From Oscillospiraceae bacterium (GTDB lineage Bacteria > Bacillota > Clostridia > Oscillospirales > Oscillospiraceae), in assembly GCA_902802565.1 (NCBI GenBank), contig CADCMP010000001.1, forward strand, positions 64,711-116,968: a stretch of 52,258 nucleotides of DNA, given 5' to 3'. The notes under the pieces were generated by a model. It was not told the DNA's origin. It saw only the letters and a program-made list of their open reading frames with translations, and did no database searches. Below, in pieces: positions 1-52,258 of the stretch. The position numbers and the translations under genes were made by a program. Numbering within the stretch: position 1 is the first letter of the stretch; every line of letters begins with the position of its first letter.

Positions 1-198
1 GCTGCAGTGGATGCTGTCCGTGAAAAGGCAGCGAAGGAACTGAAGACTTACCAGAAGAGAGCAGATACCAAAGCGAAGAACCAGGCCGATAAACTTTCCG
101 CCTCAACAGAGGACATGAAAGCGTCGTTGCGAGCCCGCGCGGAAGAGCGCATTGACAACGCGGCAAAAATAGTCGTGGAAAGGATAGTGAGCAGCTAA
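1..198 (+). CDS. ntpF: V-type ATPase peripheral-stalk subunit (NtpF/AhaH-like), 3' part only
   Basis: The reading frame is open from the first base and ends in TAA, so the gene starts upstream of the window. The visible 65 residues are rich in Lys, Glu and Ala and look like one long charged coiled-coil helix. Such a helix is expected of the small stalk subunit that pairs with subunit E and holds the A3B3 head against rotation. The assignment rests mainly on position: it lies directly before ntpI and the stop codon abuts the ntpI ATG with no gap. This matches the F-I-K-E-C-G-A-B-D order of the Enterococcus hirae operon. Sequence identity alone would be weak evidence because coiled coils diverge quickly. 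Confidence 0.75.
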   Translation, partial: AAVDAVREKAAKELKTYQKRADTKAKNQADKLSASTEDMKASLRARAEERIDNAAKIVVERIVSS

Positions 199-2154
199 AT
201 GGCCATTGCGAAAATGAAAAAACTGCGTTTGATGGTCGTTCGCTCACAGAAAGATGCGCTGCTGGATGAACTCCAGAGACTCAGCTGTGTCCAGGTCTTC
301 GAACCGGACCAGGAAGAGTTCTCGGAGCCGTCTCTGACAGCCAGCGTCAAGAAAGAGGACGCTGATCTGACGCAGTACAAGACTCAGGAGGCCTCCGTTC
401 AGAGAGCCGTCGGAGTCCTGAAGAAATACGCGCCGGCAAAAGGCGGGCTGCTCTCGCCCAACAAGATCATCAGCCAGGACGAGTTCTTCAGTGACGACAC
501 TCTGGAAGAAGGCATCAAAGACGCCGCTGTGATCAACTCCGATGAGGACCGGATCAAGCGGATCGCCGCAGAGGAAAGCAGGCAGAACGCTCTCATCGAA
601 TCCCTGACGCCTTGGAAAGACTTTGACGTTCCCATCGAGTGTACGGGAACGGAACGCACTTCTCTGCTCACCGGCATCCTGCCGGCGAAAGCGGATTTTG
701 CGGAAGTGGCCGCCAAGGTCAATCAGATCACGGATGAGGCAGAACTGTTCAAGGTAGGCGAGGACAAGATCGCCACCTATGTCGCTTTGATCTGCATGAA
801 AGAGTATACCGATCAGATCCAGGAACTGCTCCGCGGGGAAGGATTCACCGCGTCCAGTCTCTCCGATATGACCGGCACTCCCAGTGAGAACATCAAAGCC
901 TCCGAGAAAGAGCTGGAGCTCCTCGGGGCGGAGAAGGAAAAACTCACGCAACTGCTTGCCGCGGAAGGTTCGAAGAGAGAATCTCTTCAGCTGACCCAGG
1001 ACCGGCTGACCACCAAGATCAACCGTGCCGAGTCGGAAGGCAGAATCTACGGAACGGATTCCACCGTATTCCTGGAAGGATGGCTCATCGAAGACAAGGA
1101 GCCGGAATTCCTTGCCGTAGCAAATAAATACGACTGTGCGTATGAACTCGAGGAACCGAAGGAAGAGGAATACCCCGATGTTCCGGTCAAACTGAACAAC
1201 AACGATTTCTCCACAGCCGGAAACATGATCACCGATATGTATGCGCTTCCCCAGTACGGAAGCGTGGATCCCAACCCGAGGATCGCACCGTTCTTCATCC
1301 TGTTCTACGGACTGATGCTCTGCGATATGGGTTACGGACTTCTGATGATCATCGCAGCACTGCTGGTGCTGAAAAAACAGCGTCCCTCGAAGGAGCGCGG
1401 CATGTACAGCGTGTCCCGCCTGATGCTCTACGCAGGCATCTCCACCTTCATCATGGGCGCTCTGACCGGCAGCTTCTTCTCCGATGCTCCGTATCAGATC
1501 GTTCACATGCTGAATCCGAACAGCACCTGGCAGGGTCTGCCGGCACTGTTCTCACCGCTGAAGGACAGCGTTTACATCCTGGTAGGCGCCATGGTCCTCG
1601 GCCTGATCCAGCTGAACGTCGGTATGGCGATCAGTTTCAGGAAAAAGAAGAACCGCGGACAGATCCTGGATGCGATCCTGTATGAAGGTGCCCTCTGGGT
1701 CATCCTCATCGGTGCCGCCCTGGTTCTGACGAAGGTCTCCATCACCGCAGGCAAGATCGTACTGCTCGTCGGCGTTCTCATGCTGGTGTACGGTGCGGTG
1801 AAAGATGCCAAAGGGCTCGGAAAGATCACCGGTATCTTCGGCCTTGCCTACAACGAACTGACCGGATGGTTCGGCGATCTTCTTTCCTATTCCCGAATCA
1901 TGGCACTGATGCTGGCCGGCAGCGTTATCGGCCAGGTGTTCAATACCATCGGTTCTATTACAAACAACATCTTCTTGTTCATCATCATATTCCTGATAGG
2001 ACACACGCTGAACTTCGGCCTGAACCTCCTTGGATGCTATGTCCATGACCTGAGACTTCAGTGCCTGGAGTACTTCAACAAGTTCTATGAGGACGGCGGA
2101 AAGAAATTTACTCCGCTGGGAATCAACACTAAATACTACGACGTCATTAAATAA
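199..2154 (+). CDS. ntpI: V-type ATP synthase subunit I (membrane a-subunit)
   Basis: This 651-residue protein is the stator membrane subunit through which ions reach the rotor ring. Residues 1 to about 345 are a soluble, charged, partly coiled-coil domain that contacts the peripheral stalks. The rest contains about eight hydrophobic segments. The motif SYSRIMAL places an arginine at residue 566, corresponding to the essential Arg of subunit I/a that interacts with the rotor carboxylate. The C-terminal stretch after the last membrane helix (LEYFNKFYEDGGKKF) is typical of the family. The ATG follows the ntpF stop immediately, so the two genes are probably translationally coupled. Length is normal for the family. 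Confidence 0.96.
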   Translation: MAIAKMKKLRLMVVRSQKDALLDELQRLSCVQVFEPDQEEFSEPSLTASVKKEDADLTQYKTQEASVQRAVGVLKKYAPAKGGLLSPNKIISQDEFFSDDTLEEGIKDAAVINSDEDRIKRIAAEESRQNALIESLTPWKDFDVPIECTGTERTSLLTGILPAKADFAEVAAKVNQITDEAELFKVGEDKIATYVALICMKEYTDQIQELLRGEGFTASSLSDMTGTPSENIKASEKELELLGAEKEKLTQLLAAEGSKRESLQLTQDRLTTKINRAESEGRIYGTDSTVFLEGWLIEDKEPEFLAVANKYDCAYELEEPKEEEYPDVPVKLNNNDFSTAGNMITDMYALPQYGSVDPNPRIAPFFILFYGLMLCDMGYGLLMIIAALLVLKKQRPSKERGMYSVSRLMLYAGISTFIMGALTGSFFSDAPYQIVHMLNPNSTWQGLPALFSPLKDSVYILVGAMVLGLIQLNVGMAISFRKKKNRGQILDAILYEGALWVILIGAALVLTKVSITAGKIVLLVGVLMLVYGAVKDAKGLGKITGIFGLAYNELTGWFGDLLSYSRIMALMLAGSVIGQVFNTIGSITNNIFLFIIIFLIGHTLNFGLNLLGCYVHDLRLQCLEYFNKFYEDGGKKFTPLGINTKYYDVIK

Positions 2155-2161
2155 TTAGTAG

Positions 2162-2656
<495 letters not shown>

Positions 2657-2704
2657 TCCCAACGGAATCTCAGATAAAATAAAGATAAAAGGCAGGACTT
2701 TGAA

Positions 2705-3307
2705 ATGAAAGGTATTGAAAAAATATCCGCTCATATCGAAGCCGATGCAAAAGCTGCAGCACAGAGCGTGCTGGACGCAGCCCAGGCAAAGGTCAACCAG
2801 ATCAAGGCAGATTTTGACCAGAAGGTGAAGACGGTCTACGAGACCAAGATCGCCGACGGCAAAAAGGAGATCGACGGCAAGGTCGACAACGCCGCACGTC
2901 TGGGAAACATGGAAGCGAAGAAATCCGTCCTTGCTGCCAAGCAGGAGATGGTTTCCAAGGCTTTTGACCGTGCCCAGGAGATGATCATCGATTTGCCGGC
3001 GGAAAAGTACGAGGCGTTCCTGACGAAGCTCGTCGTGGAATCCGCCAACACCGGCAAGGAAGAAGTGGTCTTCAATGAGCGTGACAAATCAAAACATGCA
3101 AAGAAAGTAGTGGATGCTGCCAACAAGCAGCTCTCCGCAAACGGCATGGAAGGCGGCCTGAGCGTCGCAGACAGAACCGCGGATATCGCCGGTGGCGTCC
3201 TTCTCAGCGAGGGCGGCATCGAAGTGAACTCTTCCCTGGAACTTCTGATGGACGTCTGCCGCACCGAAATGTCTTCACAGGTTGCTGAAGTATTGTTCGG
3301 AGAATGA
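2705..3307 (+). CDS. ntpE: V-type ATP synthase subunit E (peripheral stalk)
   Basis: The protein has 200 residues. The first 110 or so are a charged helical region rich in Ala, Lys and Glu that would pair with NtpF as a stalk. The C-terminal half is a globular domain with GGVLLSEGGIEVNSSLE followed by an amphipathic end, as in E-subunit families. It sits between ntpK and ntpC, the normal place. The gene starts at ATG 2705 after a weak GGCAGGA-like site. It is not expected to be catalytic; its role is to clamp the head to subunit I. Confidence 0.92.
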   Translation: MKGIEKISAHIEADAKAAAQSVLDAAQAKVNQIKADFDQKVKTVYETKIADGKKEIDGKVDNAARLGNMEAKKSVLAAKQEMVSKAFDRAQEMIIDLPAEKYEAFLTKLVVESANTGKEEVVFNERDKSKHAKKVVDAANKQLSANGMEGGLSVADRTADIAGGVLLSEGGIEVNSSLELLMDVCRTEMSSQVAEVLFGE

Positions 3308-3340
3308 GCATTTAGCATTCCAACAACAGGAGGGAATAAT

Positions 3341-4342
3341 TTGGCTAACAAAAAAGAAGATTATCTTTTTCTGTCGGCGATGCTAAGAGCTCGTGAGTCA
3401 AAAATGCTGAAGCGGTCCAAAGCGGAAGCGATGCTGGACGCCTCTTCCTTCGGGGAAGCGGCCCGCATGGTCTCCGACTGCGGATACAAGGATATGTCGG
3501 CGATGAACGCCAAGGAGATCGAACAGGCACTCAACGAACACCGTGCCGAGGAGTTTGCCGAACTGGGCAGAATGGCTCCCAACGAGAGTGTCGTGGACCT
3601 GTTCCGTACGAAGTACGATTACCACAACGTCAAGACTCTGCTGAAGGCAGAGGCCGAGAATGTGGATCGTTCCGATCTTCTCAATGATTCCGGAAGGATC
3701 TCCGTGGAGAAACTGACGGAAGCCATCCATGAGGATCAGCTCGTAGGCGTTCCTTCGATCCTGGGCGATGCCATCCGTGAGGCCAAGACGGTCCTCGCAC
3801 GGACGGGCAACCCGCAGCTGGCAGACTTTATCCTGGACCGTGCGTACTTCGAGGAGCTGGACGGTTTCTCCAAGGAACTCAACAGCGAATTCCTCAAAGG
3901 CTACGTACAGGTCATGATTGACTCAGCTAATCTACGCAGCGCCGTAAGAACATTGCGTATGCATAAAGACGCCGATTTCCTGAGAACCGCATTCGTCCCC
4001 GGCGGCAATGTGGATGAGGCACGTCTTCTGAACGTGACCTTCTCCGGCAACGGCGAAGGACTGGCACAGCTTTTCAACACCGGAACGCTGTCCAAGGCCG
4101 CATCTCTCGGTGCAGCCGCAGCGGCCGGCGGGACCATGACCGAGTTCGAACGCGCCTGCGACGACGCAGTCACGGCCTATCTGAAAAAGTCCGGACTGGT
4201 CGCCTATGGCGAGGAACCCGTGATCACCTATCTGGCTGAGCTGGAGGGTGAGATCACCACCATCAGAATGATTCTGACCGGTCGGCTGGCGGGTATCGAG
4301 CCCCAGGTCATCAAGGAAAGGTTGCGTGATCTTTATGCTTAA
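3341..4342 (+). CDS. ntpC: V-type ATP synthase subunit C
   Basis: This 333-residue, mostly helical soluble protein is the C subunit that caps the K ring and docks the central stalk. The start is a TTG at 3341, preceded by AGGAGGG with a spacing of about seven bases; no ATG fits better. Sequence such as YDYHNVKTLLKAEAENVDRSDLL is characteristic of the family. The 3' end overlaps the start of ntpG by eight bases, so the two are probably translationally coupled. Confidence 0.92.
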   Translation: MANKKEDYLFLSAMLRARESKMLKRSKAEAMLDASSFGEAARMVSDCGYKDMSAMNAKEIEQALNEHRAEEFAELGRMAPNESVVDLFRTKYDYHNVKTLLKAEAENVDRSDLLNDSGRISVEKLTEAIHEDQLVGVPSILGDAIREAKTVLARTGNPQLADFILDRAYFEELDGFSKELNSEFLKGYVQVMIDSANLRSAVRTLRMHKDADFLRTAFVPGGNVDEARLLNVTFSGNGEGLAQLFNTGTLSKAASLGAAAAAGGTMTEFERACDDAVTAYLKKSGLVAYGEEPVITYLAELEGEITTIRMILTGRLAGIEPQVIKERLRDLYA

Positions 4343-4655
4343 AATAGCTGTTATCGGCGGTCGTGAGACCGTTATGGGCTTCAAGGCTCTCGGCCTGGAA
4401 GCCTGCCCCGTTGAGAATCTCACCGAGGCAAAAGAGACTTTAAGAAAGCTCACCAGGGACTCGGATGATTATGCCATCATCTATATCGAGGAGAATCTCG
4501 CAGAGAATCTGACGGATGAGATCGATCGGTACAAGGATCTTCCCAAACCCGCCATCATCCTCATTCCCGGACGTGAGGGCAGCAATGGTCTCGGTATTAA
4601 CGCACTGAACGCGGCTGTTGAACGTGCTATCGGCACCAACATCCTGGAAAATTAA
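4335..4655 (+). CDS. ntpG: V-type ATP synthase subunit F (NtpG, central stalk)
   Basis: This 106-residue protein belongs to the small alpha/beta subunit bound to NtpD in the rotating central stalk. Its beginning, KIAVIGGRETVMGFKALG, is the typical N-terminus of the family. ATG 4335 was chosen because it gives this canonical start and lies about 12 bases after AAGGAAAGG. An in-frame GTG at 4326 is possible but sits on the ribosome-binding site. The gene overlaps the end of ntpC. It is called G in the E. hirae naming and F in the archaeal/V-type naming. Confidence 0.93.
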   Translation: MLKIAVIGGRETVMGFKALGLEACPVENLTEAKETLRKLTRDSDDYAIIYIEENLAENLTDEIDRYKDLPKPAIILIPGREGSNGLGINALNAAVERAIGTNILEN

Positions 4656-4701
4656 TTTTCCCGTTCCTTAATTTTATCCATAAAAAAAGGAAGGTATGTA
4701 A

Positions 4702-6471
4702 ATGAGCGGAACTGTTACAAAAGTTTCGGGTCCGCTGGTCGTCGCGACCGGTATGGCTGACGCCAACATCTCTGACGTTGTCCGTGTCGGCAAACAGCGA
4801 CTGATCGGTGAGATCCTGAATATGACTGGCGACTCAGCATCCATCCAGGTCTACGAAGAGACTTCGGGTCTCGGACCGGGAGCAGAAGTTGAGACAACGG
4901 GTATGCCCATGTCCGTTGAGCTTGGCCCAGGCATGTTAGATAATATTTACGACGGTATTCAGAGACCTCTGCCCGAGATCAAAAGTCTCGCAGGTGATAC
5001 CATCACCAGAGGTGTCGACGTACCGGCACTGAACAGAGAAAAGAAATGGGAGTTCACTCCCGTCGCCAAGGAAGGCGACAAGGTCGTCGCAGGTGACGTG
5101 CTCGGTACCGTTCAGGAGACCAGCACCATTCTGCACAAGATCATGGTGCCCAACGGAGTTTCCGGCACCGTAAAGAGCATTACCGCCGGCACGTTCACCG
5201 TGGTGGAGACGGTTGCAGTGGTGGAAGATGAGGCAGGTGCATCCCACGAGCTGACCATGATGCAGAAATGGCCGGTCCGTGTTGCCAGACCCTACGTCCA
5301 GAAATACAACCCCTCCCGTCCGATGAACTCCGGACAGAGAATCATCGATACCATGTTCCCCATCGCCAAGGGCGGTACCGCCGCCATCCCCGGACCCTTC
5401 GGTTCCGGTAAGACTGTGGTACAGCACCAGCTGGCAAAATGGTCCGACGTGGATATCGTGGTCTACATCGGCTGCGGCGAACGCGGCAACGAGATGACCG
5501 ACGTTCTGATGGAGTTCCCCGAACTGAAGGACCCCCGCAACGGCGAGCCCCTGATGAAACGTACCGTCCTTATCGCAAATACCTCCGATATGCCTGTTGC
5601 AGCCCGTGAGGCTTCCATCTACACCGGCATCACCATCGCTGAGTATTTCCGCGATATGGGCTATGACGTGGCAATCCTTGCAGACTCCACCTCCCGCTGG
5701 GCCGAGGCCCTCCGTGAGATGTCCGGACGTCTGGAAGAAATGCCCGGCGAAGAAGGCTACCCCGCATACCTGGCATCCCGTATCGCCCAGTTCTATGAGA
5801 GAGCCGGCGTGGTACAGTGCCTCGGCTCCGACGACCGTCAGGGTTCCGTCACCGCCATCGGTGCCGTATCTCCTCCGGGCGGCGATATTTCCGAGCCGGT
5901 ATCCCAGGCGACCATGCGTATCGTCAAGGTCTTCTGGTCCCTGGATTCTTCTCTGGCATATGCCCGTCACTTCCCGGCCATCAACTGGCTGACATCCTAC
6001 TCCCTGTACCTGGATACCCTGAGACCCTGGTATACCACCGAGTTCGGCCAGGAATACATGGAGAACCGTGAAAAAGCAATGCACATCCTTCAGGAAGAGA
6101 GCGAACTGAACGAGATCGTCCGACTGGTCGGTATCGACGCACTGTCTCCCTCTGACCGTCTGACCATGGAAACTGCAAAGAGCCTCCGCGAGGACTTCCT
6201 GCAGCAGAACGCCTTCTCCGATGATGATGCATATTCCTCCTATGGAAAACAGTTCAAGCTGCTTGATCTGATCCTGAGATACGACACCTACTGCCGCGAC
6301 GCTCTGGACCGCGGTGCCGACATGAAAGCCATGTTCGCCATCGATGCCCGTGAGGAAGTCGGCCGTGCCAAGGTCGCCGATCCCGAGAAGTATGCCGAGA
6401 TCTACAACGAGATCGACATCAAGATGAAAGAGCAGATCGAAAAAGTCGTAGAGGAGAGTGCTGAAGAATGA
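4702..6471 (+). CDS. ntpA: V-type ATP synthase catalytic subunit A
   Basis: This 589-residue subunit is the ATP-hydrolysing partner of the A3B3 head. The Walker A P-loop GPFGSGKT lies at about residues 231-238. The non-homologous insertion typical of V/A-type A subunits, absent from F1 beta, lies before it at about residues 100-190. Further conserved blocks are [25 protein letters not shown] and GAVSPPGGD. The last codons overlap the ATG of ntpB by four bases (ATGA), giving tight A:B stoichiometric coupling. The gene is preceded by a 46-base gap with a GGAAGG site. Length is normal. Confidence 0.98.
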
Positions 6472-7859
6472 TTAAAGAGTATAAAACTATAAAAGAAATC
6501 GCCAGCCCTCTGATGATCGTGGATAACGTCAGCGGCGTTACCTACGACGAACTTGCTGAACTGGAACTTCCCAACGGCGAAGTCCGCCGCTGCAAAGTAC
6601 TGGAAGTTGAAGGTGACAAGGCAGTCGTACAGCTGTTTGAGTCCGCACAGGGCATCAACCTGGCCCAGTCCAAGGTCCGCTTCCTGGGACATCCTCTGGA
6701 GCTCGCAGTTTCCGAGGATATGCTCGGCCGTGTCTTCAACGGCATGGGCGCCCCCATCGACGGCGGTCCCGAGATCCTGGCCGATGCACACATGGATATC
6801 AACGGCCTGCCCATGAACCCGGCAGCCCGTGCCTATCCCGCAGAGTTCATCCAGACCGGCGTTTCCGCCATCGATGGTCTGAACACTCTGGTCCGTGGCC
6901 AGAAGCTTCCCATCTTCTCCGGCTCCGGTCTGCCCCACGCCGCTCTGGCAGCTCAGATCGCCCGTCAGGCAAAGGTTCTTGGCGATAACGAGAAATTCGC
7001 CGTTGTGTTCGCAGCCGTCGGTATCACGTTCGAAGAGTCCGAGTACTTCATCAACTCCTTCCGTGAGACCGGTGCTATCGACCGTACGGTTATCTTCTCC
7101 AACCTGGCAAATGACCCTGCAGTAGAACGTATCTCCACTCCGCGTATGGCACTGACTGCTGCGGAATACCTGGCCTTTGAGAAGGACATGCAGGTCCTGG
7201 TCATCATCACCGATATCACCAACTATGCAGAAGCTCTCCGTGAGGTCTCTGCAGCAAAGAAGGAAGTTCCCGGACGTCGTGGATATCCCGGCTACATGTA
7301 CACGGACCTTGCGACCATGTACGAACGCGCCGGCCGCCGTCAGGGCAAGAATGGCTCCATCACCATGATCCCCATTCTGTCCATGCCCGAAGACGACAAG
7401 ACCCACCCCATCCCGGACCTGACCGGATACATCACCGAGGGTCAGATCATTCTGTCCCGCGAACTGCACCGTAAGGGCATCGTTCCTCCCGTGGACGTTC
7501 TTCCGTCCCTGTCCCGTCTGAAAGACAAGGGCACCGGCGAAGGCAAGACCCGCGAGGACCACGCACCTACCATGAACCAGCTGTTCGCAGCCTACTCCCG
7601 TGGCAAGGATGCAAAGGAACTGATGACCATCCTTGGTGAGGCAGCTCTGTCCGACGACGACAAACTCTTCGCAAAGTTTGCCGATGAATTCGAGCAGCGC
7701 TACGTCAGCCAGGGCAATGAGACGGACCGCAGCATCTTCGAAACACTGGATCTTGGCTGGGATCTGCTCCGCATTCTGCCCAGAACCGAGCTGAAACGTA
7801 TCAAGCCCGAAATGATCGCCAAATACATGGACGGTCAGGACGCCGCGAAAGCAGAGTAA
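6468..7859 (+). CDS. ntpB: V-type ATP synthase subunit B
   Basis: This 463-residue non-catalytic partner of NtpA sits in the head. As expected it lacks a true P-loop: the equivalent position reads FSGSGLPH. It keeps [13 protein letters not shown] and the C-terminal [18 protein letters not shown] signature of V/A-type B subunits. Its ATG overlaps the ntpA stop in ATGA. Archaeal and bacterial homologues have the same length. Confidence 0.98.
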
Positions 7860-7895
7860 TCCCGCTTAAGACTTTTGATTTGGAGGTGATGCATT

Positions 7896-8549
7896 ATGCC
7901 GAAAGGAACCATCACACCCACCCGAATGGTGCTCAATCAGCAGAAGGCACGTCTGAAAACGGCGAGAAAAGGCCACAAGCTGATGAAGGATAAATGCGAC
8001 GAATTAATGCGTCAGTTCATGGACATCGTCCGGCAGAACAAGGAACTGCGTCTGAAAGTCGAAGAGGGAATGACCGCTGCGTTCAAATCTCTGCAGGTGG
8101 CAAGTGCCATCATGTCCCCGGACATGCTGGAACAGGCCCTCCTGTATCCGAGACAGAGCGTGGAACTGGACGTCAAGTACAAGAACATCATGAGCGTCAA
8201 CGTACCTCAGTACAGTTTCCGTACGAAAAATGACGATCCCAGTGAGATCTATCCATACGGCTTCGCGCAGACTTCCGGTGAACTGGATGATGCGCTGGAC
8301 AAACTGGCTCACGTCTTTGAAGATATGCTGCAGCTGGCACAGGTGGAGAAATCCACGCAGCTGCTGGCGCAGGAGATCGAGAAGACCAGACGTCGTGTCA
8401 ACGCCTTGGAGTACGTCATGATTCCGGAATTTGAAGAGACCATCAAGTATATTCAGATGAAACTGGATGAAAACGAAAGCTCCACGAAGGTTCGACTCCT
8501 TAAGGTCAAGGACATGGTTCTTAAGGACTCTCACGATTTCGAGACATAA
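7896..8549 (+). CDS. ntpD: V-type ATP synthase subunit D (central rotor axle)
   Basis: The 217-residue protein begins with TPTRMVLNQQKARLKTARKG, a strong signature of subunit D. Two long coiled-coil helices, N- and C-terminal, would form the axle inside the A3B3 head; NtpG binds the middle part. A GGAGGTG site lies just upstream of ATG 7896. This is the last gene of the operon in this window. The ntpH and ntpJ genes found downstream in E. hirae are absent, and a strong hairpin follows the stop within ten bases. Confidence 0.96.
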   Translation: MPKGTITPTRMVLNQQKARLKTARKGHKLMKDKCDELMRQFMDIVRQNKELRLKVEEGMTAAFKSLQVASAIMSPDMLEQALLYPRQSVELDVKYKNIMSVNVPQYSFRTKNDDPSEIYPYGFAQTSGELDDALDKLAHVFEDMLQLAQVEKSTQLLAQEIEKTRRRVNALEYVMIPEFEETIKYIQMKLDENESSTKVRLLKVKDMVLKDSHDFET

Positions 8550-8555
8550 TGAAAC

Positions 8556-8590
8556 AAAACACCGCAGGGGAATCTCCTCTGCGGTGTTTT
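8556..8590. terminator. Bidirectional intrinsic terminator, ntpD / radical SAM gene
   Basis: A near-perfect hairpin has outer arms AAAACACCGCAG and CTGCGGTGTTTT that extend inward to a three-base loop. The A run on one side and T run on the other let it stop transcription from both converging genes. The minus-strand gene ends inside the right arm. Confidence 0.93.
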
Positions 8591-9504
8591 CATTCCGGAA
8601 TGAACCGGGCTCCCTGACGGATCCCGTCCCGTTCCAGACAGGAATTGATATGGTTGAGAACTGCCTTTTTGTTCCCGCTCCACAGCGGGGCAAGAAGGTC
8701 TTTTTTTGCCCCGTCCCCGGTGATGCGGTGCACCACCATGTCCGGGGGAATCCTCATAAGACACTCCTCCAGGATCCGGGTGTATTCCTCCAGGGACAGC
8801 ACTTCGAACGCGCCCTCCCGGTACATGCGGGCCAGCGGAGTGTGATCCAGGACATGCAGCAGCTGGAACTTGATCCCCTGAACGCCGGAGCGGCCGATGT
8901 ATTCCGCGGTCCGGACCATCCGGTCCCCGTCCTCCCCGGGAAGTCCCAGGATCATGTGCACCACGGTGTTGAGCCGGCGCTCCTGCAGCCGGCGCACCGC
9001 ATCGTCATACTCCTTCAGGGAATAGCAGCGGTTGATGAGCCGGGCCGTGTCTTCGTGGATGGTCTGGAGCCCCAGCTCCACGAACACCGGCTTGATGTCG
9101 TTGAGTTCCTCCAGCAGATCCAGCACCTCCGGGGGCAGGCAGTCGGGACGGGTCCCTACGGACAGGGCCGCGATCTCCGGATGGCGAAGGGCGCTGCGGA
9201 AGAGACCGTCCAGCTTCTCCACCGGTCCGTAGGTGTTGGTGTGGTTCTGGAAATAGGCGATGTACCGGCCTTCCGTGTGCTTGCGGGCGAGTACCTGTTT
9301 GGCCTTTTCGATGGCGGTGTCCATGCCGCCCCCCACGGGAACGGAGAAATCTCCGCTTCCGGAGTCGGAGCAGAAGATGCATCCGCCGGTGCCTTTCGTC
9401 CCGTCCCGGTTGGGACAGGTGAATCCGCCGTCCAGCGCCAGCTTGTATACCTTGCATCCGAAGGTCTCCTTCAGATAACGGTTCAGGGAATAATAGTGTT
9501 CCAA
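8590..9504 (-). CDS. Radical SAM protein, TIGR01212/YhcC family
   Basis: This 304-residue radical SAM enzyme has the family's spaced cluster motif, FTCPNRDGTKGTGGCIFC, whose three cysteines bind the 4Fe-4S cluster that cleaves SAM. The GTRPDCLP and FVELGLQTIHEDTARLINR segments are typical of the YhcC/YtqA group, which resembles the Elp3 catalytic half. The substrate is not established from sequence. The start was set at TTG 9504 because an AGGAGG lies ten bases upstream and the resulting N-terminus matches relatives; an upstream in-frame TTG at 9534 lacks a ribosome-binding site. It is convergent with the V-ATPase operon and shares its terminator. Confidence 0.85.
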   Translation of the reverse strand: MEHYYSLNRYLKETFGCKVYKLALDGGFTCPNRDGTKGTGGCIFCSDSGSGDFSVPVGGGMDTAIEKAKQVLARKHTEGRYIAYFQNHTNTYGPVEKLDGLFRSALRHPEIAALSVGTRPDCLPPEVLDLLEELNDIKPVFVELGLQTIHEDTARLINRCYSLKEYDDAVRRLQERRLNTVVHMILGLPGEDGDRMVRTAEYIGRSGVQGIKFQLLHVLDHTPLARMYREGAFEVLSLEEYTRILEECLMRIPPDMVVHRITGDGAKKDLLAPLWSGNKKAVLNHINSCLERDGIRQGARFIPE

Positions 9505-9574
9505 CGGGCCGATGCCTCCTGAGTTTTTTTCCAAGATATCACGGATCCCGCCGCATGGGAAGAGCCTCTTTCCA

Positions 9575-9603
9575 TGGACAAGCGGAGCGGAGAAGAATAT
9601 AAT
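9575..9603 (+). promoter_or_regulatory. Sigma-70/SigA-type promoter for the beta-CASP nuclease gene
   Basis: The -35 TGGACA (9575-9580) and -10 TATAAT (9598-9603) are separated by exactly 17 bases, about 40 bases before the TTG start. No other transcript in this orientation lies upstream. Confidence 0.85.
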
Positions 9604-9641
9604 AAGAGGCAGAAAAACTAACGCGACCGAGGTGTTTTGGA

Positions 9642-11264
9642 TTGAAGATCACGTTTATTGGCGCCGCCCATGAGGTGACCGGCAGCATGACGCTGCTGGA
9701 AGTCGGGGATAAAAAGGGCCTCATTGACTGCGGTATGGAACAGGGGAAGGACCTGTTCAAAAACGCCGAACTGCCGGTGACGGCAGGGGAGATCGATTTT
9801 GTGCTGCTGACCCATGCCCATATCGATCACTCCGGAAACCTTCCGCTTCTGTACAAACAGGGATTCCGGGGCAACGTGTTTGCCACGGAGGCCACCTGCA
9901 ACCTGTGCGATATCATGCTGCAGGACTGTGCCCATATCCAGATGCAGGAGGCGGAATGGAAGACCCGCAAGGAGATGCGGAAGGGCAACGCCGCGGTGGA
10001 ACCCATTTACGACATGGAGGATGTGCAGGGTCTGCTGGGCACCATGATCCCGTGCCGCTATCACGAGATGATCGAGGTCAACGACTGTGTGTCCATCCGG
10101 TTCACGGATGTGGGGCACCTGCTGGGATCGGCCTGCATCGAGGTGTGGCTCACGGAGGACGGCCAGGAAAGGAAGATCACCTTCTCCGGCGACCTGGGCA
10201 ACTCCAATCAGCCCATCCTGCGGGATCCCCAGACCGTGGAGGAGACCGAGTATCTGATGATGGAGACCACCTACGGCGACCGGAATCACGAGCGGGTGCA
10301 CACGGACTACGTGTCCGAACTGGCGGAGATCATCCAGACCACCATGGACCGGGGCGGCAATGTGGTCATCCCGTCCTTTGCCATCGGCCGCACCCAGGAG
10401 ATGCTCTACTTCATCCGGGAGATCAAGAACCGGGGCCTCGTCCGGGGTCACGACAGTTTTCCCGTCTATGTGGACAGCCCGCTGGCAGTGGAAGCCACCG
10501 GGATCTTTCTGCAGTGTGATCTGGACTTCGTGGACGATGAGATGGCGGCCATCGTGCGGCGGGGCGAGAACCCGCTGGTATTTCCGGGACTGCACACCTC
10601 CGTCTCCACGGACGAGTCCAAGGCCATCAATGCCGATACCGAGCCGAAAGTCATCATCTCCGCCTCCGGCATGTGCGACGCCGGCCGCATCCGCCACCAT
10701 CTGAAGCACAATCTGTGGCGTCCGGAATGCACCGTCCTGTTCGTGGGATATCAGGCGGAAGGGACCCTGGGAAGGATCCTCATCGACGGCATCAAGAAAC
10801 AGGTCAAGCTCTTTGACGAGGATATCGAGGTGCGCGCGGAAGTGCGCGTGCTGCCCGGTGTCAGCGGACATGCCGACCAGCAGGGTCTTCTCAACTGGCT
10901 GCTGTCCATTGCGGAAAAACCGAAGATGGTGTTCCTCAATCACGGAGACCCGGAATCCTGCGAAGCGTTCCGGGACAAGATCCGGGAGCTGGGCTACGAG
11001 GCATTTGCCCCCTACAGCGGTACCAGCTTCGATCTGATCCGGGGCCAATTCGATGTCGTCACGGAAGGGATCGCCATCGAAAAGACGGAACCGGAAGCAT
11101 CGAAACCCAGAGAGAATCCCGTGTTTGCCGCGCTGGTCCAGGCGGGAGAGCGCCTGATGGCTGTCATCCGGGATCTGAAGGGAAGCCCCAACAAGGAGCT
11201 GCGTGCCTTCGAGCGGCAGGTCACGAAACTGGCGGAGCGCCTGGAGAACTACCGCAACAGCTGA
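9642..11264 (+). CDS. Beta-CASP metallo-beta-lactamase-fold ribonuclease-like protein
   Basis: The protein has 540 residues. The N-terminal metallo-beta-lactamase domain carries the zinc motif HAHIDH at residues 58-63, followed by further histidines (DVGHLLGSA). A beta-CASP insertion follows (FAIGRTQEMLYFI; SASGMCDAGRIRHHL), then the RMMBL segment (HADQQGLLNWL, FLNHGDPES). This is the architecture of CPSF73/YSH1-like RNA nucleases and related bacterial proteins; RNA cleavage is expected from the family but not proved. About 60 extra C-terminal residues form a charged helix. The start is TTG 9642 with GAGGTG seven bases upstream. It is apparently monocistronic, with its own promoter and terminator. 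Confidence 0.88.
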   Translation: MKITFIGAAHEVTGSMTLLEVGDKKGLIDCGMEQGKDLFKNAELPVTAGEIDFVLLTHAHIDHSGNLPLLYKQGFRGNVFATEATCNLCDIMLQDCAHIQMQEAEWKTRKEMRKGNAAVEPIYDMEDVQGLLGTMIPCRYHEMIEVNDCVSIRFTDVGHLLGSACIEVWLTEDGQERKITFSGDLGNSNQPILRDPQTVEETEYLMMETTYGDRNHERVHTDYVSELAEIIQTTMDRGGNVVIPSFAIGRTQEMLYFIREIKNRGLVRGHDSFPVYVDSPLAVEATGIFLQCDLDFVDDEMAAIVRRGENPLVFPGLHTSVSTDESKAINADTEPKVIISASGMCDAGRIRHHLKHNLWRPECTVLFVGYQAEGTLGRILIDGIKKQVKLFDEDIEVRAEVRVLPGVSGHADQQGLLNWLLSIAEKPKMVFLNHGDPESCEAFRDKIRELGYEAFAPYSGTSFDLIRGQFDVVTEGIAIEKTEPEASKPRENPVFAALVQAGERLMAVIRDLKGSPNKELRAFERQVTKLAERLENYRNS

Positions 11265-11283
11265 GCCGAATACGGAAAAACGG

Positions 11284-11318
11284 AAAACCGGCCCTGCCGC
11301 AAGGACAGGACCGGTTTT
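11284..11318. terminator. Bidirectional intrinsic terminator
   Basis: A 13-bp stem with one mismatch (arms beginning AAAACCGG and ending CCGGTTTT) has a nine-base loop. It lies between the ends of two convergent genes and can serve both. Confidence 0.88.
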
Positions 11319-11332
11319 ATTGCGTTCAGCCG

Positions 11333-12241
11333 TTATTTTTTCTCGTCATGGAAATCCTGCAGGATCTCCTCCACTTTCTCCTCCGCATCCACGGAACGGG
11401 ACTGGAAACGTCCCTGAAGCTTCGTCAGGAAGGAACTGCGCTCCTCGCTGCGGATCTTTTCCGGATCCTCCGGGCCGGCTTCCATGTTGCTCATCAGACG
11501 TACCAGGTACACCAGCAGCAGAGCGGCGTTGGAGACCACGATCAGGACCAGGCCCAGGTTCAGGCTGTCCGCCACCACCAGGATGCTCAGAAATGCCCCC
11601 AGCATGATGAAGTACAGGGTCTTGAAGGGACTGGTGCGTCCGTAGGCAAACCCCGCGATATAGTAGAAGGCGATGGCGCAGCAGGCATAGGCCAGGATCT
11701 GGATGGAGTAGACCCACACCGAGGGATTGGTGGCATGGATCTTGTAGCAGTTGATCAGCCCGATGCCGTACAGCAGGATGGGGATGGTCATCAGCAGGGC
11801 AATGGTGCCGTCACTGACATCGCTGGCGATGGAGCGGAACACCACGGGCGTGAGGATCCCCGAGACCATGGCGCAGACACCGAAGACCAGAGTCAGAGCG
11901 GGACTGGAGTTGTCCAGCCCGGTGAGGATGAGGATCAGACCTCCCAGCACCTCCACCGCGGCGATGATCATGGGAGCGGTCATCTGACGGTCTCCCGTCC
12001 CCTTCAGGGCGGTGCGCACATTGTCGGATACGGTCATGTTCTTCTCGTGGATGCCCTGGACGATGAGGAAAAACCAGATCGCGGCGCCCAGCACCACCAG
12101 AAAGACCAGGATATTCAGAGGACTGTTGGTGGACAGCCCGTTTTCATCAAAAGCAATCTGATTCTGCAGCCAGCGGCAGAAGGAGCCGAAGGCTCCGGCG
12201 CCGACGACGATCGCCAGATTGGCCAGTGCGTTTTTTCGCAT
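11333..12241 (-). CDS. Polytopic membrane protein of unknown function
   Basis: This 302-residue protein has about eight predicted membrane helices in roughly residues 8-235, followed by a charged cytoplasmic tail of about 65 residues with acidic and basic coiled-coil character. I do not recognise a family. Arg/Trp-containing loops are short and no catalytic motif is evident. It has its own promoter and a GGAAGGA site before ATG 12241, and converges on the beta-CASP nuclease gene. Its promoter is divergent from that of the pseudokinase-lectin gene, only about 30 bases apart, so the two may be co-regulated; a functional link is only a guess. Confidence 0.75.
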   Translation of the reverse strand: MRKNALANLAIVVGAGAFGSFCRWLQNQIAFDENGLSTNSPLNILVFLVVLGAAIWFFLIVQGIHEKNMTVSDNVRTALKGTGDRQMTAPMIIAAVEVLGGLILILTGLDNSSPALTLVFGVCAMVSGILTPVVFRSIASDVSDGTIALLMTIPILLYGIGLINCYKIHATNPSVWVYSIQILAYACCAIAFYYIAGFAYGRTSPFKTLYFIMLGAFLSILVVADSLNLGLVLIVVSNAALLLVYLVRLMSNMEAGPEDPEKIRSEERSSFLTKLQGRFQSRSVDAEEKVEEILQDFHDEKK

Positions 12242-12282
12242 TGCAATCCTTCCGTTTCTGTTGTCATTTCGTATGTCACAAC

Positions 12283-12311
12283 ATTTTATACTTAATTGCG
12301 GATCACGTCAA
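12283..12311 (-). promoter_or_regulatory. Promoter of the unknown membrane protein gene
   Basis: Read on the minus strand, -35 TTGACG (12306-12311) and -10 TAAAAT (12283-12288) have a 17-base spacer, about 40 bases before the ATG. Confidence 0.75.
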
Positions 12312-12341
12312 CAACAGGCACAAGTTCTGGGGGTCTGTGAT

Positions 12342-12370
12342 TTGACTTAAAATAGGAAGAATGCTATTAT
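12342..12370 (+). promoter_or_regulatory. Promoter of the pseudokinase-lectin gene
   Basis: The -35 TTGACT (12342-12347) and extended -10 TGC-TATTAT (12365-12370) have a 17-base spacer. The predicted transcript begins near 12377. An in-frame TTG at 12389 is too close and has no ribosome-binding site, which supports ATG 12410 as the start. Confidence 0.85.
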
Positions 12371-12409
12371 GTCAACATATAGCCGTTATTGACTGCGGAG
12401 GGTTTGTTT

Positions 12410-14224
12410 ATGGACCATAACAGAAAAGACAAGAACGGCACTCTCTTCAGTGAATGGTTTCGTCAGATGGATCGTCGGGAACTGATCGAGACGATCTCCC
12501 AGCTGTGCGATGCCGTGATCAGGGATGCCGGAGAAAACAATTACCGCGGCGGGATCCGCCCGGGAAATATTTTCCGCAACGAGCAGGGTGAGATCACCCT
12601 CGGCGACGGCGGAATGCCGCAGAGAAGCAGCTGGACCGCGGAACAGCTGGAGTTCATCTCTCCGGAGGAATTCTGGAACGGAGAGGCTTCCACACGATCC
12701 GACGTGTATTCACTGGGTCTGCTGATCTATTACTGCATTTCCGGAGGCAAGCTGCCCTTCCAGCCGGACAAGAAGAAGCTGTCCGCGGAAGAGCGCGCCA
12801 AGACCGTCCGCCGCAGAATGGGCGGAGAGCCCATCAATGCTCCGGAAGGGAGCGGAAAGAGCCTGGGCTCCATCATCGAGAAAGCCCTTTCCTTCCGTCC
12901 GGAAGACCGTTACACCTCCGTGGATGATCTTCCCATCGTGCTGAAGCTGTGCCTGAAGGAACTGGATTCTCCCAAGCCTTCGGAGCCGGTGATCGAGAAG
13001 ACGGAAGAGGAACTGTCGGATGCCGAGAACATGATGGTGGGCATCATCAGCAAGGCAGCGGAAGAAGCCGCACTGTCCGACGGCGAGAAGAAAGAAGCCG
13101 CGGCTCCGGAAGAGACCGAGTCGCTGGAAGATATCGAGGTGGAGATCGTCGACATGGACGAGGAACCGGAAGCCGAAGCCTCCGGCGAAGAAGTCCCCGC
13201 CGAGAACGAGCCCGAAGAGACCGCCGGAGAAGCTCCGGCAGAGGAGGCCGAAGAGCCCGCACCTGCCGAAGAAGCAGCCGCCGAAGAAACACCCGCCGAA
13301 ACGCCGGCGGAGGAAGTCCCGGCAGAGGAGCCTGCCGCCGTGGAAGAGCCGGCAGCGGAAGAACCCGAGGCCGGGGAAGAGGCGAAACCGGAAGAAGAGT
13401 CCGACGGCAAGGCAGCGGCCGCTGCCGCCGCAGCTGCAGCCGCGGCTGCAGGCACGGTCCTGGCATCCAAGGACGAACGCATCGGATCCGGAGCCGGCCC
13501 CAGAACTCCGTCGAAGAGACCGGAGAAGGGTCAGGGGAACTCCAGACCTGCCGTGTCCTATCAGACCGGCTCGAAGAAACCGAATCCTTCTTCCAAGAAA
13601 AAGAAAAAGAAGAGCTACCGCGGGGTGCTGGCACTGCTCCTTCTGTGTGCACTGCTGGTCCTGGCCGCCATTATCCTCCATGCCATAACAAAGCATACGC
13701 AGGAACCGGCGGAACCCACCCCGACTGCGGTTCCCACCGCCACACAGGCCGCCGAGACGGATGTCGTTCCCGAGCCGCCTGAGACCAGCGAGCCGGAACC
13801 GTCCGAGGCTCCGGAAGCGGCACTGACCGTTTACAAGGAAGACTCCAGCTGGACTGCCGCAGAGAGCAAGTGCGAATCCCTGGGCGGACATCTGGCCGTG
13901 ATCCACAATGAGGAAGAACTGCAGGAGATCATCTCTCTTGCCAAGCAGCAGGGAATGCGCTTCATCTGGATCGGATGTCAGAGAATGTCCGACGGTGCAC
14001 TGCACTGGGTCAACGGAGATGCCATCGACTACTACGTATGGGCAGACGGCGAGCCGTCCCTCATCGGCAGCGGCGGTGAGTCCGAGAACTACATCATGCT
14101 CTGGAACACCAGAGAGGATCTCACCGGAGAATGGGTCTACAACGATGTCGGAAACAATCCCGCAATGGAATATGCCTCCACATACAGCGGACGCATGGGA
14201 TACATCCTGCAGACCGGAAACTGA
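12410..14224 (+). CDS. Membrane protein: degenerate kinase C-lobe, acidic linker, TM helix, extracellular C-type-lectin-like domain
   Basis: The protein has 604 residues; ATG 12410 is seven bases after GGAGGG. Residues about 20-185 match the C-lobe of a Ser/Thr kinase: RGGIRPGNIF replaces HRDxKPxN with the catalytic Asp changed to Gly, LGDGG replaces DFG, then SPEEF (APE-like), SDVYSLGLLIYY and the subdomain XI arginine (PEDRY). The N-lobe with P-loop and VAIK lysine is missing, so it is a pseudokinase. Residues about 200-345 are Glu/Ala/Pro repeats, then 13 alanines, a Lys-rich stop and one membrane helix (about 415-435). A Pro/Thr linker leads to a C-terminal domain with SWTAAESKCESLGGHLAVI and WIG/EW positions typical of C-type-lectin-like folds. 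Topology is kinase-like inside, lectin-like outside. Function is unknown. Confidence 0.85.
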   Translation: MDHNRKDKNGTLFSEWFRQMDRRELIETISQLCDAVIRDAGENNYRGGIRPGNIFRNEQGEITLGDGGMPQRSSWTAEQLEFISPEEFWNGEASTRSDVYSLGLLIYYCISGGKLPFQPDKKKLSAEERAKTVRRRMGGEPINAPEGSGKSLGSIIEKALSFRPEDRYTSVDDLPIVLKLCLKELDSPKPSEPVIEKTEEELSDAENMMVGIISKAAEEAALSDGEKKEAAAPEETESLEDIEVEIVDMDEEPEAEASGEEVPAENEPEETAGEAPAEEAEEPAPAEEAAAEETPAETPAEEVPAEEPAAVEEPAAEEPEAGEEAKPEEESDGKAAAAAAAAAAAAAGTVLASKDERIGSGAGPRTPSKRPEKGQGNSRPAVSYQTGSKKPNPSSKKKKKKSYRGVLALLLLCALLVLAAIILHAITKHTQEPAEPTPTAVPTATQAAETDVVPEPPETSEPEPSEAPEAALTVYKEDSSWTAAESKCESLGGHLAVIHNEEELQEIISLAKQQGMRFIWIGCQRMSDGALHWVNGDAIDYYVWADGEPSLIGSGGESENYIMLWNTREDLTGEWVYNDVGNNPAMEYASTYSGRMGYILQTGN

Positions 14225-14236
14225 TCGATACCACCC

Positions 14237-14266
14237 ACAGCCGGGCATTTGCCCGGCTGTTTTTTT
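14237..14266 (+). terminator. Intrinsic terminator after the pseudokinase-lectin gene
   Basis: A perfect 10-bp stem (ACAGCCGGGC / GCCCGGCTGT) with loop ATTT is followed by seven T residues. Confidence 0.95.
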
Positions 14267-14307
14267 GAGTTCGGCGGCACCTTCCTTTCCGGGGAGACCG
14301 TCAAACC

Positions 14308-14338
14308 GGGGATTTTTTCTGAAAAACAAAAAATCCCC
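14308..14338. repeat. Perfect 11-bp inverted repeat upstream of the MerR promoter
   Basis: Arms GGGGATTTTTT and AAAAAATCCCC flank a nine-base loop. No T tract follows the stem, so it is not a standard terminator on the plus strand. It may be a second transcription barrier insulating the MerR promoter, or a DNA-binding site. Confidence 0.55.
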
Positions 14339-14350
14339 CTGCGTAAGGTA

Positions 14351-14381
14351 TTGCTCGTTACGCAGCGTCATGATGTAGAAT
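14351..14381 (+). promoter_or_regulatory. MerR-type promoter with 19-bp spacer and operator dyad
   Basis: The -35-like TTGCTC (14351-14356) and -10 TAGAAT (14376-14381) are 19 bases apart, the overlong spacing that MerR regulators correct by twisting DNA. An imperfect dyad, TTACGC-A-GCGTCA (14358-14370), lies in the spacer where MerR operators sit. GCGTAA recurs at 14341 and 14387. It directly precedes the merR-like gene, implying autoregulation (inference). Confidence 0.7.
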
Positions 14382-14406
14382 CCATGGCGTAAGGGAGGTG
14401 AAAGCT

Positions 14407-15132
14407 ATGTCCAAATACACAACGGGAGAGCTGGCGAAGCTCTGCGGTGTTACCGTTCGAACGGTTCAGTATTATGATACCAGGGGCATCCTGGTCCCCA
14501 GTGAGCTGTCCGAAGGCGGAAGACGGCTTTACTCGGAAGACGATCTGAAGCTCATGAAGATCATCTGCTTTCTGCGGGAACTGGATCTTCCCCTCGATGC
14601 CATCTCGCAGATCCTGGAGGAAGAGCATCCCGAGAAAGTGATCTCACTGCTGATCGAGCAGCAGGAGGAAGCCCTTTCCGATGAGATCTCCGAAAAACAG
14701 GAAAAACTGGAAAAGCTTCGTGAACTGAAAAACGGACTGAAAAGCAGATCCGCATTCTCTCTCGAATCCATCGGTGACATAGCCGTATTTATGGAAGGCA
14801 GGAAAAAACTGAAAAAGATGCGCTGGATGATGATCCTCACCGGGATCCCGGTCACGGCACTGCAGTGGTTTTCCATCATCTATTGGATCATCTGCGGCGT
14901 CTGGTGGCCCTTCGTCATCTGGGTGCTGGTGGCGGTTCCCTGGGGGATCCTGGTCAGCCGGTACTACTTCAATCATGTGAAATATATCTGCCCGGAATGC
15001 CACGAGGTGTTCAAACCCGCTCTGAAGGAAGCCTTCTGGGCGAATCACACGCCCACCGCCCGTAAGCTGACATGCTCCGGATGCGGTCACAGAGGCTTCT
15101 GCGTGGAAGTATGGGGAGGTGACGGAAGATGA
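14407..15132 (+). CDS. Membrane-anchored MerR-family regulator with C-terminal zinc ribbon
   Basis: The protein has 241 residues; ATG 14407 lies six bases after GGGAGGTG. A MerR winged helix (TTGELAKLCGVTVRTVQYYD, residues 5-24) and its wing region (GGRRLYSEDDL) are clear. A coiled-coil dimerisation helix follows (about 85-112). Two membrane helices occupy about 139-162 and 165-186, an unusual feature for MerR proteins. The C-terminus has a CPECH...CSGCGH zinc ribbon with cysteines 195, 198, 223 and 226. Both ends should be cytoplasmic. The stop overlaps the ATG of a YhfC-type intramembrane protease gene in ATGA. The inference is a tethered transcription factor controlled at the membrane, perhaps released by that protease. 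Confidence 0.88.
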   Translation: MSKYTTGELAKLCGVTVRTVQYYDTRGILVPSELSEGGRRLYSEDDLKLMKIICFLRELDLPLDAISQILEEEHPEKVISLLIEQQEEALSDEISEKQEKLEKLRELKNGLKSRSAFSLESIGDIAVFMEGRKKLKKMRWMMILTGIPVTALQWFSIIYWIICGVWWPFVIWVLVAVPWGILVSRYYFNHVKYICPECHEVFKPALKEAFWANHTPTARKLTCSGCGHRGFCVEVWGGDGR

Positions 15133-15971
15133 GTGAATTTGAGAATATCGTCATCGGGAAAAGCAGTATTCCGTCGCTGATCATCACCGTCGTTCTGATG
15201 ATCGCCATCCCCGTCGTCTTCTTTCTCTTCTGGCGCGGGAAGCATAAACAGAGGACCGGGATCCGGTATCTCCTGGCCGGAGCCGTCGGATTTCTGGTTT
15301 CCGCCCGTGTGCTGGAACTGGGCGTACATTATTTCTGTATCATTTCGGAGAATCCCGTTTCCCGGTTCATCAACGGAAATACCGCGGCGTTCGTCCTGTA
15401 CGGAATCACCATGGCGGGTGTTTTCGAGGAGTGCGGAAGACATATCATTCTGAAATACATCATGAAAAAGGACCGCACCCGTGAAAATGCGGTGCTGTAC
15501 GGCATCGGTCACGGCGGGATCGAGATCCTGGCGGTGCTCCTGCCCACGATGATCACCTATCTTGCCGTCGCCGTGCTGTTCTCTTCCGGGAATACGGAAT
15601 CGGCGCTCAGCGCACTGAAGATCACGGAGCAGACGGCTGCCGCCGCACTGCCGTCGGTCCAGGCCGCTGCCGCGTTCGATTACGGAATGATGGCCATGAA
15701 CGTCATGGAGCGTCTGTTCGCGATGTTCGCCCATATCGGACTGACGGTGATCGTTTTTTATGGCGTTGTGAATGCTAAGAAGCTCTGCCTGCCGGCCGCC
15801 ATCCTGCTGCATATGCTGATGGATACCTTTCCGGCCCTGTATCAGCGCGGCGTAGTGCCGTTGTGGTCAGTGGAAGTCTGGGTAGCTCTGTGTACTGTCG
15901 TGATTGGCTGGATCGCCGTGCAGCTCTACCGGAAGATGAAAGCACCGTCTTCCGCCGGAAGTGTTTTGTGA
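15129..15971 (+). CDS. YhfC-family intramembrane protease-like protein
   Basis: This 280-residue protein has about seven or eight membrane helices. Conserved polar residues within helices match the YhfC family, related to CPBP/Abi glutamic-type intramembrane proteases: EECGR (Glu100, Glu101, Arg104), YGIGHGGIE (His128), MERLFAMFAHIG (Glu194, His202) and HMLMDTFPALYQRG (His228, Asp232). Proteolytic activity is expected from clan membership and is not demonstrated for most members. The four-base overlap with the membrane-anchored MerR gene argues for joint function, with the regulator as the likely substrate (inference). Confidence 0.83.
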   Translation: MSEFENIVIGKSSIPSLIITVVLMIAIPVVFFLFWRGKHKQRTGIRYLLAGAVGFLVSARVLELGVHYFCIISENPVSRFINGNTAAFVLYGITMAGVFEECGRHIILKYIMKKDRTRENAVLYGIGHGGIEILAVLLPTMITYLAVAVLFSSGNTESALSALKITEQTAAAALPSVQAAAAFDYGMMAMNVMERLFAMFAHIGLTVIVFYGVVNAKKLCLPAAILLHMLMDTFPALYQRGVVPLWSVEVWVALCTVVIGWIAVQLYRKMKAPSSAGSVL

Positions 15972-15993
15972 TATGTATTTCAATTTGTATGAT
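15966..15993 (+). promoter_or_regulatory. Probable promoter of the membrane-anchored XRE gene
   Basis: TTGTGA (15966-15971, overlapping the preceding stop codon) and TATGAT (15988-15993) have a 16-base spacer and a TG before the -10. Confidence 0.55.
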
Positions 15994-16005
15994 TACCACA
16001 ATCAT
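15989..16005. promoter_or_regulatory. 17-bp palindrome overlapping the -10: candidate XRE operator
   Basis: Arms ATGATT and AATCAT with a five-base centre overlap the -10 of the predicted promoter. This is the usual place for an autorepressor site. The assignment to the adjacent XRE protein is inference. Confidence 0.5.
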
Positions 16006-16115
16006 GGGTTCCGCGTAGCCATGCAGCCTGATTCCACCTGAATTCTCTGAATGAGGGATGGACTTATATGCCATTTGATCATATGATGGTTCAAAACGAG
16101 AGGAGGATTTCTTCG

Positions 16116-16583
16116 ATGAATCAAATGGAGATTGGATCCTTTATAGCAAAAAAGAGAAAAGAAAAAAACTATACACAGGCGATTCTTGCCGAAAAACTTA
16201 GAGTATCAAATAAAACCATATCAAAGTGGGAAACAGGAAAAAGCATGCCGGATTATGCGGTTATCCAAAATCTATGTAGTGAATTGGATATCAGTCTTTC
16301 AGAACTGATGGACGCAGAGGAGAATGAATCCAACAGTATCCGTCCATATGATGAGGAACAGATCCTTGAACTGATAAGAAGAACTCAGAATCTAGAAAAT
16401 CAAAGGACTTCCTTATATGGAGCAATCCTGATTGTGATGGGAATCGCCCTGCTGACACTGAGTTTTGTGGTGGGAGGAAGCAACCTTCGGGATTTCTGTT
16501 CTGGTATATTATTAGGATTATCCATTGTTGAGATGCTGGCAGGAGTTTACATGCTGGCAAGAGGGTTCTCTAAACAGCAATAA
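16116..16583 (+). CDS. XRE-family regulator with two C-terminal membrane helices
   Basis: The protein has 155 residues; ATG 16116 follows AGGAGG by nine bases, while the upstream ATG at 16068 has no such site. Residues 5-62 are a classic XRE helix-turn-helix (IGSFIAKKRKEKNYTQ; VSNKTISKWETGKSMPD). After a short acidic/helical linker, two hydrophobic helices occupy about 98-118 and 127-149. It is thus a second membrane-tethered DNA-binding protein next to the MerR/protease pair. The coding sequence is visibly more AT-rich, with A-ending codons, than its neighbours, which suggests recent acquisition. A palindrome overlaps its promoter. Confidence 0.87.
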   Translation: MNQMEIGSFIAKKRKEKNYTQAILAEKLRVSNKTISKWETGKSMPDYAVIQNLCSELDISLSELMDAEENESNSIRPYDEEQILELIRRTQNLENQRTSLYGAILIVMGIALLTLSFVVGGSNLRDFCSGILLGLSIVEMLAGVYMLARGFSKQQ

Positions 16584-16641
16584 CAAATGAAAATGCATAT
16601 TGTTTCCGGACTGACTCCCGGAATATGGATTGCAACTTGAA

Positions 16642-16676
16642 AAAAACCACACGATGAATCACATCGTGTGGTTTTT
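16642..16676. terminator. Bidirectional intrinsic terminator
   Basis: A perfect 15-bp stem (AAAAACCACACGATG / CATCGTGTGGTTTTT) with a five-base loop lies between two convergent genes. Confidence 0.95.
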
Positions 16677-16703
16677 GATTATTGAATCGAAATGTGTCCG
16701 TGA

Positions 16704-17711
16704 TCAGCCGCCCAAAACCCAGCATTCGGTTTCCGGAAGATCGCCGGATACGATAGGGACGAAGCGGTAGGCCTTGTCGCCCACGGTAAAGTACTTGCTG
16801 CAGGCTTCCTGATATTCCGTATAGGACTCCGCATCCGTATAGCAGTAGATGCGGTCACAGACATTGGTGAACATCTTGATATCCTGGCCCGTCATGGTGC
16901 CGGTGGGATCGGAAATGGCATCCCGGGTCCCTACGGCAGACACTTTCACGCCCTTGCTGGAGATGGAGCGGGCCACGCTGAGGATGTAGCTGTTGATGAT
17001 GCTGGTGGCATCCTCTCCCGCGTTCTCATCCACGTACTTGAACTGATCGGCGCTGACGGAAGGATGCATGACATTGGTCAGCAGGATCTCATCGAATCCC
17101 ATGTCCGCAAGCTCCGTGCCCAGATCGATGACGTAGCTGCGCATCTCGGAACTGGTGGGATCGATCCAGCCGCCGTTGCCGTCAGTGTAGGTATCCCCGT
17201 CCGTTGTATGCAGCGCGGAGACGGCGTTGCGCTGGGACATGAAGCTGTCCACGCAGCAGCTGAGCTCTCCCACGAGCCAGATATCCTCGTGGGCCTTCTT
17301 CACCGCTTTCACGATGGCAGCCAGATCCTCCGTGCCGTTGACCATTCCGTCCGCCACTTCCATAACATGATCCATGCTGACGCTGGTGTAATCGATATAC
17401 ACCGCTTTCATGGCATCCAGATCATACCCGGCGGAGGCGGTGACGGAAGAGGTATCCGTCTTCTCCACCACGATCTCCTGCTGGCTGGGATCCCCCAGAT
17501 CCTCCGCGGTCTGGGCGTCCTCCTTCAGGATGGGAAATTCCACTTTGACCCCGTCCTGCGTATAGACGACATATTTCTGCAGCCCGTAAAACAGGAACGC
17601 CGTAATGGCCAGAAGGACCACCAGAGCAATGAGGGCAATGGTCACCCACTTGACCCATTTGCGGCGCAGCCGTTTTCCGCGATACAGGTGACTGTGAAAT
17701 AAATCAGACAT
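16704..17711 (-). CDS. Membrane-anchored putative glycoside hydrolase (DUF4015/GHL13-like)
   Basis: This 335-residue protein has a basic N-terminus and one membrane helix at about residues 20-45, so the bulk is extracellular. The TIM-barrel-like body has segments typical of putative glycoside hydrolases of the DUF4015 type: AVYIDYTS near the start, GGWIDPTSSEMRSYVIDL in the middle, then a repeat of beta-strand/helix units (FDEILLTNV, KVSAVGTRDA). Substrate is unknown; a cell-wall or capsule sugar is plausible. Its ATG overlaps the rpiB stop by eight bases. Family placement is from remembered motifs and should be checked by profile search. Confidence 0.62.
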   Translation of the reverse strand: MSDLFHSHLYRGKRLRRKWVKWVTIALIALVVLLAITAFLFYGLQKYVVYTQDGVKVEFPILKEDAQTAEDLGDPSQQEIVVEKTDTSSVTASAGYDLDAMKAVYIDYTSVSMDHVMEVADGMVNGTEDLAAIVKAVKKAHEDIWLVGELSCCVDSFMSQRNAVSALHTTDGDTYTDGNGGWIDPTSSEMRSYVIDLGTELADMGFDEILLTNVMHPSVSADQFKYVDENAGEDATSIINSYILSVARSISSKGVKVSAVGTRDAISDPTGTMTGQDIKMFTNVCDRIYCYTDAESYTEYQEACSKYFTVGDKAYRFVPIVSGDLPETECWVLGG

Positions 17712-18135
17712 CTTCTATCTTTCCGATCCGTCGAATGTGACGCTCCTCATTGGAGAAGGGAGTGTCCAGGAAGGTATCCACGATCTTCAGTGCCAGGCCT
17801 CCGCCTACCACGCGTCCGCCCAGAGCCAGGATGTTGGCGTCATTGTGAAGACGGGTGGCTTCCGCCGTGAAGCAGTCCGTGCACAGTGCGGCACGGATCC
17901 CCGGGACCTTGTTGGCGGAAATGGAGATCCCGATACCGGTGCCGCAGATCAGAATGCCCCGCTCGAACTTTCCGTCGGCGATGGCATGGGCCACGGCATG
18001 GCCGATCTCCGGGTAATCGCAGCTCTCTTCCGAGAAGCAGCCGAAGTCCTCAAACTCCAGTCCCCGTTTGGTGAGATGTGCTTTGATCTCTTCTTTCAGG
18101 CGGTATCCGCCGTGATCTGATCCGATGGCTATCAT
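17704..18135 (-). CDS. rpiB: Ribose 5-phosphate isomerase B / RpiB-LacAB family
   Basis: This 143-residue sugar-phosphate isomerase interconverts ribose 5-phosphate and ribulose 5-phosphate in the pentose phosphate pathway. The family start IGSDHGGYRLKEEI, the catalytic-cysteine segment ICGTGIGISISANK and HNDANILALGGR are all present. Allose- or galactose-phosphate isomerases share the fold, so substrate is not fully certain. GGAGG precedes ATG 18135. The promoter lies in the end of the upstream glycosyltransferase gene, and the next gene starts inside the rpiB stop region. Confidence 0.94.
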   Translation of the reverse strand: MIAIGSDHGGYRLKEEIKAHLTKRGLEFEDFGCFSEESCDYPEIGHAVAHAIADGKFERGILICGTGIGISISANKVPGIRAALCTDCFTAEATRLHNDANILALGGRVVGGGLALKIVDTFLDTPFSNEERHIRRIGKIEDV

Positions 18136-18177
18136 AAATCGATCCTCCGTCGTTTTTCTTTCAATTGATTGGTATTT

Positions 18178-18206
18178 ATTTTAGCGGTTCTGCCGGTGGA
18201 AATCAA
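18178..18206 (-). promoter_or_regulatory. Promoter of the rpiB operon
   Basis: On the minus strand, TTGATT (18201-18206) and TAAAAT (18178-18183) have a 17-base spacer. It begins right after the stop codon of the glycosyltransferase gene. Confidence 0.75.
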
Positions 18207-18207
18207 C

Positions 18208-20001
18208 CTAGAACGGCCAGGTGGGAAGCCATCCCAGGAAGGTGTCCTGCACCACCCGGTTCATGGGCGTTCCCGCCAGAATGGGGTAGAAGGAGAAGAA
18301 CAGGACCAGGGAAAGGGCCGTGAGCCCGAACACATGGATCTTCCAGTTCTTCCGGTTGCGCACCATCAGGTCAAAGGCATAGGCCATGGCCAGGACCAGA
18401 AAGATGCTGCATCCGAAGTAGTGATACTCAAAGGTGGTGCGGGTGATGATCATCCAGGGAACCAGCTGAACGAGGTACCCGGTGAGGATGAATCCCGCCC
18501 GCATGTCCCGGCGGGCCAGGAACAGGTAGAACATGACAAAAACGGCGATGAGACCGCCCCAGCACAGTACCGGGTTGAGCCATGCACCGAAGCTGGTGAC
18601 GGAGATGCCGTCGGCGGAGTAATCCAGATAATACAGGATGGGCCGGATATCCAGCACCCACTGATACCAGCGGGAGGAGTAGGCGTGGGTCTGATTGACG
18701 CCCTTGTGATAGCTGAACATGTAGTCCTGGTTGCTCAGGACCATGTCCGCGTAGTCTCTGGTAAAGTACATGCCGGCACCGTGCCAGCCCCGGGCGACGC
18801 CGTAGTAATAGTAGCTGCAGTAGTAGATCACGCAGGGGATGAGAACGAAGAACAGGATGCAGAAGAGCACGTTCCGGATGAACTTCCCCCAGGGGAAATC
18901 CTTCCGCTGCGCAAACCAGTGGGCACACCACAGCACCGCCAGCCCCACACCGGCGTAGATGCTGGTCCACTTGCATGCCGCACCCAGTCCGAAACAGATC
19001 CCGGACAGGGCAAGATGCCGCCACCGGTCCGTGGTCATGTACTCATACATGAACAGGAACATGAGGATGATGAAGAACACCGAGTAGGTATCCACGGTGG
19101 CGATGCGGGTATGGACGAAATGCATGAAGTCCGTGGCCAGCAGGACGGTGCCGCAGGCGGGAACCGCCAGACCGCCGAAGAGCCGCTTGATCAGCAGATA
19201 CACCGCCGGCAGCATCAGGATCCCGAAGAGGGTCCCCATAAACCGCCAGCCGAAGGGATTGAGCCCGAACAGGGAGATGCCCAGAGACAGGATGATCTTC
19301 CCCAGCGGCGGGTGGGAGATCTCATAGGGGTTGAGCCCGTGGAGATGCTCGTAGGCGGTACGGACGTGATACACCTCGTCAAAGTAGGTGCTGTTCATGA
19401 AGGTGATGGTCTCCGGGACCGTTTCCTGCTCGTCCAGCAGGGGACGGCAGGAGACGTTGCAGGAGAACCGGTCCGCCGGCAGGAGCTCCCCGCTGCTGCC
19501 GTACAGGCCGATCTCGCCCAGATACAGCTCCGAATCCGCGGTGAGCCGGAGGGCCGTCACCTGGGGATAGGTTGCCTCGCCCAGCTCGGCATCCACCCAC
19601 TTGAAGATATCGGAATAGCTGTGGGTCAGGGTGGCGATGTTTTCAAAATCCGTTCCATTCCGGGAGATCTCCAGGGTGAGGTTTCCCTCATTGACACCGC
19701 AGTAATAGCGCACCGCGGTGAGATCCACCGGTTCTCCGGCATAGATCACGGCGGAACTTCCGGTATCGTCAAACCGGTAAAAGCTCTCCGGATCCGTATG
19801 TCCGCCCAGCCCGATGAATGCCACGCACCCGTAGAGGAGGGTGATGACCAGAAGGATCACCAGATCCTTCCGTCCCAGGGCCTTTTCCTTTTCACCGGGA
19901 AGGGCCAGAGACACCTGTTTCAGAGCCGGGAGCCCGGCATAGGCCATGGCAATGAGCAGGATGCAGGCCAGGGGGAACAGATAGGTATACCAATGAAGCA
20001 T
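18208..20001 (-). CDS. PMT/GT39-type membrane glycosyltransferase with discoidin-like insert
   Basis: The protein has 597 residues from ATG 20001, which is preceded by ACGGAGTG. An upstream in-frame TTG at 20040 lies inside the promoter -10 and is rejected. After two N-terminal membrane helices comes an extracytoplasmic insert of about 120 residues. Its beta-rich sequence (VRYYCGVNEGNLTLEIS, LTADSELYLGEIGLYG) resembles F5/8 type C discoidin modules. Then follow the PMT catalytic loop with FDEVYHVRTAYE, HPPLGK and about ten more helices. Such enzymes move a sugar from a polyprenyl-phosphate carrier to protein or glycolipid outside the membrane. The acceptor is unknown. Confidence 0.82.
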   Translation of the reverse strand: MLHWYTYLFPLACILLIAMAYAGLPALKQVSLALPGEKEKALGRKDLVILLVITLLYGCVAFIGLGGHTDPESFYRFDDTGSSAVIYAGEPVDLTAVRYYCGVNEGNLTLEISRNGTDFENIATLTHSYSDIFKWVDAELGEATYPQVTALRLTADSELYLGEIGLYGSSGELLPADRFSCNVSCRPLLDEQETVPETITFMNSTYFDEVYHVRTAYEHLHGLNPYEISHPPLGKIILSLGISLFGLNPFGWRFMGTLFGILMLPAVYLLIKRLFGGLAVPACGTVLLATDFMHFVHTRIATVDTYSVFFIILMFLFMYEYMTTDRWRHLALSGICFGLGAACKWTSIYAGVGLAVLWCAHWFAQRKDFPWGKFIRNVLFCILFFVLIPCVIYYCSYYYYGVARGWHGAGMYFTRDYADMVLSNQDYMFSYHKGVNQTHAYSSRWYQWVLDIRPILYYLDYSADGISVTSFGAWLNPVLCWGGLIAVFVMFYLFLARRDMRAGFILTGYLVQLVPWMIITRTTFEYHYFGCSIFLVLAMAYAFDLMVRNRKNWKIHVFGLTALSLVLFFSFYPILAGTPMNRVVQDTFLGWLPTWPF

Positions 20002-20039
20002 GATGCTGAACACTCCGTAACTGTGTTTTGATGGTTCCA

Positions 20040-20068
20040 ATTATACTTCCCGCGGTTTCCCCTGTCCA
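20040..20068 (-). promoter_or_regulatory. Promoter of the PMT-like glycosyltransferase gene
   Basis: On the minus strand, TGGACA (20063-20068) and TATAAT (20040-20045) have a 17-base spacer. Transcription would begin near 20033, which fixes the translation start downstream at 20001. Confidence 0.87.
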
Positions 20069-20120
20069 CCGAAAACAGGCGGACCGGGGAGAGGAAACGG
20101 CACCGGAACAGGAAGTGCGC

Positions 20121-20149
20121 TTGACATAATATCTAAAGTGTAATAAAAT
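20121..20149 (+). promoter_or_regulatory. Promoter of rny
   Basis: TTGACA (20121-20126) and TAAAAT (20144-20149) have a 17-base spacer. The predicted leader is about 160 bases. The 316-base gap between the glycosyltransferase and rny starts thus holds two divergent promoters plus the leader hairpins listed separately; no small gene is evident in it. Confidence 0.87.
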
Positions 20150-20212
20150 AACTCGAATGTAAATGTGGTTGATTGGGGAAGTATACCCGTTTGCATTCAT
20201 TATTGACAATTG

Positions 20213-20234
20213 GAAACGGTATCGCCCGTTTTTT
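20213..20234 (+). terminator. Weak terminator-like hairpin in the rny leader
   Basis: A six-bp stem AAACGG/CCGTTT with a six-base loop is followed by a T-rich tract. It lies downstream of the rny promoter and about 85 bases before the start codon, so it would act as an attenuator. The stem is short and confidence is low. A second perfect 7-bp hairpin (ACCGGAA/TTCCGGT, 20258-20274) lies between it and the start. Confidence 0.4.
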
Positions 20235-20317
20235 ATTTTGTAAATAATCATTATCATACCGGAAGGATTCCGGTCATCACAGCGAAATTCTGAAAGAATG
20301 GAGGTGTGTATGTCTTT

Positions 20318-21833
20318 ATGCCAAGTACTGGATGGATCATTGGTGCATTTTTAGTGATCGTCGTCCTGTTTATTATTGGTTTTGTACTAGGTATTAATTA
20401 CCGCAAGAGAGTTGCGGAGAAGGAGATGTCTAGCGCTGAAGAAGAAGCAAAGCGCATAATAAACGAGGGCATTAAAAGTGCTGAAAATAAAAAGAGAGAA
20501 GCTCTCTTAGAGGCAAAGGAAGAAATACACAAGAACCGCTCGGAACTGGAGCGGGAAGTGAGAGAACGCCGCAGCGAACTCTCCAAGCAGGAGCGCAGGC
20601 TCCAGCAGAAAGAGGAGAATCTGGACAAGAAGACCGATCACCTCGACAAGAAGACGGAAGCCCTGAATGAAAAGATGGCTGCCGTGGAAGCCCAGAAGGA
20701 AGAAGTGGCCAAGATCAAGAGAGGCCAGATGGAGATGCTGGAAAAGATCTCCGGCTATTCCATCGAAGAAGCAAAGAACTATCTGATCGAAAACGTGCGT
20801 ACGGAGTGCACCCACGAGATGGCAGCGGCCATCAAGGAAGTGGAGGCACAGTACAAGGAAGAGTCCGAGAGCCTGGCACGGGAGATCATCGCCACAGCCA
20901 TCCAGCGCTGTGCCGCCGATCACGCCAGCGAAGTGACCGTCTCCGTCGTTCAACTTCCCAATGACGAAATGAAGGGACGCATCATCGGACGTGAAGGAAG
21001 AAACATCCGAAGCATCGAACAGCTCACCGGCTGTGATCTGATCATCGACGACACTCCGGAGACCATTACCGTATCCAGCTTCGATCCCGTCCGCCGTGAG
21101 GTGGCCCGCATCGCTCTGGAAAAACTGATCCAGGACGGACGTATCCATCCGGCCCGCATCGAGGAAATGGTCGCCAAGGCCCAGAAGGAAGTCAACGCCA
21201 CCATCAAGGCGGAAGGCGAACGGGCCGTGTTCGAGACCGGCGTCAACGGTCTCCATCCCGAGATCATCAAGCTCCTGGGACGGATGAAATACCGTACCAG
21301 CTAACATCTCCGGCCTGATCGCATCGGAGCTGGGCGAGAACATCGCCACCGCCAAGCGTGCAGGTCTGCTGCATGACCTCGGCAAATCCATCGACCATGA
21401 AGTGGAAGGCAGCCACGTCACCATCGGTGCCGAGATTGCCCGCCGCTATAAGGAGTCCAACGATGTGGTCCATGCCATCGAGGCACACCACAACGACGTG
21501 GAACCCCATACCATCATCGCCTGCATCGTACAGGCGGCCGATGCCATCTCCGCTTCCCGTCCGGGAGCACGGCGTGAGAACATTGAAAACTATGTCAAAC
21601 GTCTGGAGAAACTGGAAGAGATCGCAAAATCCTTCAACGGCATCGACGAATGCTATGCCATCCAGGCAGGACGCGAGATCCGCGTCATGGTCTCCCCGGA
21701 CAAAGTCACCGAGGATGAGACCGTCCTGCTGGCCCGCGATATTGCCAAGAAGATCGAATCCGAGCTTACCTATCCCGGACAGATCAAGGTCCACATCATC
21801 CGTGAGACCAAAGCGGTGGATTTCGCAAAATAA
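20318..21833 (+). pseudogene. rny: Ribonuclease Y, disrupted by an internal deletion/frameshift
   Basis: RNase Y is the membrane-anchored endonuclease that starts mRNA decay in Bacillota, normally about 520 residues. Here the first frame gives the N-terminal membrane helix, a long coiled coil (about 30-145), the KH domain ([17 protein letters not shown]) and the start of the HD domain up to GRMKYRTS, then stops at 21302-21304. The rest resumes in another frame from [12 protein letters not shown] through LLHDLGK to the normal C-terminus. About 13 codons expected between them (YGQNVL..HSIEVA in relatives), including the first metal-binding His of the HD domain, are gone. The frames require a 38-nt loss. 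ATG 20318 is 11 bases after GGAGGTG. This is a real mutation or an assembly error. Confidence 0.9.
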
Positions 21834-21849
21834 AATTCATTCGATCCTT

Positions 21850-21885
21850 AAACCGATCGGCACACGGTGCCGGTCGGTTTTTTTG
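21850..21885 (+). terminator. Intrinsic terminator after rny
   Basis: A 14-bp stem (AAACCGATCGGCAC / GTGCCGGTCGGTTT, one G-T pair) with a three-base loop runs into a T tract. Confidence 0.94.
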
Positions 21886-21905
21886 TTTCCCGTTCCGGAG
21901 CGGGG

Positions 21906-21934
21906 TTGACAAACACAATACCTCGCTATATGAT
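21906..21934 (+). promoter_or_regulatory. Promoter of the padR operon
   Basis: TTGACA (21906-21911) and TATGAT (21929-21934) have a 17-base spacer, near consensus. Confidence 0.88.
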
Positions 21935-21943
21935 GTATTACAT
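21933..21943. promoter_or_regulatory. Palindrome ATGTA-T-TACAT at the transcription start: candidate PadR operator
   Basis: A perfect 11-bp palindrome overlaps the -10 and predicted +1. It contains the ATGT/ACAT half-sites known for PadR regulators, though the spacing is shorter than the classical eight bases. Autoregulation is inferred. Confidence 0.55.
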
Positions 21944-21961
21944 GAGGGGAGGTATTATTCG

Positions 21962-22288
21962 ATGGATGCTCAGCTGAAACGCGGACTGCTGGATGTCTGC
22001 GTGCTTGCCGCGATCCGGGACGACGATTCCTACGGGTACAAGATCATCAAGGATATGAAGCCCTATCTGGAACTGTCTGAATCCACTCTGTATACGATCC
22101 TGAAACGGCTGGAATCCGCAGATATGCTCACGGTGCATACCGTGGAGCATGAGGGAAGACTCCGCAAGTACTATCATATTACCGCGACAGGGATCCGGCG
22201 GCTGGATGAATTCCGTGATGACTGGGATGAGATCCTGGCGATCTACCGGTTCATCACCAAGGAGGATGAAACGAATGACGAAAACTGA
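21962..22288 (+). CDS. PadR-family transcriptional regulator
   Basis: The protein has 108 residues: a PadR winged helix (KRGLLDVCVLAAIRDDDSYG, then SESTLYTILKRLESADML) with a wing (RKYYHITATGIRRLDEF) and a short C-terminal dimerisation helix, the small PadR-s2 type. GGGGAGG precedes ATG 21962 by nine bases. It is first in a three-gene operon with DUF1700 and DUF4097 proteins, and its end overlaps the next gene by 14 bases. This trio recurs in Bacillota and is linked to envelope stress in some members (family knowledge); the inducer is unknown. Confidence 0.93.
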   Translation: MDAQLKRGLLDVCVLAAIRDDDSYGYKIIKDMKPYLELSESTLYTILKRLESADMLTVHTVEHEGRLRKYYHITATGIRRLDEFRDDWDEILAIYRFITKEDETNDEN

Positions 22289-22871
22289 GTTTCTGGATGA
22301 ACTTAGAAGAAGACTGGCGGGACTGCCTCAGAGCGATCTGGATGAGAGACTGCTGTACTTCCGGGAAATGATCGATGACCGGATGGAGGATGGTCTGACC
22401 GAAGAGGAAGCGGTGTCCGGCATCGGTTCCGTGGATGAGATCGTGGACCACATCATGGAGGAGATCCCGCTGTCAACACTGGTGAAGGAGAATGCGAAAC
22501 GGAAGCGTTCGCTGAAAACCGGGGAGACTGTTCTGATGGTGATGGGAACCGTGCTGTGTCTGCCACTGGTACTGGCCGCTGCCGCCGTCTGCCTGGCTGT
22601 TTACGCAGCCATCTGGGCCGTGGTCATCGGACTGTGGTCGACGGTGGTCGGACTGGCTGCGGGCGCTGTTGCCGGACTGGTCGTGGCCGCAGGTTTCCTG
22701 GTGAAACGGGAGCCGGTCAATGCGCTCTTCATGCTGGGCGCCGCGATCCTGTGCGCAGGTCTTGCGATCCTTCTGTTCTGTGCCTGTGTCTGGGTGACGA
22801 AGGCACCGGTGCAGCTGACGAAAAAAATGGTTCTGGGCATGAAAGCCCTTCTGATGAGAAAGGGGAGCTGA
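22275..22871 (+). CDS. DUF1700 (HAAS-type) membrane protein
   Basis: The protein has 198 residues. ATG 22275 lies after a GGAGG (22261-22265) inside the padR 3' end; longer in-frame starts overlap padR more and lack a site. The N-terminus, KTEFLDELRRRLAGLPQSD with a helical hairpin ending in GIGSVDEI, is the classic HAAS/DUF1700 module. Several membrane helices follow from about residue 85. It probably relays or anchors the function of the downstream DUF4097 protein. The gap to that gene is four bases. Confidence 0.88.
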   Translation: MTKTEFLDELRRRLAGLPQSDLDERLLYFREMIDDRMEDGLTEEEAVSGIGSVDEIVDHIMEEIPLSTLVKENAKRKRSLKTGETVLMVMGTVLCLPLVLAAAAVCLAVYAAIWAVVIGLWSTVVGLAAGAVAGLVVAAGFLVKREPVNALFMLGAAILCAGLAILLFCACVWVTKAPVQLTKKMVLGMKALLMRKGS

Positions 22872-22875
22872 TCCT

Positions 22876-23649
22876 ATGAAAAAGTGGATCCTGGCCGCGG
22901 TCATTCTGGTGATCGCCGGTACCGTTATCAGCCTGGTTGCCGCTGCGGCGATGGATTTTGATCTGAGCCGGCTGGACAGCGGGAATTATGAGACCAACAC
23001 CTATGCGGTAAACGAGCCGTTTTCCGCCGTTGCCGTGGACGCCGATGATGAGGATGTGGTGATCCTTCCTTCGGAAGACGGAGCGTGCCGGGTAGTCTGT
23101 CTGGAAGACGAGAAACGCCGGCATGAGGTCGCGGTAGTGAACGGGACCCTTCGGATCCGGCAGCCGGAAAGGAAAGAGAACGGCTTCCCTTTCGGGGTCT
23201 ATATCCAGGAAACGAAGATCACGGTCTATCTGCCGGAAGGAACCTGCTCCGGCCTGTCCGTCCGGTCCGATTCCGGAGACATCTCGCTGGAGTCCCTCCG
23301 TACGGAGAACATCCTGTTGGAAACGGATACCGGAGAAGTGCTTCTTCGGGACGTGACCAGCGGAAACCTGACGGCGGAAGGAGAGACCGGGAATATGACG
23401 CTGGAGCGTGTGACGATCTCCGGCAACTGCTCCATCGATCAGGATACGGGAGACGTCATTTTCCGCGACAGTGACGCCGGGGAGATCTCGGTGGAAACGG
23501 ACAGCGGGGATGTCACCGGAACGCTGCTTTCGGAGAAGGTCTTTCTTACCGAAACGGATACCGGCGATGTGCAGGTCCCTCACAGCGTCCGCGGAGGAAC
23601 GTGCCGGATCTCCACCGATACGGGAGATATCCGCATCGAGGTCCGATAG
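22876..23649 (+). CDS. DUF4097 beta-strand repeat protein, membrane-anchored
   Basis: This 257-residue protein has an N-terminal membrane helix or uncleaved signal (about 5-26) and a long beta-solenoid-like ectodomain. Seven short repeats of the form (S/T)D(S/T)GD-I/V occur between about residues 120 and 257 (SDSGDI, TDTGEV, QDTGDV, TDSGDV, TDTGDV, TDTGDI and a GETGNM variant). This is the DUF4097 hallmark, related to YvlB/LiaG-like proteins. No enzymatic motif is seen. It ends the PadR operon. Confidence 0.88.
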   Translation: MKKWILAAVILVIAGTVISLVAAAAMDFDLSRLDSGNYETNTYAVNEPFSAVAVDADDEDVVILPSEDGACRVVCLEDEKRRHEVAVVNGTLRIRQPERKENGFPFGVYIQETKITVYLPEGTCSGLSVRSDSGDISLESLRTENILLETDTGEVLLRDVTSGNLTAEGETGNMTLERVTISGNCSIDQDTGDVIFRDSDAGEISVETDSGDVTGTLLSEKVFLTETDTGDVQVPHSVRGGTCRISTDTGDIRIEVR

Positions 23650-23667
23650 AAAAAATAATATGAAGAA

Positions 23668-23703
23668 GACCGGGGCGTGATGCTTTTCCATCACGCCCCG
23701 GTC
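23668..23703. terminator. Hairpin terminator between convergent genes
   Basis: A perfect 15-bp stem (GACCGGGGCGTGATG / CATCACGCCCCGGTC) has a six-base loop. The T tract is weak on the plus side and better on the minus side (A-rich sequence before the stem). Confidence 0.8.
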
Positions 23704-23726
23704 GTTTCATCTTCAGGGGGTTGCGG

Positions 23727-24758
23727 TCACCATTTGTTTTCCACTTTTTCCGCGAATCCGGGGAGATCCCGGACGTGGATCTCGGTGCCGTCATCCAGGA
23801 CCGCGGTGCCGGTGAAGGTCCCGAAGACCTGGTGCTGATCCGATTTCAGGATCCCGAAGTCCGTGCAGGAAGCACGGTCCATCACCGGCGTGAAATCCAT
23901 TTGGAAGCGGCCGTCATCGGAATCGAAGGTCCAGGGGGAGAGGAAGTCCTTCTCATCCCCGGGGATGTGGAACGTCACCTGGGAGAGCTTGTGGGCCTTC
24001 CCGTTGTAGAAGAGCATGTTCTCGCTGGCGGCGGAACAGTCACCAAACCCGTATCCGATGTTCCAGCCGAAGGGGACGCCGTCCACCTGATAGGAGGCGG
24101 AGCCCCAGTACCAGGTGTTGTGATAGGTCCAGACACCGCGGCCCCAGTCCAGACAGGCGAAGCTGTCCGCGGGATCGAAGGTCCAGGTGCGGCCGCCGTA
24201 TGTGACGGTGCCGGATGCCCGCATGCAGTTGATCTTCTGGTTGTAGTAGAAATGGGCGTTTTTCGGGAAGGGGGTACAGATGACCATGCTCTCTTCCGGT
24301 TCCTCCGTCAGGAGGATCTCACAGTCCAGCGCCCCTTCCGGACCGAATTTGTCCATGTGGCACCGCAGGGTACGGGTGCCGTCCCCCGGGGTATCGAAGA
24401 ACATGGACAGGCCCTTGGCCCGGCGGTCCACCGTTCCCTTGGCCGAGGTCTCCGGCATGCGGATCTTTCCCATGGGCAGAACGCTCATGGGGGAAGTGGT
24501 GATCTCCCAGCCTTCCGTGAAGTCCAGAAGGGAGATGGAATCCATGCCCATGTAGCCGTTGTCCGCCACGGTGAGCGCCAGGGCGAACCGGCCGTTGTTG
24601 ACCAGATAGTAGTCCCACTCCTTGATGCGCAGAGCGGAGGCGCGGATGTCGCTGCGCCGGTACACCGGAAGCAGTTTCTTCGCGTAGCCCGGTTCCGTCA
24701 GATTGCCGTTTTCATCCAGCAGGGGCACCGGGGAGAGAATCTCATGCTGCGTTGTCAT
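23727..24758 (-). CDS. DUF2804 family protein
   Basis: This 343-residue soluble protein begins QHEILSPVPLLDENGNLTEPGYA and has the family's Trp/Tyr-rich centre (CLDWGRGVWTYHNTWYWGSA, then FGWNIGYGFGD). DUF2804 proteins are beta-rich and resemble lipocalin/AttH-like folds; the biochemical role is not established. The gene is last in the dnaD-dnaC operon and overlaps the upstream stop by four bases (ATGA), though no link to replication is evident. Confidence 0.85.
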   Translation of the reverse strand: MTTQHEILSPVPLLDENGNLTEPGYAKKLLPVYRRSDIRASALRIKEWDYYLVNNGRFALALTVADNGYMGMDSISLLDFTEGWEITTSPMSVLPMGKIRMPETSAKGTVDRRAKGLSMFFDTPGDGTRTLRCHMDKFGPEGALDCEILLTEEPEESMVICTPFPKNAHFYYNQKINCMRASGTVTYGGRTWTFDPADSFACLDWGRGVWTYHNTWYWGSASYQVDGVPFGWNIGYGFGDCSAASENMLFYNGKAHKLSQVTFHIPGDEKDFLSPWTFDSDDGRFQMDFTPVMDRASCTDFGILKSDQHQVFGTFTGTAVLDDGTEIHVRDLPGFAEKVENKW

Positions 24759-25759
24759 GCCAGACCACGCTCCTTCTTGATTTGTCGGATGTCCCGGCCG
24801 TCAAATTCCACCGGCATGAATTCGCCGTTGATGCGGGAGGCGATCTGCGGGGAGTATTTTCCCTCCAGATCCTCCGGGGCGAGGTTGGTGGAGATGATGG
24901 TGGGACGGTGGTGGATCAGCCGGTCGTTGATGAGCGTATAAAGGGCACTGACGGACATGGGGGTCACCATCTCCGTACCCAGATCATCCAGGATCATGAG
25001 GTCGCAGGAGAGCATGCGCCCGGTCCTGCGGGCGGCCTGTTCCGCGTCCTCCGGATCCCGGGAGAATTTTTCCGTTTCAAAGGTGCCCAGGGCAGCGGTG
25101 GCGGTCTCGTAGCACACGGAGTATCCCTTGGCGGCCACTTCCCGGGCGATGCAGGCGGACAGATAGGTCTTGCCCACGCCGGGGTTTCCCGTGAAGAGCA
25201 TGCTCATGCTGCCGGGACCGAAAGTATCCGCATATTTCCGGCAGATCCCGTAGACCATCTTCATGTTCTCCTGGGGGATATCGCCGTTTGCCTTGGGAAC
25301 GGCGTCATACAGAGTGAGATCGAAATGCTGGAAGGACTCGTCTCCGGTCTGGAGCAGAGTGCCCAGTTCCTTCGTCATCTCCCGGTTGTATTCCTCCAGA
25401 AGACAGGAGCAGGGCGCACCGTCGGCGTACCCCGTGTCACCGCATTTCCGGCAGGTAACGATGTCGTCCAGATAATTGTAGTCGAAACCGTGTTTCACCA
25501 GAAGTTCCGCCCGGTCGGCCTGCAGGTTCAGGTTCTCCTGCCGGAGGCCTTCGATCTTCGCGTCCAGATCCGGATCGTGACGGATGGTCAGGCTCACTAC
25601 GCTGGCCATATGGGAGCGCAGAGTCTGGTCGATCCTTTCGATCTCCGGAATGAGGGCGTGGATCTGCCGTACGCGGCGGTGGTGTTCTTCCTCGTTGGCG
25701 GCTTTCCGTGCGGCGATGTTGGCACGGGCCTGTCCCAGCAGCTTGCCGTCATATTTCAA
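24755..25759 (-). CDS. DnaC/DnaI-like helicase loader ATPase
   Basis: This 334-residue AAA+ protein has an N-terminal helical region, a zinc-binding CRKCGDTGYADGAPCSC (about residue 110), then the ATPase core. Walker A is GNPGVGKTYLS, Walker B is LMILDDLGTE, and an arginine-finger/sensor region (SRINGEFMPVEF) follows. By family it loads the replicative helicase or acts in restart together with a DnaD-type protein, which is encoded immediately upstream with a four-base overlap. Confidence 0.9.
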   Translation of the reverse strand: MKYDGKLLGQARANIAARKAANEEEHHRRVRQIHALIPEIERIDQTLRSHMASVVSLTIRHDPDLDAKIEGLRQENLNLQADRAELLVKHGFDYNYLDDIVTCRKCGDTGYADGAPCSCLLEEYNREMTKELGTLLQTGDESFQHFDLTLYDAVPKANGDIPQENMKMVYGICRKYADTFGPGSMSMLFTGNPGVGKTYLSACIAREVAAKGYSVCYETATAALGTFETEKFSRDPEDAEQAARRTGRMLSCDLMILDDLGTEMVTPMSVSALYTLINDRLIHHRPTIISTNLAPEDLEGKYSPQIASRINGEFMPVEFDGRDIRQIKKERGLA

Positions 25760-26721
25760 GTGGAATCACCTCTTTCACGGTCCAGTTTCTTCATGATCTT
25801 TTCCAGATTGTCCTTCTTGGATTTCTGTTCCCCGCCGGTGCGGGCGGGCTTGGCCTTTCTGGCAGCGGGCCGGTCCTTTTCCCGGATGTCCTTCCGGGAG
25901 AAGATCCCCTTGTCCCGCCAGGATTCCAGAATGGAGTTCATATAGCCCCAGGCCCGCTTGCCGGTGTTGGTCACCGTGCGGTCGTAGGCCTCCCGGAGCA
26001 TCTCCAGATCGAATCCCATCTCCATCCAGGTCCTGAGATAGTTCGTTTCCGTTTCCGTCAGATCCCGGTCCCGGATATCCAGAACCTCCGATGCCTGGCG
26101 GAGACGGCTGTCCAGCTCCTTCTTCCGGGCGATGTAGGCATCCGCCTCGTCCAGGGAGGTGATACCGTCCTTGACCCAGCGGGAAGCTTCCTTTTCGATG
26201 TAACGGAAGGTGGGTTTGCGTCCTTCGCCCTTCCGGTCCTCATAGCGCTGCACGCAGTAGTTCATGAGCACCATGATCACCTCCGCCGGCAGACCGAGAT
26301 AGTCGTACATGCCGAAGAGGATCTTCATGTCATTGGAGTTGAGCATCCGCCCCATGACCTGCTGTGCTTCGTAGATCACCGTCTGGAATGCCTCGTCCTC
26401 TTCCGCCCGTTTTGCAATGTCGTCGCTGGAGTAGGAGGGCCGCTCCTCCGCGGGTTCCAGGATGACCCGGCCCTTCTTCGGCTCCGGCGCGGCAGGGGAA
26501 GCGACGGCAGCGGTCCCGGCCCGGTCCAGGGTCAGGCCCAGTCGGAGCAGTTTCTCTTCCGCCGCTTCCACGGCGGCGGCCGTCATGCAGAGATCCCTGG
26601 CCGCGTCCTCGCCGGAGACTCCCCGGCAGCGGCTGTACAGATACAGAAGCGCCATGTCTCCGTCGTGAGCGGCGATGAGCTTTTCGATATCCTGTTTGGA
26701 AAGGACGATGTTGGGATCCAT
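25756..26721 (-). CDS. DnaD-domain primosomal protein
   Basis: The protein has 321 residues. ATG 26721 has AGGAGA eight bases upstream; a longer frame from 26787 would begin within ten bases of the predicted transcript start and is rejected. It contains two helical DnaB/DnaD-C-like modules: about residues 115-205 (GRMLNSNDMKILFGMYDYLG) and about 215-290 (LTETETNYLRTWMEMGF, then AWGYMNSILESW). The C-terminus is basic. DnaD proteins bind and remodel DNA at oriC and recruit the helicase loader; coupling to the DnaC-like gene supports this. Confidence 0.88.
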   Translation of the reverse strand: MDPNIVLSKQDIEKLIAAHDGDMALLYLYSRCRGVSGEDAARDLCMTAAAVEAAEEKLLRLGLTLDRAGTAAVASPAAPEPKKGRVILEPAEERPSYSSDDIAKRAEEDEAFQTVIYEAQQVMGRMLNSNDMKILFGMYDYLGLPAEVIMVLMNYCVQRYEDRKGEGRKPTFRYIEKEASRWVKDGITSLDEADAYIARKKELDSRLRQASEVLDIRDRDLTETETNYLRTWMEMGFDLEMLREAYDRTVTNTGKRAWGYMNSILESWRDKGIFSRKDIREKDRPAARKAKPARTGGEQKSKKDNLEKIMKKLDRERGDST

Positions 26722-26760
26722 GGAATTTCTCCTGTGACTAAAAAGATTCAGAGCGAAAAT

Positions 26761-26779
26761 AAGGCCGGAAACCGGCCTT
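26761..26779 (-). terminator. Terminator-like hairpin in the dnaD leader (candidate attenuator)
   Basis: A perfect 8-bp GC-rich stem (AAGGCCGG/CCGGCCTT) with a three-base loop is followed on the minus strand by ATTTTC. It lies between the dnaD promoter and its ATG, so it cannot be the terminator of another minus-strand gene. Confidence 0.5.
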
Positions 26780-26803
26780 GAAATCATTCATAGATTGTTG
26801 ACA

Positions 26804-26832
26804 ATTATACCATGCTTTCCGTCTTGTTACAA
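26804..26832 (-). promoter_or_regulatory. Promoter of the dnaD-dnaC-DUF2804 operon
   Basis: On the minus strand, TTGTAA (26827-26832) and TATAAT (26804-26809) have a 17-base spacer. Its -35 overlaps that of the divergent U32 promoter. Confidence 0.8.
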
Positions 26833-26853
26833 GAGCGTGCGCTGTGCTATAAT
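26824..26853 (+). promoter_or_regulatory. Promoter of the U32-maf-mreCD-PBP2 operon
   Basis: TTGTTA (26824-26829) and extended TGC-TATAAT (26848-26853) have an 18-base spacer. The palindrome CTTGT-T-ACAAG (26823-26833) provides the -35 regions of both divergent promoters. Confidence 0.8.
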
Positions 26854-26898
26854 TACCGTGTATTACTATGGAAAAATAGCGATTTTAAGGGGAAAGCA

Positions 26899-28983
26899 AT
26901 GCTGGAATTGTTATCGCCTGCCGGCTCACCGGAAGCGGTGATCGCGGCAGTTCAGAACGGCGCGGATGCCGTATATATGGGACTGGACGGATTCAATGCC
27001 CGGAGAGGTGCCAAGAACTTCTCCGTGACGGAATTTGCCAAAGCGGTGCGCTACTGCCATATCCGCGGATGCAAGGTCTATGTGACGCTCAATACGCTGG
27101 TCAGCGACAAGGAGATGGAGGAGCTGGTGGAACTGGCCCGTTTGGCCTCCGACACCGGAGCCGACGCCATCCTCGTCCAGGATCTGGGCGTGGCGGCGGT
27201 ACTGCGGGAAGCGGTGCCGGACATCCCGCTGCATGCCAGCACGCAGATGAGCATCCACAACCTGGCCGGTGCTCTGGCGGCACAGCAGATGGGGATGACC
27301 CGTGTGGTCCTGGCAAGGGAACTGTCCCTGGAACAGATCCGGTTCATCTGCAGTAACACCACCGTGGAGGTGGAAGTGTTCGTCCACGGCGCACTGTGCT
27401 TCTGCCACTCGGGTCAGTGCTACATGAGCTCCATGATCGGACGGCGCAGCGGCAACCGGGGCATGTGCGCCCAGCCCTGCCGCATGCAGTACTCCCTGGG
27501 CGGCCGGATGGACAACTACCCCATGTCCCTGAAAGACAGCTGTCTCATCGACCATCTTCAGGAACTGGAGGAGGCCGGTGTGGCCTGCGTCAAGATCGAG
27601 GGGCGGATGAAGCGGCCGGAATACACCGCCATCGTCACCGGGATCTACTCCAAAGTCATCAAGAATCATCATGTCCCCACGGAGGAAGAGCGGGAGATCC
27701 TGAAGAACGCCTTCTCCCGTCAGGGATTTACCGACGGATACTTCACCGGAAAGAAGGACGACATGTTCGGTGTCCGGGAGGAACCGGAACGGGAAGCCCA
27801 GCGCATCTACGACGACGCCCGCCGGGACTATGCCAACTCCGAAGTCAAACGGGTGAACGTGCGGATGTACAACCGCATCATCCCCGACCGCCATTTTCAG
27901 GCGGTATGTGTGGATGAGGACGGCAATCAGTTCGCCGTGGAGGGCCCCGTGCCCCAGCGTGCCCTGAAGCAGCAGCTGACCCAGGAACTGGTGCGCAACC
28001 AGATGACCAAGACCGGAGGAACGCCCTATGAGGTCACGGAGATCCAGACCCAGCTGTCCGACGGCCTGCATCTGTCCGCCTCCGCACTGAACGACGCCCG
28101 CCGCCAGCTCATCTCCGGACTGACGGAGGAGCGGGGCCGTCCGCCCCGCCGCCGAAGCGGATCCGTTCCGCCCCGGCCGCTGGAGCGCAGCGTGCCCAAG
28201 ACCCCGAAGATGATCTTCCAGTTCCGGTCCACGGAACAGATGACCCCGGCTCTGGCGGAGATGCGCCCCGATTACATTTACCTTCCTCTGGATCTGATGG
28301 TGACGGAGTTCGACGCCATGATGCCCTTCGTGGAGAAAGGTGCGGTGCCGGTGGCGGTACTGCCCCGGATCATCTACGACCGGGAGACGGAGGACGTGCG
28401 CAACAAGCTGGCGTCCCTGTATCAGAAGGGAATCAATGAATGCCTCTGCGGCAATCTGGGACATATCTTCATCGCCCGGGAAGTGGGGATGAACGTCCGG
28501 GGAGACTTCGGACTGAACCTGCACAACTCCTGGGCCATGGACATGGCCCGTCAGGCGGGAATGATGTCCGCCACGGCTTCCTTCGAGCTGCGCCTGGCGC
28601 AGATCCGGGACCTTTCCAAGTCCCTGGATACGGAACTGATCGTCTACGGACGGCTGCCCCTGATGGTCTCCGACCAGTGCATCATCTCCCGTTCCGCTGG
28701 GAAATGCAACTGCGAGAACCCGGTTCAGATGTCCGACCGCATGGGATCGGTATTTCCCGTGGTGCGGGAATACGGATGCCGCAACGTGGTCTATAATGCC
28801 CACAAACTGTTCCTGGCGGACAAGATGGAGGATCTGTTCGGCTGCGGACTGTGGGGCATGCGCATGATGTTCACCACGGAGAACCCCCGGGAATGTGAGG
28901 AAGTGGCCCGCTGTTATCAGGGAGAGAGCGATTACACGCCCAACATGATGACCCGCGGCCTGTATTACCGCGGGGTGGAATGA
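26899..28983 (+). CDS. Peptidase U32 family protein with DUF3656 (RlhA-like)
   Basis: The protein has 694 residues; ATG 26899 follows AAGGGG, and the longer upstream frame would cover the promoter. The start LELLSPAGSPEAVIAAVQNGADAVY, the HASTQMSIHN strand and the cysteine-rich HGALCFCHSGQCYMSS...CAQPC block define the U32 family. That block is thought to hold an Fe-S cluster. A middle/C-terminal DUF3656-like region (about 380-460) and a last part with CIISRSAGKCNCENP resemble RlhA, the 23S rRNA C2501 hydroxylase. Despite the name, RNA modification rather than proteolysis is likely (family knowledge). Its stop overlaps maf in ATGA. Confidence 0.88.
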   Translation: MLELLSPAGSPEAVIAAVQNGADAVYMGLDGFNARRGAKNFSVTEFAKAVRYCHIRGCKVYVTLNTLVSDKEMEELVELARLASDTGADAILVQDLGVAAVLREAVPDIPLHASTQMSIHNLAGALAAQQMGMTRVVLARELSLEQIRFICSNTTVEVEVFVHGALCFCHSGQCYMSSMIGRRSGNRGMCAQPCRMQYSLGGRMDNYPMSLKDSCLIDHLQELEEAGVACVKIEGRMKRPEYTAIVTGIYSKVIKNHHVPTEEEREILKNAFSRQGFTDGYFTGKKDDMFGVREEPEREAQRIYDDARRDYANSEVKRVNVRMYNRIIPDRHFQAVCVDEDGNQFAVEGPVPQRALKQQLTQELVRNQMTKTGGTPYEVTEIQTQLSDGLHLSASALNDARRQLISGLTEERGRPPRRRSGSVPPRPLERSVPKTPKMIFQFRSTEQMTPALAEMRPDYIYLPLDLMVTEFDAMMPFVEKGAVPVAVLPRIIYDRETEDVRNKLASLYQKGINECLCGNLGHIFIAREVGMNVRGDFGLNLHNSWAMDMARQAGMMSATASFELRLAQIRDLSKSLDTELIVYGRLPLMVSDQCIISRSAGKCNCENPVQMSDRMGSVFPVVREYGCRNVVYNAHKLFLADKMEDLFGCGLWGMRMMFTTENPRECEEVARCYQGESDYTPNMMTRGLYYRGVE

Positions 28984-29555
28984 TGGAGATCGTTCTGGCC
29001 TCGGCGTCTCCGCGGCGCCTGGAATTGATGAATATGCTGGGATTTGAGGATCTCACCGTCCTTCCCGCTGCCGGGGAGGAGAGCGTGGATCTGGCCCAGC
29101 CGCCCCACGAGATCGTGCGGCAGCTTGCCATGAACAAGGCGGTGGAAGTCTCTCTCCGCTGCGGGGGACATCCCCTTATAGTGGCGGCAGACACGATAGT
29201 GTGGTATAATAACAAAGTTTACGGAAAACCCGAGGACGAGGAGGATGCCTTCCGCATGCTCCGGAGCCTGTCGGGAAACACCCACTCGGTCTTTACCGGC
29301 GTCGCTGTGTTCCGCGACGGAGAGTTGGATCTCCGCAGCGAGGAGAGCCGGGTGACCTTCCGGGAACTGTCCGATGAGGAGATCCGGGGCTACATCGCCA
29401 CGGGAGAGCCCATGGACAAGGCCGGAGCTTACGGTGTGCAGGGAAAGGGAGCCGTGTTCGTGGAACACCTGGACGGCGACTTCTTCAATGTCATGGGCCT
29501 GCCTCTGTGCACACTGGCACAAATGCTCAAACAGCAGGGAGTAGAAGTGTTTTGA
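28980..29555 (+). CDS. maf: Maf-family nucleoside triphosphate pyrophosphatase
   Basis: This 191-residue protein has the hallmark ASASPRRLELMNMLGF start, AADTIVWYNNKVYGKP and the late DKAGAYGVQGKGA block. Maf proteins hydrolyse non-canonical or pyrimidine NTPs and sit beside mre genes in many Bacillota. Two adjacent ATG codons (28980, 28983) are possible; 28980 overlaps the U32 stop in ATGA. mreC begins inside its last codons. Confidence 0.94.
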   Translation: MMEIVLASASPRRLELMNMLGFEDLTVLPAAGEESVDLAQPPHEIVRQLAMNKAVEVSLRCGGHPLIVAADTIVWYNNKVYGKPEDEEDAFRMLRSLSGNTHSVFTGVAVFRDGELDLRSEESRVTFRELSDEEIRGYIATGEPMDKAGAYGVQGKGAVFVEHLDGDFFNVMGLPLCTLAQMLKQQGVEVF

Positions 29556-30394
29556 AAAAATATCTGACCAACAAAGGAATACGGATCGGCGCCATCATCG
29601 TGGCAGCCGCCCTGGTGGTCGCTCTGATCACCAGTCTCTTCGGCGGCCGTTCGCCTCTCTTCCGGAACATGTCCGGTTCCGCACGGAAACCGGTGCAGAA
29701 GGCGGCACAGTCCCTGGCGGACTGGCTGGGAGACATCTACGGATACATGTTCGAGTTCGACAGCATCCAGGAGGAGAACGAAGCGCTGAAGAGCCAGCTG
29801 GCGGAAGCGGAGGAGAAAGTCCGCCGTACGGAGGACCTGGAAAAGGAGAACCAGAGGCTCAATGACCTTCTGGGATTCGTCCAGAGCCACTCCGACTACA
29901 AGACGCAGTCCGCCCGTGTCATCGCCCAGTCCTCGTCCAACTGGTCTTCCACCCTGACCATCAGCCAGGGAAAGAAGAACGGCATCGAAGTGGGAGATCC
30001 GGTGATCACCGAGACCGGTTATCTTGTGGGACAGGTGACGGAGGTGGGTTCCAGCTGGGCCACCGTCAGTACCGTGATCGACGCGGCGGCCAGCATCGGC
30101 GCCGTGGCATCGGAGTCCGGTTCCACCGGCATGATCCGGGGCGACTACAACCTGATGCAGAAAGGCCTGACGCAGATCACCTATCTGCCCAACGACTCCC
30201 AGATCTTCGAAGGGGACACCGTGGTCACCTCCGGCGTCGGAGGCCAGTTCCCCTACGGTCTGGTCATCGGCACCGTGGCATCCGTTCAGTCCCAGGCCGG
30301 CGGCCAGGTGGAGCTCGGAATCGTCCGGCCCTCCTGCAACATCGGACGCCTGGTTCAGGTATTTGTCATTACGAAATTCAACGTGGTGGGTTAA
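29552..30394 (+). CDS. mreC: Rod shape-determining protein MreC
   Basis: The protein has 280 residues. The start was set at TTG 29552, about nine bases after GGGAG and giving the expected short basic N-terminus followed by a membrane helix (about 9-28). A coiled coil (about 62-98) and the extracellular beta-barrel core follow (LTISQGKKNGIEVGDPVIT, VSTVIDAAASIGA, VTSGVGGQFPYGL). MreC dimerises outside the membrane and links the elongation machinery. It overlaps the maf stop and is followed at once by mreD. Confidence 0.94.
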   Translation: MKKYLTNKGIRIGAIIVAAALVVALITSLFGGRSPLFRNMSGSARKPVQKAAQSLADWLGDIYGYMFEFDSIQEENEALKSQLAEAEEKVRRTEDLEKENQRLNDLLGFVQSHSDYKTQSARVIAQSSSNWSSTLTISQGKKNGIEVGDPVITETGYLVGQVTEVGSSWATVSTVIDAAASIGAVASESGSTGMIRGDYNLMQKGLTQITYLPNDSQIFEGDTVVTSGVGGQFPYGLVIGTVASVQSQAGGQVELGIVRPSCNIGRLVQVFVITKFNVVG

Positions 30395-30943
30395 GTGTTA
30401 GCTGAGATATTACAACAGATCAATAAGGAAAAGGTGTGGAAAGGCGTCTGCTACTTTCTGGTGATCCTGGGGACCCTCATGATCCAGAATCTGCTCATGC
30501 CCCATCTCACCATTCTGAAAGTCCGCCCGCTGATCATTCCCGCGGCCGCCGTGGCGGTGGGGATGTTTGAGGGAGGGACCTACGGCGCGATCTTCGGACT
30601 GTTTCTGGGATTTTTTGCCGACATGAGCTTCGCCGAGAACACGGTGCTGTTTCTGGTGATCATGGGAGTCCTGGGCTTTGCCGCAGGCTTCGCCGCGGAC
30701 TTCTACCTCAACCGCACCTTCATCCCCTTTATGGCAGCCGCGTTTGCCGGCCTGCTCTTTACGGCGGTGATCCAGATGATCCGGCCCTTTATCATGGGGT
30801 CCGGAGCCGGACGCGTGATCCTCACCGGTCTGCTGCAGACGGTGTGGGCACTGCCCTTTGCCGCCCTGTACTACCCGGTGATCCGGGCCATCTCCCGGCA
30901 CTTCGACGGACCGTCGGAGCGAAAGGACCGGGACCACATCTGA
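30395..30943 (+). CDS. mreD: Rod shape-determining protein MreD
   Basis: This 182-residue, very hydrophobic protein has about five or six membrane helices. The GTG start directly abuts the mreC stop and follows a GGTGGG site. Family features are the early QNLLMPHL segment and FEGGTYGAIFGLFLGFFADMSF. Together with MreC and the following PBP it forms part of the elongasome. mreB itself is not in this window. Confidence 0.9.
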   Translation: MLAEILQQINKEKVWKGVCYFLVILGTLMIQNLLMPHLTILKVRPLIIPAAAVAVGMFEGGTYGAIFGLFLGFFADMSFAENTVLFLVIMGVLGFAAGFAADFYLNRTFIPFMAAAFAGLLFTAVIQMIRPFIMGSGAGRVILTGLLQTVWALPFAALYYPVIRAISRHFDGPSERKDRDHI

Positions 30944-30979
30944 ACGATCTGACAGACCATCCGTTCACAGAGGTTTGCT

Positions 30980-33073
30980 ATGCAGAATAAGTTTATTAAA
31001 TCAGACAGGCTCGTGATCCTGTCCATCCTTCTGCTGATCATTCTCAGCGTGTACTTCATCTTCCTGTACAAGCTGCAGATCATCGAAGGAGATGCCTACT
31101 CGGAGCGCAGCGCCAACTCTCTGGCGTCGCTGCAGACGGTGGAAGCCGCCCGGGGAAGCATCATGGACCGCTACGGCCGCTCTCTGGTTACCAACTCACA
31201 AAGCTATAACATCGTGCTCAACGAGACGGAGCTGTTCAATCAGGACGATCCCAACCGGGCCATCCTGAATCTGGTGAACTTCGTCCGGGTGCGCGGCACG
31301 TCCTACATCGACGAGCTGCCCATCACATCCGAACCGCCCTTTACCTACACGGAGATGACCAACGGCCAGAAAACGGCCCTGAAGGCCTATCTGAAGGACA
31401 AGGACCTGGATGAGAACACCAGTGCCGTGGAGCTTCTGAGCTACATGCGCACCCGCTATAAGATCGACAACAACTATTCCGCGGAGGAGATGCGCACCAT
31501 CGCCGGCATCCGTTACGAGATCAACGTCCGCTACGCGGCGGGATCCGGCACCAACCAGTACATCTTCGTGGAAGACGCCGATAAGGATCTTATCACGGCG
31601 CTGCTGGAGAACGATTATCCCGGCGTCAGTGTGCAGACCACCTACACGAGAAACTACAGCACCAAGAATGCCGCCCATCTGCTGGGCTACATCGGTGCCA
31701 TGAACGCGGAGGAGTACGCCACCTACCGCGCCAGCGGATACTCCATGAACGCCAAGGTGGGCAAGGAAGGCGCGGAAAAGGCCTATGAGAGCTACCTTCA
31801 CGGCAGTGACGGCCTGGCCACCATCACCACCACCAAGGAGGGCGCCGTGACCGGCACCATCTACACCACCGAACCGGAACCGGGCAACAACATCTACCTC
31901 ACCATCGACCTGGCCTTCCAGGAGGAACTGGAAAAGATCCTGGAAAACGGCGTGCAGCGTCTGAAGGAGGAAGTGGCGGAGAACGCCGCCCGGAAGGGCC
32001 TGGAAGTGTCGGATGAGAACGGAAACCGCGTCACCGGCGGCGCCGTGGTCGTGGTGGACGTGGATACCGGCGAGCCGCTGGGCATGGCCAGCTATCCCAG
32101 CTTCGACCTGACCCAGCTGAAGAAGAACTATCAGAAGCTGTCCACGGAAAAGGACGCTCCCATGTTCAACCGTGCCACCATGGGCACCTACGCCCCCGGT
32201 TCCACCTTCAAGCCCTGTACCGCCATTGCAGCCCTCAGCGAGGGGATCATCGATCTCAACTCCACCATCGTCTGCAACGGTATCTTTGAAAAATACGCAT
32301 CCGCGGGCTACGCCCCGGAATGCTGGATCTGGAGCAGCTACCACCTGGTCCACGGCGGCGACAATGTCGTGGGGGCCATCCGGGACTCCTGCAACATCTT
32401 CTTCTATACCATGGGCGACCGTCTGGGCATCGACCGTCTGGACAAGTACGCCTGGGGCTTCGGCCTCGGCAAGGCCACCGGCATCGAACTGCCGGAGAGC
32501 GAAGGCGTCATGGCGAACCCGGAGGATCATCCCGGCGGACCGGACAAGTGGTATGCCGGTGACAGTGTGCAGGCGGCCATCGGCCAGTCCGACTCTCTGT
32601 TCACCCCGCTGCAGCTGGCGGAATACTGCGCCACCGTGGCGGACAACGGCAAACGCCATACCGCCTCCATGCTGAAATCCGTCCGCAGCTTTGACCTGAC
32701 CAACACCATCTATCAGCGTCAGGCGGACGTGCTCAATACCGTAGACAGCGATTCGGAGAACTGGGAAGCAGTGCACGAAGGCATGCGTCTCGTCGGCGCG
32801 GATCCCAGCGGTTCCGCCTACGACACCTTCGGCGATTACTGGGTCAGCGTGGCGTGTAAGACCGGTACCGCACAGACCGGTGCCGCCAACAACGGTGTGT
32901 TCATCTGCTACGCACCCTTTGACAAGCCTCAGGTGGCGGTGGCCGTGGTCATCGAGCACGCCGGCGCCGGTGCCTCCGTGGCACCCATTGCCAAGGACGT
33001 GCTGGACGCTTACTTCAATCTGGCCAAGTCTGCGGAGAGTACCTCCGAGAACGAAAAACAGGTTCTGAAGTAG
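30980..33073 (+). CDS. mrdA: Class B penicillin-binding protein (PBP2/MrdA-like)
   Basis: This 697-residue transpeptidase has one N-terminal membrane helix (about 10-32). The dimerisation/pedestal domain (SLQTVEAARGSIMDRYGR) comes next, then the penicillin-binding domain. Active-site motifs are STFK (Ser408), SCN (Ser470) and KTG (Lys627). Position after mreCD points to the elongation-specific PBP2 rather than the divisome PBP. It cross-links peptidoglycan outside the membrane and is a beta-lactam target. Length and motif order are normal. Confidence 0.92.
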   Translation: MQNKFIKSDRLVILSILLLIILSVYFIFLYKLQIIEGDAYSERSANSLASLQTVEAARGSIMDRYGRSLVTNSQSYNIVLNETELFNQDDPNRAILNLVNFVRVRGTSYIDELPITSEPPFTYTEMTNGQKTALKAYLKDKDLDENTSAVELLSYMRTRYKIDNNYSAEEMRTIAGIRYEINVRYAAGSGTNQYIFVEDADKDLITALLENDYPGVSVQTTYTRNYSTKNAAHLLGYIGAMNAEEYATYRASGYSMNAKVGKEGAEKAYESYLHGSDGLATITTTKEGAVTGTIYTTEPEPGNNIYLTIDLAFQEELEKILENGVQRLKEEVAENAARKGLEVSDENGNRVTGGAVVVVDVDTGEPLGMASYPSFDLTQLKKNYQKLSTEKDAPMFNRATMGTYAPGSTFKPCTAIAALSEGIIDLNSTIVCNGIFEKYASAGYAPECWIWSSYHLVHGGDNVVGAIRDSCNIFFYTMGDRLGIDRLDKYAWGFGLGKATGIELPESEGVMANPEDHPGGPDKWYAGDSVQAAIGQSDSLFTPLQLAEYCATVADNGKRHTASMLKSVRSFDLTNTIYQRQADVLNTVDSDSENWEAVHEGMRLVGADPSGSAYDTFGDYWVSVACKTGTAQTGAANNGVFICYAPFDKPQVAVAVVIEHAGAGASVAPIAKDVLDAYFNLAKSAESTSENEKQVLK

Positions 33074-33123
33074 GATCCGTTCATTTTCACAAGAATCTTC
33101 AGAGTTTCTTCCGGGAATATCTG

Positions 33124-33152
33124 TTGAATTTTCCACGGTGGAAAGATATAAT
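33124..33152 (+). promoter_or_regulatory. Promoter of the mgsA-like gene with operator palindrome in the spacer
   Basis: TTGAAT (33124-33129) and TATAAT (33147-33152) have a 17-base spacer. The spacer contains a perfect 15-bp palindrome, TTTCCAC-G-GTGGAAA (33130-33144), so a dimeric regulator could bind between the two hexamers. Confidence 0.82.
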
Positions 33153-33228
33153 AAAATGAATTGAGTTTGGAAACGAGAATCCTCTCATGAGACAGGAGAG
33201 GCCATCATCACGGACAGGAGGTTACGCT

Positions 33229-33633
33229 GTGAACATCGCATTAATGGCACACGACAACAAAAAAGAGCTGATGGTCCAGTTCTGCATCGCATACTGCGGA
33301 ATCCTGGCCGAGCATTCGATCTGCGCAACCAACACCACCGGAAAACTGGTCCAGGAGGCCACGAGCCTGCCGGTTACCCTGTATCTGCACACCAAGCAGG
33401 GAGGAGCCCAGCAGATCGCGGCGCGCATCGCATACAACGAGATCGACCTCGTTCTCTTCTTCTGCGACCCCAACGACACGGAGGAACTGGACGAGCTGCA
33501 GAAGATCGAACGGATGTGCGACCAGAGACAGATCCCCTTTGCCACCAACGCCGCCACCGCGGAAGTCCTGATCCAGGGCCTGCGCCGGGGTGACTTTGAC
33601 TGGCGCGACATCGTCAATCCGAAGAAGCACTGA
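33229..33633 (+). CDS. Methylglyoxal synthase-like protein lacking catalytic residues
   Basis: The protein has 134 residues; GTG 33229 follows ACAGGAGG by seven bases. The fold matches MgsA throughout: NIALMAHDNKKELM, ATNTTGKLV, GG.QQIAARIAYNEIDLVLFF.DP, IPFATNAATAEVLI and DFDWRDIVNPKK. True MgsA makes methylglyoxal from dihydroxyacetone phosphate using an Asp in GGDQQ (Asp71 in E. coli) with help from His98. Here GGDQQ reads GGAQQ (Ala60), the histidine segment is replaced by NDTEELDEL, and the GTTG phosphate loop is NTTG. His8 and Asp80 remain. It is therefore probably inactive as MgsA and may be a sensor or have a new substrate (inference). Confidence 0.85.
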   Translation: MNIALMAHDNKKELMVQFCIAYCGILAEHSICATNTTGKLVQEATSLPVTLYLHTKQGGAQQIAARIAYNEIDLVLFFCDPNDTEELDELQKIERMCDQRQIPFATNAATAEVLIQGLRRGDFDWRDIVNPKKH

Positions 33634-33660
33634 TTCATACGCACTTCGATGATACGAACA

Positions 33661-33696
33661 GATGCTGCCGACGCATCCGCCGGCAGCATCTTTTTT
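33661..33696 (+). terminator. Strong intrinsic terminator between mgsA-like gene and hisS
   Basis: A perfect 10-bp stem (GATGCTGCCG / CGGCAGCATC) with a ten-base loop is followed by six T residues. It ends only 20 bases before the hisS ATG. Confidence 0.93.
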
Positions 33697-33716
33697 GAGA
33701 AAGGAACACTACGAAC

Positions 33717-35078
33717 ATGTCTATTGTGGAACCGAGAACACTGTCCGGATTCATGGAACTTCTTCCGCCGGATCAGATCAAGATGGAACGGCTCATGGAA
33801 GTACTGCGCCGTACCTATTCCGTCTATGGTTTTACCCCGCTGGATACGCCGGTGATCGAATCCTCCGAGGTGCTGCTGGCCAAGGGCGGCGGCGAGACGG
33901 AAAAACAGGTCTACCGTTTTCAGAAGGGAGACAGCGATCTGTCTCTGCGTTTTGATCTGACGGTGCCTCTGGCCAAATACGTGGCGCTGCACTACAACGA
34001 CCTGACCTTCCCCTTCCGCCGGTATCAGATCGGCAAGGTCTACCGGGGAGAGCGGGCACAGCGCGGACGGTTCCGCGAGTTCTATCAGGCGGACATCGAT
34101 GTCATCGGCGACGGCAAGCTGGACATCGTCAATGAAGCGGAGATCCCCGCCATCATCTACCGTACCTTTACGGAGCTGGGGCTGAAGAACTTCAAGATCC
34201 ACATCAACAACCGCAAGCTGCTCAACGGCTTTTATGATATGAACGGCATGCTGTCCCGGGCATCCCTGATCATGCGCACCGTGGACAAGCTGGACAAGAT
34301 CGGACCGGAGAAGGTCCGGGAGATCCTCATGAGTCCGGAAGTGGGCATGTATGCCCAGAAGGCGGATTCCGTGCTGGAGTTCACCGCCGTCAAGGGCGAC
34401 AACGAGGACGTGTTCCGGTATCTGGAACAGATGCGGGGCATGGATGCCCAGTACGACGAGGGCCTGGACGAGCTTCATACCATCGTGCAGTGTCTGGAGG
34501 ACCTGGGCGTGCCCCAGGAGAACTACACCATCGACCTGTCCATCGCCCGCGGTCTGGACTACTACACCGGGACGGTGTATGAGACCATCATCACCAGCCA
34601 CCCGGAGATCGGCTCCGTGTGTTCCGGCGGGCGGTACGACAATCTGGCGGAGTACTACACCAACAAGACCCTCCCCGGCGTGGGCATCTCCATCGGTCTG
34701 ACCCGACTGTTCTATGTGCTCAATGAGCAGAACATGCTCTCCGATACCATCATCACGTCTCCCTGCGACGTGCTGGTGATCCCCATGATGGAAGACCGCA
34801 GTTTTGCCATGACGGCGGCTGCCCGGTTCCGTCAGAGCGATATCCGCACCCAGTTCTATGCCGAGCAGAAGAAGTTCAAGGCGAAGATGAGCTATGCGGA
34901 CAAACTGAAGGTGCCCTTTGCCGTGATCCTCGGCGAGGACGAGGCGGAATCCAACGTCTACAGCGTCAAGAACATGCGCACCGGTGAGCAGGTGAAACTG
35001 GCTCCCGAAGAGGCGGTGGCCTATGTGCAGCAGGAACTTGAGAAGATGAACCAGGGCAGACTGATCCTGGATGACTGA
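33717..35078 (+). CDS. hisS: Histidyl-tRNA synthetase
   Basis: This 453-residue class II synthetase has motif 2 (FRRYQIGKVYRGERAQRGRFRE) and the His-binding segment IARGLDYYTGTVYE. The motif 3 region is GVGISIGLTRLF, followed by a C-terminal anticodon-binding domain (about 355-453). It charges tRNA-His. GAAAGGA precedes ATG 33717. A strong terminator stands just upstream, and no convincing promoter separates them. Expression may depend on read-through or on the preceding promoter. No T-box was recognised. aspS follows after 28 bases. Confidence 0.96.
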   Translation: MSIVEPRTLSGFMELLPPDQIKMERLMEVLRRTYSVYGFTPLDTPVIESSEVLLAKGGGETEKQVYRFQKGDSDLSLRFDLTVPLAKYVALHYNDLTFPFRRYQIGKVYRGERAQRGRFREFYQADIDVIGDGKLDIVNEAEIPAIIYRTFTELGLKNFKIHINNRKLLNGFYDMNGMLSRASLIMRTVDKLDKIGPEKVREILMSPEVGMYAQKADSVLEFTAVKGDNEDVFRYLEQMRGMDAQYDEGLDELHTIVQCLEDLGVPQENYTIDLSIARGLDYYTGTVYETIITSHPEIGSVCSGGRYDNLAEYYTNKTLPGVGISIGLTRLFYVLNEQNMLSDTIITSPCDVLVIPMMEDRSFAMTAAARFRQSDIRTQFYAEQKKFKAKMSYADKLKVPFAVILGEDEAESNVYSVKNMRTGEQVKLAPEEAVAYVQQELEKMNQGRLILDD

Positions 35079-35106
35079 GAGAAAACCATAAAGGAAGGAA
35101 AAGACT

Positions 35107-36897
35107 ATGTTCCAGTCCAGAACCCATAACTGCGGCGAGCTCCGCATGGATAATATCGGCCAGACCGTCACCATCGCAGGATGGATGGAGAATATGCGGG
35201 AAGTCGGCCAGAACTTCGCATTTGTCATCGTCCGTGATTTCTACGGCACCACCCAGGTCGTGGTGGATACGGAAGAGATGTTCCGGACCTTCAAGGAGAT
35301 CAACAAGGAATCCACCGTTCAGGTCACCGGCACCGTGCGGGAACGGGACAGCAAGAACCCGAAGATCCCCACCGGTGACATCGAGATCGTTCCCACGGAA
35401 GTCCGGGTCCTGGGCAAATGCCGCTACAACGAGCTGCCCTTTGAAGTGAACCGCTCCCGTGAGGCGGACGAGACCGCCCGACTGAAATACCGCTATCTGG
35501 ATCTGAGAAATCCGGAAGTGAAGGACAACATCGTCCTGCGGTGCAATGTGGTGGCGGCACTGCGCCAGGCCATGACCGAGCACGGGTTCCTTGAGATCAC
35601 CACGCCCATCCTCACCGCTTCCTCTCCGGAAGGGGCGAGAGACTATCTGGTGCCCGCCCGCAAGCATCCGGGACAGTTCTACGCACTGCCTCAGGCACCC
35701 CAGCAGTTCAAGCAGCTGCTGATGGTCTCCGGCATCGACCGCTATTTCCAGATCGCACCCTGCTTCCGGGATGAGGACGCCCGCGGCGACCGTTCTCCCG
35801 GCGAGTTCTATCAACTGGACATGGAGATGGCCTTTGCCACTCAGGAGGACGTCTTCACCGTTCTGGAAGACGTGCTGCCTCCCATCTTTGCCAAATACGG
35901 AAAATACGACACTGCCTCCGAAGCGCCCTTCCTGCGCATCCCGTACCTGGAGGCACTGGAGAAATACGGTACCGACAAACCGGATCTGCGAATCGATCTG
36001 ATCTGTCAGGATATCACCGCACACTGCCAGGGCACCGAGTTCCCGCCCTTCAACGAGGAAGGCGCGGAGGTCAAGGCCGTGGTGGTCTCCGGAAGCAAGC
36101 TCACCCGGAAACAGATCGACGCGCTGTGCGCCGATACGGAAGTACAGTCCGGGAAGAAGCCCTACTGGTTCCGCATGGATGAGAACGGCGAGCTGGTAGG
36201 CGGCGTGGCCAAATTCTTTGCCGACCGCAAGGACACCATCACGGATGCCCTCGGTCTGCAGCCGGACTGCCTCGTGGGCATCGCTGTGGGACCCCGCGGA
36301 CAGGCCCAGAAGACCATCGGCGTCATGCGCAACAAACTGGGCGCCGCCGTGGAAGGCCACATGAAGAAGGAACAGTATTCCTTCTGCTGGATCGTGGACT
36401 TCCCCATGTACGAGATCGGGGAGGAGTCCGGTGAACTGGAGTTCTGCCACAACCCGTTCTCCATGCCCAACGGCGGGCTGGAGACCCTGCTGAAGGCCGA
36501 GAGGGGCGAGATCGATCCTCTGGCCATCACCGCCGACCAGTACGATCTGGTGTGCAACGGCGTGGAGCTGTCCTCCGGTGCCGTGCGAAATCATGATCCG
36601 GAGATCATGGTCAAGGCCTTTGAGATGGTCCGTCTCGGGGAAGAGGACGTAAAACAGAGATTCCCCGCCATGTACAATGCCTTCTGCTACGGTGCACCTC
36701 CCCACGCGGGCATCGCACCGGGAGTGGACCGCATGGTCATGCTTCTGGCAGGCGAGGACTCCATCCGTGAAGTCATCCCGTTCCCCATGAACAAGAACGC
36801 ACAGGACATCATGATGGGGGCTCCCGGCACGGTGGATCCGAAACAGCTGGAAGAGCTGCACATCGCCGTCACCGCCGTCGAGGAAGCAGAAGAATAA
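35107..36897 (+). CDS. aspS: Aspartyl-tRNA synthetase, bacterial type
   Basis: This 596-residue class II synthetase has an N-terminal OB fold (GQTVTIAGWMENMREVGQ), the catalytic domain (GARDYLVPAR, QAPQQFKQLLMVSGIDRYFQ) and the bacterial GAD insertion in the middle. Motif 3 is GIAPGVDRMVMLLAGE. It charges tRNA-Asp, possibly also tRNA-Asn if non-discriminating; sequence alone does not settle this. It is third-order coupled with hisS and thiI in a tight run. Confidence 0.97.
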   Translation: MFQSRTHNCGELRMDNIGQTVTIAGWMENMREVGQNFAFVIVRDFYGTTQVVVDTEEMFRTFKEINKESTVQVTGTVRERDSKNPKIPTGDIEIVPTEVRVLGKCRYNELPFEVNRSREADETARLKYRYLDLRNPEVKDNIVLRCNVVAALRQAMTEHGFLEITTPILTASSPEGARDYLVPARKHPGQFYALPQAPQQFKQLLMVSGIDRYFQIAPCFRDEDARGDRSPGEFYQLDMEMAFATQEDVFTVLEDVLPPIFAKYGKYDTASEAPFLRIPYLEALEKYGTDKPDLRIDLICQDITAHCQGTEFPPFNEEGAEVKAVVVSGSKLTRKQIDALCADTEVQSGKKPYWFRMDENGELVGGVAKFFADRKDTITDALGLQPDCLVGIAVGPRGQAQKTIGVMRNKLGAAVEGHMKKEQYSFCWIVDFPMYEIGEESGELEFCHNPFSMPNGGLETLLKAERGEIDPLAITADQYDLVCNGVELSSGAVRNHDPEIMVKAFEMVRLGEEDVKQRFPAMYNAFCYGAPPHAGIAPGVDRMVMLLAGEDSIREVIPFPMNKNAQDIMMGAPGTVDPKQLEELHIAVTAVEEAEE

Positions 36898-36913
36898 GTA
36901 ACAGGAGAACGAA

Positions 36914-38086
36914 ATGACCGATTACATCCTGCTGAAACAGGGAGAACTGGTGCTCAAGGGACTCAACAAGCACCGCTTCGAACAGCAGCTGTTAAAGAAT
37001 ATCCGATACCGCCTGAAACCCATCGGGCAGTGCAAGGTGTACGCACGGCAGTCCATCGTCTACGTGGAACCCATGGACGATGAGACGGATATGGATGAGG
37101 TGTTCGAGGCCCTGCAGACGGTCTTCGGCATCAAGACCATGACCCGTGCCGCCGCCTGCGAGAAGGACAAGGACGCCATCGTGGCCCTTGCCAAAGAGTA
37201 TCTGGCGGAGGAGTTCCGCCGTGCAGCCAGCTTCAAGGTGGAGAGCAAGCGGGGAGACAAGAATTTCCCCTTAAGCTCCATCCAGCTGAGCCAGTACGTC
37301 GGCGGGGAGCTGGCGGATGCCTTCCCCGAATGCAGAGTGGATGTCCACAACCCGGAACTGACGGTGCATGTGGAGATCCGGGAGGACGCCGCCTTCGTGC
37401 ACGGCCCCTCGGTGCTGGGCGCCGGCGGTATGCCGCTGTCTTCCAACGGCACCGCCATCTCCATGCTCTCCGGCGGCATCGACTCTCCCGTGTCCACGTA
37501 TATGATCGCCAAGCGGGGAGTCCGGCTCATTCCCGTCCACTTCTTCTCCTATCCGTACACCTCGGAACTGGCGAAACAGAAAGTGGTGGAGCTGGCACAG
37601 ATCCTGACTCCCTACTGTGGCAGCATGAGCATCCTGGTGGTGCCCTTTACCCACATACAGGAAGAGATCCAGATGAAATGTCCGGAGAAGTACTTTACGC
37701 TGATCATGCGGCGTTTCATGATGCGCATCTCCGTGGCGCTGGCAAAGAAATACGACTGCAAGGCAGTCGTCACCGGAGAGAATCTGGGTCAGGTGGCTTC
37801 CCAGACCATGGAGGCCATGGCCTGTTCCCAGGCCGTGAGCGATCTGCCGGTGATCCAGCCCCTCATCGGAATGGATAAGAGCGATATCATCGACATCGCC
37901 CGGAAGATCGGCACCTTTGAGACTTCCATCCTGCCTTACGAGGACTGCTGCACCGTATTCACACCGCGGCATCCCGAGACCCACCCCATCGTGGAAAAGG
38001 TGGCGGAAGCGGAATCGGTGATGGACATCGACGGTCTGGTGGAGGAAGCTCTGGCAGGCATTGAAAGGATCCGGGTGCAGGCATGA
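36914..38086 (+). CDS. thiI: tRNA 4-thiouridine synthetase ThiI
   Basis: The protein has 390 residues: an N-terminal ferredoxin-like plus THUMP RNA-binding region (about 1-165), then the PP-loop domain with SGGIDSPVSTYMI (about residue 187) and a CC pair in EDCCTVFTP. It adenylates U8 of tRNA for sulfur insertion and may also serve thiamine thiazole synthesis. It lacks the C-terminal rhodanese domain, as is usual in Bacillota where a cysteine desulfurase partner supplies sulfur. ACAGGAGAA precedes ATG 36914. The stop overlaps cinA. Confidence 0.95.
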   Translation: MTDYILLKQGELVLKGLNKHRFEQQLLKNIRYRLKPIGQCKVYARQSIVYVEPMDDETDMDEVFEALQTVFGIKTMTRAAACEKDKDAIVALAKEYLAEEFRRAASFKVESKRGDKNFPLSSIQLSQYVGGELADAFPECRVDVHNPELTVHVEIREDAAFVHGPSVLGAGGMPLSSNGTAISMLSGGIDSPVSTYMIAKRGVRLIPVHFFSYPYTSELAKQKVVELAQILTPYCGSMSILVVPFTHIQEEIQMKCPEKYFTLIMRRFMMRISVALAKKYDCKAVVTGENLGQVASQTMEAMACSQAVSDLPVIQPLIGMDKSDIIDIARKIGTFETSILPYEDCCTVFTPRHPETHPIVEKVAEAESVMDIDGLVEEALAGIERIRVQA

Positions 38087-39366
38087 GAAAGGAATATACC
38101 GCGGAGATCATCTCCATCGGAACGGAACTGCTCCTGGGACAGATCACCAACACCGACGCCCGGGACATTGCCCAGCGGCTGGCCCGCATCGGCATCAACG
38201 TGCTGTATACCACGGAAGTGGGGGACAACCCGGAGCGGCTGGCCCGATGCATCGAGATCGCCAAGGAGCGGGTGGATATCATCATCACCACCGCAGGCCT
38301 CGGCCCCACGGTGGACGATCTGACGAAGGTGCTGCTGGCCCGATCCTTCGGACTGGAACTGGTGATGGACGAGAAGGAGAAACAGGGCCTTTACGACTAC
38401 ATCACCAACGAAGGATACAGCGAGGAGATGAGCCGGAACAACCTGCAGCAGGCCATGCTGCCGGAAGGATGCACCGTGTTTCACAACTACTGGGGCACCG
38501 CCCCGGGATGCGCCTTTCAGAAGGACGGAAAGGTCGTGCTCATGTTTCCGGGGCCACCCAAGGAATGCATCCCCATGTTTGACCGGTACGGGATCCCGTA
38601 CCTGAAGCAGTTTTCCGATGAGGAGATCTTCTCCCATGAGATCCGGGTCTTCGGCACCAGCGAGAGCGCCATGGATTTCATGCTGCGGGACCTCATGAAG
38701 GACCTCACCAATCCCTCCATGGCACCCTATGCCAAGGAGGCGGACTGTTTCCTCCGCGTCACGGCAAAGGCCCGCAGCGAGGAGGAAGCGGAGGCCATGA
38801 TGAAACCCGTCATCGAGAAGGCGGTGGAGATCCTGGGAGACAACGTCTACGGTTTTGACATCTCCTGTGTGGAGGAACGGGTGTTCCAGCTGATGAGCCA
38901 GCAGAAGAAGACCTTCGCCACCGCGGAGAGCTGCACCGGAGGCGACATCGCCCGGCGGTTCACCGATATGTCCGGCGCCTCCGAATTCTATGTGGGCGGC
39001 GCGGTGACCTACACCGATGATGTGAAGGCAAAAGTGCTGGGCATCGATCCGGAACTGATCCGGGAACACACCGCCGTCAGTGAGCCGGTGGCACGTGCCA
39101 TGGCGGAGAACATCCGCCGGATCACCGGCGCCGATTACGCCGTGAGCACCACGGGACTTGCCGGTCCCGACGGAGACGGCATCCATGAAGTGGGCACCGT
39201 GTTCTGCGGACTGGCCATGGAGGGAAAGACGGAAGTCATCGAACTGCATCTGGGGGCCAACCGCACCCGGGACTACATCCGGCGCTGCGCCGGAAACTTC
39301 TGTTTTGACATGCTCCGCCGTGCCATGACCGGACTTCCCATGATGAACATCACGGAACCGAACTGA
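38083..39366 (+). CDS. cinA: CinA-family protein (competence/damage-inducible; NMN amidohydrolase domain)
   Basis: This 427-residue protein has two domains. The N-terminal MoaB/MogA-like domain begins AEIISIGTELLLGQITNTDA and includes TTAGLGPTVDDLTK. The C-terminal CinA domain has TAESCTGGDIARRFTD and STTGLAGPDGDG, linked to NMN deamidase activity in family members. The ATG overlaps the thiI stop in ATGA. It is the last gene before a strong terminator. In many Bacillota cinA lies by recA; here it is with tRNA genes. Confidence 0.94.
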   Translation: MRKEYTAEIISIGTELLLGQITNTDARDIAQRLARIGINVLYTTEVGDNPERLARCIEIAKERVDIIITTAGLGPTVDDLTKVLLARSFGLELVMDEKEKQGLYDYITNEGYSEEMSRNNLQQAMLPEGCTVFHNYWGTAPGCAFQKDGKVVLMFPGPPKECIPMFDRYGIPYLKQFSDEEIFSHEIRVFGTSESAMDFMLRDLMKDLTNPSMAPYAKEADCFLRVTAKARSEEEAEAMMKPVIEKAVEILGDNVYGFDISCVEERVFQLMSQQKKTFATAESCTGGDIARRFTDMSGASEFYVGGAVTYTDDVKAKVLGIDPELIREHTAVSEPVARAMAENIRRITGADYAVSTTGLAGPDGDGIHEVGTVFCGLAMEGKTEVIELHLGANRTRDYIRRCAGNFCFDMLRRAMTGLPMMNITEPN

Positions 39367-39373
39367 AAACAGA

Positions 39374-39407
39374 AAAAATCCGTATCCCGTTGAGGATACG
39401 GATTTTT
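39374..39407. terminator. Bidirectional intrinsic terminator, cinA / lepA
   Basis: A perfect 14-bp stem (AAAAATCCGTATCC / GGATACGGATTTTT) with a six-base loop lies between convergent genes. Confidence 0.96.
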
Positions 39408-39408
39408 A

Positions 39409-41217
39409 TTATTCTTCGTCCAGCTTGAGGACGGCGAGGAACGCTTCCGTGGGGATCTGCACGGTCCCCAGCTGGCGCATCTTCTTCTTGCCTTCCTTCT
39501 GCTTCTCCAGCAGCTTCTTCTTTCGGGTGATATCGCCGCCGTAGCATTTGGCCAGAACGTCCTTGCGCAGGGCCTTGACGGTCTCACGGGCGATGATCCG
39601 GCCGCCGATGGCTGCCTGGATGGGCACTTCAAAGAGCTGGCGGGGGATGTTCTCCTTGAGCTTCTCGCACAGCTTGCGGGCGCGGCCGTAGGCCTTGTCC
39701 CGGTGGGCGATGAAGCTGAGGGCATCCACCTGATCGCCGTTTAACAGCACATCCACCTTCACCAGATCCGAGGGCCGGTAATCGGAGAACTCGTAGTCCA
39801 GGGAGGCGTAGCCCTTGGTGCGGGCCTTCAGCACATCGAAGAAGTCATAGACGATCTCGTTGAGGGGCATGTCGTAATGCATCTCCACGAGATGGGTGTC
39901 CAGATACTGCATGTCCCGGTACTCGCCGCGGCGGTCCTGACACAGGGGCATGATGTTGCCCACATAGTCCTGAGGCGTGATGATGGAGACCTTCACGTAA
40001 GGCTCATGAGCCTCCTCGATGGAGCCGGGATCCGGATAGTTGTGGGGGTTGTCCACGGACACCATGGTTCCGTCCGACAGATAGACCTGATAGATGACGG
40101 AGGGCAGGGTGGTGATGAGATCCAGATCGAACTCCCGTTCCAGACGCTCCTGGATGACCTCCATGTGGAGCATCCCCAGAAAGCCGCAGCGGAAGCCGAA
40201 GCCCAGGGCTGCGGAACTCTCCGGCTCATAGGACAGGGAAGCATCGTTGAGTTTCAGCTTGTCCAGCGCATCCCGCAGATCCGGATACTTGGATCCGTCT
40301 ACGGTGTAGATGCCGCAGTAGACCATGCTGCGTGCCGGACGGTAGCCGGGAAGGGCCTCCTTTGTGGGATTGGCCGCCTCCGTTACGGTGTCGCCCACGC
40401 TGGTGTCGGCCACGTTCTTGATGCTGGCGGTGAAGTATCCCACTTCGCCGGCGGTCAGCTCCGGTGCCGGTTCCAGACCGATGGGACGGAGATGTCCCAC
40501 TTCCAGTACTTCATATTCCGCCCCGGTCTGCATCATCCGGACCCGGGATCCCTTGCGGATGGATCCGTCAAAGATGCGCATGAAGACGATGACGCCCCGG
40601 TAGTTGTCATACTGACTGTCGAAGATCAGTGCTTTCAGCGGCGCGGAAGGATCGCCCGAGGGGGGCGGGACCTGCCGGACGATGGCATCCAGCACGTCAT
40701 CGATGTTCAGTCCCACCTTGGCGGAGATCTCCGGAGAATCCAGGGCGGGGATGCCGATGATGTCCTCAATCTCCTGCTTGACCCGGGAGGGGTCGGCGGC
40801 GGGAAGATCGATCTTGTTGATGACGGGAACGATCTCCAGGTCCGCGTCCAGCGCCAGATAGGTGTTGGACAGGGTCTGGGCCTCCACGCCCTGGGAGGCG
40901 TCCACGATGAGCAGGGCGCCTTCGCAGGCGGTAAGGGAGCGGGAGACCTCATAGTTGAAGTCCACGTGGCCCGGCGTGTCGATGAGGTTGAGTTCATACA
41001 CCTCTCCCGAGGGATCGGTATAGCTCAGACCCACGGCACGGGCCTTGATGGTGATGCCCCGTTCCTTTTCCAGATCCATGTTGTCCAGGATCTGGTCCTC
41101 CATGATGCGCTCCTCCACGGCGCCGCATTTTTCAATGAGACGGTCGGAGAGAGTGGACTTGCCGTGATCGATATGGGCGATGATGGAAAAATTGCGGATA
41201 TGGCTCTGATCTTTCAT
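39409..41217 (-). CDS. lepA: Elongation factor 4 (LepA), ribosome back-translocating GTPase
   Basis: This 602-residue translational GTPase has G1 [10 protein letters not shown]2 ERGITI, G3 DTPGHVD and G4 NKID. The LepA-specific C-terminal domain ends in [25 protein letters not shown]. It acts on stalled or mistranslocated ribosomes. Its ATG overlaps the stop of the upstream XRE gene in ATGA, a less common partner for lepA, so lepA expression depends on the XRE promoter. Confidence 0.98.
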
Positions 41218-41531
41218 TCAATCTCCTCCAGCTTCTTTTCCGCTTCACTCGCCAGCTGCTTCAGCTGCTTGAGGAAAGAGCGGGCGGCGTCTGCCGAGGC
41301 ACCCTCCAGACGGGTGTTGTTGCTGCGGCAGAGAAGATAATCCGCCGAGACATTGTAATAATCGCAGACGCGGCAGACGAAGTTCAGCCCCGGTTCCCGG
41401 GCGCCGTTTTCATAATGGCTGAGAAGAGCCTGACTGATCTTAAGATCATTTGCCACTTGTCTCTGGCTCAGGCCGCTGGTGCGGCGAAGCTCCGCCAGAG
41501 TGGAAGCAAATGTGCGTTTCAATGAATTCAC
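41214..41531 (-). CDS. Small XRE-family transcriptional regulator
   Basis: The protein has 105 residues: an XRE helix-turn-helix at about 12-66 ([20 protein letters not shown], then [17 protein letters not shown]) and a C-terminal charged helix rich in Lys and Glu, perhaps for dimerisation. GAGGTG precedes ATG 41531. It is transcribed with lepA, which overlaps it by four bases. It probably autoregulates and so may also set lepA levels (inference). Confidence 0.9.
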
Positions 41532-41553
41532 CTCACAGTGATAACTATCTGTA

Positions 41554-41583
41554 ATTATACTGACAGCCCGTCGCCTTTGTAAA
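41554..41583 (-). promoter_or_regulatory. Promoter of the XRE-lepA operon
   Basis: On the minus strand, TTTACA (41578-41583) and TATAAT (41554-41559) have an 18-base spacer. CTGT/ACAG half-sites flank the -10 and could form an operator. Nothing coding is seen in the 289-base gap up to pta; the rest is A-rich leader and the pta promoter. Confidence 0.75.
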
Positions 41584-41696
41584 GTTGGGAATTTGCGAAA
41601 AAAAGAAGGCGAAAAACGGGCAAAATTCTACACTCCCGATGGAGCATTCCCTTCGGGAAAAAACAACGGCAAAGAGGTGAAAACTGGGAAAACCCA

Positions 41697-41725
41697 TTGA
41701 AATCATGACAGCCGGGTGTTAAAGT
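41697..41725 (+). promoter_or_regulatory. Probable promoter of pta
   Basis: TTGAAA (41697-41702) and TAAAGT (41720-41725) have a 17-base spacer, about 95 bases before the ATG. Confidence 0.6.
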
Positions 41726-41820
41726 AGATAGACAGAAATAATGATCCCGATGCCGGGCAGAATCACCGACATTGACACCGGGATCCAATGAAAAGAATCT
41801 AAGATCGGAGGAGCATTTCC

Positions 41821-42822
41821 ATGTTCGAGAATCTGGTAGAAGTATTGAAACAGAATCCACGCAAGATCGTGTACACCGAGGGCACCGACCCCCGTATCCT
41901 GGAAGCAGCTGCACGGCTGAAGGCCGACGGCTTCCTGACCCCCATCCTGGTGGGCAATGTGGAAGCAGTGCAGAAGGCTGCCGCCGACGGCGGATTTGAT
42001 ATCGACGGCCTGGAGATCATCGATCCCGAGACCTATGAGGGATTTGATGAGATGGTCGCCAAGATGGTGGAACTGCGCAAGGGCAAGATGACCGAGGAAG
42101 AGTGCAGAGCCGCTCTGGCCAAGAGCAACTACTTCGGCACCATGCTGGTGAAGATGGGCAAAGCCGACTCCCTGCTGGGCGGCGCCACCTACTCCACCGC
42201 GGACACCGTTCGTCCCGCACTGCAGCTGATCAAGACAAAACCCGGCGCCAGCCTCGTCAGCTCCTGCTTCATCCTCTCCCGCGGAGATGAGATGATCGCC
42301 ATGGGCGACTGCGCCATCAACATCAGCTATGAAGACACTCTGGACAAAGCCACCGGCGAAGTGAAGCAGACTGCCGCAGACAAGCTGGCGGAAGTCGGCC
42401 GCGAGACCGCACTGACCGCACAGAAATTCGGCATCGACCCGAAAGTGGCATTCCTCAGCTACTCCACCAAAGGCTCCGGCAAGGGCCCCGGACCGGATCT
42501 GGCCCGCAACGCCTGTGCCAAATGCAAGGAGATGCTTCCCGACATCCCCGTGGACGGCGAGATGCAGTTCGACGCTGCCGTCTCTCCGGAAGTGGGCCAG
42601 CTGAAGTTCCCGGGGTCCCCGGTGGCCGGCTACGCCAACACCTTCATCTTCCCGGAGATCCAGTCCGGCAACATCGGCTATAAGATCGCTCAGCGTCTCG
42701 GCGGCTTTGCCGCATACGGCCCCATCCTGCAGGGCCTGAACGCACCCATCAACGATCTGTCCCGCGGCTGCAACGCCGAGGAAGTCTACACCATGTCCAT
42801 CATCACTGCCGCCATGGCATAA
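41821..42822 (+). CDS. pta: Phosphate acetyltransferase
   Basis: This 333-residue enzyme converts acetyl-CoA and phosphate to acetyl phosphate, the step before ATP-yielding acetate formation in fermenters. Family segments are KIVYTEGTDPRILEAAARL, SLLGGATYSTADTVRPALQ, the FLSYSTKGSGKGP block and FPEIQSGNIGYKIAQRLGG. It is the short form without the N-terminal regulatory domains of E. coli Pta. GGAGGA precedes the ATG. ackA is not adjacent, and the gene is monocistronic between its promoter and terminator. Confidence 0.96.
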   Translation: MFENLVEVLKQNPRKIVYTEGTDPRILEAAARLKADGFLTPILVGNVEAVQKAAADGGFDIDGLEIIDPETYEGFDEMVAKMVELRKGKMTEEECRAALAKSNYFGTMLVKMGKADSLLGGATYSTADTVRPALQLIKTKPGASLVSSCFILSRGDEMIAMGDCAINISYEDTLDKATGEVKQTAADKLAEVGRETALTAQKFGIDPKVAFLSYSTKGSGKGPGPDLARNACAKCKEMLPDIPVDGEMQFDAAVSPEVGQLKFPGSPVAGYANTFIFPEIQSGNIGYKIAQRLGGFAAYGPILQGLNAPINDLSRGCNAEEVYTMSIITAAMA

Positions 42823-42850
42823 GGGACAGCAGGAAAACATCCGCAAACCG

Positions 42851-42885
42851 AAAAACACCGCTTCCGTCCGGGAGCGGTGTTTTTT
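42851..42885 (+). terminator. Intrinsic terminator after pta
   Basis: A 12-bp stem (AAAAACACCGCT / AGCGGTGTTTTT) extends with short inner pairs and is followed by a T tract. Confidence 0.93.
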
Positions 42886-42901
42886 CGCCATGTGACAGAA
42901 A

Positions 42902-42924
42902 CGGCCGGGAATGGATCCCGGCCG
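42902..42924 (-). terminator. Hairpin, possible terminator of the htrA-like gene
   Basis: A perfect 9-bp stem (CGGCCGGGA/TCCCGGCCG) with a five-base loop lies about 50 bases after the htrA stop. The T tract on the minus strand is short, so function is uncertain. Confidence 0.5.
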
Positions 42925-42971
42925 CTTCCTTAAGAAGTGAACGCGTATTTACGCAAAGTTATCTTGTTTTC

Positions 42972-44441
42972 TCAGCGGGAGATGTAGGCACCGCTCTGGG
43001 CATTGGGCATTCCACCGAATCCGAAGAAGTTCCCCTGCTGCTGTTGCTGCTGAGTAGCTGCCTGCTGCTGGGTGGCATTGGCCTCGTCAAAGGTGATGCT
43101 GAGCGTGCTCTCGTTTCCGGAACGGTAGACGGTGATCTCCACCGTGTCCCCGGCACTGTAGCTCTTGATGGCATTGGTGAGATCCTCGTAGCCCTCAATG
43201 GTCTTGTCGCCACACTTTGTGATGATGTCACCCGGCTGGATACCGGCCTTTTCCGCCGCGCTGCCGGTCTCCACGTATTTGACGTAGGCTCCTTCCGGCA
43301 TGTCGTAATACTGTGCTACAGTGGAGGAGTAATTCTGGTCGATGGAGACACCCATCTTGGCCTTGCCGGTGACGTAACCGTTAGTCATCAGATCGTTGGA
43401 GATCTTTTTGGCGTCGTCAGAAGGAATGGCGAATCCCAGACCTTCCACAGTGGCATCACTGCCGGAAGAGGAGTATTTCGCTGTAGCTACACCGATGACT
43501 TCACCGTTGGCGTTATACACCGGACCACCGGAGTTTCCGCTGTTGATGGCAGCGTCCATCTGGAACATGTTGATGGATCCGCCGGATTCCTCGGTGGTGA
43601 CATCGCGATCCAGAGCGCTGACCATTCCGGAGGTCATGGTGAACTGCAGCTCACCCATGGGGTTTCCAACGGCGTACACCGTATCACCCACACTCATATC
43701 ACTGCTTGATCCGAAGGTCACGGGAACGCAGTCCGAGGCATCGATCTTCAGCACTGCCAGGTCGTTGGAGGAATCCGTCCCAACCACGGTGGCAGAGTAG
43801 GTAGTGCCGTCATAGGTCAGCACATTGATCTCGCTGCCGCTGGAGGACGCCTCACTGATGACGTGGTTGTTGGTGAGGATATAGCCGTCGTCACTGATGA
43901 AAAATCCGGTACCGGACAGAGCCGCCTGGGTTGTCTGGCCGAAGAAGTTCATGTAGGTGATGTTGCTCTGGATACCCACGACCTGTTTGGTAGCCTGATC
44001 ATAGATCTGCGCGGCGGTCATGGTCCCGGTCTGTTTCTTTGCCACTGTGGTGGTCCCGCTTCCGGATGCCTGTGAGGATTCGGAAGCAACCGGTGCGGCA
44101 CTGCCGGAACGGCCCGTCACCATACCGGTGATAAAGCCTCCCAGCACACCCCCGAGAAGGGCGATGCACAGACCCAGCGCCGTGGCCTTGACCTTGGCGC
44201 GGTCCCAGACCTTCTTGGGCTTCTTTTCCGGAGGAACATAGTACCGGGGAGGAGCCGTGGTGTCCTCCTGACGGGTATAGTCCGCATCGGAATACAGACG
44301 GCCTTCCGGTCGTACGTAGTGATATTCCGTATTCTCTTCCGAACCGGTTTCATGAACGGTTTCGGCTGCGTTTTCCGCAGCTTCGGCGGCTTTGGCCGCA
44401 GGATCCTCCTGGATGGGATCAAATTCGTTGTTGTCTGACAT
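42972..44441 (-). CDS. HtrA/DegP-like membrane-anchored serine protease with PDZ domain
   Basis: The protein has 489 residues: an acidic cytoplasmic N-terminus (1-85), one membrane helix (about 88-110), a trypsin-like domain with His193 (NNHVIS), Asp227 (NDLAVLK) and Ser304 (NSGNSGGPVYN), then one PDZ domain (about 385-460). The last residues are a Gln-rich tail. It degrades or refolds misfolded proteins outside the membrane. It has its own intergenic region with palindromes upstream; no near-consensus promoter was found there. Start ATG 44441 has only a weak site. Confidence 0.93.
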   Translation of the reverse strand: MSDNNEFDPIQEDPAAKAAEAAENAAETVHETGSEENTEYHYVRPEGRLYSDADYTRQEDTTAPPRYYVPPEKKPKKVWDRAKVKATALGLCIALLGGVLGGFITGMVTGRSGSAAPVASESSQASGSGTTTVAKKQTGTMTAAQIYDQATKQVVGIQSNITYMNFFGQTTQAALSGTGFFISDDGYILTNNHVISEASSSGSEINVLTYDGTTYSATVVGTDSSNDLAVLKIDASDCVPVTFGSSSDMSVGDTVYAVGNPMGELQFTMTSGMVSALDRDVTTEESGGSINMFQMDAAINSGNSGGPVYNANGEVIGVATAKYSSSGSDATVEGLGFAIPSDDAKKISNDLMTNGYVTGKAKMGVSIDQNYSSTVAQYYDMPEGAYVKYVETGSAAEKAGIQPGDIITKCGDKTIEGYEDLTNAIKSYSAGDTVEITVYRSGNESTLSITFDEANATQQQAATQQQQQQGNFFGFGGMPNAQSGAYISR

Positions 44442-44571
44442 GGCTGTTACTCCGTGTTTTCATGGGATCGCGGGATCCCTGATATTTCTTTGACTCTATC
44501 TTACGGTTATTTTATGAACAAGTCTTAAACAAACTTTTTCAAAGAATTTAAACTTTCCGCGGTGAGCCTGA

Positions 44572-44585
44572 TGCCGGATCCGGCA
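44572..44585. repeat. Perfect 14-bp palindrome upstream of the htrA-like gene
   Basis: TGCCGGATCCGGCA lies 130 bases before the htrA ATG, in a 230-base gap with no gene. It could be an operator or a small hairpin in the leader. Confidence 0.5.
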
Positions 44586-44601
44586 CCGGGGATTATTCTA
44601 T

Positions 44602-44623
44602 ATGTTCAACTTTAAAAGAACAT
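44602..44623. repeat. Inverted repeat ATGTTC-N10-GAACAT upstream of the htrA-like gene
   Basis: Two perfect 6-base half-sites with ten-base centre suit a dimeric regulator. On the minus strand a TAGAAT hexamer lies close downstream. The GTTC/GAAC order is the reverse of the LexA box. Confidence 0.45.
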
Positions 44624-44626
44624 TAA

Positions 44627-44652
44627 AAGTGCGGTGCGCAAAAACGCACCGC
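44627..44652 (-). terminator. Intrinsic terminator after mnmG
   Basis: An 8-bp GC-rich stem (CGCACCGC pairing with GCGGTGCG) with a six-base loop is followed on the minus strand by ACTTTTAA. It lies 20 bases after the mnmG stop. Confidence 0.72.
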
Positions 44653-44671
44653 GTGGTGTTTTAATGAAGGA

Positions 44672-46546
44672 TCATTCGTGACGGGATTCCATCCATATCA
44701 TGAGAACGCTGATATCCGCCGGGGAGACGCCGGAGATCCGGCTGGCCTGTCCGAAGGAACGGGGCCGGATCTTCTGAAGCTTCTCCGCCGCTTCCAGTCG
44801 CAGTCCGCGGATGGCGGTATAGTCCGTGTCCTCCGGGAGAGGACGGTTCTCCATGCGGGAAAACTCCTCCACCTGTGCCATCTGCCGCTGGATGTATCCG
44901 TCGTATTTCAGACGGATCTCCACCTCGTTGATGATCACCGGGTCCAGGTCCGGCCGCAGGGGATCGAAGGGGGCCAGGCAGGCATAGTCCAGCTGTGGCC
45001 GCCGCATGAGATCCGCCAGGGAGAATCCGGTGGCGATGGGATGGGTATCCCTTCCGATAAGGACCTGATTCAGTTCTTCCGAAGGGGAAACATAAGTGTG
45101 CTCCAGCCGGTCCAGTTCCTCTTCCACGGCCGCATACTTGTCCAGCACGCTCTGATGCCGCTCCGGGGAGACCAGCCCGATACGCAGCCCGTAAGCGCTC
45201 AGACGCTGATCGGCGTTGTCCTGACGGTTGATGAGACGGTACTCCGACCGGGAGGTCATCATCCGGTAGGGTTCGTTGGTGCCCTTGGTGACGAGGTCGT
45301 CGATGAGGGTGCCGATGTATCCGTCGGACCGCTTCAGGATGAGAGGTTCCTCGCCCTTCAGCTTCAGCGCCGCGTTGACGCCGGCGATGAAGCCCTGGGC
45401 AGCGGCCTCCTCATAGCCGGAGGAGCCGTTGAACTGTCCGGCGCCGTAGAGACCGCGGATGGCTTTCACTTCCAGGGTGGGAGCCAGTTCCGTGGGGTCG
45501 ATGCAGTCATACTCGATGGCATAGGCGGGGCGGGTGATCTCCGCGTGTTCCAGTCCGGGAATGGTACGGATGAAACGGATCTGCGTATCCTCCGGCATGG
45601 AGGAGGACAGACCCTGCAGATACAGCTCCTCCGTGTTGAGGCCCATGGGCTCCACGAAGAGCTGATGGCGCTTCTTGTCCTTGAAGGTCATGATCTTGGT
45701 CTCGATGCTGGGACAGTACCGGGGACCGACGCCTTCGATGACGCCGGAGTAGATGGGACTGCGGTCCAGATCGCTCCGGATGATGGCATGCGTATCCTCG
45801 TTGGTATAGGTCAGCCAGCAGGTGACCTTGTTTTCCGGTTTTGTTTTTGTGGTAAAGGAGAAGGGCTCGGCATCCTCGTCCCCCAGCTGGATCTCCATTT
45901 TGGAGAAGTCCACGGTGCGGGCGTTGACCCGGGGAGGCGTGCCGGTCTTGAACCGCCGCATGGAAAGACCAAGCTGACGGAGACGGTCTCCCAGAGCATT
46001 GGCGGCAGCCAGACCGTCGGGACCGGAATGGGCGACAGCTTCACCGGTGAAGGTCATGCCTTTCAGATAGGTGCCGGTGGCCAGTACCACGGCACGGCAG
46101 GAAAAGACCGCACCGGTGGCGGTGGTCACGGAGGTGACCTGTCCGTCCTCCACGCCCAGATCCACCACTTCCGCCTGACGTACCCGGAGATGATCCTGCT
46201 GTTCCAGCGTCTGTTTCATCACTTCCTGATAATGCCGCCGGTCCGCCTGCGCACGCAGGGAATAGACGGCGGGCCCCTTGCCCCGGTTGAGCATCCGGTA
46301 CTGGATGCAGGCCTTGTCGGCGGCCACGCCCATCTCTCCGCCCATGGCATCCAGCTCCCGCACCAGATGGCCCTTGCCGGTGCCTCCGATGGCGGGATTG
46401 CAGGGCATGTTGCCCACACTGTCCAGATTCACGGTAAAGCATACCGTGTCCAGGCCCATCCGTGCGGCGGCAAGAGCCGCCTCGATGCCGGCGTGTCCGG
46501 CGCCGATGACGGCGATATCACATTGTCCTGCGTCATATGTCTGCAT
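44672..46546 (-). CDS. mnmG: tRNA uridine-5-carboxymethylaminomethyl modification enzyme MnmG (GidA)
   Basis: The protein has 624 residues; ATG 46546 lies seven bases after GGAG, whereas the in-frame TTG at 46552 touches that site. The FAD-binding [43 protein letters not shown] and the [21 protein letters not shown] block are diagnostic. With MnmE it modifies U34 of several tRNAs. mnmE is not adjacent here. The start lies within the 3' end of the thiamine pyrophosphokinase gene (14-base overlap), an unusual pairing. Confidence 0.97.
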
Positions 46547-47174
46547 GGGCAAACTCCACTTCTTCGGAATAGATGGCGATGAGGGATCCGTCCTCCACCG
46601 TTACGGAGGAGGGGATGCCAAGAAAGGAATTGCTGCATCCCACGGGAAAGTCCGAGGTGACGTCAGCATCCGTCAGTTCATATTTCATTCCCCGTATGGT
46701 GACGCCCCGTGCGATGCCGTCGAGGCAGAACAGGGAAACGTCTCCCCGGGCGGAAGCCGGGAAGGTGACGGTCTCGTTGCAGATCCCCCGGTAAATGATG
46801 CCTTTGCCGTGCATCCTGCCTCGGGCACCGTGCCGGTGCAGGAACAGCAGGCACTGGAGATTGGCAATGGTGTGATCGGCACGCCCGCCGGTCACGCCGT
46901 AGAGCTCGAACTGCCGGTACCCTTTCTCCAGCCCGATGCGGATGGCGGCCAGGGTGTCGGTGTCGTCCTTCTCCACGGGCATCCTTATGATGTTTGGATG
47001 ATCCGGCGCGGTTCCCAGAGAATCAAAATCTCCCACCACCAGATCCGGCGTGACCTGCTGCTGCACGCACCAGCGGTATCCGGCATCGGCGGCAATGAGA
47101 AGATCCTCCGGCGCGGGATTGGAATGGAATCCGAAAAAGTCCCCGGCGCCGACGATGATGCATCTGCCGTCCAT
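46533..47174 (-). CDS. thiN: Thiamine pyrophosphokinase
   Basis: This 213-residue enzyme makes thiamine diphosphate from thiamine and ATP. Motifs [29 protein letters not shown] and [14 protein letters not shown] form the active site in order. The C-terminal beta domain that binds thiamine spans about 140-213. AGGAG lies nine bases before ATG 47174. No TPP riboswitch was recognised in the 126-base upstream gap; only a promoter and the terminator of the neighbour are there. Confidence 0.95.
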
Positions 47175-47206
47175 AATGAAAAACTCCTGCTTAAAAATCT
47201 TTCCTC

Positions 47207-47212
47207 AGTATA
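47207..47212 (-). promoter_or_regulatory. Extended -10 promoter candidate for thiN-mnmG
   Basis: On the minus strand TGC-TATACT forms an extended -10; the -35 region is poor. It lies 33 bases before the ATG. Confidence 0.5.
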
Positions 47213-47251
47213 GCACACCGCCGGAACAAAAACATCAGAAAAAGCGAAAAA

Positions 47252-47280
47252 GGAGGACGGAGCCTGAGCTTCCGTCCTCC
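47252..47280 (-). terminator. Strong intrinsic terminator after the alpha/beta hydrolase gene
   Basis: A 10-bp stem GGAGGACGGA/TCCGTCCTCC is followed on the minus strand by a T run. It lies 20 bases after the hydrolase stop. Confidence 0.93.
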
Positions 47281-47300
47281 GGGTATTTCTGGAGCATATA

Positions 47301-48143
47301 CTATTTGTTGACGATGCGGTCACGATCGGAGACCCCGCCGGCCTCCCGCAGGAAATTCCGGATGGCGTCCATGGCACGGGACTGAAGGGCCGGTTTCAGG
47401 AAAATGTGGCCCGCACCGGGAATGACCACAAGACGGGCGATCCGGGGACCGTTCTGTTCCGGCACTTCCTCCTGTACCCTTCGATACATCTCCGCAGCCC
47501 GCCGGGAGTAGGAGAGCGGCACCAGTTCGTCCCGGTCTCCGTGGAGGAGAAGAACGTTGCCCCGGTACGATCCCAGAATCTCGAAAGGATCCAGATCCAT
47601 GACGGAGGCAGCATACTCCCGCCCCAGCATCATCGGTCCGCACCGGAACGTTTCCGGGATCGCGTTCGGATCAAACTTCGACATCATCATCGTTCCCTTC
47701 CGGGCATCATCGGGGATGGACAGTGCCGGGTAGAGGAGGATCAGCATCTCGATCTGTTCCGGATGACGGGCCGCCACCAGTCCGGACACCAGTCCGCCCT
47801 GACTGCAGCCCAGCAGAGTGATGTGGTGTTCATCCGTGTATTCCCGGCTGAGGGCATAGGCCATGACCGCTTCCAGATCCCGGCATTCCGTGAAGACCGA
47901 CATGTCTTCCGACCTGCCGCCGCTGGATCCAACGACACAGCCTCCGCAGAAATCATAGGTGAAGGCGGCATAGCCCAGTTCCGCGAACATTTTGGCATAG
48001 CGTGCAACGAACAGACGGTTTGTCATGAACTCATGACTCAGGATCACGATGGGCAGACGGTTTCCGTCCTTTTGCCGGTATACCGCACCCCGGATGGTGA
48101 GACCGTCCCGGGAGCAGTGAAACAGTGTCCGTGTTATTGACAT
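47301..48143 (-). CDS. Alpha/beta hydrolase (S33/esterase-like)
   Basis: The protein has 280 residues; ATG 48143 has GGAGG about nine bases upstream, while the ATG at 48188 has none. The fold is clear: LPIVILSHEFMTNR (oxyanion strand), GCSQGG with nucleophile Ser114, HGDRDELVPLS with the acid Asp, and GAGHIF with the catalytic His. Similar proteins are carboxylesterases or feruloyl-esterase-like; substrate is not predictable. There is no signal peptide, so it is cytoplasmic. It lies downstream of a 3D-domain gene but two hairpins separate them. Confidence 0.87.
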   Translation of the reverse strand: MSITRTLFHCSRDGLTIRGAVYRQKDGNRLPIVILSHEFMTNRLFVARYAKMFAELGYAAFTYDFCGGCVVGSSGGRSEDMSVFTECRDLEAVMAYALSREYTDEHHITLLGCSQGGLVSGLVAARHPEQIEMLILLYPALSIPDDARKGTMMMSKFDPNAIPETFRCGPMMLGREYAASVMDLDPFEILGSYRGNVLLLHGDRDELVPLSYSRRAAEMYRRVQEEVPEQNGPRIARLVVIPGAGHIFLKPALQSRAMDAIRNFLREAGGVSDRDRIVNK

Positions 48144-48179
48144 ATCTGTTTTCCTCCTTCCTCCGAAGGGGCAAATGTA

Positions 48180-48203
48180 CGGTGACACCGGATTCCGTCA
48201 CCG
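48180..48203. repeat. Inverted repeat CGGTGAC / GTCACCG
   Basis: A 7-bp stem with a ten-base loop lies about 37 bases before the hydrolase ATG. No T tract follows, so it is a leader structure or operator rather than a terminator. Confidence 0.45.
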
Positions 48204-48214
48204 GCCGACAGCAA

Positions 48215-48245
48215 AGCGGCAGAACCGTTCACGGGAACTGCCGCT
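48215..48245 (-). terminator. Nested hairpin after the 3D-domain gene (possible terminator)
   Basis: Outer arms AGCGGCAG/CTGCCGCT enclose inner arms CCGT/ACGG. The structure lies 38 bases past the stop of the 3D-domain gene. Only a short T stretch follows, so it could be a Rho-independent stop of low strength or an mRNA-stabilising end. Confidence 0.5.
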
Positions 48246-48282
48246 GACTGGAGATTCGATTAACATAATAAAAGAAAGGGGA

Positions 48283-48735
48283 TCATCCGCGAAGAATGTA
48301 GACATCCGCCTCCCGGACACCGAAGGCATTGCAGGAAGACACATCCCCCAGATAGATATCCATCCAGTTGGAGGAGTGCCAGGACGCTCCGCGATCCTCC
48401 ACCACGCGCTCACCGATGCCGTCCACATAGACCCGGGTGCCCAGCGGAAGGGAATTGCAGGCCACGGTATAGCCTACCGTGGGAAAAGCACCGTTTGCGC
48501 AGGGAGCACCGGTCCATTCGTATGCGGTGAGCACAAAATGGCCGTGAAATGCATAATTGCCGAGATCCGATTTGGGATCCTGATCCAGGCTGAGAACATC
48601 ATCGGAAAGCACCCGTGCCGCGCCGGAGACTTCGTCAAAATCGAAAACGGACTCCGTCTGGGCTCCGGGAATGAGCTGGATCAGTCCCACCGCCAGAGCA
48701 ATGGCGATCAGGACACCAAGCAGTGCTTTCTGCAT
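48283..48735 (-). CDS. Secreted 3D-domain protein (putative peptidoglycan-active)
   Basis: The protein has 150 residues; ATG 48735 follows GAGGTGG. An in-frame ATG at 48756 lies about seven bases from the predicted transcript start and has no site. A signal peptide or membrane anchor covers about residues 3-22. The C-terminal half matches the 3D (three-aspartate) domain, a double-psi barrel related to MltA-type lytic transglycosylases: FVLTAYEWTGAP, PLGTRVYVDGIG, VVEDRGASW and NWMDIYLGD. The aspartates are present. A role in cell-wall turnover is likely from the family. Confidence 0.85.
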   Translation of the reverse strand: MQKALLGVLIAIALAVGLIQLIPGAQTESVFDFDEVSGAARVLSDDVLSLDQDPKSDLGNYAFHGHFVLTAYEWTGAPCANGAFPTVGYTVACNSLPLGTRVYVDGIGERVVEDRGASWHSSNWMDIYLGDVSSCNAFGVREADVYILRG

Positions 48736-48769
48736 GCTTCCACCTCTCTTTGCCATAAAGGTTGTTTAT

Positions 48770-48798
48770 ATTATACTAAAAGTTTTCATTTTTGTCCA
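48770..48798 (-). promoter_or_regulatory. Promoter of the 3D-domain gene
   Basis: On the minus strand TGGACA (48793-48798) and TATAAT (48770-48775) have a 17-base spacer. Confidence 0.85.
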
Positions 48799-48818
48799 AT
48801 TTCGGGACCTTGGGTTGA

Positions 48819-48921
48819 CATAATTACCGCAGAAAAGTTCGGAATAACTGCGATAATATCGACTCTAAGTTACTAAAGTCTGGTATTATCGCGTTTCCGG
48901 TGAATACTGGATGTAATTATG
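48819..48921. repeat. 103-bp nested inverted repeat (MITE-like or structured RNA element)
   Basis: Paired arms occur in nested order: CATAATTAC (48819-48827) with GTAATTATG (48913-48921); CGGAA (48840-48844) with TTCCG (48895-48899); GCGATAATA (48850-48858) with TATTATCGC (48884-48892); GACT (48861-48864) with AGTC (48877-48880). The element is AT-rich and lies between the 3D-gene promoter and a small ORF, whose stop codon falls in the right arm. No terminator T tract follows. It could be a miniature mobile element, a cruciform-type binding region or a structured RNA. Confidence 0.6.
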
Positions 48922-48991
48922 CGGTGATGTAATCCCGCAGGCAAAGCGCCAGCAGGACCAGAGAGCACAGAGCCAGAATGATCTTCAGCAT
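48917..48991 (-). CDS. Small hydrophobic peptide, 24 residues
   Basis: The ATG at 48991 is preceded by AAGGAGGGG with ideal spacing, among the best ribosome-binding sites in the window. The peptide has 24 residues: a short basic start (MLK), one hydrophobic helix (IILALCSLVLLALCL) and a charged end (RDYITA). It starts 16 bases after the tnpV-like stop, so it is probably co-transcribed. It looks like a single-span membrane micropeptide, similar in form to type I toxins or small membrane regulators; I do not recognise a family. Confidence 0.6.
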   Translation of the reverse strand: MLKIILALCSLVLLALCLRDYITA

Positions 48992-49007
48992 GAAAACCCC
49001 TCCTTGA

Positions 49008-49361
49008 TCAGAATGTGCAGATGAGCTGAGAGAGCACGGCCTGTTCCGCCATGGCCTGGATATCGAAACGGCGGCGGTCCCAGGCGGTGGGATCGGCGGC
49101 AATGCATTCGTCGCGGACCACTTCCTCCCGCATCATGCGTGTGGTGAGTTCTTCCAGATACTCCTCCGCCTGATGCTGCAGGATCAGGCAGTGACGGTCC
49201 AGGGCACCGGACATCTCCATGCTGGAATAGATGCCGCTGTGATGGGATGCAAGATAGTCTTTCCGCATCTGTCCGTATTTCTGCAGAGGCTCCGAGGGAT
49301 CCGCCACGGGACGGGGAGCGGGGAGCGGAAGGTCACGGATGGTATCGTAATTGGTCAGCAT
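49008..49361 (-). CDS. TnpV-family protein (transposon-associated)
   Basis: This 117-residue protein matches the pattern of TnpV, a small protein carried by clostridial transposons. It has LQKYGQMRKDYLASHHSGIYSSMEMSGALDRH in outline (Gly-Arg-type core with YL..H), a central helical segment, AADPTAWDRRR and a final AMAEQAVLSQLI helix. The molecular function of TnpV is unknown. AAGGAGG precedes ATG 49361 by nine bases. No transposase or resolvase is nearby, so it may be a remnant or a domesticated gene. A palindromic regulatory region separates it from a divergent WYL regulator. Confidence 0.72.
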   Translation of the reverse strand: MLTNYDTIRDLPLPAPRPVADPSEPLQKYGQMRKDYLASHHSGIYSSMEMSGALDRHCLILQHQAEEYLEELTTRMMREEVVRDECIAADPTAWDRRRFDIQAMAEQAVLSQLICTF

Positions 49362-49432
49362 AATGGGTTCCTCCTTGTTCAGGTCACTTGGTTCCGCCGG
49401 TGCGGAACCTCTTTATTGTTCCTTCTGATGTC

Positions 49433-49438
49433 ATTATA
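49433..49438 (-). promoter_or_regulatory. Extended -10 promoter candidate for the tnpV-like gene
   Basis: On the minus strand TGC-TATAAT forms a strong extended -10 with a poor -35. The palindrome at 49455-49468 overlaps the -35 region. Confidence 0.6.
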
Positions 49439-49454
49439 GCAGTTAATATGTACA

Positions 49455-49468
49455 AAAGTACGTACTTT
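49455..49468. promoter_or_regulatory. Perfect 14-bp palindrome AAAGTACGTACTTT: candidate operator
   Basis: It lies in the -35 area of the tnpV-side promoter, between two divergent genes. The WYL protein encoded next door is the obvious candidate binder (inference). Confidence 0.55.
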
Positions 49469-49483
49469 GTTATATGGTGATTT

Positions 49484-49498
49484 AATATGTCGCATATT
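49484..49498. promoter_or_regulatory. Palindrome AATATG-TCG-CATATT: candidate operator
   Basis: Arms of six bases sit just upstream of the WYL-gene promoter. AATATG also occurs at 49445, and CATATT at 49505, so several half-sites cluster here. Confidence 0.5.
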
Positions 49499-49510
49499 TT
49501 GAACATATTG

Positions 49511-49539
49511 TGGACTGCTGGGAGAAGATATGATAAAAT
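49511..49539 (+). promoter_or_regulatory. Probable promoter of the WYL regulator gene
   Basis: TGGACT (49511-49516) and TAAAAT (49534-49539) have a 17-base spacer, about 28 bases before the ATG. Confidence 0.6.
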
Positions 49540-49566
49540 AAGAGCATCTTTTTTGGAGGGATTCTT

Positions 49567-50559
49567 ATGGCTAGTGAACAGAACCGTCACCGCATCCTGT
49601 ATCTGCTGAAGTATTTTCAGGAGAAGTCCGACGAGAAGAACGGGGTCAGTATCCGGGACATGCAGTCGGACCTGCAGTCCAAGGGGATCAATGCCGATCG
49701 ACGGACGCTGTACCGGGACATCGAGGAACTCCGTTCCATCGGTTACGACATCATTGCGCAGCGTGGGAAGGGCGAATGCCTGTATTTCCTTGCCAGCCGG
49801 GATTTTGAACTGGCAGAGCTGAAGCTTCTGGTGGATGCCGTGCAGTCCTTTAAATTCATGACCGAGAAGAAGTCCCGCAATCTCATCGACAAACTGAAAT
49901 CCCTCGTCAGCGAACAGGACGCATTGTTCCTGGAGCAGCACACGACTGCCGGCGGCCAGACCAAGTCCCTGAACGAGGAGGTCTATTACAACGTGGACCG
50001 GATCCACACCGCCATCCGGGAGAACCGGCAGATCCGCTTCCAGTATTTCCAGTGGACGGTGTCCAAGGAGATGGCGCTGCGGCACGGAGGAGACTGGTAT
50101 TACGTGAGTCCCTGGGGGCTTCTCTGGGATGATGAGAACTATTACCTCATCGCCTACGACAGCGAAAACCGGGAGATCCGTCATTACCGCGTGGACAAGA
50201 TGCTCCATATCGAAACGCAGGAACAGGAACGGGACGGCGAGGAGCAGTTCGATCAGTTTGATATCGGCAGCTATTCCCGCAAGATGTTCGGCATGTTCGG
50301 CGGCGATCCCGTGGAAGTGAAGCTGCTGTGCAGCAATGACATGGCCGGCGTAATGATCGACCGGTTCGGTACCGGTGTCCGCATGGTGCCGGTCAACGCG
50401 GAGCGGTTCTATGTTCTGGTGGACGTCGTGGTGAGCGAACAGTTCCTCGGCTGGGTCATCTCTCTGGGTGAGGGCGTAACGATCCTGGAACCGGAATCCG
50501 CGGTCAAGGCCATGAAGGAGACGGTAAAACGTCTGAACAAACAGTATCCGGAAGGTTGA
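49567..50559 (+). CDS. HTH/WYL-domain transcriptional regulator
   Basis: This 330-residue protein has an N-terminal winged helix (RHRILYLLKYFQ; ADRRTLYRDIEELRSIGYDI, residues about 6-65), a linker helix, the WYL domain (about 140-235; here WYYVSPWGLLWDDENYYLIAY takes the WYL-like position) and a C-terminal WCX-like domain. WYL domains bind nucleic acid or small ligands and often control stress or defence genes. GGAGGG precedes ATG 49567. The divergent tnpV-like gene and the palindromes between them suggest local control. Confidence 0.92.
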   Translation: MASEQNRHRILYLLKYFQEKSDEKNGVSIRDMQSDLQSKGINADRRTLYRDIEELRSIGYDIIAQRGKGECLYFLASRDFELAELKLLVDAVQSFKFMTEKKSRNLIDKLKSLVSEQDALFLEQHTTAGGQTKSLNEEVYYNVDRIHTAIRENRQIRFQYFQWTVSKEMALRHGGDWYYVSPWGLLWDDENYYLIAYDSENREIRHYRVDKMLHIETQEQERDGEEQFDQFDIGSYSRKMFGMFGGDPVEVKLLCSNDMAGVMIDRFGTGVRMVPVNAERFYVLVDVVVSEQFLGWVISLGEGVTILEPESAVKAMKETVKRLNKQYPEG

Positions 50560-50584
50560 TTCTTTCCGTCTCATGATTTATAGT
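50556..50584 (+). promoter_or_regulatory. Promoter of the DUF4430 lipoprotein gene
   Basis: TTGATT (50556-50561, overlapping the WYL stop codon) and TATAGT (50579-50584) have a 17-base spacer. Confidence 0.75.
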
Positions 50585-50616
50585 AAAGCAGTAATCTTGA
50601 TAGGAGTTAATGTACG

Positions 50617-51078
50617 ATGAGCAAAAATCATAAGCTTTTAAGTCTGATCCTGATTCTGACCCTCATGCTGGGGATTCTGGTCCTTGCCGCAGGCTGCGGC
50701 AAATCCGAACCGGCTCCGGTGGAGGAGACGGCTGCCCCGAAATCCGATGTGGATCTTTCCGATGCCAAGGATGTAGGCGATGGAGAGACCCAGTTCTATT
50801 TCGTGGCGGTGGACCGTGACGGGGACGAGACCGTCTATCTGGTTCACACCGATGAGCAGACCGTCGGAGAGGCGCTGGACGATGAGGACCTCATCGAGAC
50901 GGAAGAACGGGACTACGGCATGTATGTATCGGAAGTCGACGGCGAGGAAGCCGACTACGTCAATGAAGGCGAATACTGGGCACTGTTCGTGGACGGGGAA
51001 TACTGTTCCGAGAGTATCGATTCCCTGAAGATCGATGAAAATGCCGTCTATATCATGCGCATTGAAAAGGCGTGGTAA
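50617..51078 (+). CDS. DUF4430-domain lipoprotein
   Basis: This 153-residue protein has a lipoprotein signal with lipobox LAAGC at about residues 24-28; Cys28 would be lipidated. After a short acidic linker comes a DUF4430 domain of about 90 residues (TVGEALDDEDLIE, GMYVSEVDGEEADYV, YWALFVDGEY). This domain is shared with the transcobalamin C-terminal fold and with some cobalamin- or heme-related surface proteins. The ligand is unknown here. AGGAG lies ten bases before ATG 50617. The gene has its own promoter and is followed by a long hairpin. Confidence 0.85.
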   Translation: MSKNHKLLSLILILTLMLGILVLAAGCGKSEPAPVEETAAPKSDVDLSDAKDVGDGETQFYFVAVDRDGDETVYLVHTDEQTVGEALDDEDLIETEERDYGMYVSEVDGEEADYVNEGEYWALFVDGEYCSESIDSLKIDENAVYIMRIEKAW

Positions 51079-51093
51079 CGAATACAGAGAACA

Positions 51094-51128
51094 AACAGCC
51101 ACAGATCCGGTTCGGATCCGTGGCTGTT
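51094..51128. terminator. Long hairpin after the DUF4430 gene
   Basis: A 9-bp plus 6-bp stem (AACAGCCAC/GTGGCTGTT and GATCCG/CGGATC, one mismatch) has a three-base loop. It lacks a T tract, so termination is uncertain and it may only stabilise the mRNA end. Confidence 0.55.
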
Positions 51129-51153
51129 GCAATAATGAGGAAAAACAGAAAGA

Positions 51154-51717
51154 ATGGATTACAATGAGATCGAGGTAAGACGCAGCCGGAGAAAGACACT
51201 GTCCGTGGAGATCCGTCCTGACGGAGGAGTGCTGGTGCGCGCACCCATGTACGTGCCGCAGTACGAGATCCGTAAATTCGTCCAGCAGCAGGAGGCGTGG
51301 ATCGAGAAGCACCGGGAAAAGGTGCTTCGCCGTGAGCAGGAGGAAGCCCCGGATAAGGTCCTGACAGAGGAAGAGATCCGGAAACTGGCGGACCGGGCCC
51401 TGCAGGTGATTCCGGAACGGGTGGCCTACTGGGCACCGAAAGTCGGGGTCCGTTACGGAAGGATCACCATTCGAAACCAGAAGACCAAGTGGGGGAGCTG
51501 CAGCGCGAAAGGCAATCTGAACTTCAACTGTCTTCTGATGCTGACGCCACCCGAAGTGATTGACAGTGTCGTGGTGCATGAGCTGTGCCACCGCAAATAT
51601 ATGAATCATTCCGCTGCGTTCTATGAGGAGGTACGCCGGGTCTATCCGGAGTATGACCAATGGAACCGGTGGCTGAAGAAGAACGGAAACACCATCCTTC
51701 GCCGGATGACCGGATGA
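51154..51717 (+). CDS. YgjP-like zinc metallopeptidase (DUF45 family)
   Basis: This 187-residue protein starts with the family's RRSRRKTLSVEIRPDG strand and ends with the zinc domain. That domain has KWGSCSAKGNLNFN, the zinc motif HELCH (His142, Glu143, His146) and NHSAAFY (His152). It belongs to the YgjP/M48-related family, whose members resemble SprT/Wss1 proteases acting on protein-DNA crosslinks; substrate is unproved. It appears soluble. Only a weak AGAAAG site precedes ATG 51154. Confidence 0.9.
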   Translation: MDYNEIEVRRSRRKTLSVEIRPDGGVLVRAPMYVPQYEIRKFVQQQEAWIEKHREKVLRREQEEAPDKVLTEEEIRKLADRALQVIPERVAYWAPKVGVRYGRITIRNQKTKWGSCSAKGNLNFNCLLMLTPPEVIDSVVVHELCHRKYMNHSAAFYEEVRRVYPEYDQWNRWLKKNGNTILRRMTG

Positions 51718-51803
51718 ATCCTCCGGCTGAAAACAGGATAAGGAACAATTCAACAGGGCATGATCACGCGGCCGGTGGAGCCGGTGCGGTCAGGGAGGAA
51801 GAA

Positions 51804-52258
51804 ATGAGCAAGAAGATCGTTGTTGTCAATGCCGGCCCGCGAAAGGGCTGGAATACGGATACGCTGCTTGCCGAAGCGGCGAAAGGTGCCGAATCCGCCG
51901 GTGCAGAGGTGGTGCGGTTCGATCTGTTTCGCCTGGAAAAATACACCGGGTGCATCTCCTGCTTCGGATGCAAGAAGGAAAAATCCAAAGGCCACTGTAT
52001 CTGCCGGGACGGTCTGACGCCGGTGCTGGATGCCATCCGTCAGTCCGACGGACTCATCATCGGGACCCCCAACTATCTGGGAGAAGTGACGGCGTCCTTC
52101 CGCGCACTGTATGAGCGTTTGATCTTTCAGAACCTCACCTACAACGCGGAACACTACTGCTGCAATGAACACCCCGTTCCCGTGCTGTTCATCATGACCA
52201 GCAACGGTCCGGAGGGGTACTACTCGGATCTGATGCAGCGGTATCAGCAGACCTTCCA
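51804..52258 (+). CDS. Flavodoxin-fold NAD(P)H oxidoreductase / iron-sulfur flavoprotein, truncated by the window end
   Basis: An open frame runs from ATG 51804, about seven bases after GGGAGG, to the window end without a stop, giving 151 residues. The start SKKIVVVNAGPRKGWNTDTLL is an FMN phosphate-binding loop of the NADPH-dependent FMN reductase family. A compact cysteine motif, CISCFGCK followed by HCIC, resembles that of iron-sulfur flavoproteins. IIGTPNYLGEVTA is the second flavin-binding loop. It probably transfers electrons; the substrate is unknown. The C-terminus is missing. Confidence 0.85.
   Translation, partial: MSKKIVVVNAGPRKGWNTDTLLAEAAKGAESAGAEVVRFDLFRLEKYTGCISCFGCKKEKSKGHCICRDGLTPVLDAIRQSDGLIIGTPNYLGEVTASFRALYERLIFQNLTYNAEHYCCNEHPVPVLFIMTSNGPEGYYSDLMQRYQQTF

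Follow-up and report, generated by a model that had tools for sequence, protein, structure and literature searches.

A merR-yhfC gene pair in a 52,258-nt stretch of Oscillospiraceae DNA (hereafter the window) is most simply explained as a one-component switch that is held at the membrane and governs a protective membrane protease. In its full form, which we favor by a little better than an even chance, the cassette would be self-contained and autoregulated: a membrane-tethered MerR regulator would sense the signal itself, and its output would be a glutamic-type intramembrane protease that protects the membrane. The initial annotation had already noted that the merR stop and the start of a YhfC-type gene share four nucleotides, as is indeed seen in the sequence, and the other elements of the cassette are collected in Table 1. 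The gene upstream of the cassette (12389-14224) encodes a partial kinase-like part (PF07714 above the cut-off, PF00069 below), a stretch with low complexity and TM character and, at the C terminus, a C-type lectin domain. Directly 3′ of yhfC, 16068-16583 encodes a two-TM protein that has an XRE HTH but lacks a zinc ribbon; its likelier start, preceded by a ribosome-binding site, lies at 16116. It was rejected as a third cassette member because no other listed locus carries a two-TM gene of this size (about 171 aa) behind the protease.

Table 1. Coordinates of the merR-yhfC cassette and its boundary in the window
Feature	Position	Strand	Basis
Terminator-like stem at the end of the upstream gene; cassette boundary	14237..14260	+	10-pair G+C-rich stem and T run
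Upstream operator half-site GCGTAA	14341..14346	+	Conserved as GCGTMA in relatives
MerR-type promoter: -35 TTGCTC, 19-bp spacer, -10 TAGAAT	14351..14381	+	Layout kept in relatives
Operator core TTACGCAGCGTCA, dyad TKACGC-N-GCGTMA, inside the spacer	14358..14370	+	Conserved
merR ribosome-binding site GGGAGG	14393..14398	+	Sequence; GGAGG common in relatives
merR (241 aa): HTH, coil, two-TM hairpin, zinc ribbon	14407..15132	+	Profile match, alignment, AlphaFold2
TM-hairpin coding part of merR (about aa 141-188)	14827..14970	+	Hydropathy, AlphaFold2 helices, conservation
Zinc-ribbon coding part of merR (about aa 193-234)	14983..15108	+	Conserved cysteines
ATGA stop/start overlap	15129..15132	+	merR ends in ATGA in 66/72 YhfC cassettes
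yhfC (280 aa): YhfC-family glutamic-type intramembrane protease, putative	15129..15971	+	PF10086, motifs, fold

MerR unites a DNA-binding domain with TM segments, the make-up of a transmembrane one-component regulator. The former is a winged HTH with the MerR signature (MerR_1, PF13411; E 1e-20, 74 bits against a cut-off of 21.6), which in both sequence and fold is nearest to TipAL, MtaN and their kin; the fold matches of the model were MtaN, TipAL and BmrR. Hydropathy counts two hydrophobic helices (about aa 141-163 and 167-190), and an AlphaFold2 model of moderate quality (pLDDT 76, pTM 0.39) places helices at 119-163 and 167-190. The two TM helices would leave the zinc ribbon (C195-x2-C198 ... 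C223-x2-C226) in the cytoplasm. Its four cysteines and C232 are kept in 112/112 aligned sequences, and H199, H214 and C232 are also invariant in an alignment of 67. The two membrane helices and zinc ribbon reported initially are borne out by hydropathy, structure prediction and conservation. Membership of the zinc/heavy-metal MerR class was rejected: the best NCBIfam match, the ZntR equivalog, reached 57.6 bits against a cut-off of 167.95, and the CueR and MerR equivalogs also scored far under their cut-offs.

The neighboring protein matches YhfC alone in the profile search (PF10086; E 2.5e-47, 161.7 bits against a cut-off of 24.2), and no SdpI was found in the window's operon. E100, E101, R104, H128, E132, H202, H228 and D232 are invariant in 62 aligned sequences and contain the EExxR and His motifs of the CPBP/APH-1 superfamily, which we take to be its active-site (catalytic-type) motifs; Glu100 and His128, singled out before, both fall within them. 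The AlphaFold2 model is very good (pLDDT 92.9), and its three best PDB matches were all APH-1 of gamma-secretase (probability 1.00, TM 0.55-0.71), which places it in the superfamily fold even though E was merely 0.008-0.03. Rce1 was absent among the 50 PDB matches listed, and a search of solved structures by sequence gave 0 matches.

The promoter has the form known from MerR control, with a dyad inside a spacer of 19 bp, within the 19-20 bp of such promoters; MerR proteins activate promoters by spacer realignment. Spacer and dyad had been described in the initial annotation and recur in relatives inside and outside the window's clade, and the upstream half-site is an addition to the elements it listed. 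Among 104 sufficiently long upstream regions, 103 match the -35 and dyad pattern, and TANNNT follows the -35 at exactly 19 bp in 96% of these 103, so the layout is not due to chance. The variable base of the upstream half-site is complementary to the left-arm base of the spacer in 70 of 86 promoters (51 A/T and 19 C/G pairs versus 16 not complementary; Fisher p 1.8e-7, relatedness not corrected), the 86 being those of 102 scored promoters with A or C at the half-site and T or G opposite. The two arms inside the spacer showed no covariation in this set (p 0.39). A reading of the operator as an RNA hairpin was rejected, since the upstream half-site lies 5′ of the -35.

Relatives were pooled into 124 loci; with duplicates removed by the final 150 MerR residues, 116 were left, the window among them. 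Downstream of merR, the adjacent gene encodes YhfC in 72, a Rce1-like CPBP protein in 9 (CPBPa 7, CPBPb 2), an ABC ATPase in 8 and none of these in 27, three of which end at a contig end; a YhfC or CPBP gene is thus next in 81/116. Six labels (L037, L057, L095, L105, L123 and L130) were set by hand, as the mechanical ORF start fell outside the examined region. The merR ends other than ATGA among the YhfC cassettes were GTGA (5) and TTGA (1), and in L130 the overlap codon is outside the protease frame. For a tree of 112 rows, four MerRs shorter than 215 aa were dropped (quick maximum likelihood, SH-aLRT support only, midpoint root). The branch that holds the window (support 99) comprises 81 MerRs, 68 with YhfC, 6 with CPBPa and 7 with no partner (2 of them contig ends); the ABC forms and most solitary forms fall outside it. 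A glutamic protease therefore adjoins MerR in 74/79 resolvable cases of the clade, a figure that speaks for close kin, since the relatives were the best 80 of 481 confirmed in one search. Adjacency to a glutamic intramembrane protease, on which the initial annotation had staked its reading, is thus conserved, and that reading was not refuted by this comparison.

The partner itself is exchangeable. In L032 the TM-zinc-ribbon part is 86% identical to that of the window and the next gene encodes a Rce1-like protease (PF02517, CPBP), and in L054 MerR is 89% identical to the window's while YhfC is merely 33% identical, each exchange occurring at the same overlap. CPBPa requires four changes on the tree, two of them forced by well-supported branches, so YhfC and CPBP were exchanged on more than one occasion; within the clade, resolution is weak and the tree does not give the direction. 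That one regulator is paired with either family, YhfC or Rce1-like, speaks for both being able to serve the same function. Across 67 loci, YhfC mostly co-diverges with MerR (median pairwise identity 72% versus 82%), for which reason a hypervariable arms-race partner was rejected. Two MerR-YhfC cassettes with differing YhfC subtypes (L054 and L074) come from a single metagenome-assembled genome, RGIG1531. The named relatives are nearly all metagenome-assembled or uncultured, mostly from rumen and gut assemblies according to their titles.

A sample of 200 family genomes contained YhfC in 47, YhfC and this MerR type together in 8 and the two adjacent in 6. The TM-zinc-ribbon half was matched in 23 of the 200, of which 18 matches were strong and of MerR type, with YhfC (6), CPBP (4), ABC (5) or no partner (3, one at a contig end) as neighbors; the 5 weak matches comprised four with an XRE HTH replacing MerR and one HTH-less match in a short frame. 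In Vescimonas fastidiosa (L273) and Aerococcus tenax (L274), genes for an ABC ATPase and a permease lie after that of MerR; in L273 a small PLDc_N protein is encoded in between. A mobile phage or plasmid gene was set aside as the main idea, as no relative was confirmed among viral contigs; of the records that gave a match, 1/29 from phages and 4/297 from plasmids reached a query cover of at least 80%.

The operator was then used for a census of candidate targets. The window's genome, 88% complete, holds a single exact operator, at merR, in a search that would miss diverged sites; with up to 3 mismatches, 19 matches were found versus 18 in a reversed control. No regulon beyond the cassette, of the kind expected of regulated intramembrane proteolysis, was thus seen in this genome. 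In the 200 family genomes, 12 of 13 exact sites precede MerR-2TM-zinc-ribbon genes and 1 a soluble MerR with an ABC gene. The 388 order genomes gave 24 exact extended sites and 0 in the control rows listed: 23 precede MerR genes (18 MerR-2TM-zinc-ribbon, one cut by a contig end; 4 soluble MerR with ABC; 1 other MerR) and 1 an unlinked CPBPa gene, in genome G535, whose own MerR stands alone. Of 15 exact sites in the 391 class genomes, 12 were new. Among these, 5 precede MerR-2TM-zinc-ribbon genes (a contig end cuts one of them) and 3 lie at other MerRs, one of which is broken; 2 belong to runs in which a free TM-zinc-ribbon gene stands with yhfC and a MerR-2TM-zinc-ribbon gene, and the remaining 2 lie before an ABC transporter (G793) and an acetyltransferase (L287). 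Five clade members without an adjacent protease were also searched. In G559 an additional exact operator stands in front of a CPBPb gene, and the other four have no second exact operator. The same operator precedes seven soluble MerR genes, each followed by an ABC ATPase (L175, L178 (= L241), L232, L247, L248, L285 and L288; the MerR of L175 has a TipAS match just below the cut-off). Counts with one mismatch were near noise, with 30 sites versus 15 in the reversed control for the 200 family genomes, 38 versus 26 with a looser pattern in 28 genomes, and 7 versus 3 in five genomes; the looser pattern also found one exact site within a gene (L215) in the 28 genomes. Judged by promoter likeness alone, the trans targets (CPBP in G535 and G559, the ABC transporter in G793) would be of the same classes as those in cis. 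The protease is most likely the regulated output of MerR, because the exact operator also precedes unlinked CPBP genes in two relatives whose MerR lacks a protease neighbor.

The TM-zinc-ribbon module also occurs apart from MerR. It is fused to an XRE HTH in 28 loci (27 distinct, 1 HTH-less in frame), one of which (L262) adjoins a protease, and in L030 an XRE-fused gene overlaps a YhfC gene. L317 (G793) and L319 (G692) encode a free TM-zinc-ribbon protein of 116-117 aa, then YhfC, then MerR-2TM-zinc-ribbon, the whole operon lying behind a MerR operator. A stand-alone TM-zinc-ribbon gene follows a soluble MerR in L298 and L306, where this MerR has its own promoter with a TTGACATTGACGC-N-GCGTCA dyad. 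TM-zinc-ribbon proteins of about 105 aa with a lipobox-like start form a family in L297-L299, L301-L303, L305, L306, L308-L311 and L315. Of 20 short zinc-ribbon regions compared with protease and ABC profiles, L312 (G507) alone gave a match; there, 2434-4573 encodes in one run a zinc-ribbon protein, an ArsR regulator, SdpI and a Rce1-like protease (CPBP). SdpI also stands before YhfC in L027, and such settings are reminiscent of the SdpRI operon. In 65 cassettes, the TM part of MerR co-diverges with YhfC (partial r 0.21, permutation p 0.005), the HTH (0.30) and coil (0.40) do so more, and the ribbon does not (0.04, p 0.32), which marks no special tie of the TM part to YhfC and does not disprove cleavage of MerR. 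A comparison of 6 CPBP with 68 YhfC cassettes over 241 columns yielded no convincing partner-specific MerR residues (best p 0.0036); of the columns below p 0.005, a single one, 177, lies in TM2.

The initial annotation had proposed that MerR is freed or silenced by its own protease. In this scheme of regulated intramembrane proteolysis, YhfC or CPBP would cut the MerR TM hairpin upon a zinc or thiol signal and so free or destroy the DNA-binding domain; we consider it rather improbable. The tight stop/start overlap and the invariant active-site motifs of YhfC agree with it, but, by prediction, a freed MerR would have no target other than its own operon. G146, P148 and Q153 in the TM part are invariant across the window's clade, yet the hairpin is much alike in ABC-linked MerRs, and CPBP and YhfC cassettes are not clearly told apart by any column of MerR. 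Proteases adjoin the module when it is XRE-fused (L030, L262) or free-standing (L317, L319), although this holds for a single one of the 28 XRE-type loci; and, while co-divergence with YhfC is seen for the TM part, it is stronger for the HTH and coil. The idea that MerR is released to act elsewhere is further weakened by the protease appearing as a regulated output: the single exact operator of the genome lies in the promoter of merR itself, MerRs of this type are also found solitary or beside ABC transporters, and the operator stands before an unlinked protease in two relatives, where the protease looks like a target. A broader proposal makes the TM hairpin and zinc ribbon a general adaptor of YhfC/CPBP proteins that presents a substrate or is itself cut, with the MerR version reading out protease engagement. 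It draws on the contexts in which the module is joined to MerR or to an XRE HTH, or stands by itself next to a protease, and we hold it to be doubtful; if true, it would amount to a new form of intramembrane-proteolysis signaling, with protease, adaptor and regulator in one autoregulated loop.

A complex that needs no proteolysis is unlikely as well. Here YhfC, in the role of membrane receptor or chaperone, would bind the TM-zinc-ribbon part and so sequester or activate MerR, as SdpI is described to sequester SdpR in the available text of PMC1626106. The SdpI neighbors in L027 and L312 and the operons of free TM-zinc-ribbon protein with YhfC are in keeping with this, and in the portion available of PMC7387801 APH-1, the best fold match, is described as without stand-alone proteolysis and the CPBP-like LnsB as acting in lipoprotein acylation. 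A mere receptor would, however, have no need of invariant catalytic-type residues, and the exchange of YhfC for distant CPBP families while MerR stays about 86% alike is hard to reconcile with a specific interface. Finally, the two genes could be ordinary neighbors, a housekeeping protease and a local MerR bound to the membrane by coincidence, with no common pathway. Solitary MerRs and YhfCs are common, as the family sample illustrates, but the adjacency in the clade, mostly with overlapping genes, the exchange for another protease family and the two unlinked proteases behind the same operator make this very improbable.

For the switch that we favor, the over-long spacer (19 bp) of the merR promoter would be occupied by a MerR dimer, whose TM hairpin and cytoplasmic zinc ribbon would keep the DNA-binding part at the membrane. 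A membrane change, most probably caused by an envelope-active compound or peptide, would be relayed by the TM-zinc-ribbon module to the DNA-binding domain; the promoter would be realigned, yielding more MerR and, through the stop/start overlap, YhfC. YhfC would then protect the membrane, by immunity or clean-up, and the system would return to rest. The zinc-ribbon module may in addition touch the protease, much as SdpI holds SdpR at the membrane, and, in view of the stand-alone TM-zinc-ribbon proteins encoded with YhfC, direct contact with MerR or its cleavage is possible. The links to SdpI and ABC transporters suggest, through guilt by association, an inducible envelope or peptide-immunity cassette. 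Counting against the switch are the 27 loci with neither a protease nor an ABC partner, the four clade members with neither a protease neighbor nor a second exact operator, the site before an acetyltransferase and the HTH-less module before YhfC in L317 and L319, which suggests that the module may work with the protease and not merely serve as a tether.

Several known systems share parts of this design. BcrR, with a DNA-binding domain of the XRE type, resembles MerR, as far as its available description goes, as an HTH protein anchored by TM helices, and some relatives here adjoin ABC genes; the differences lie in the MerR DNA-binding domain, the TM hairpin with zinc ribbon and the protease partner. 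In the available text of PMC10269533, BcrR is a TM-anchored one-component regulator tied to bacitracin resistance and an ABC transporter, regulated intramembrane proteolysis is described for membrane regulators such as TcpP, and the sole word beginning with MerR in the main text is an author name. The TcpP type likewise pairs a membrane-bound regulator with a membrane protease, whereas in the present cassette the protease is the predicted transcriptional target and cleavage is putative. With the drug-responsive MerRs TipA, Mta and BmrR the cassette shares the HTH, the long-spacer promoter and, at soluble MerR and ABC cassettes, the same operator, the C-terminal ligand domain being replaced here by the TM hairpin and zinc ribbon. 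SdpR is of the ArsR type. The SdpR/SdpI pair is similarly a two-gene autoregulator with a polytopic membrane protein, and SdpI genes lie beside L027 and L312; SdpR, however, is a soluble autorepressor and SdpI no protease, and the window's cassette is without SdpI. In the accessible text of PMC1626106, SdpI is the immunity protein and receptor of the SdpRI operon of Bacillus subtilis. CPBP/Abi (CAAX) proteins are linked, in the descriptions available, to bacteriocin production or immunity; Rce1-like proteins replace YhfC in this cassette type, and the link to a membrane-bound MerR sets it apart from those systems. In a literature search with most subscription papers and all bioRxiv preprints outside its scope, only E. 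coli papers, as far as their text was available, joined MerR and YhfC, and none was found that joined SdpI and CPBP; with most subscription papers outside its scope, a search for YhfC and intramembrane gave one review, in whose available text YhfC appears as an entry in a table.

Little function has been assigned to YhfC proteins. In many Clostridia, YhfC/CPBP proteases are accompanied by a tethered regulator and a sharply defined promoter, and this linkage offers a direct route to the inducer and the substrate of these proteases.
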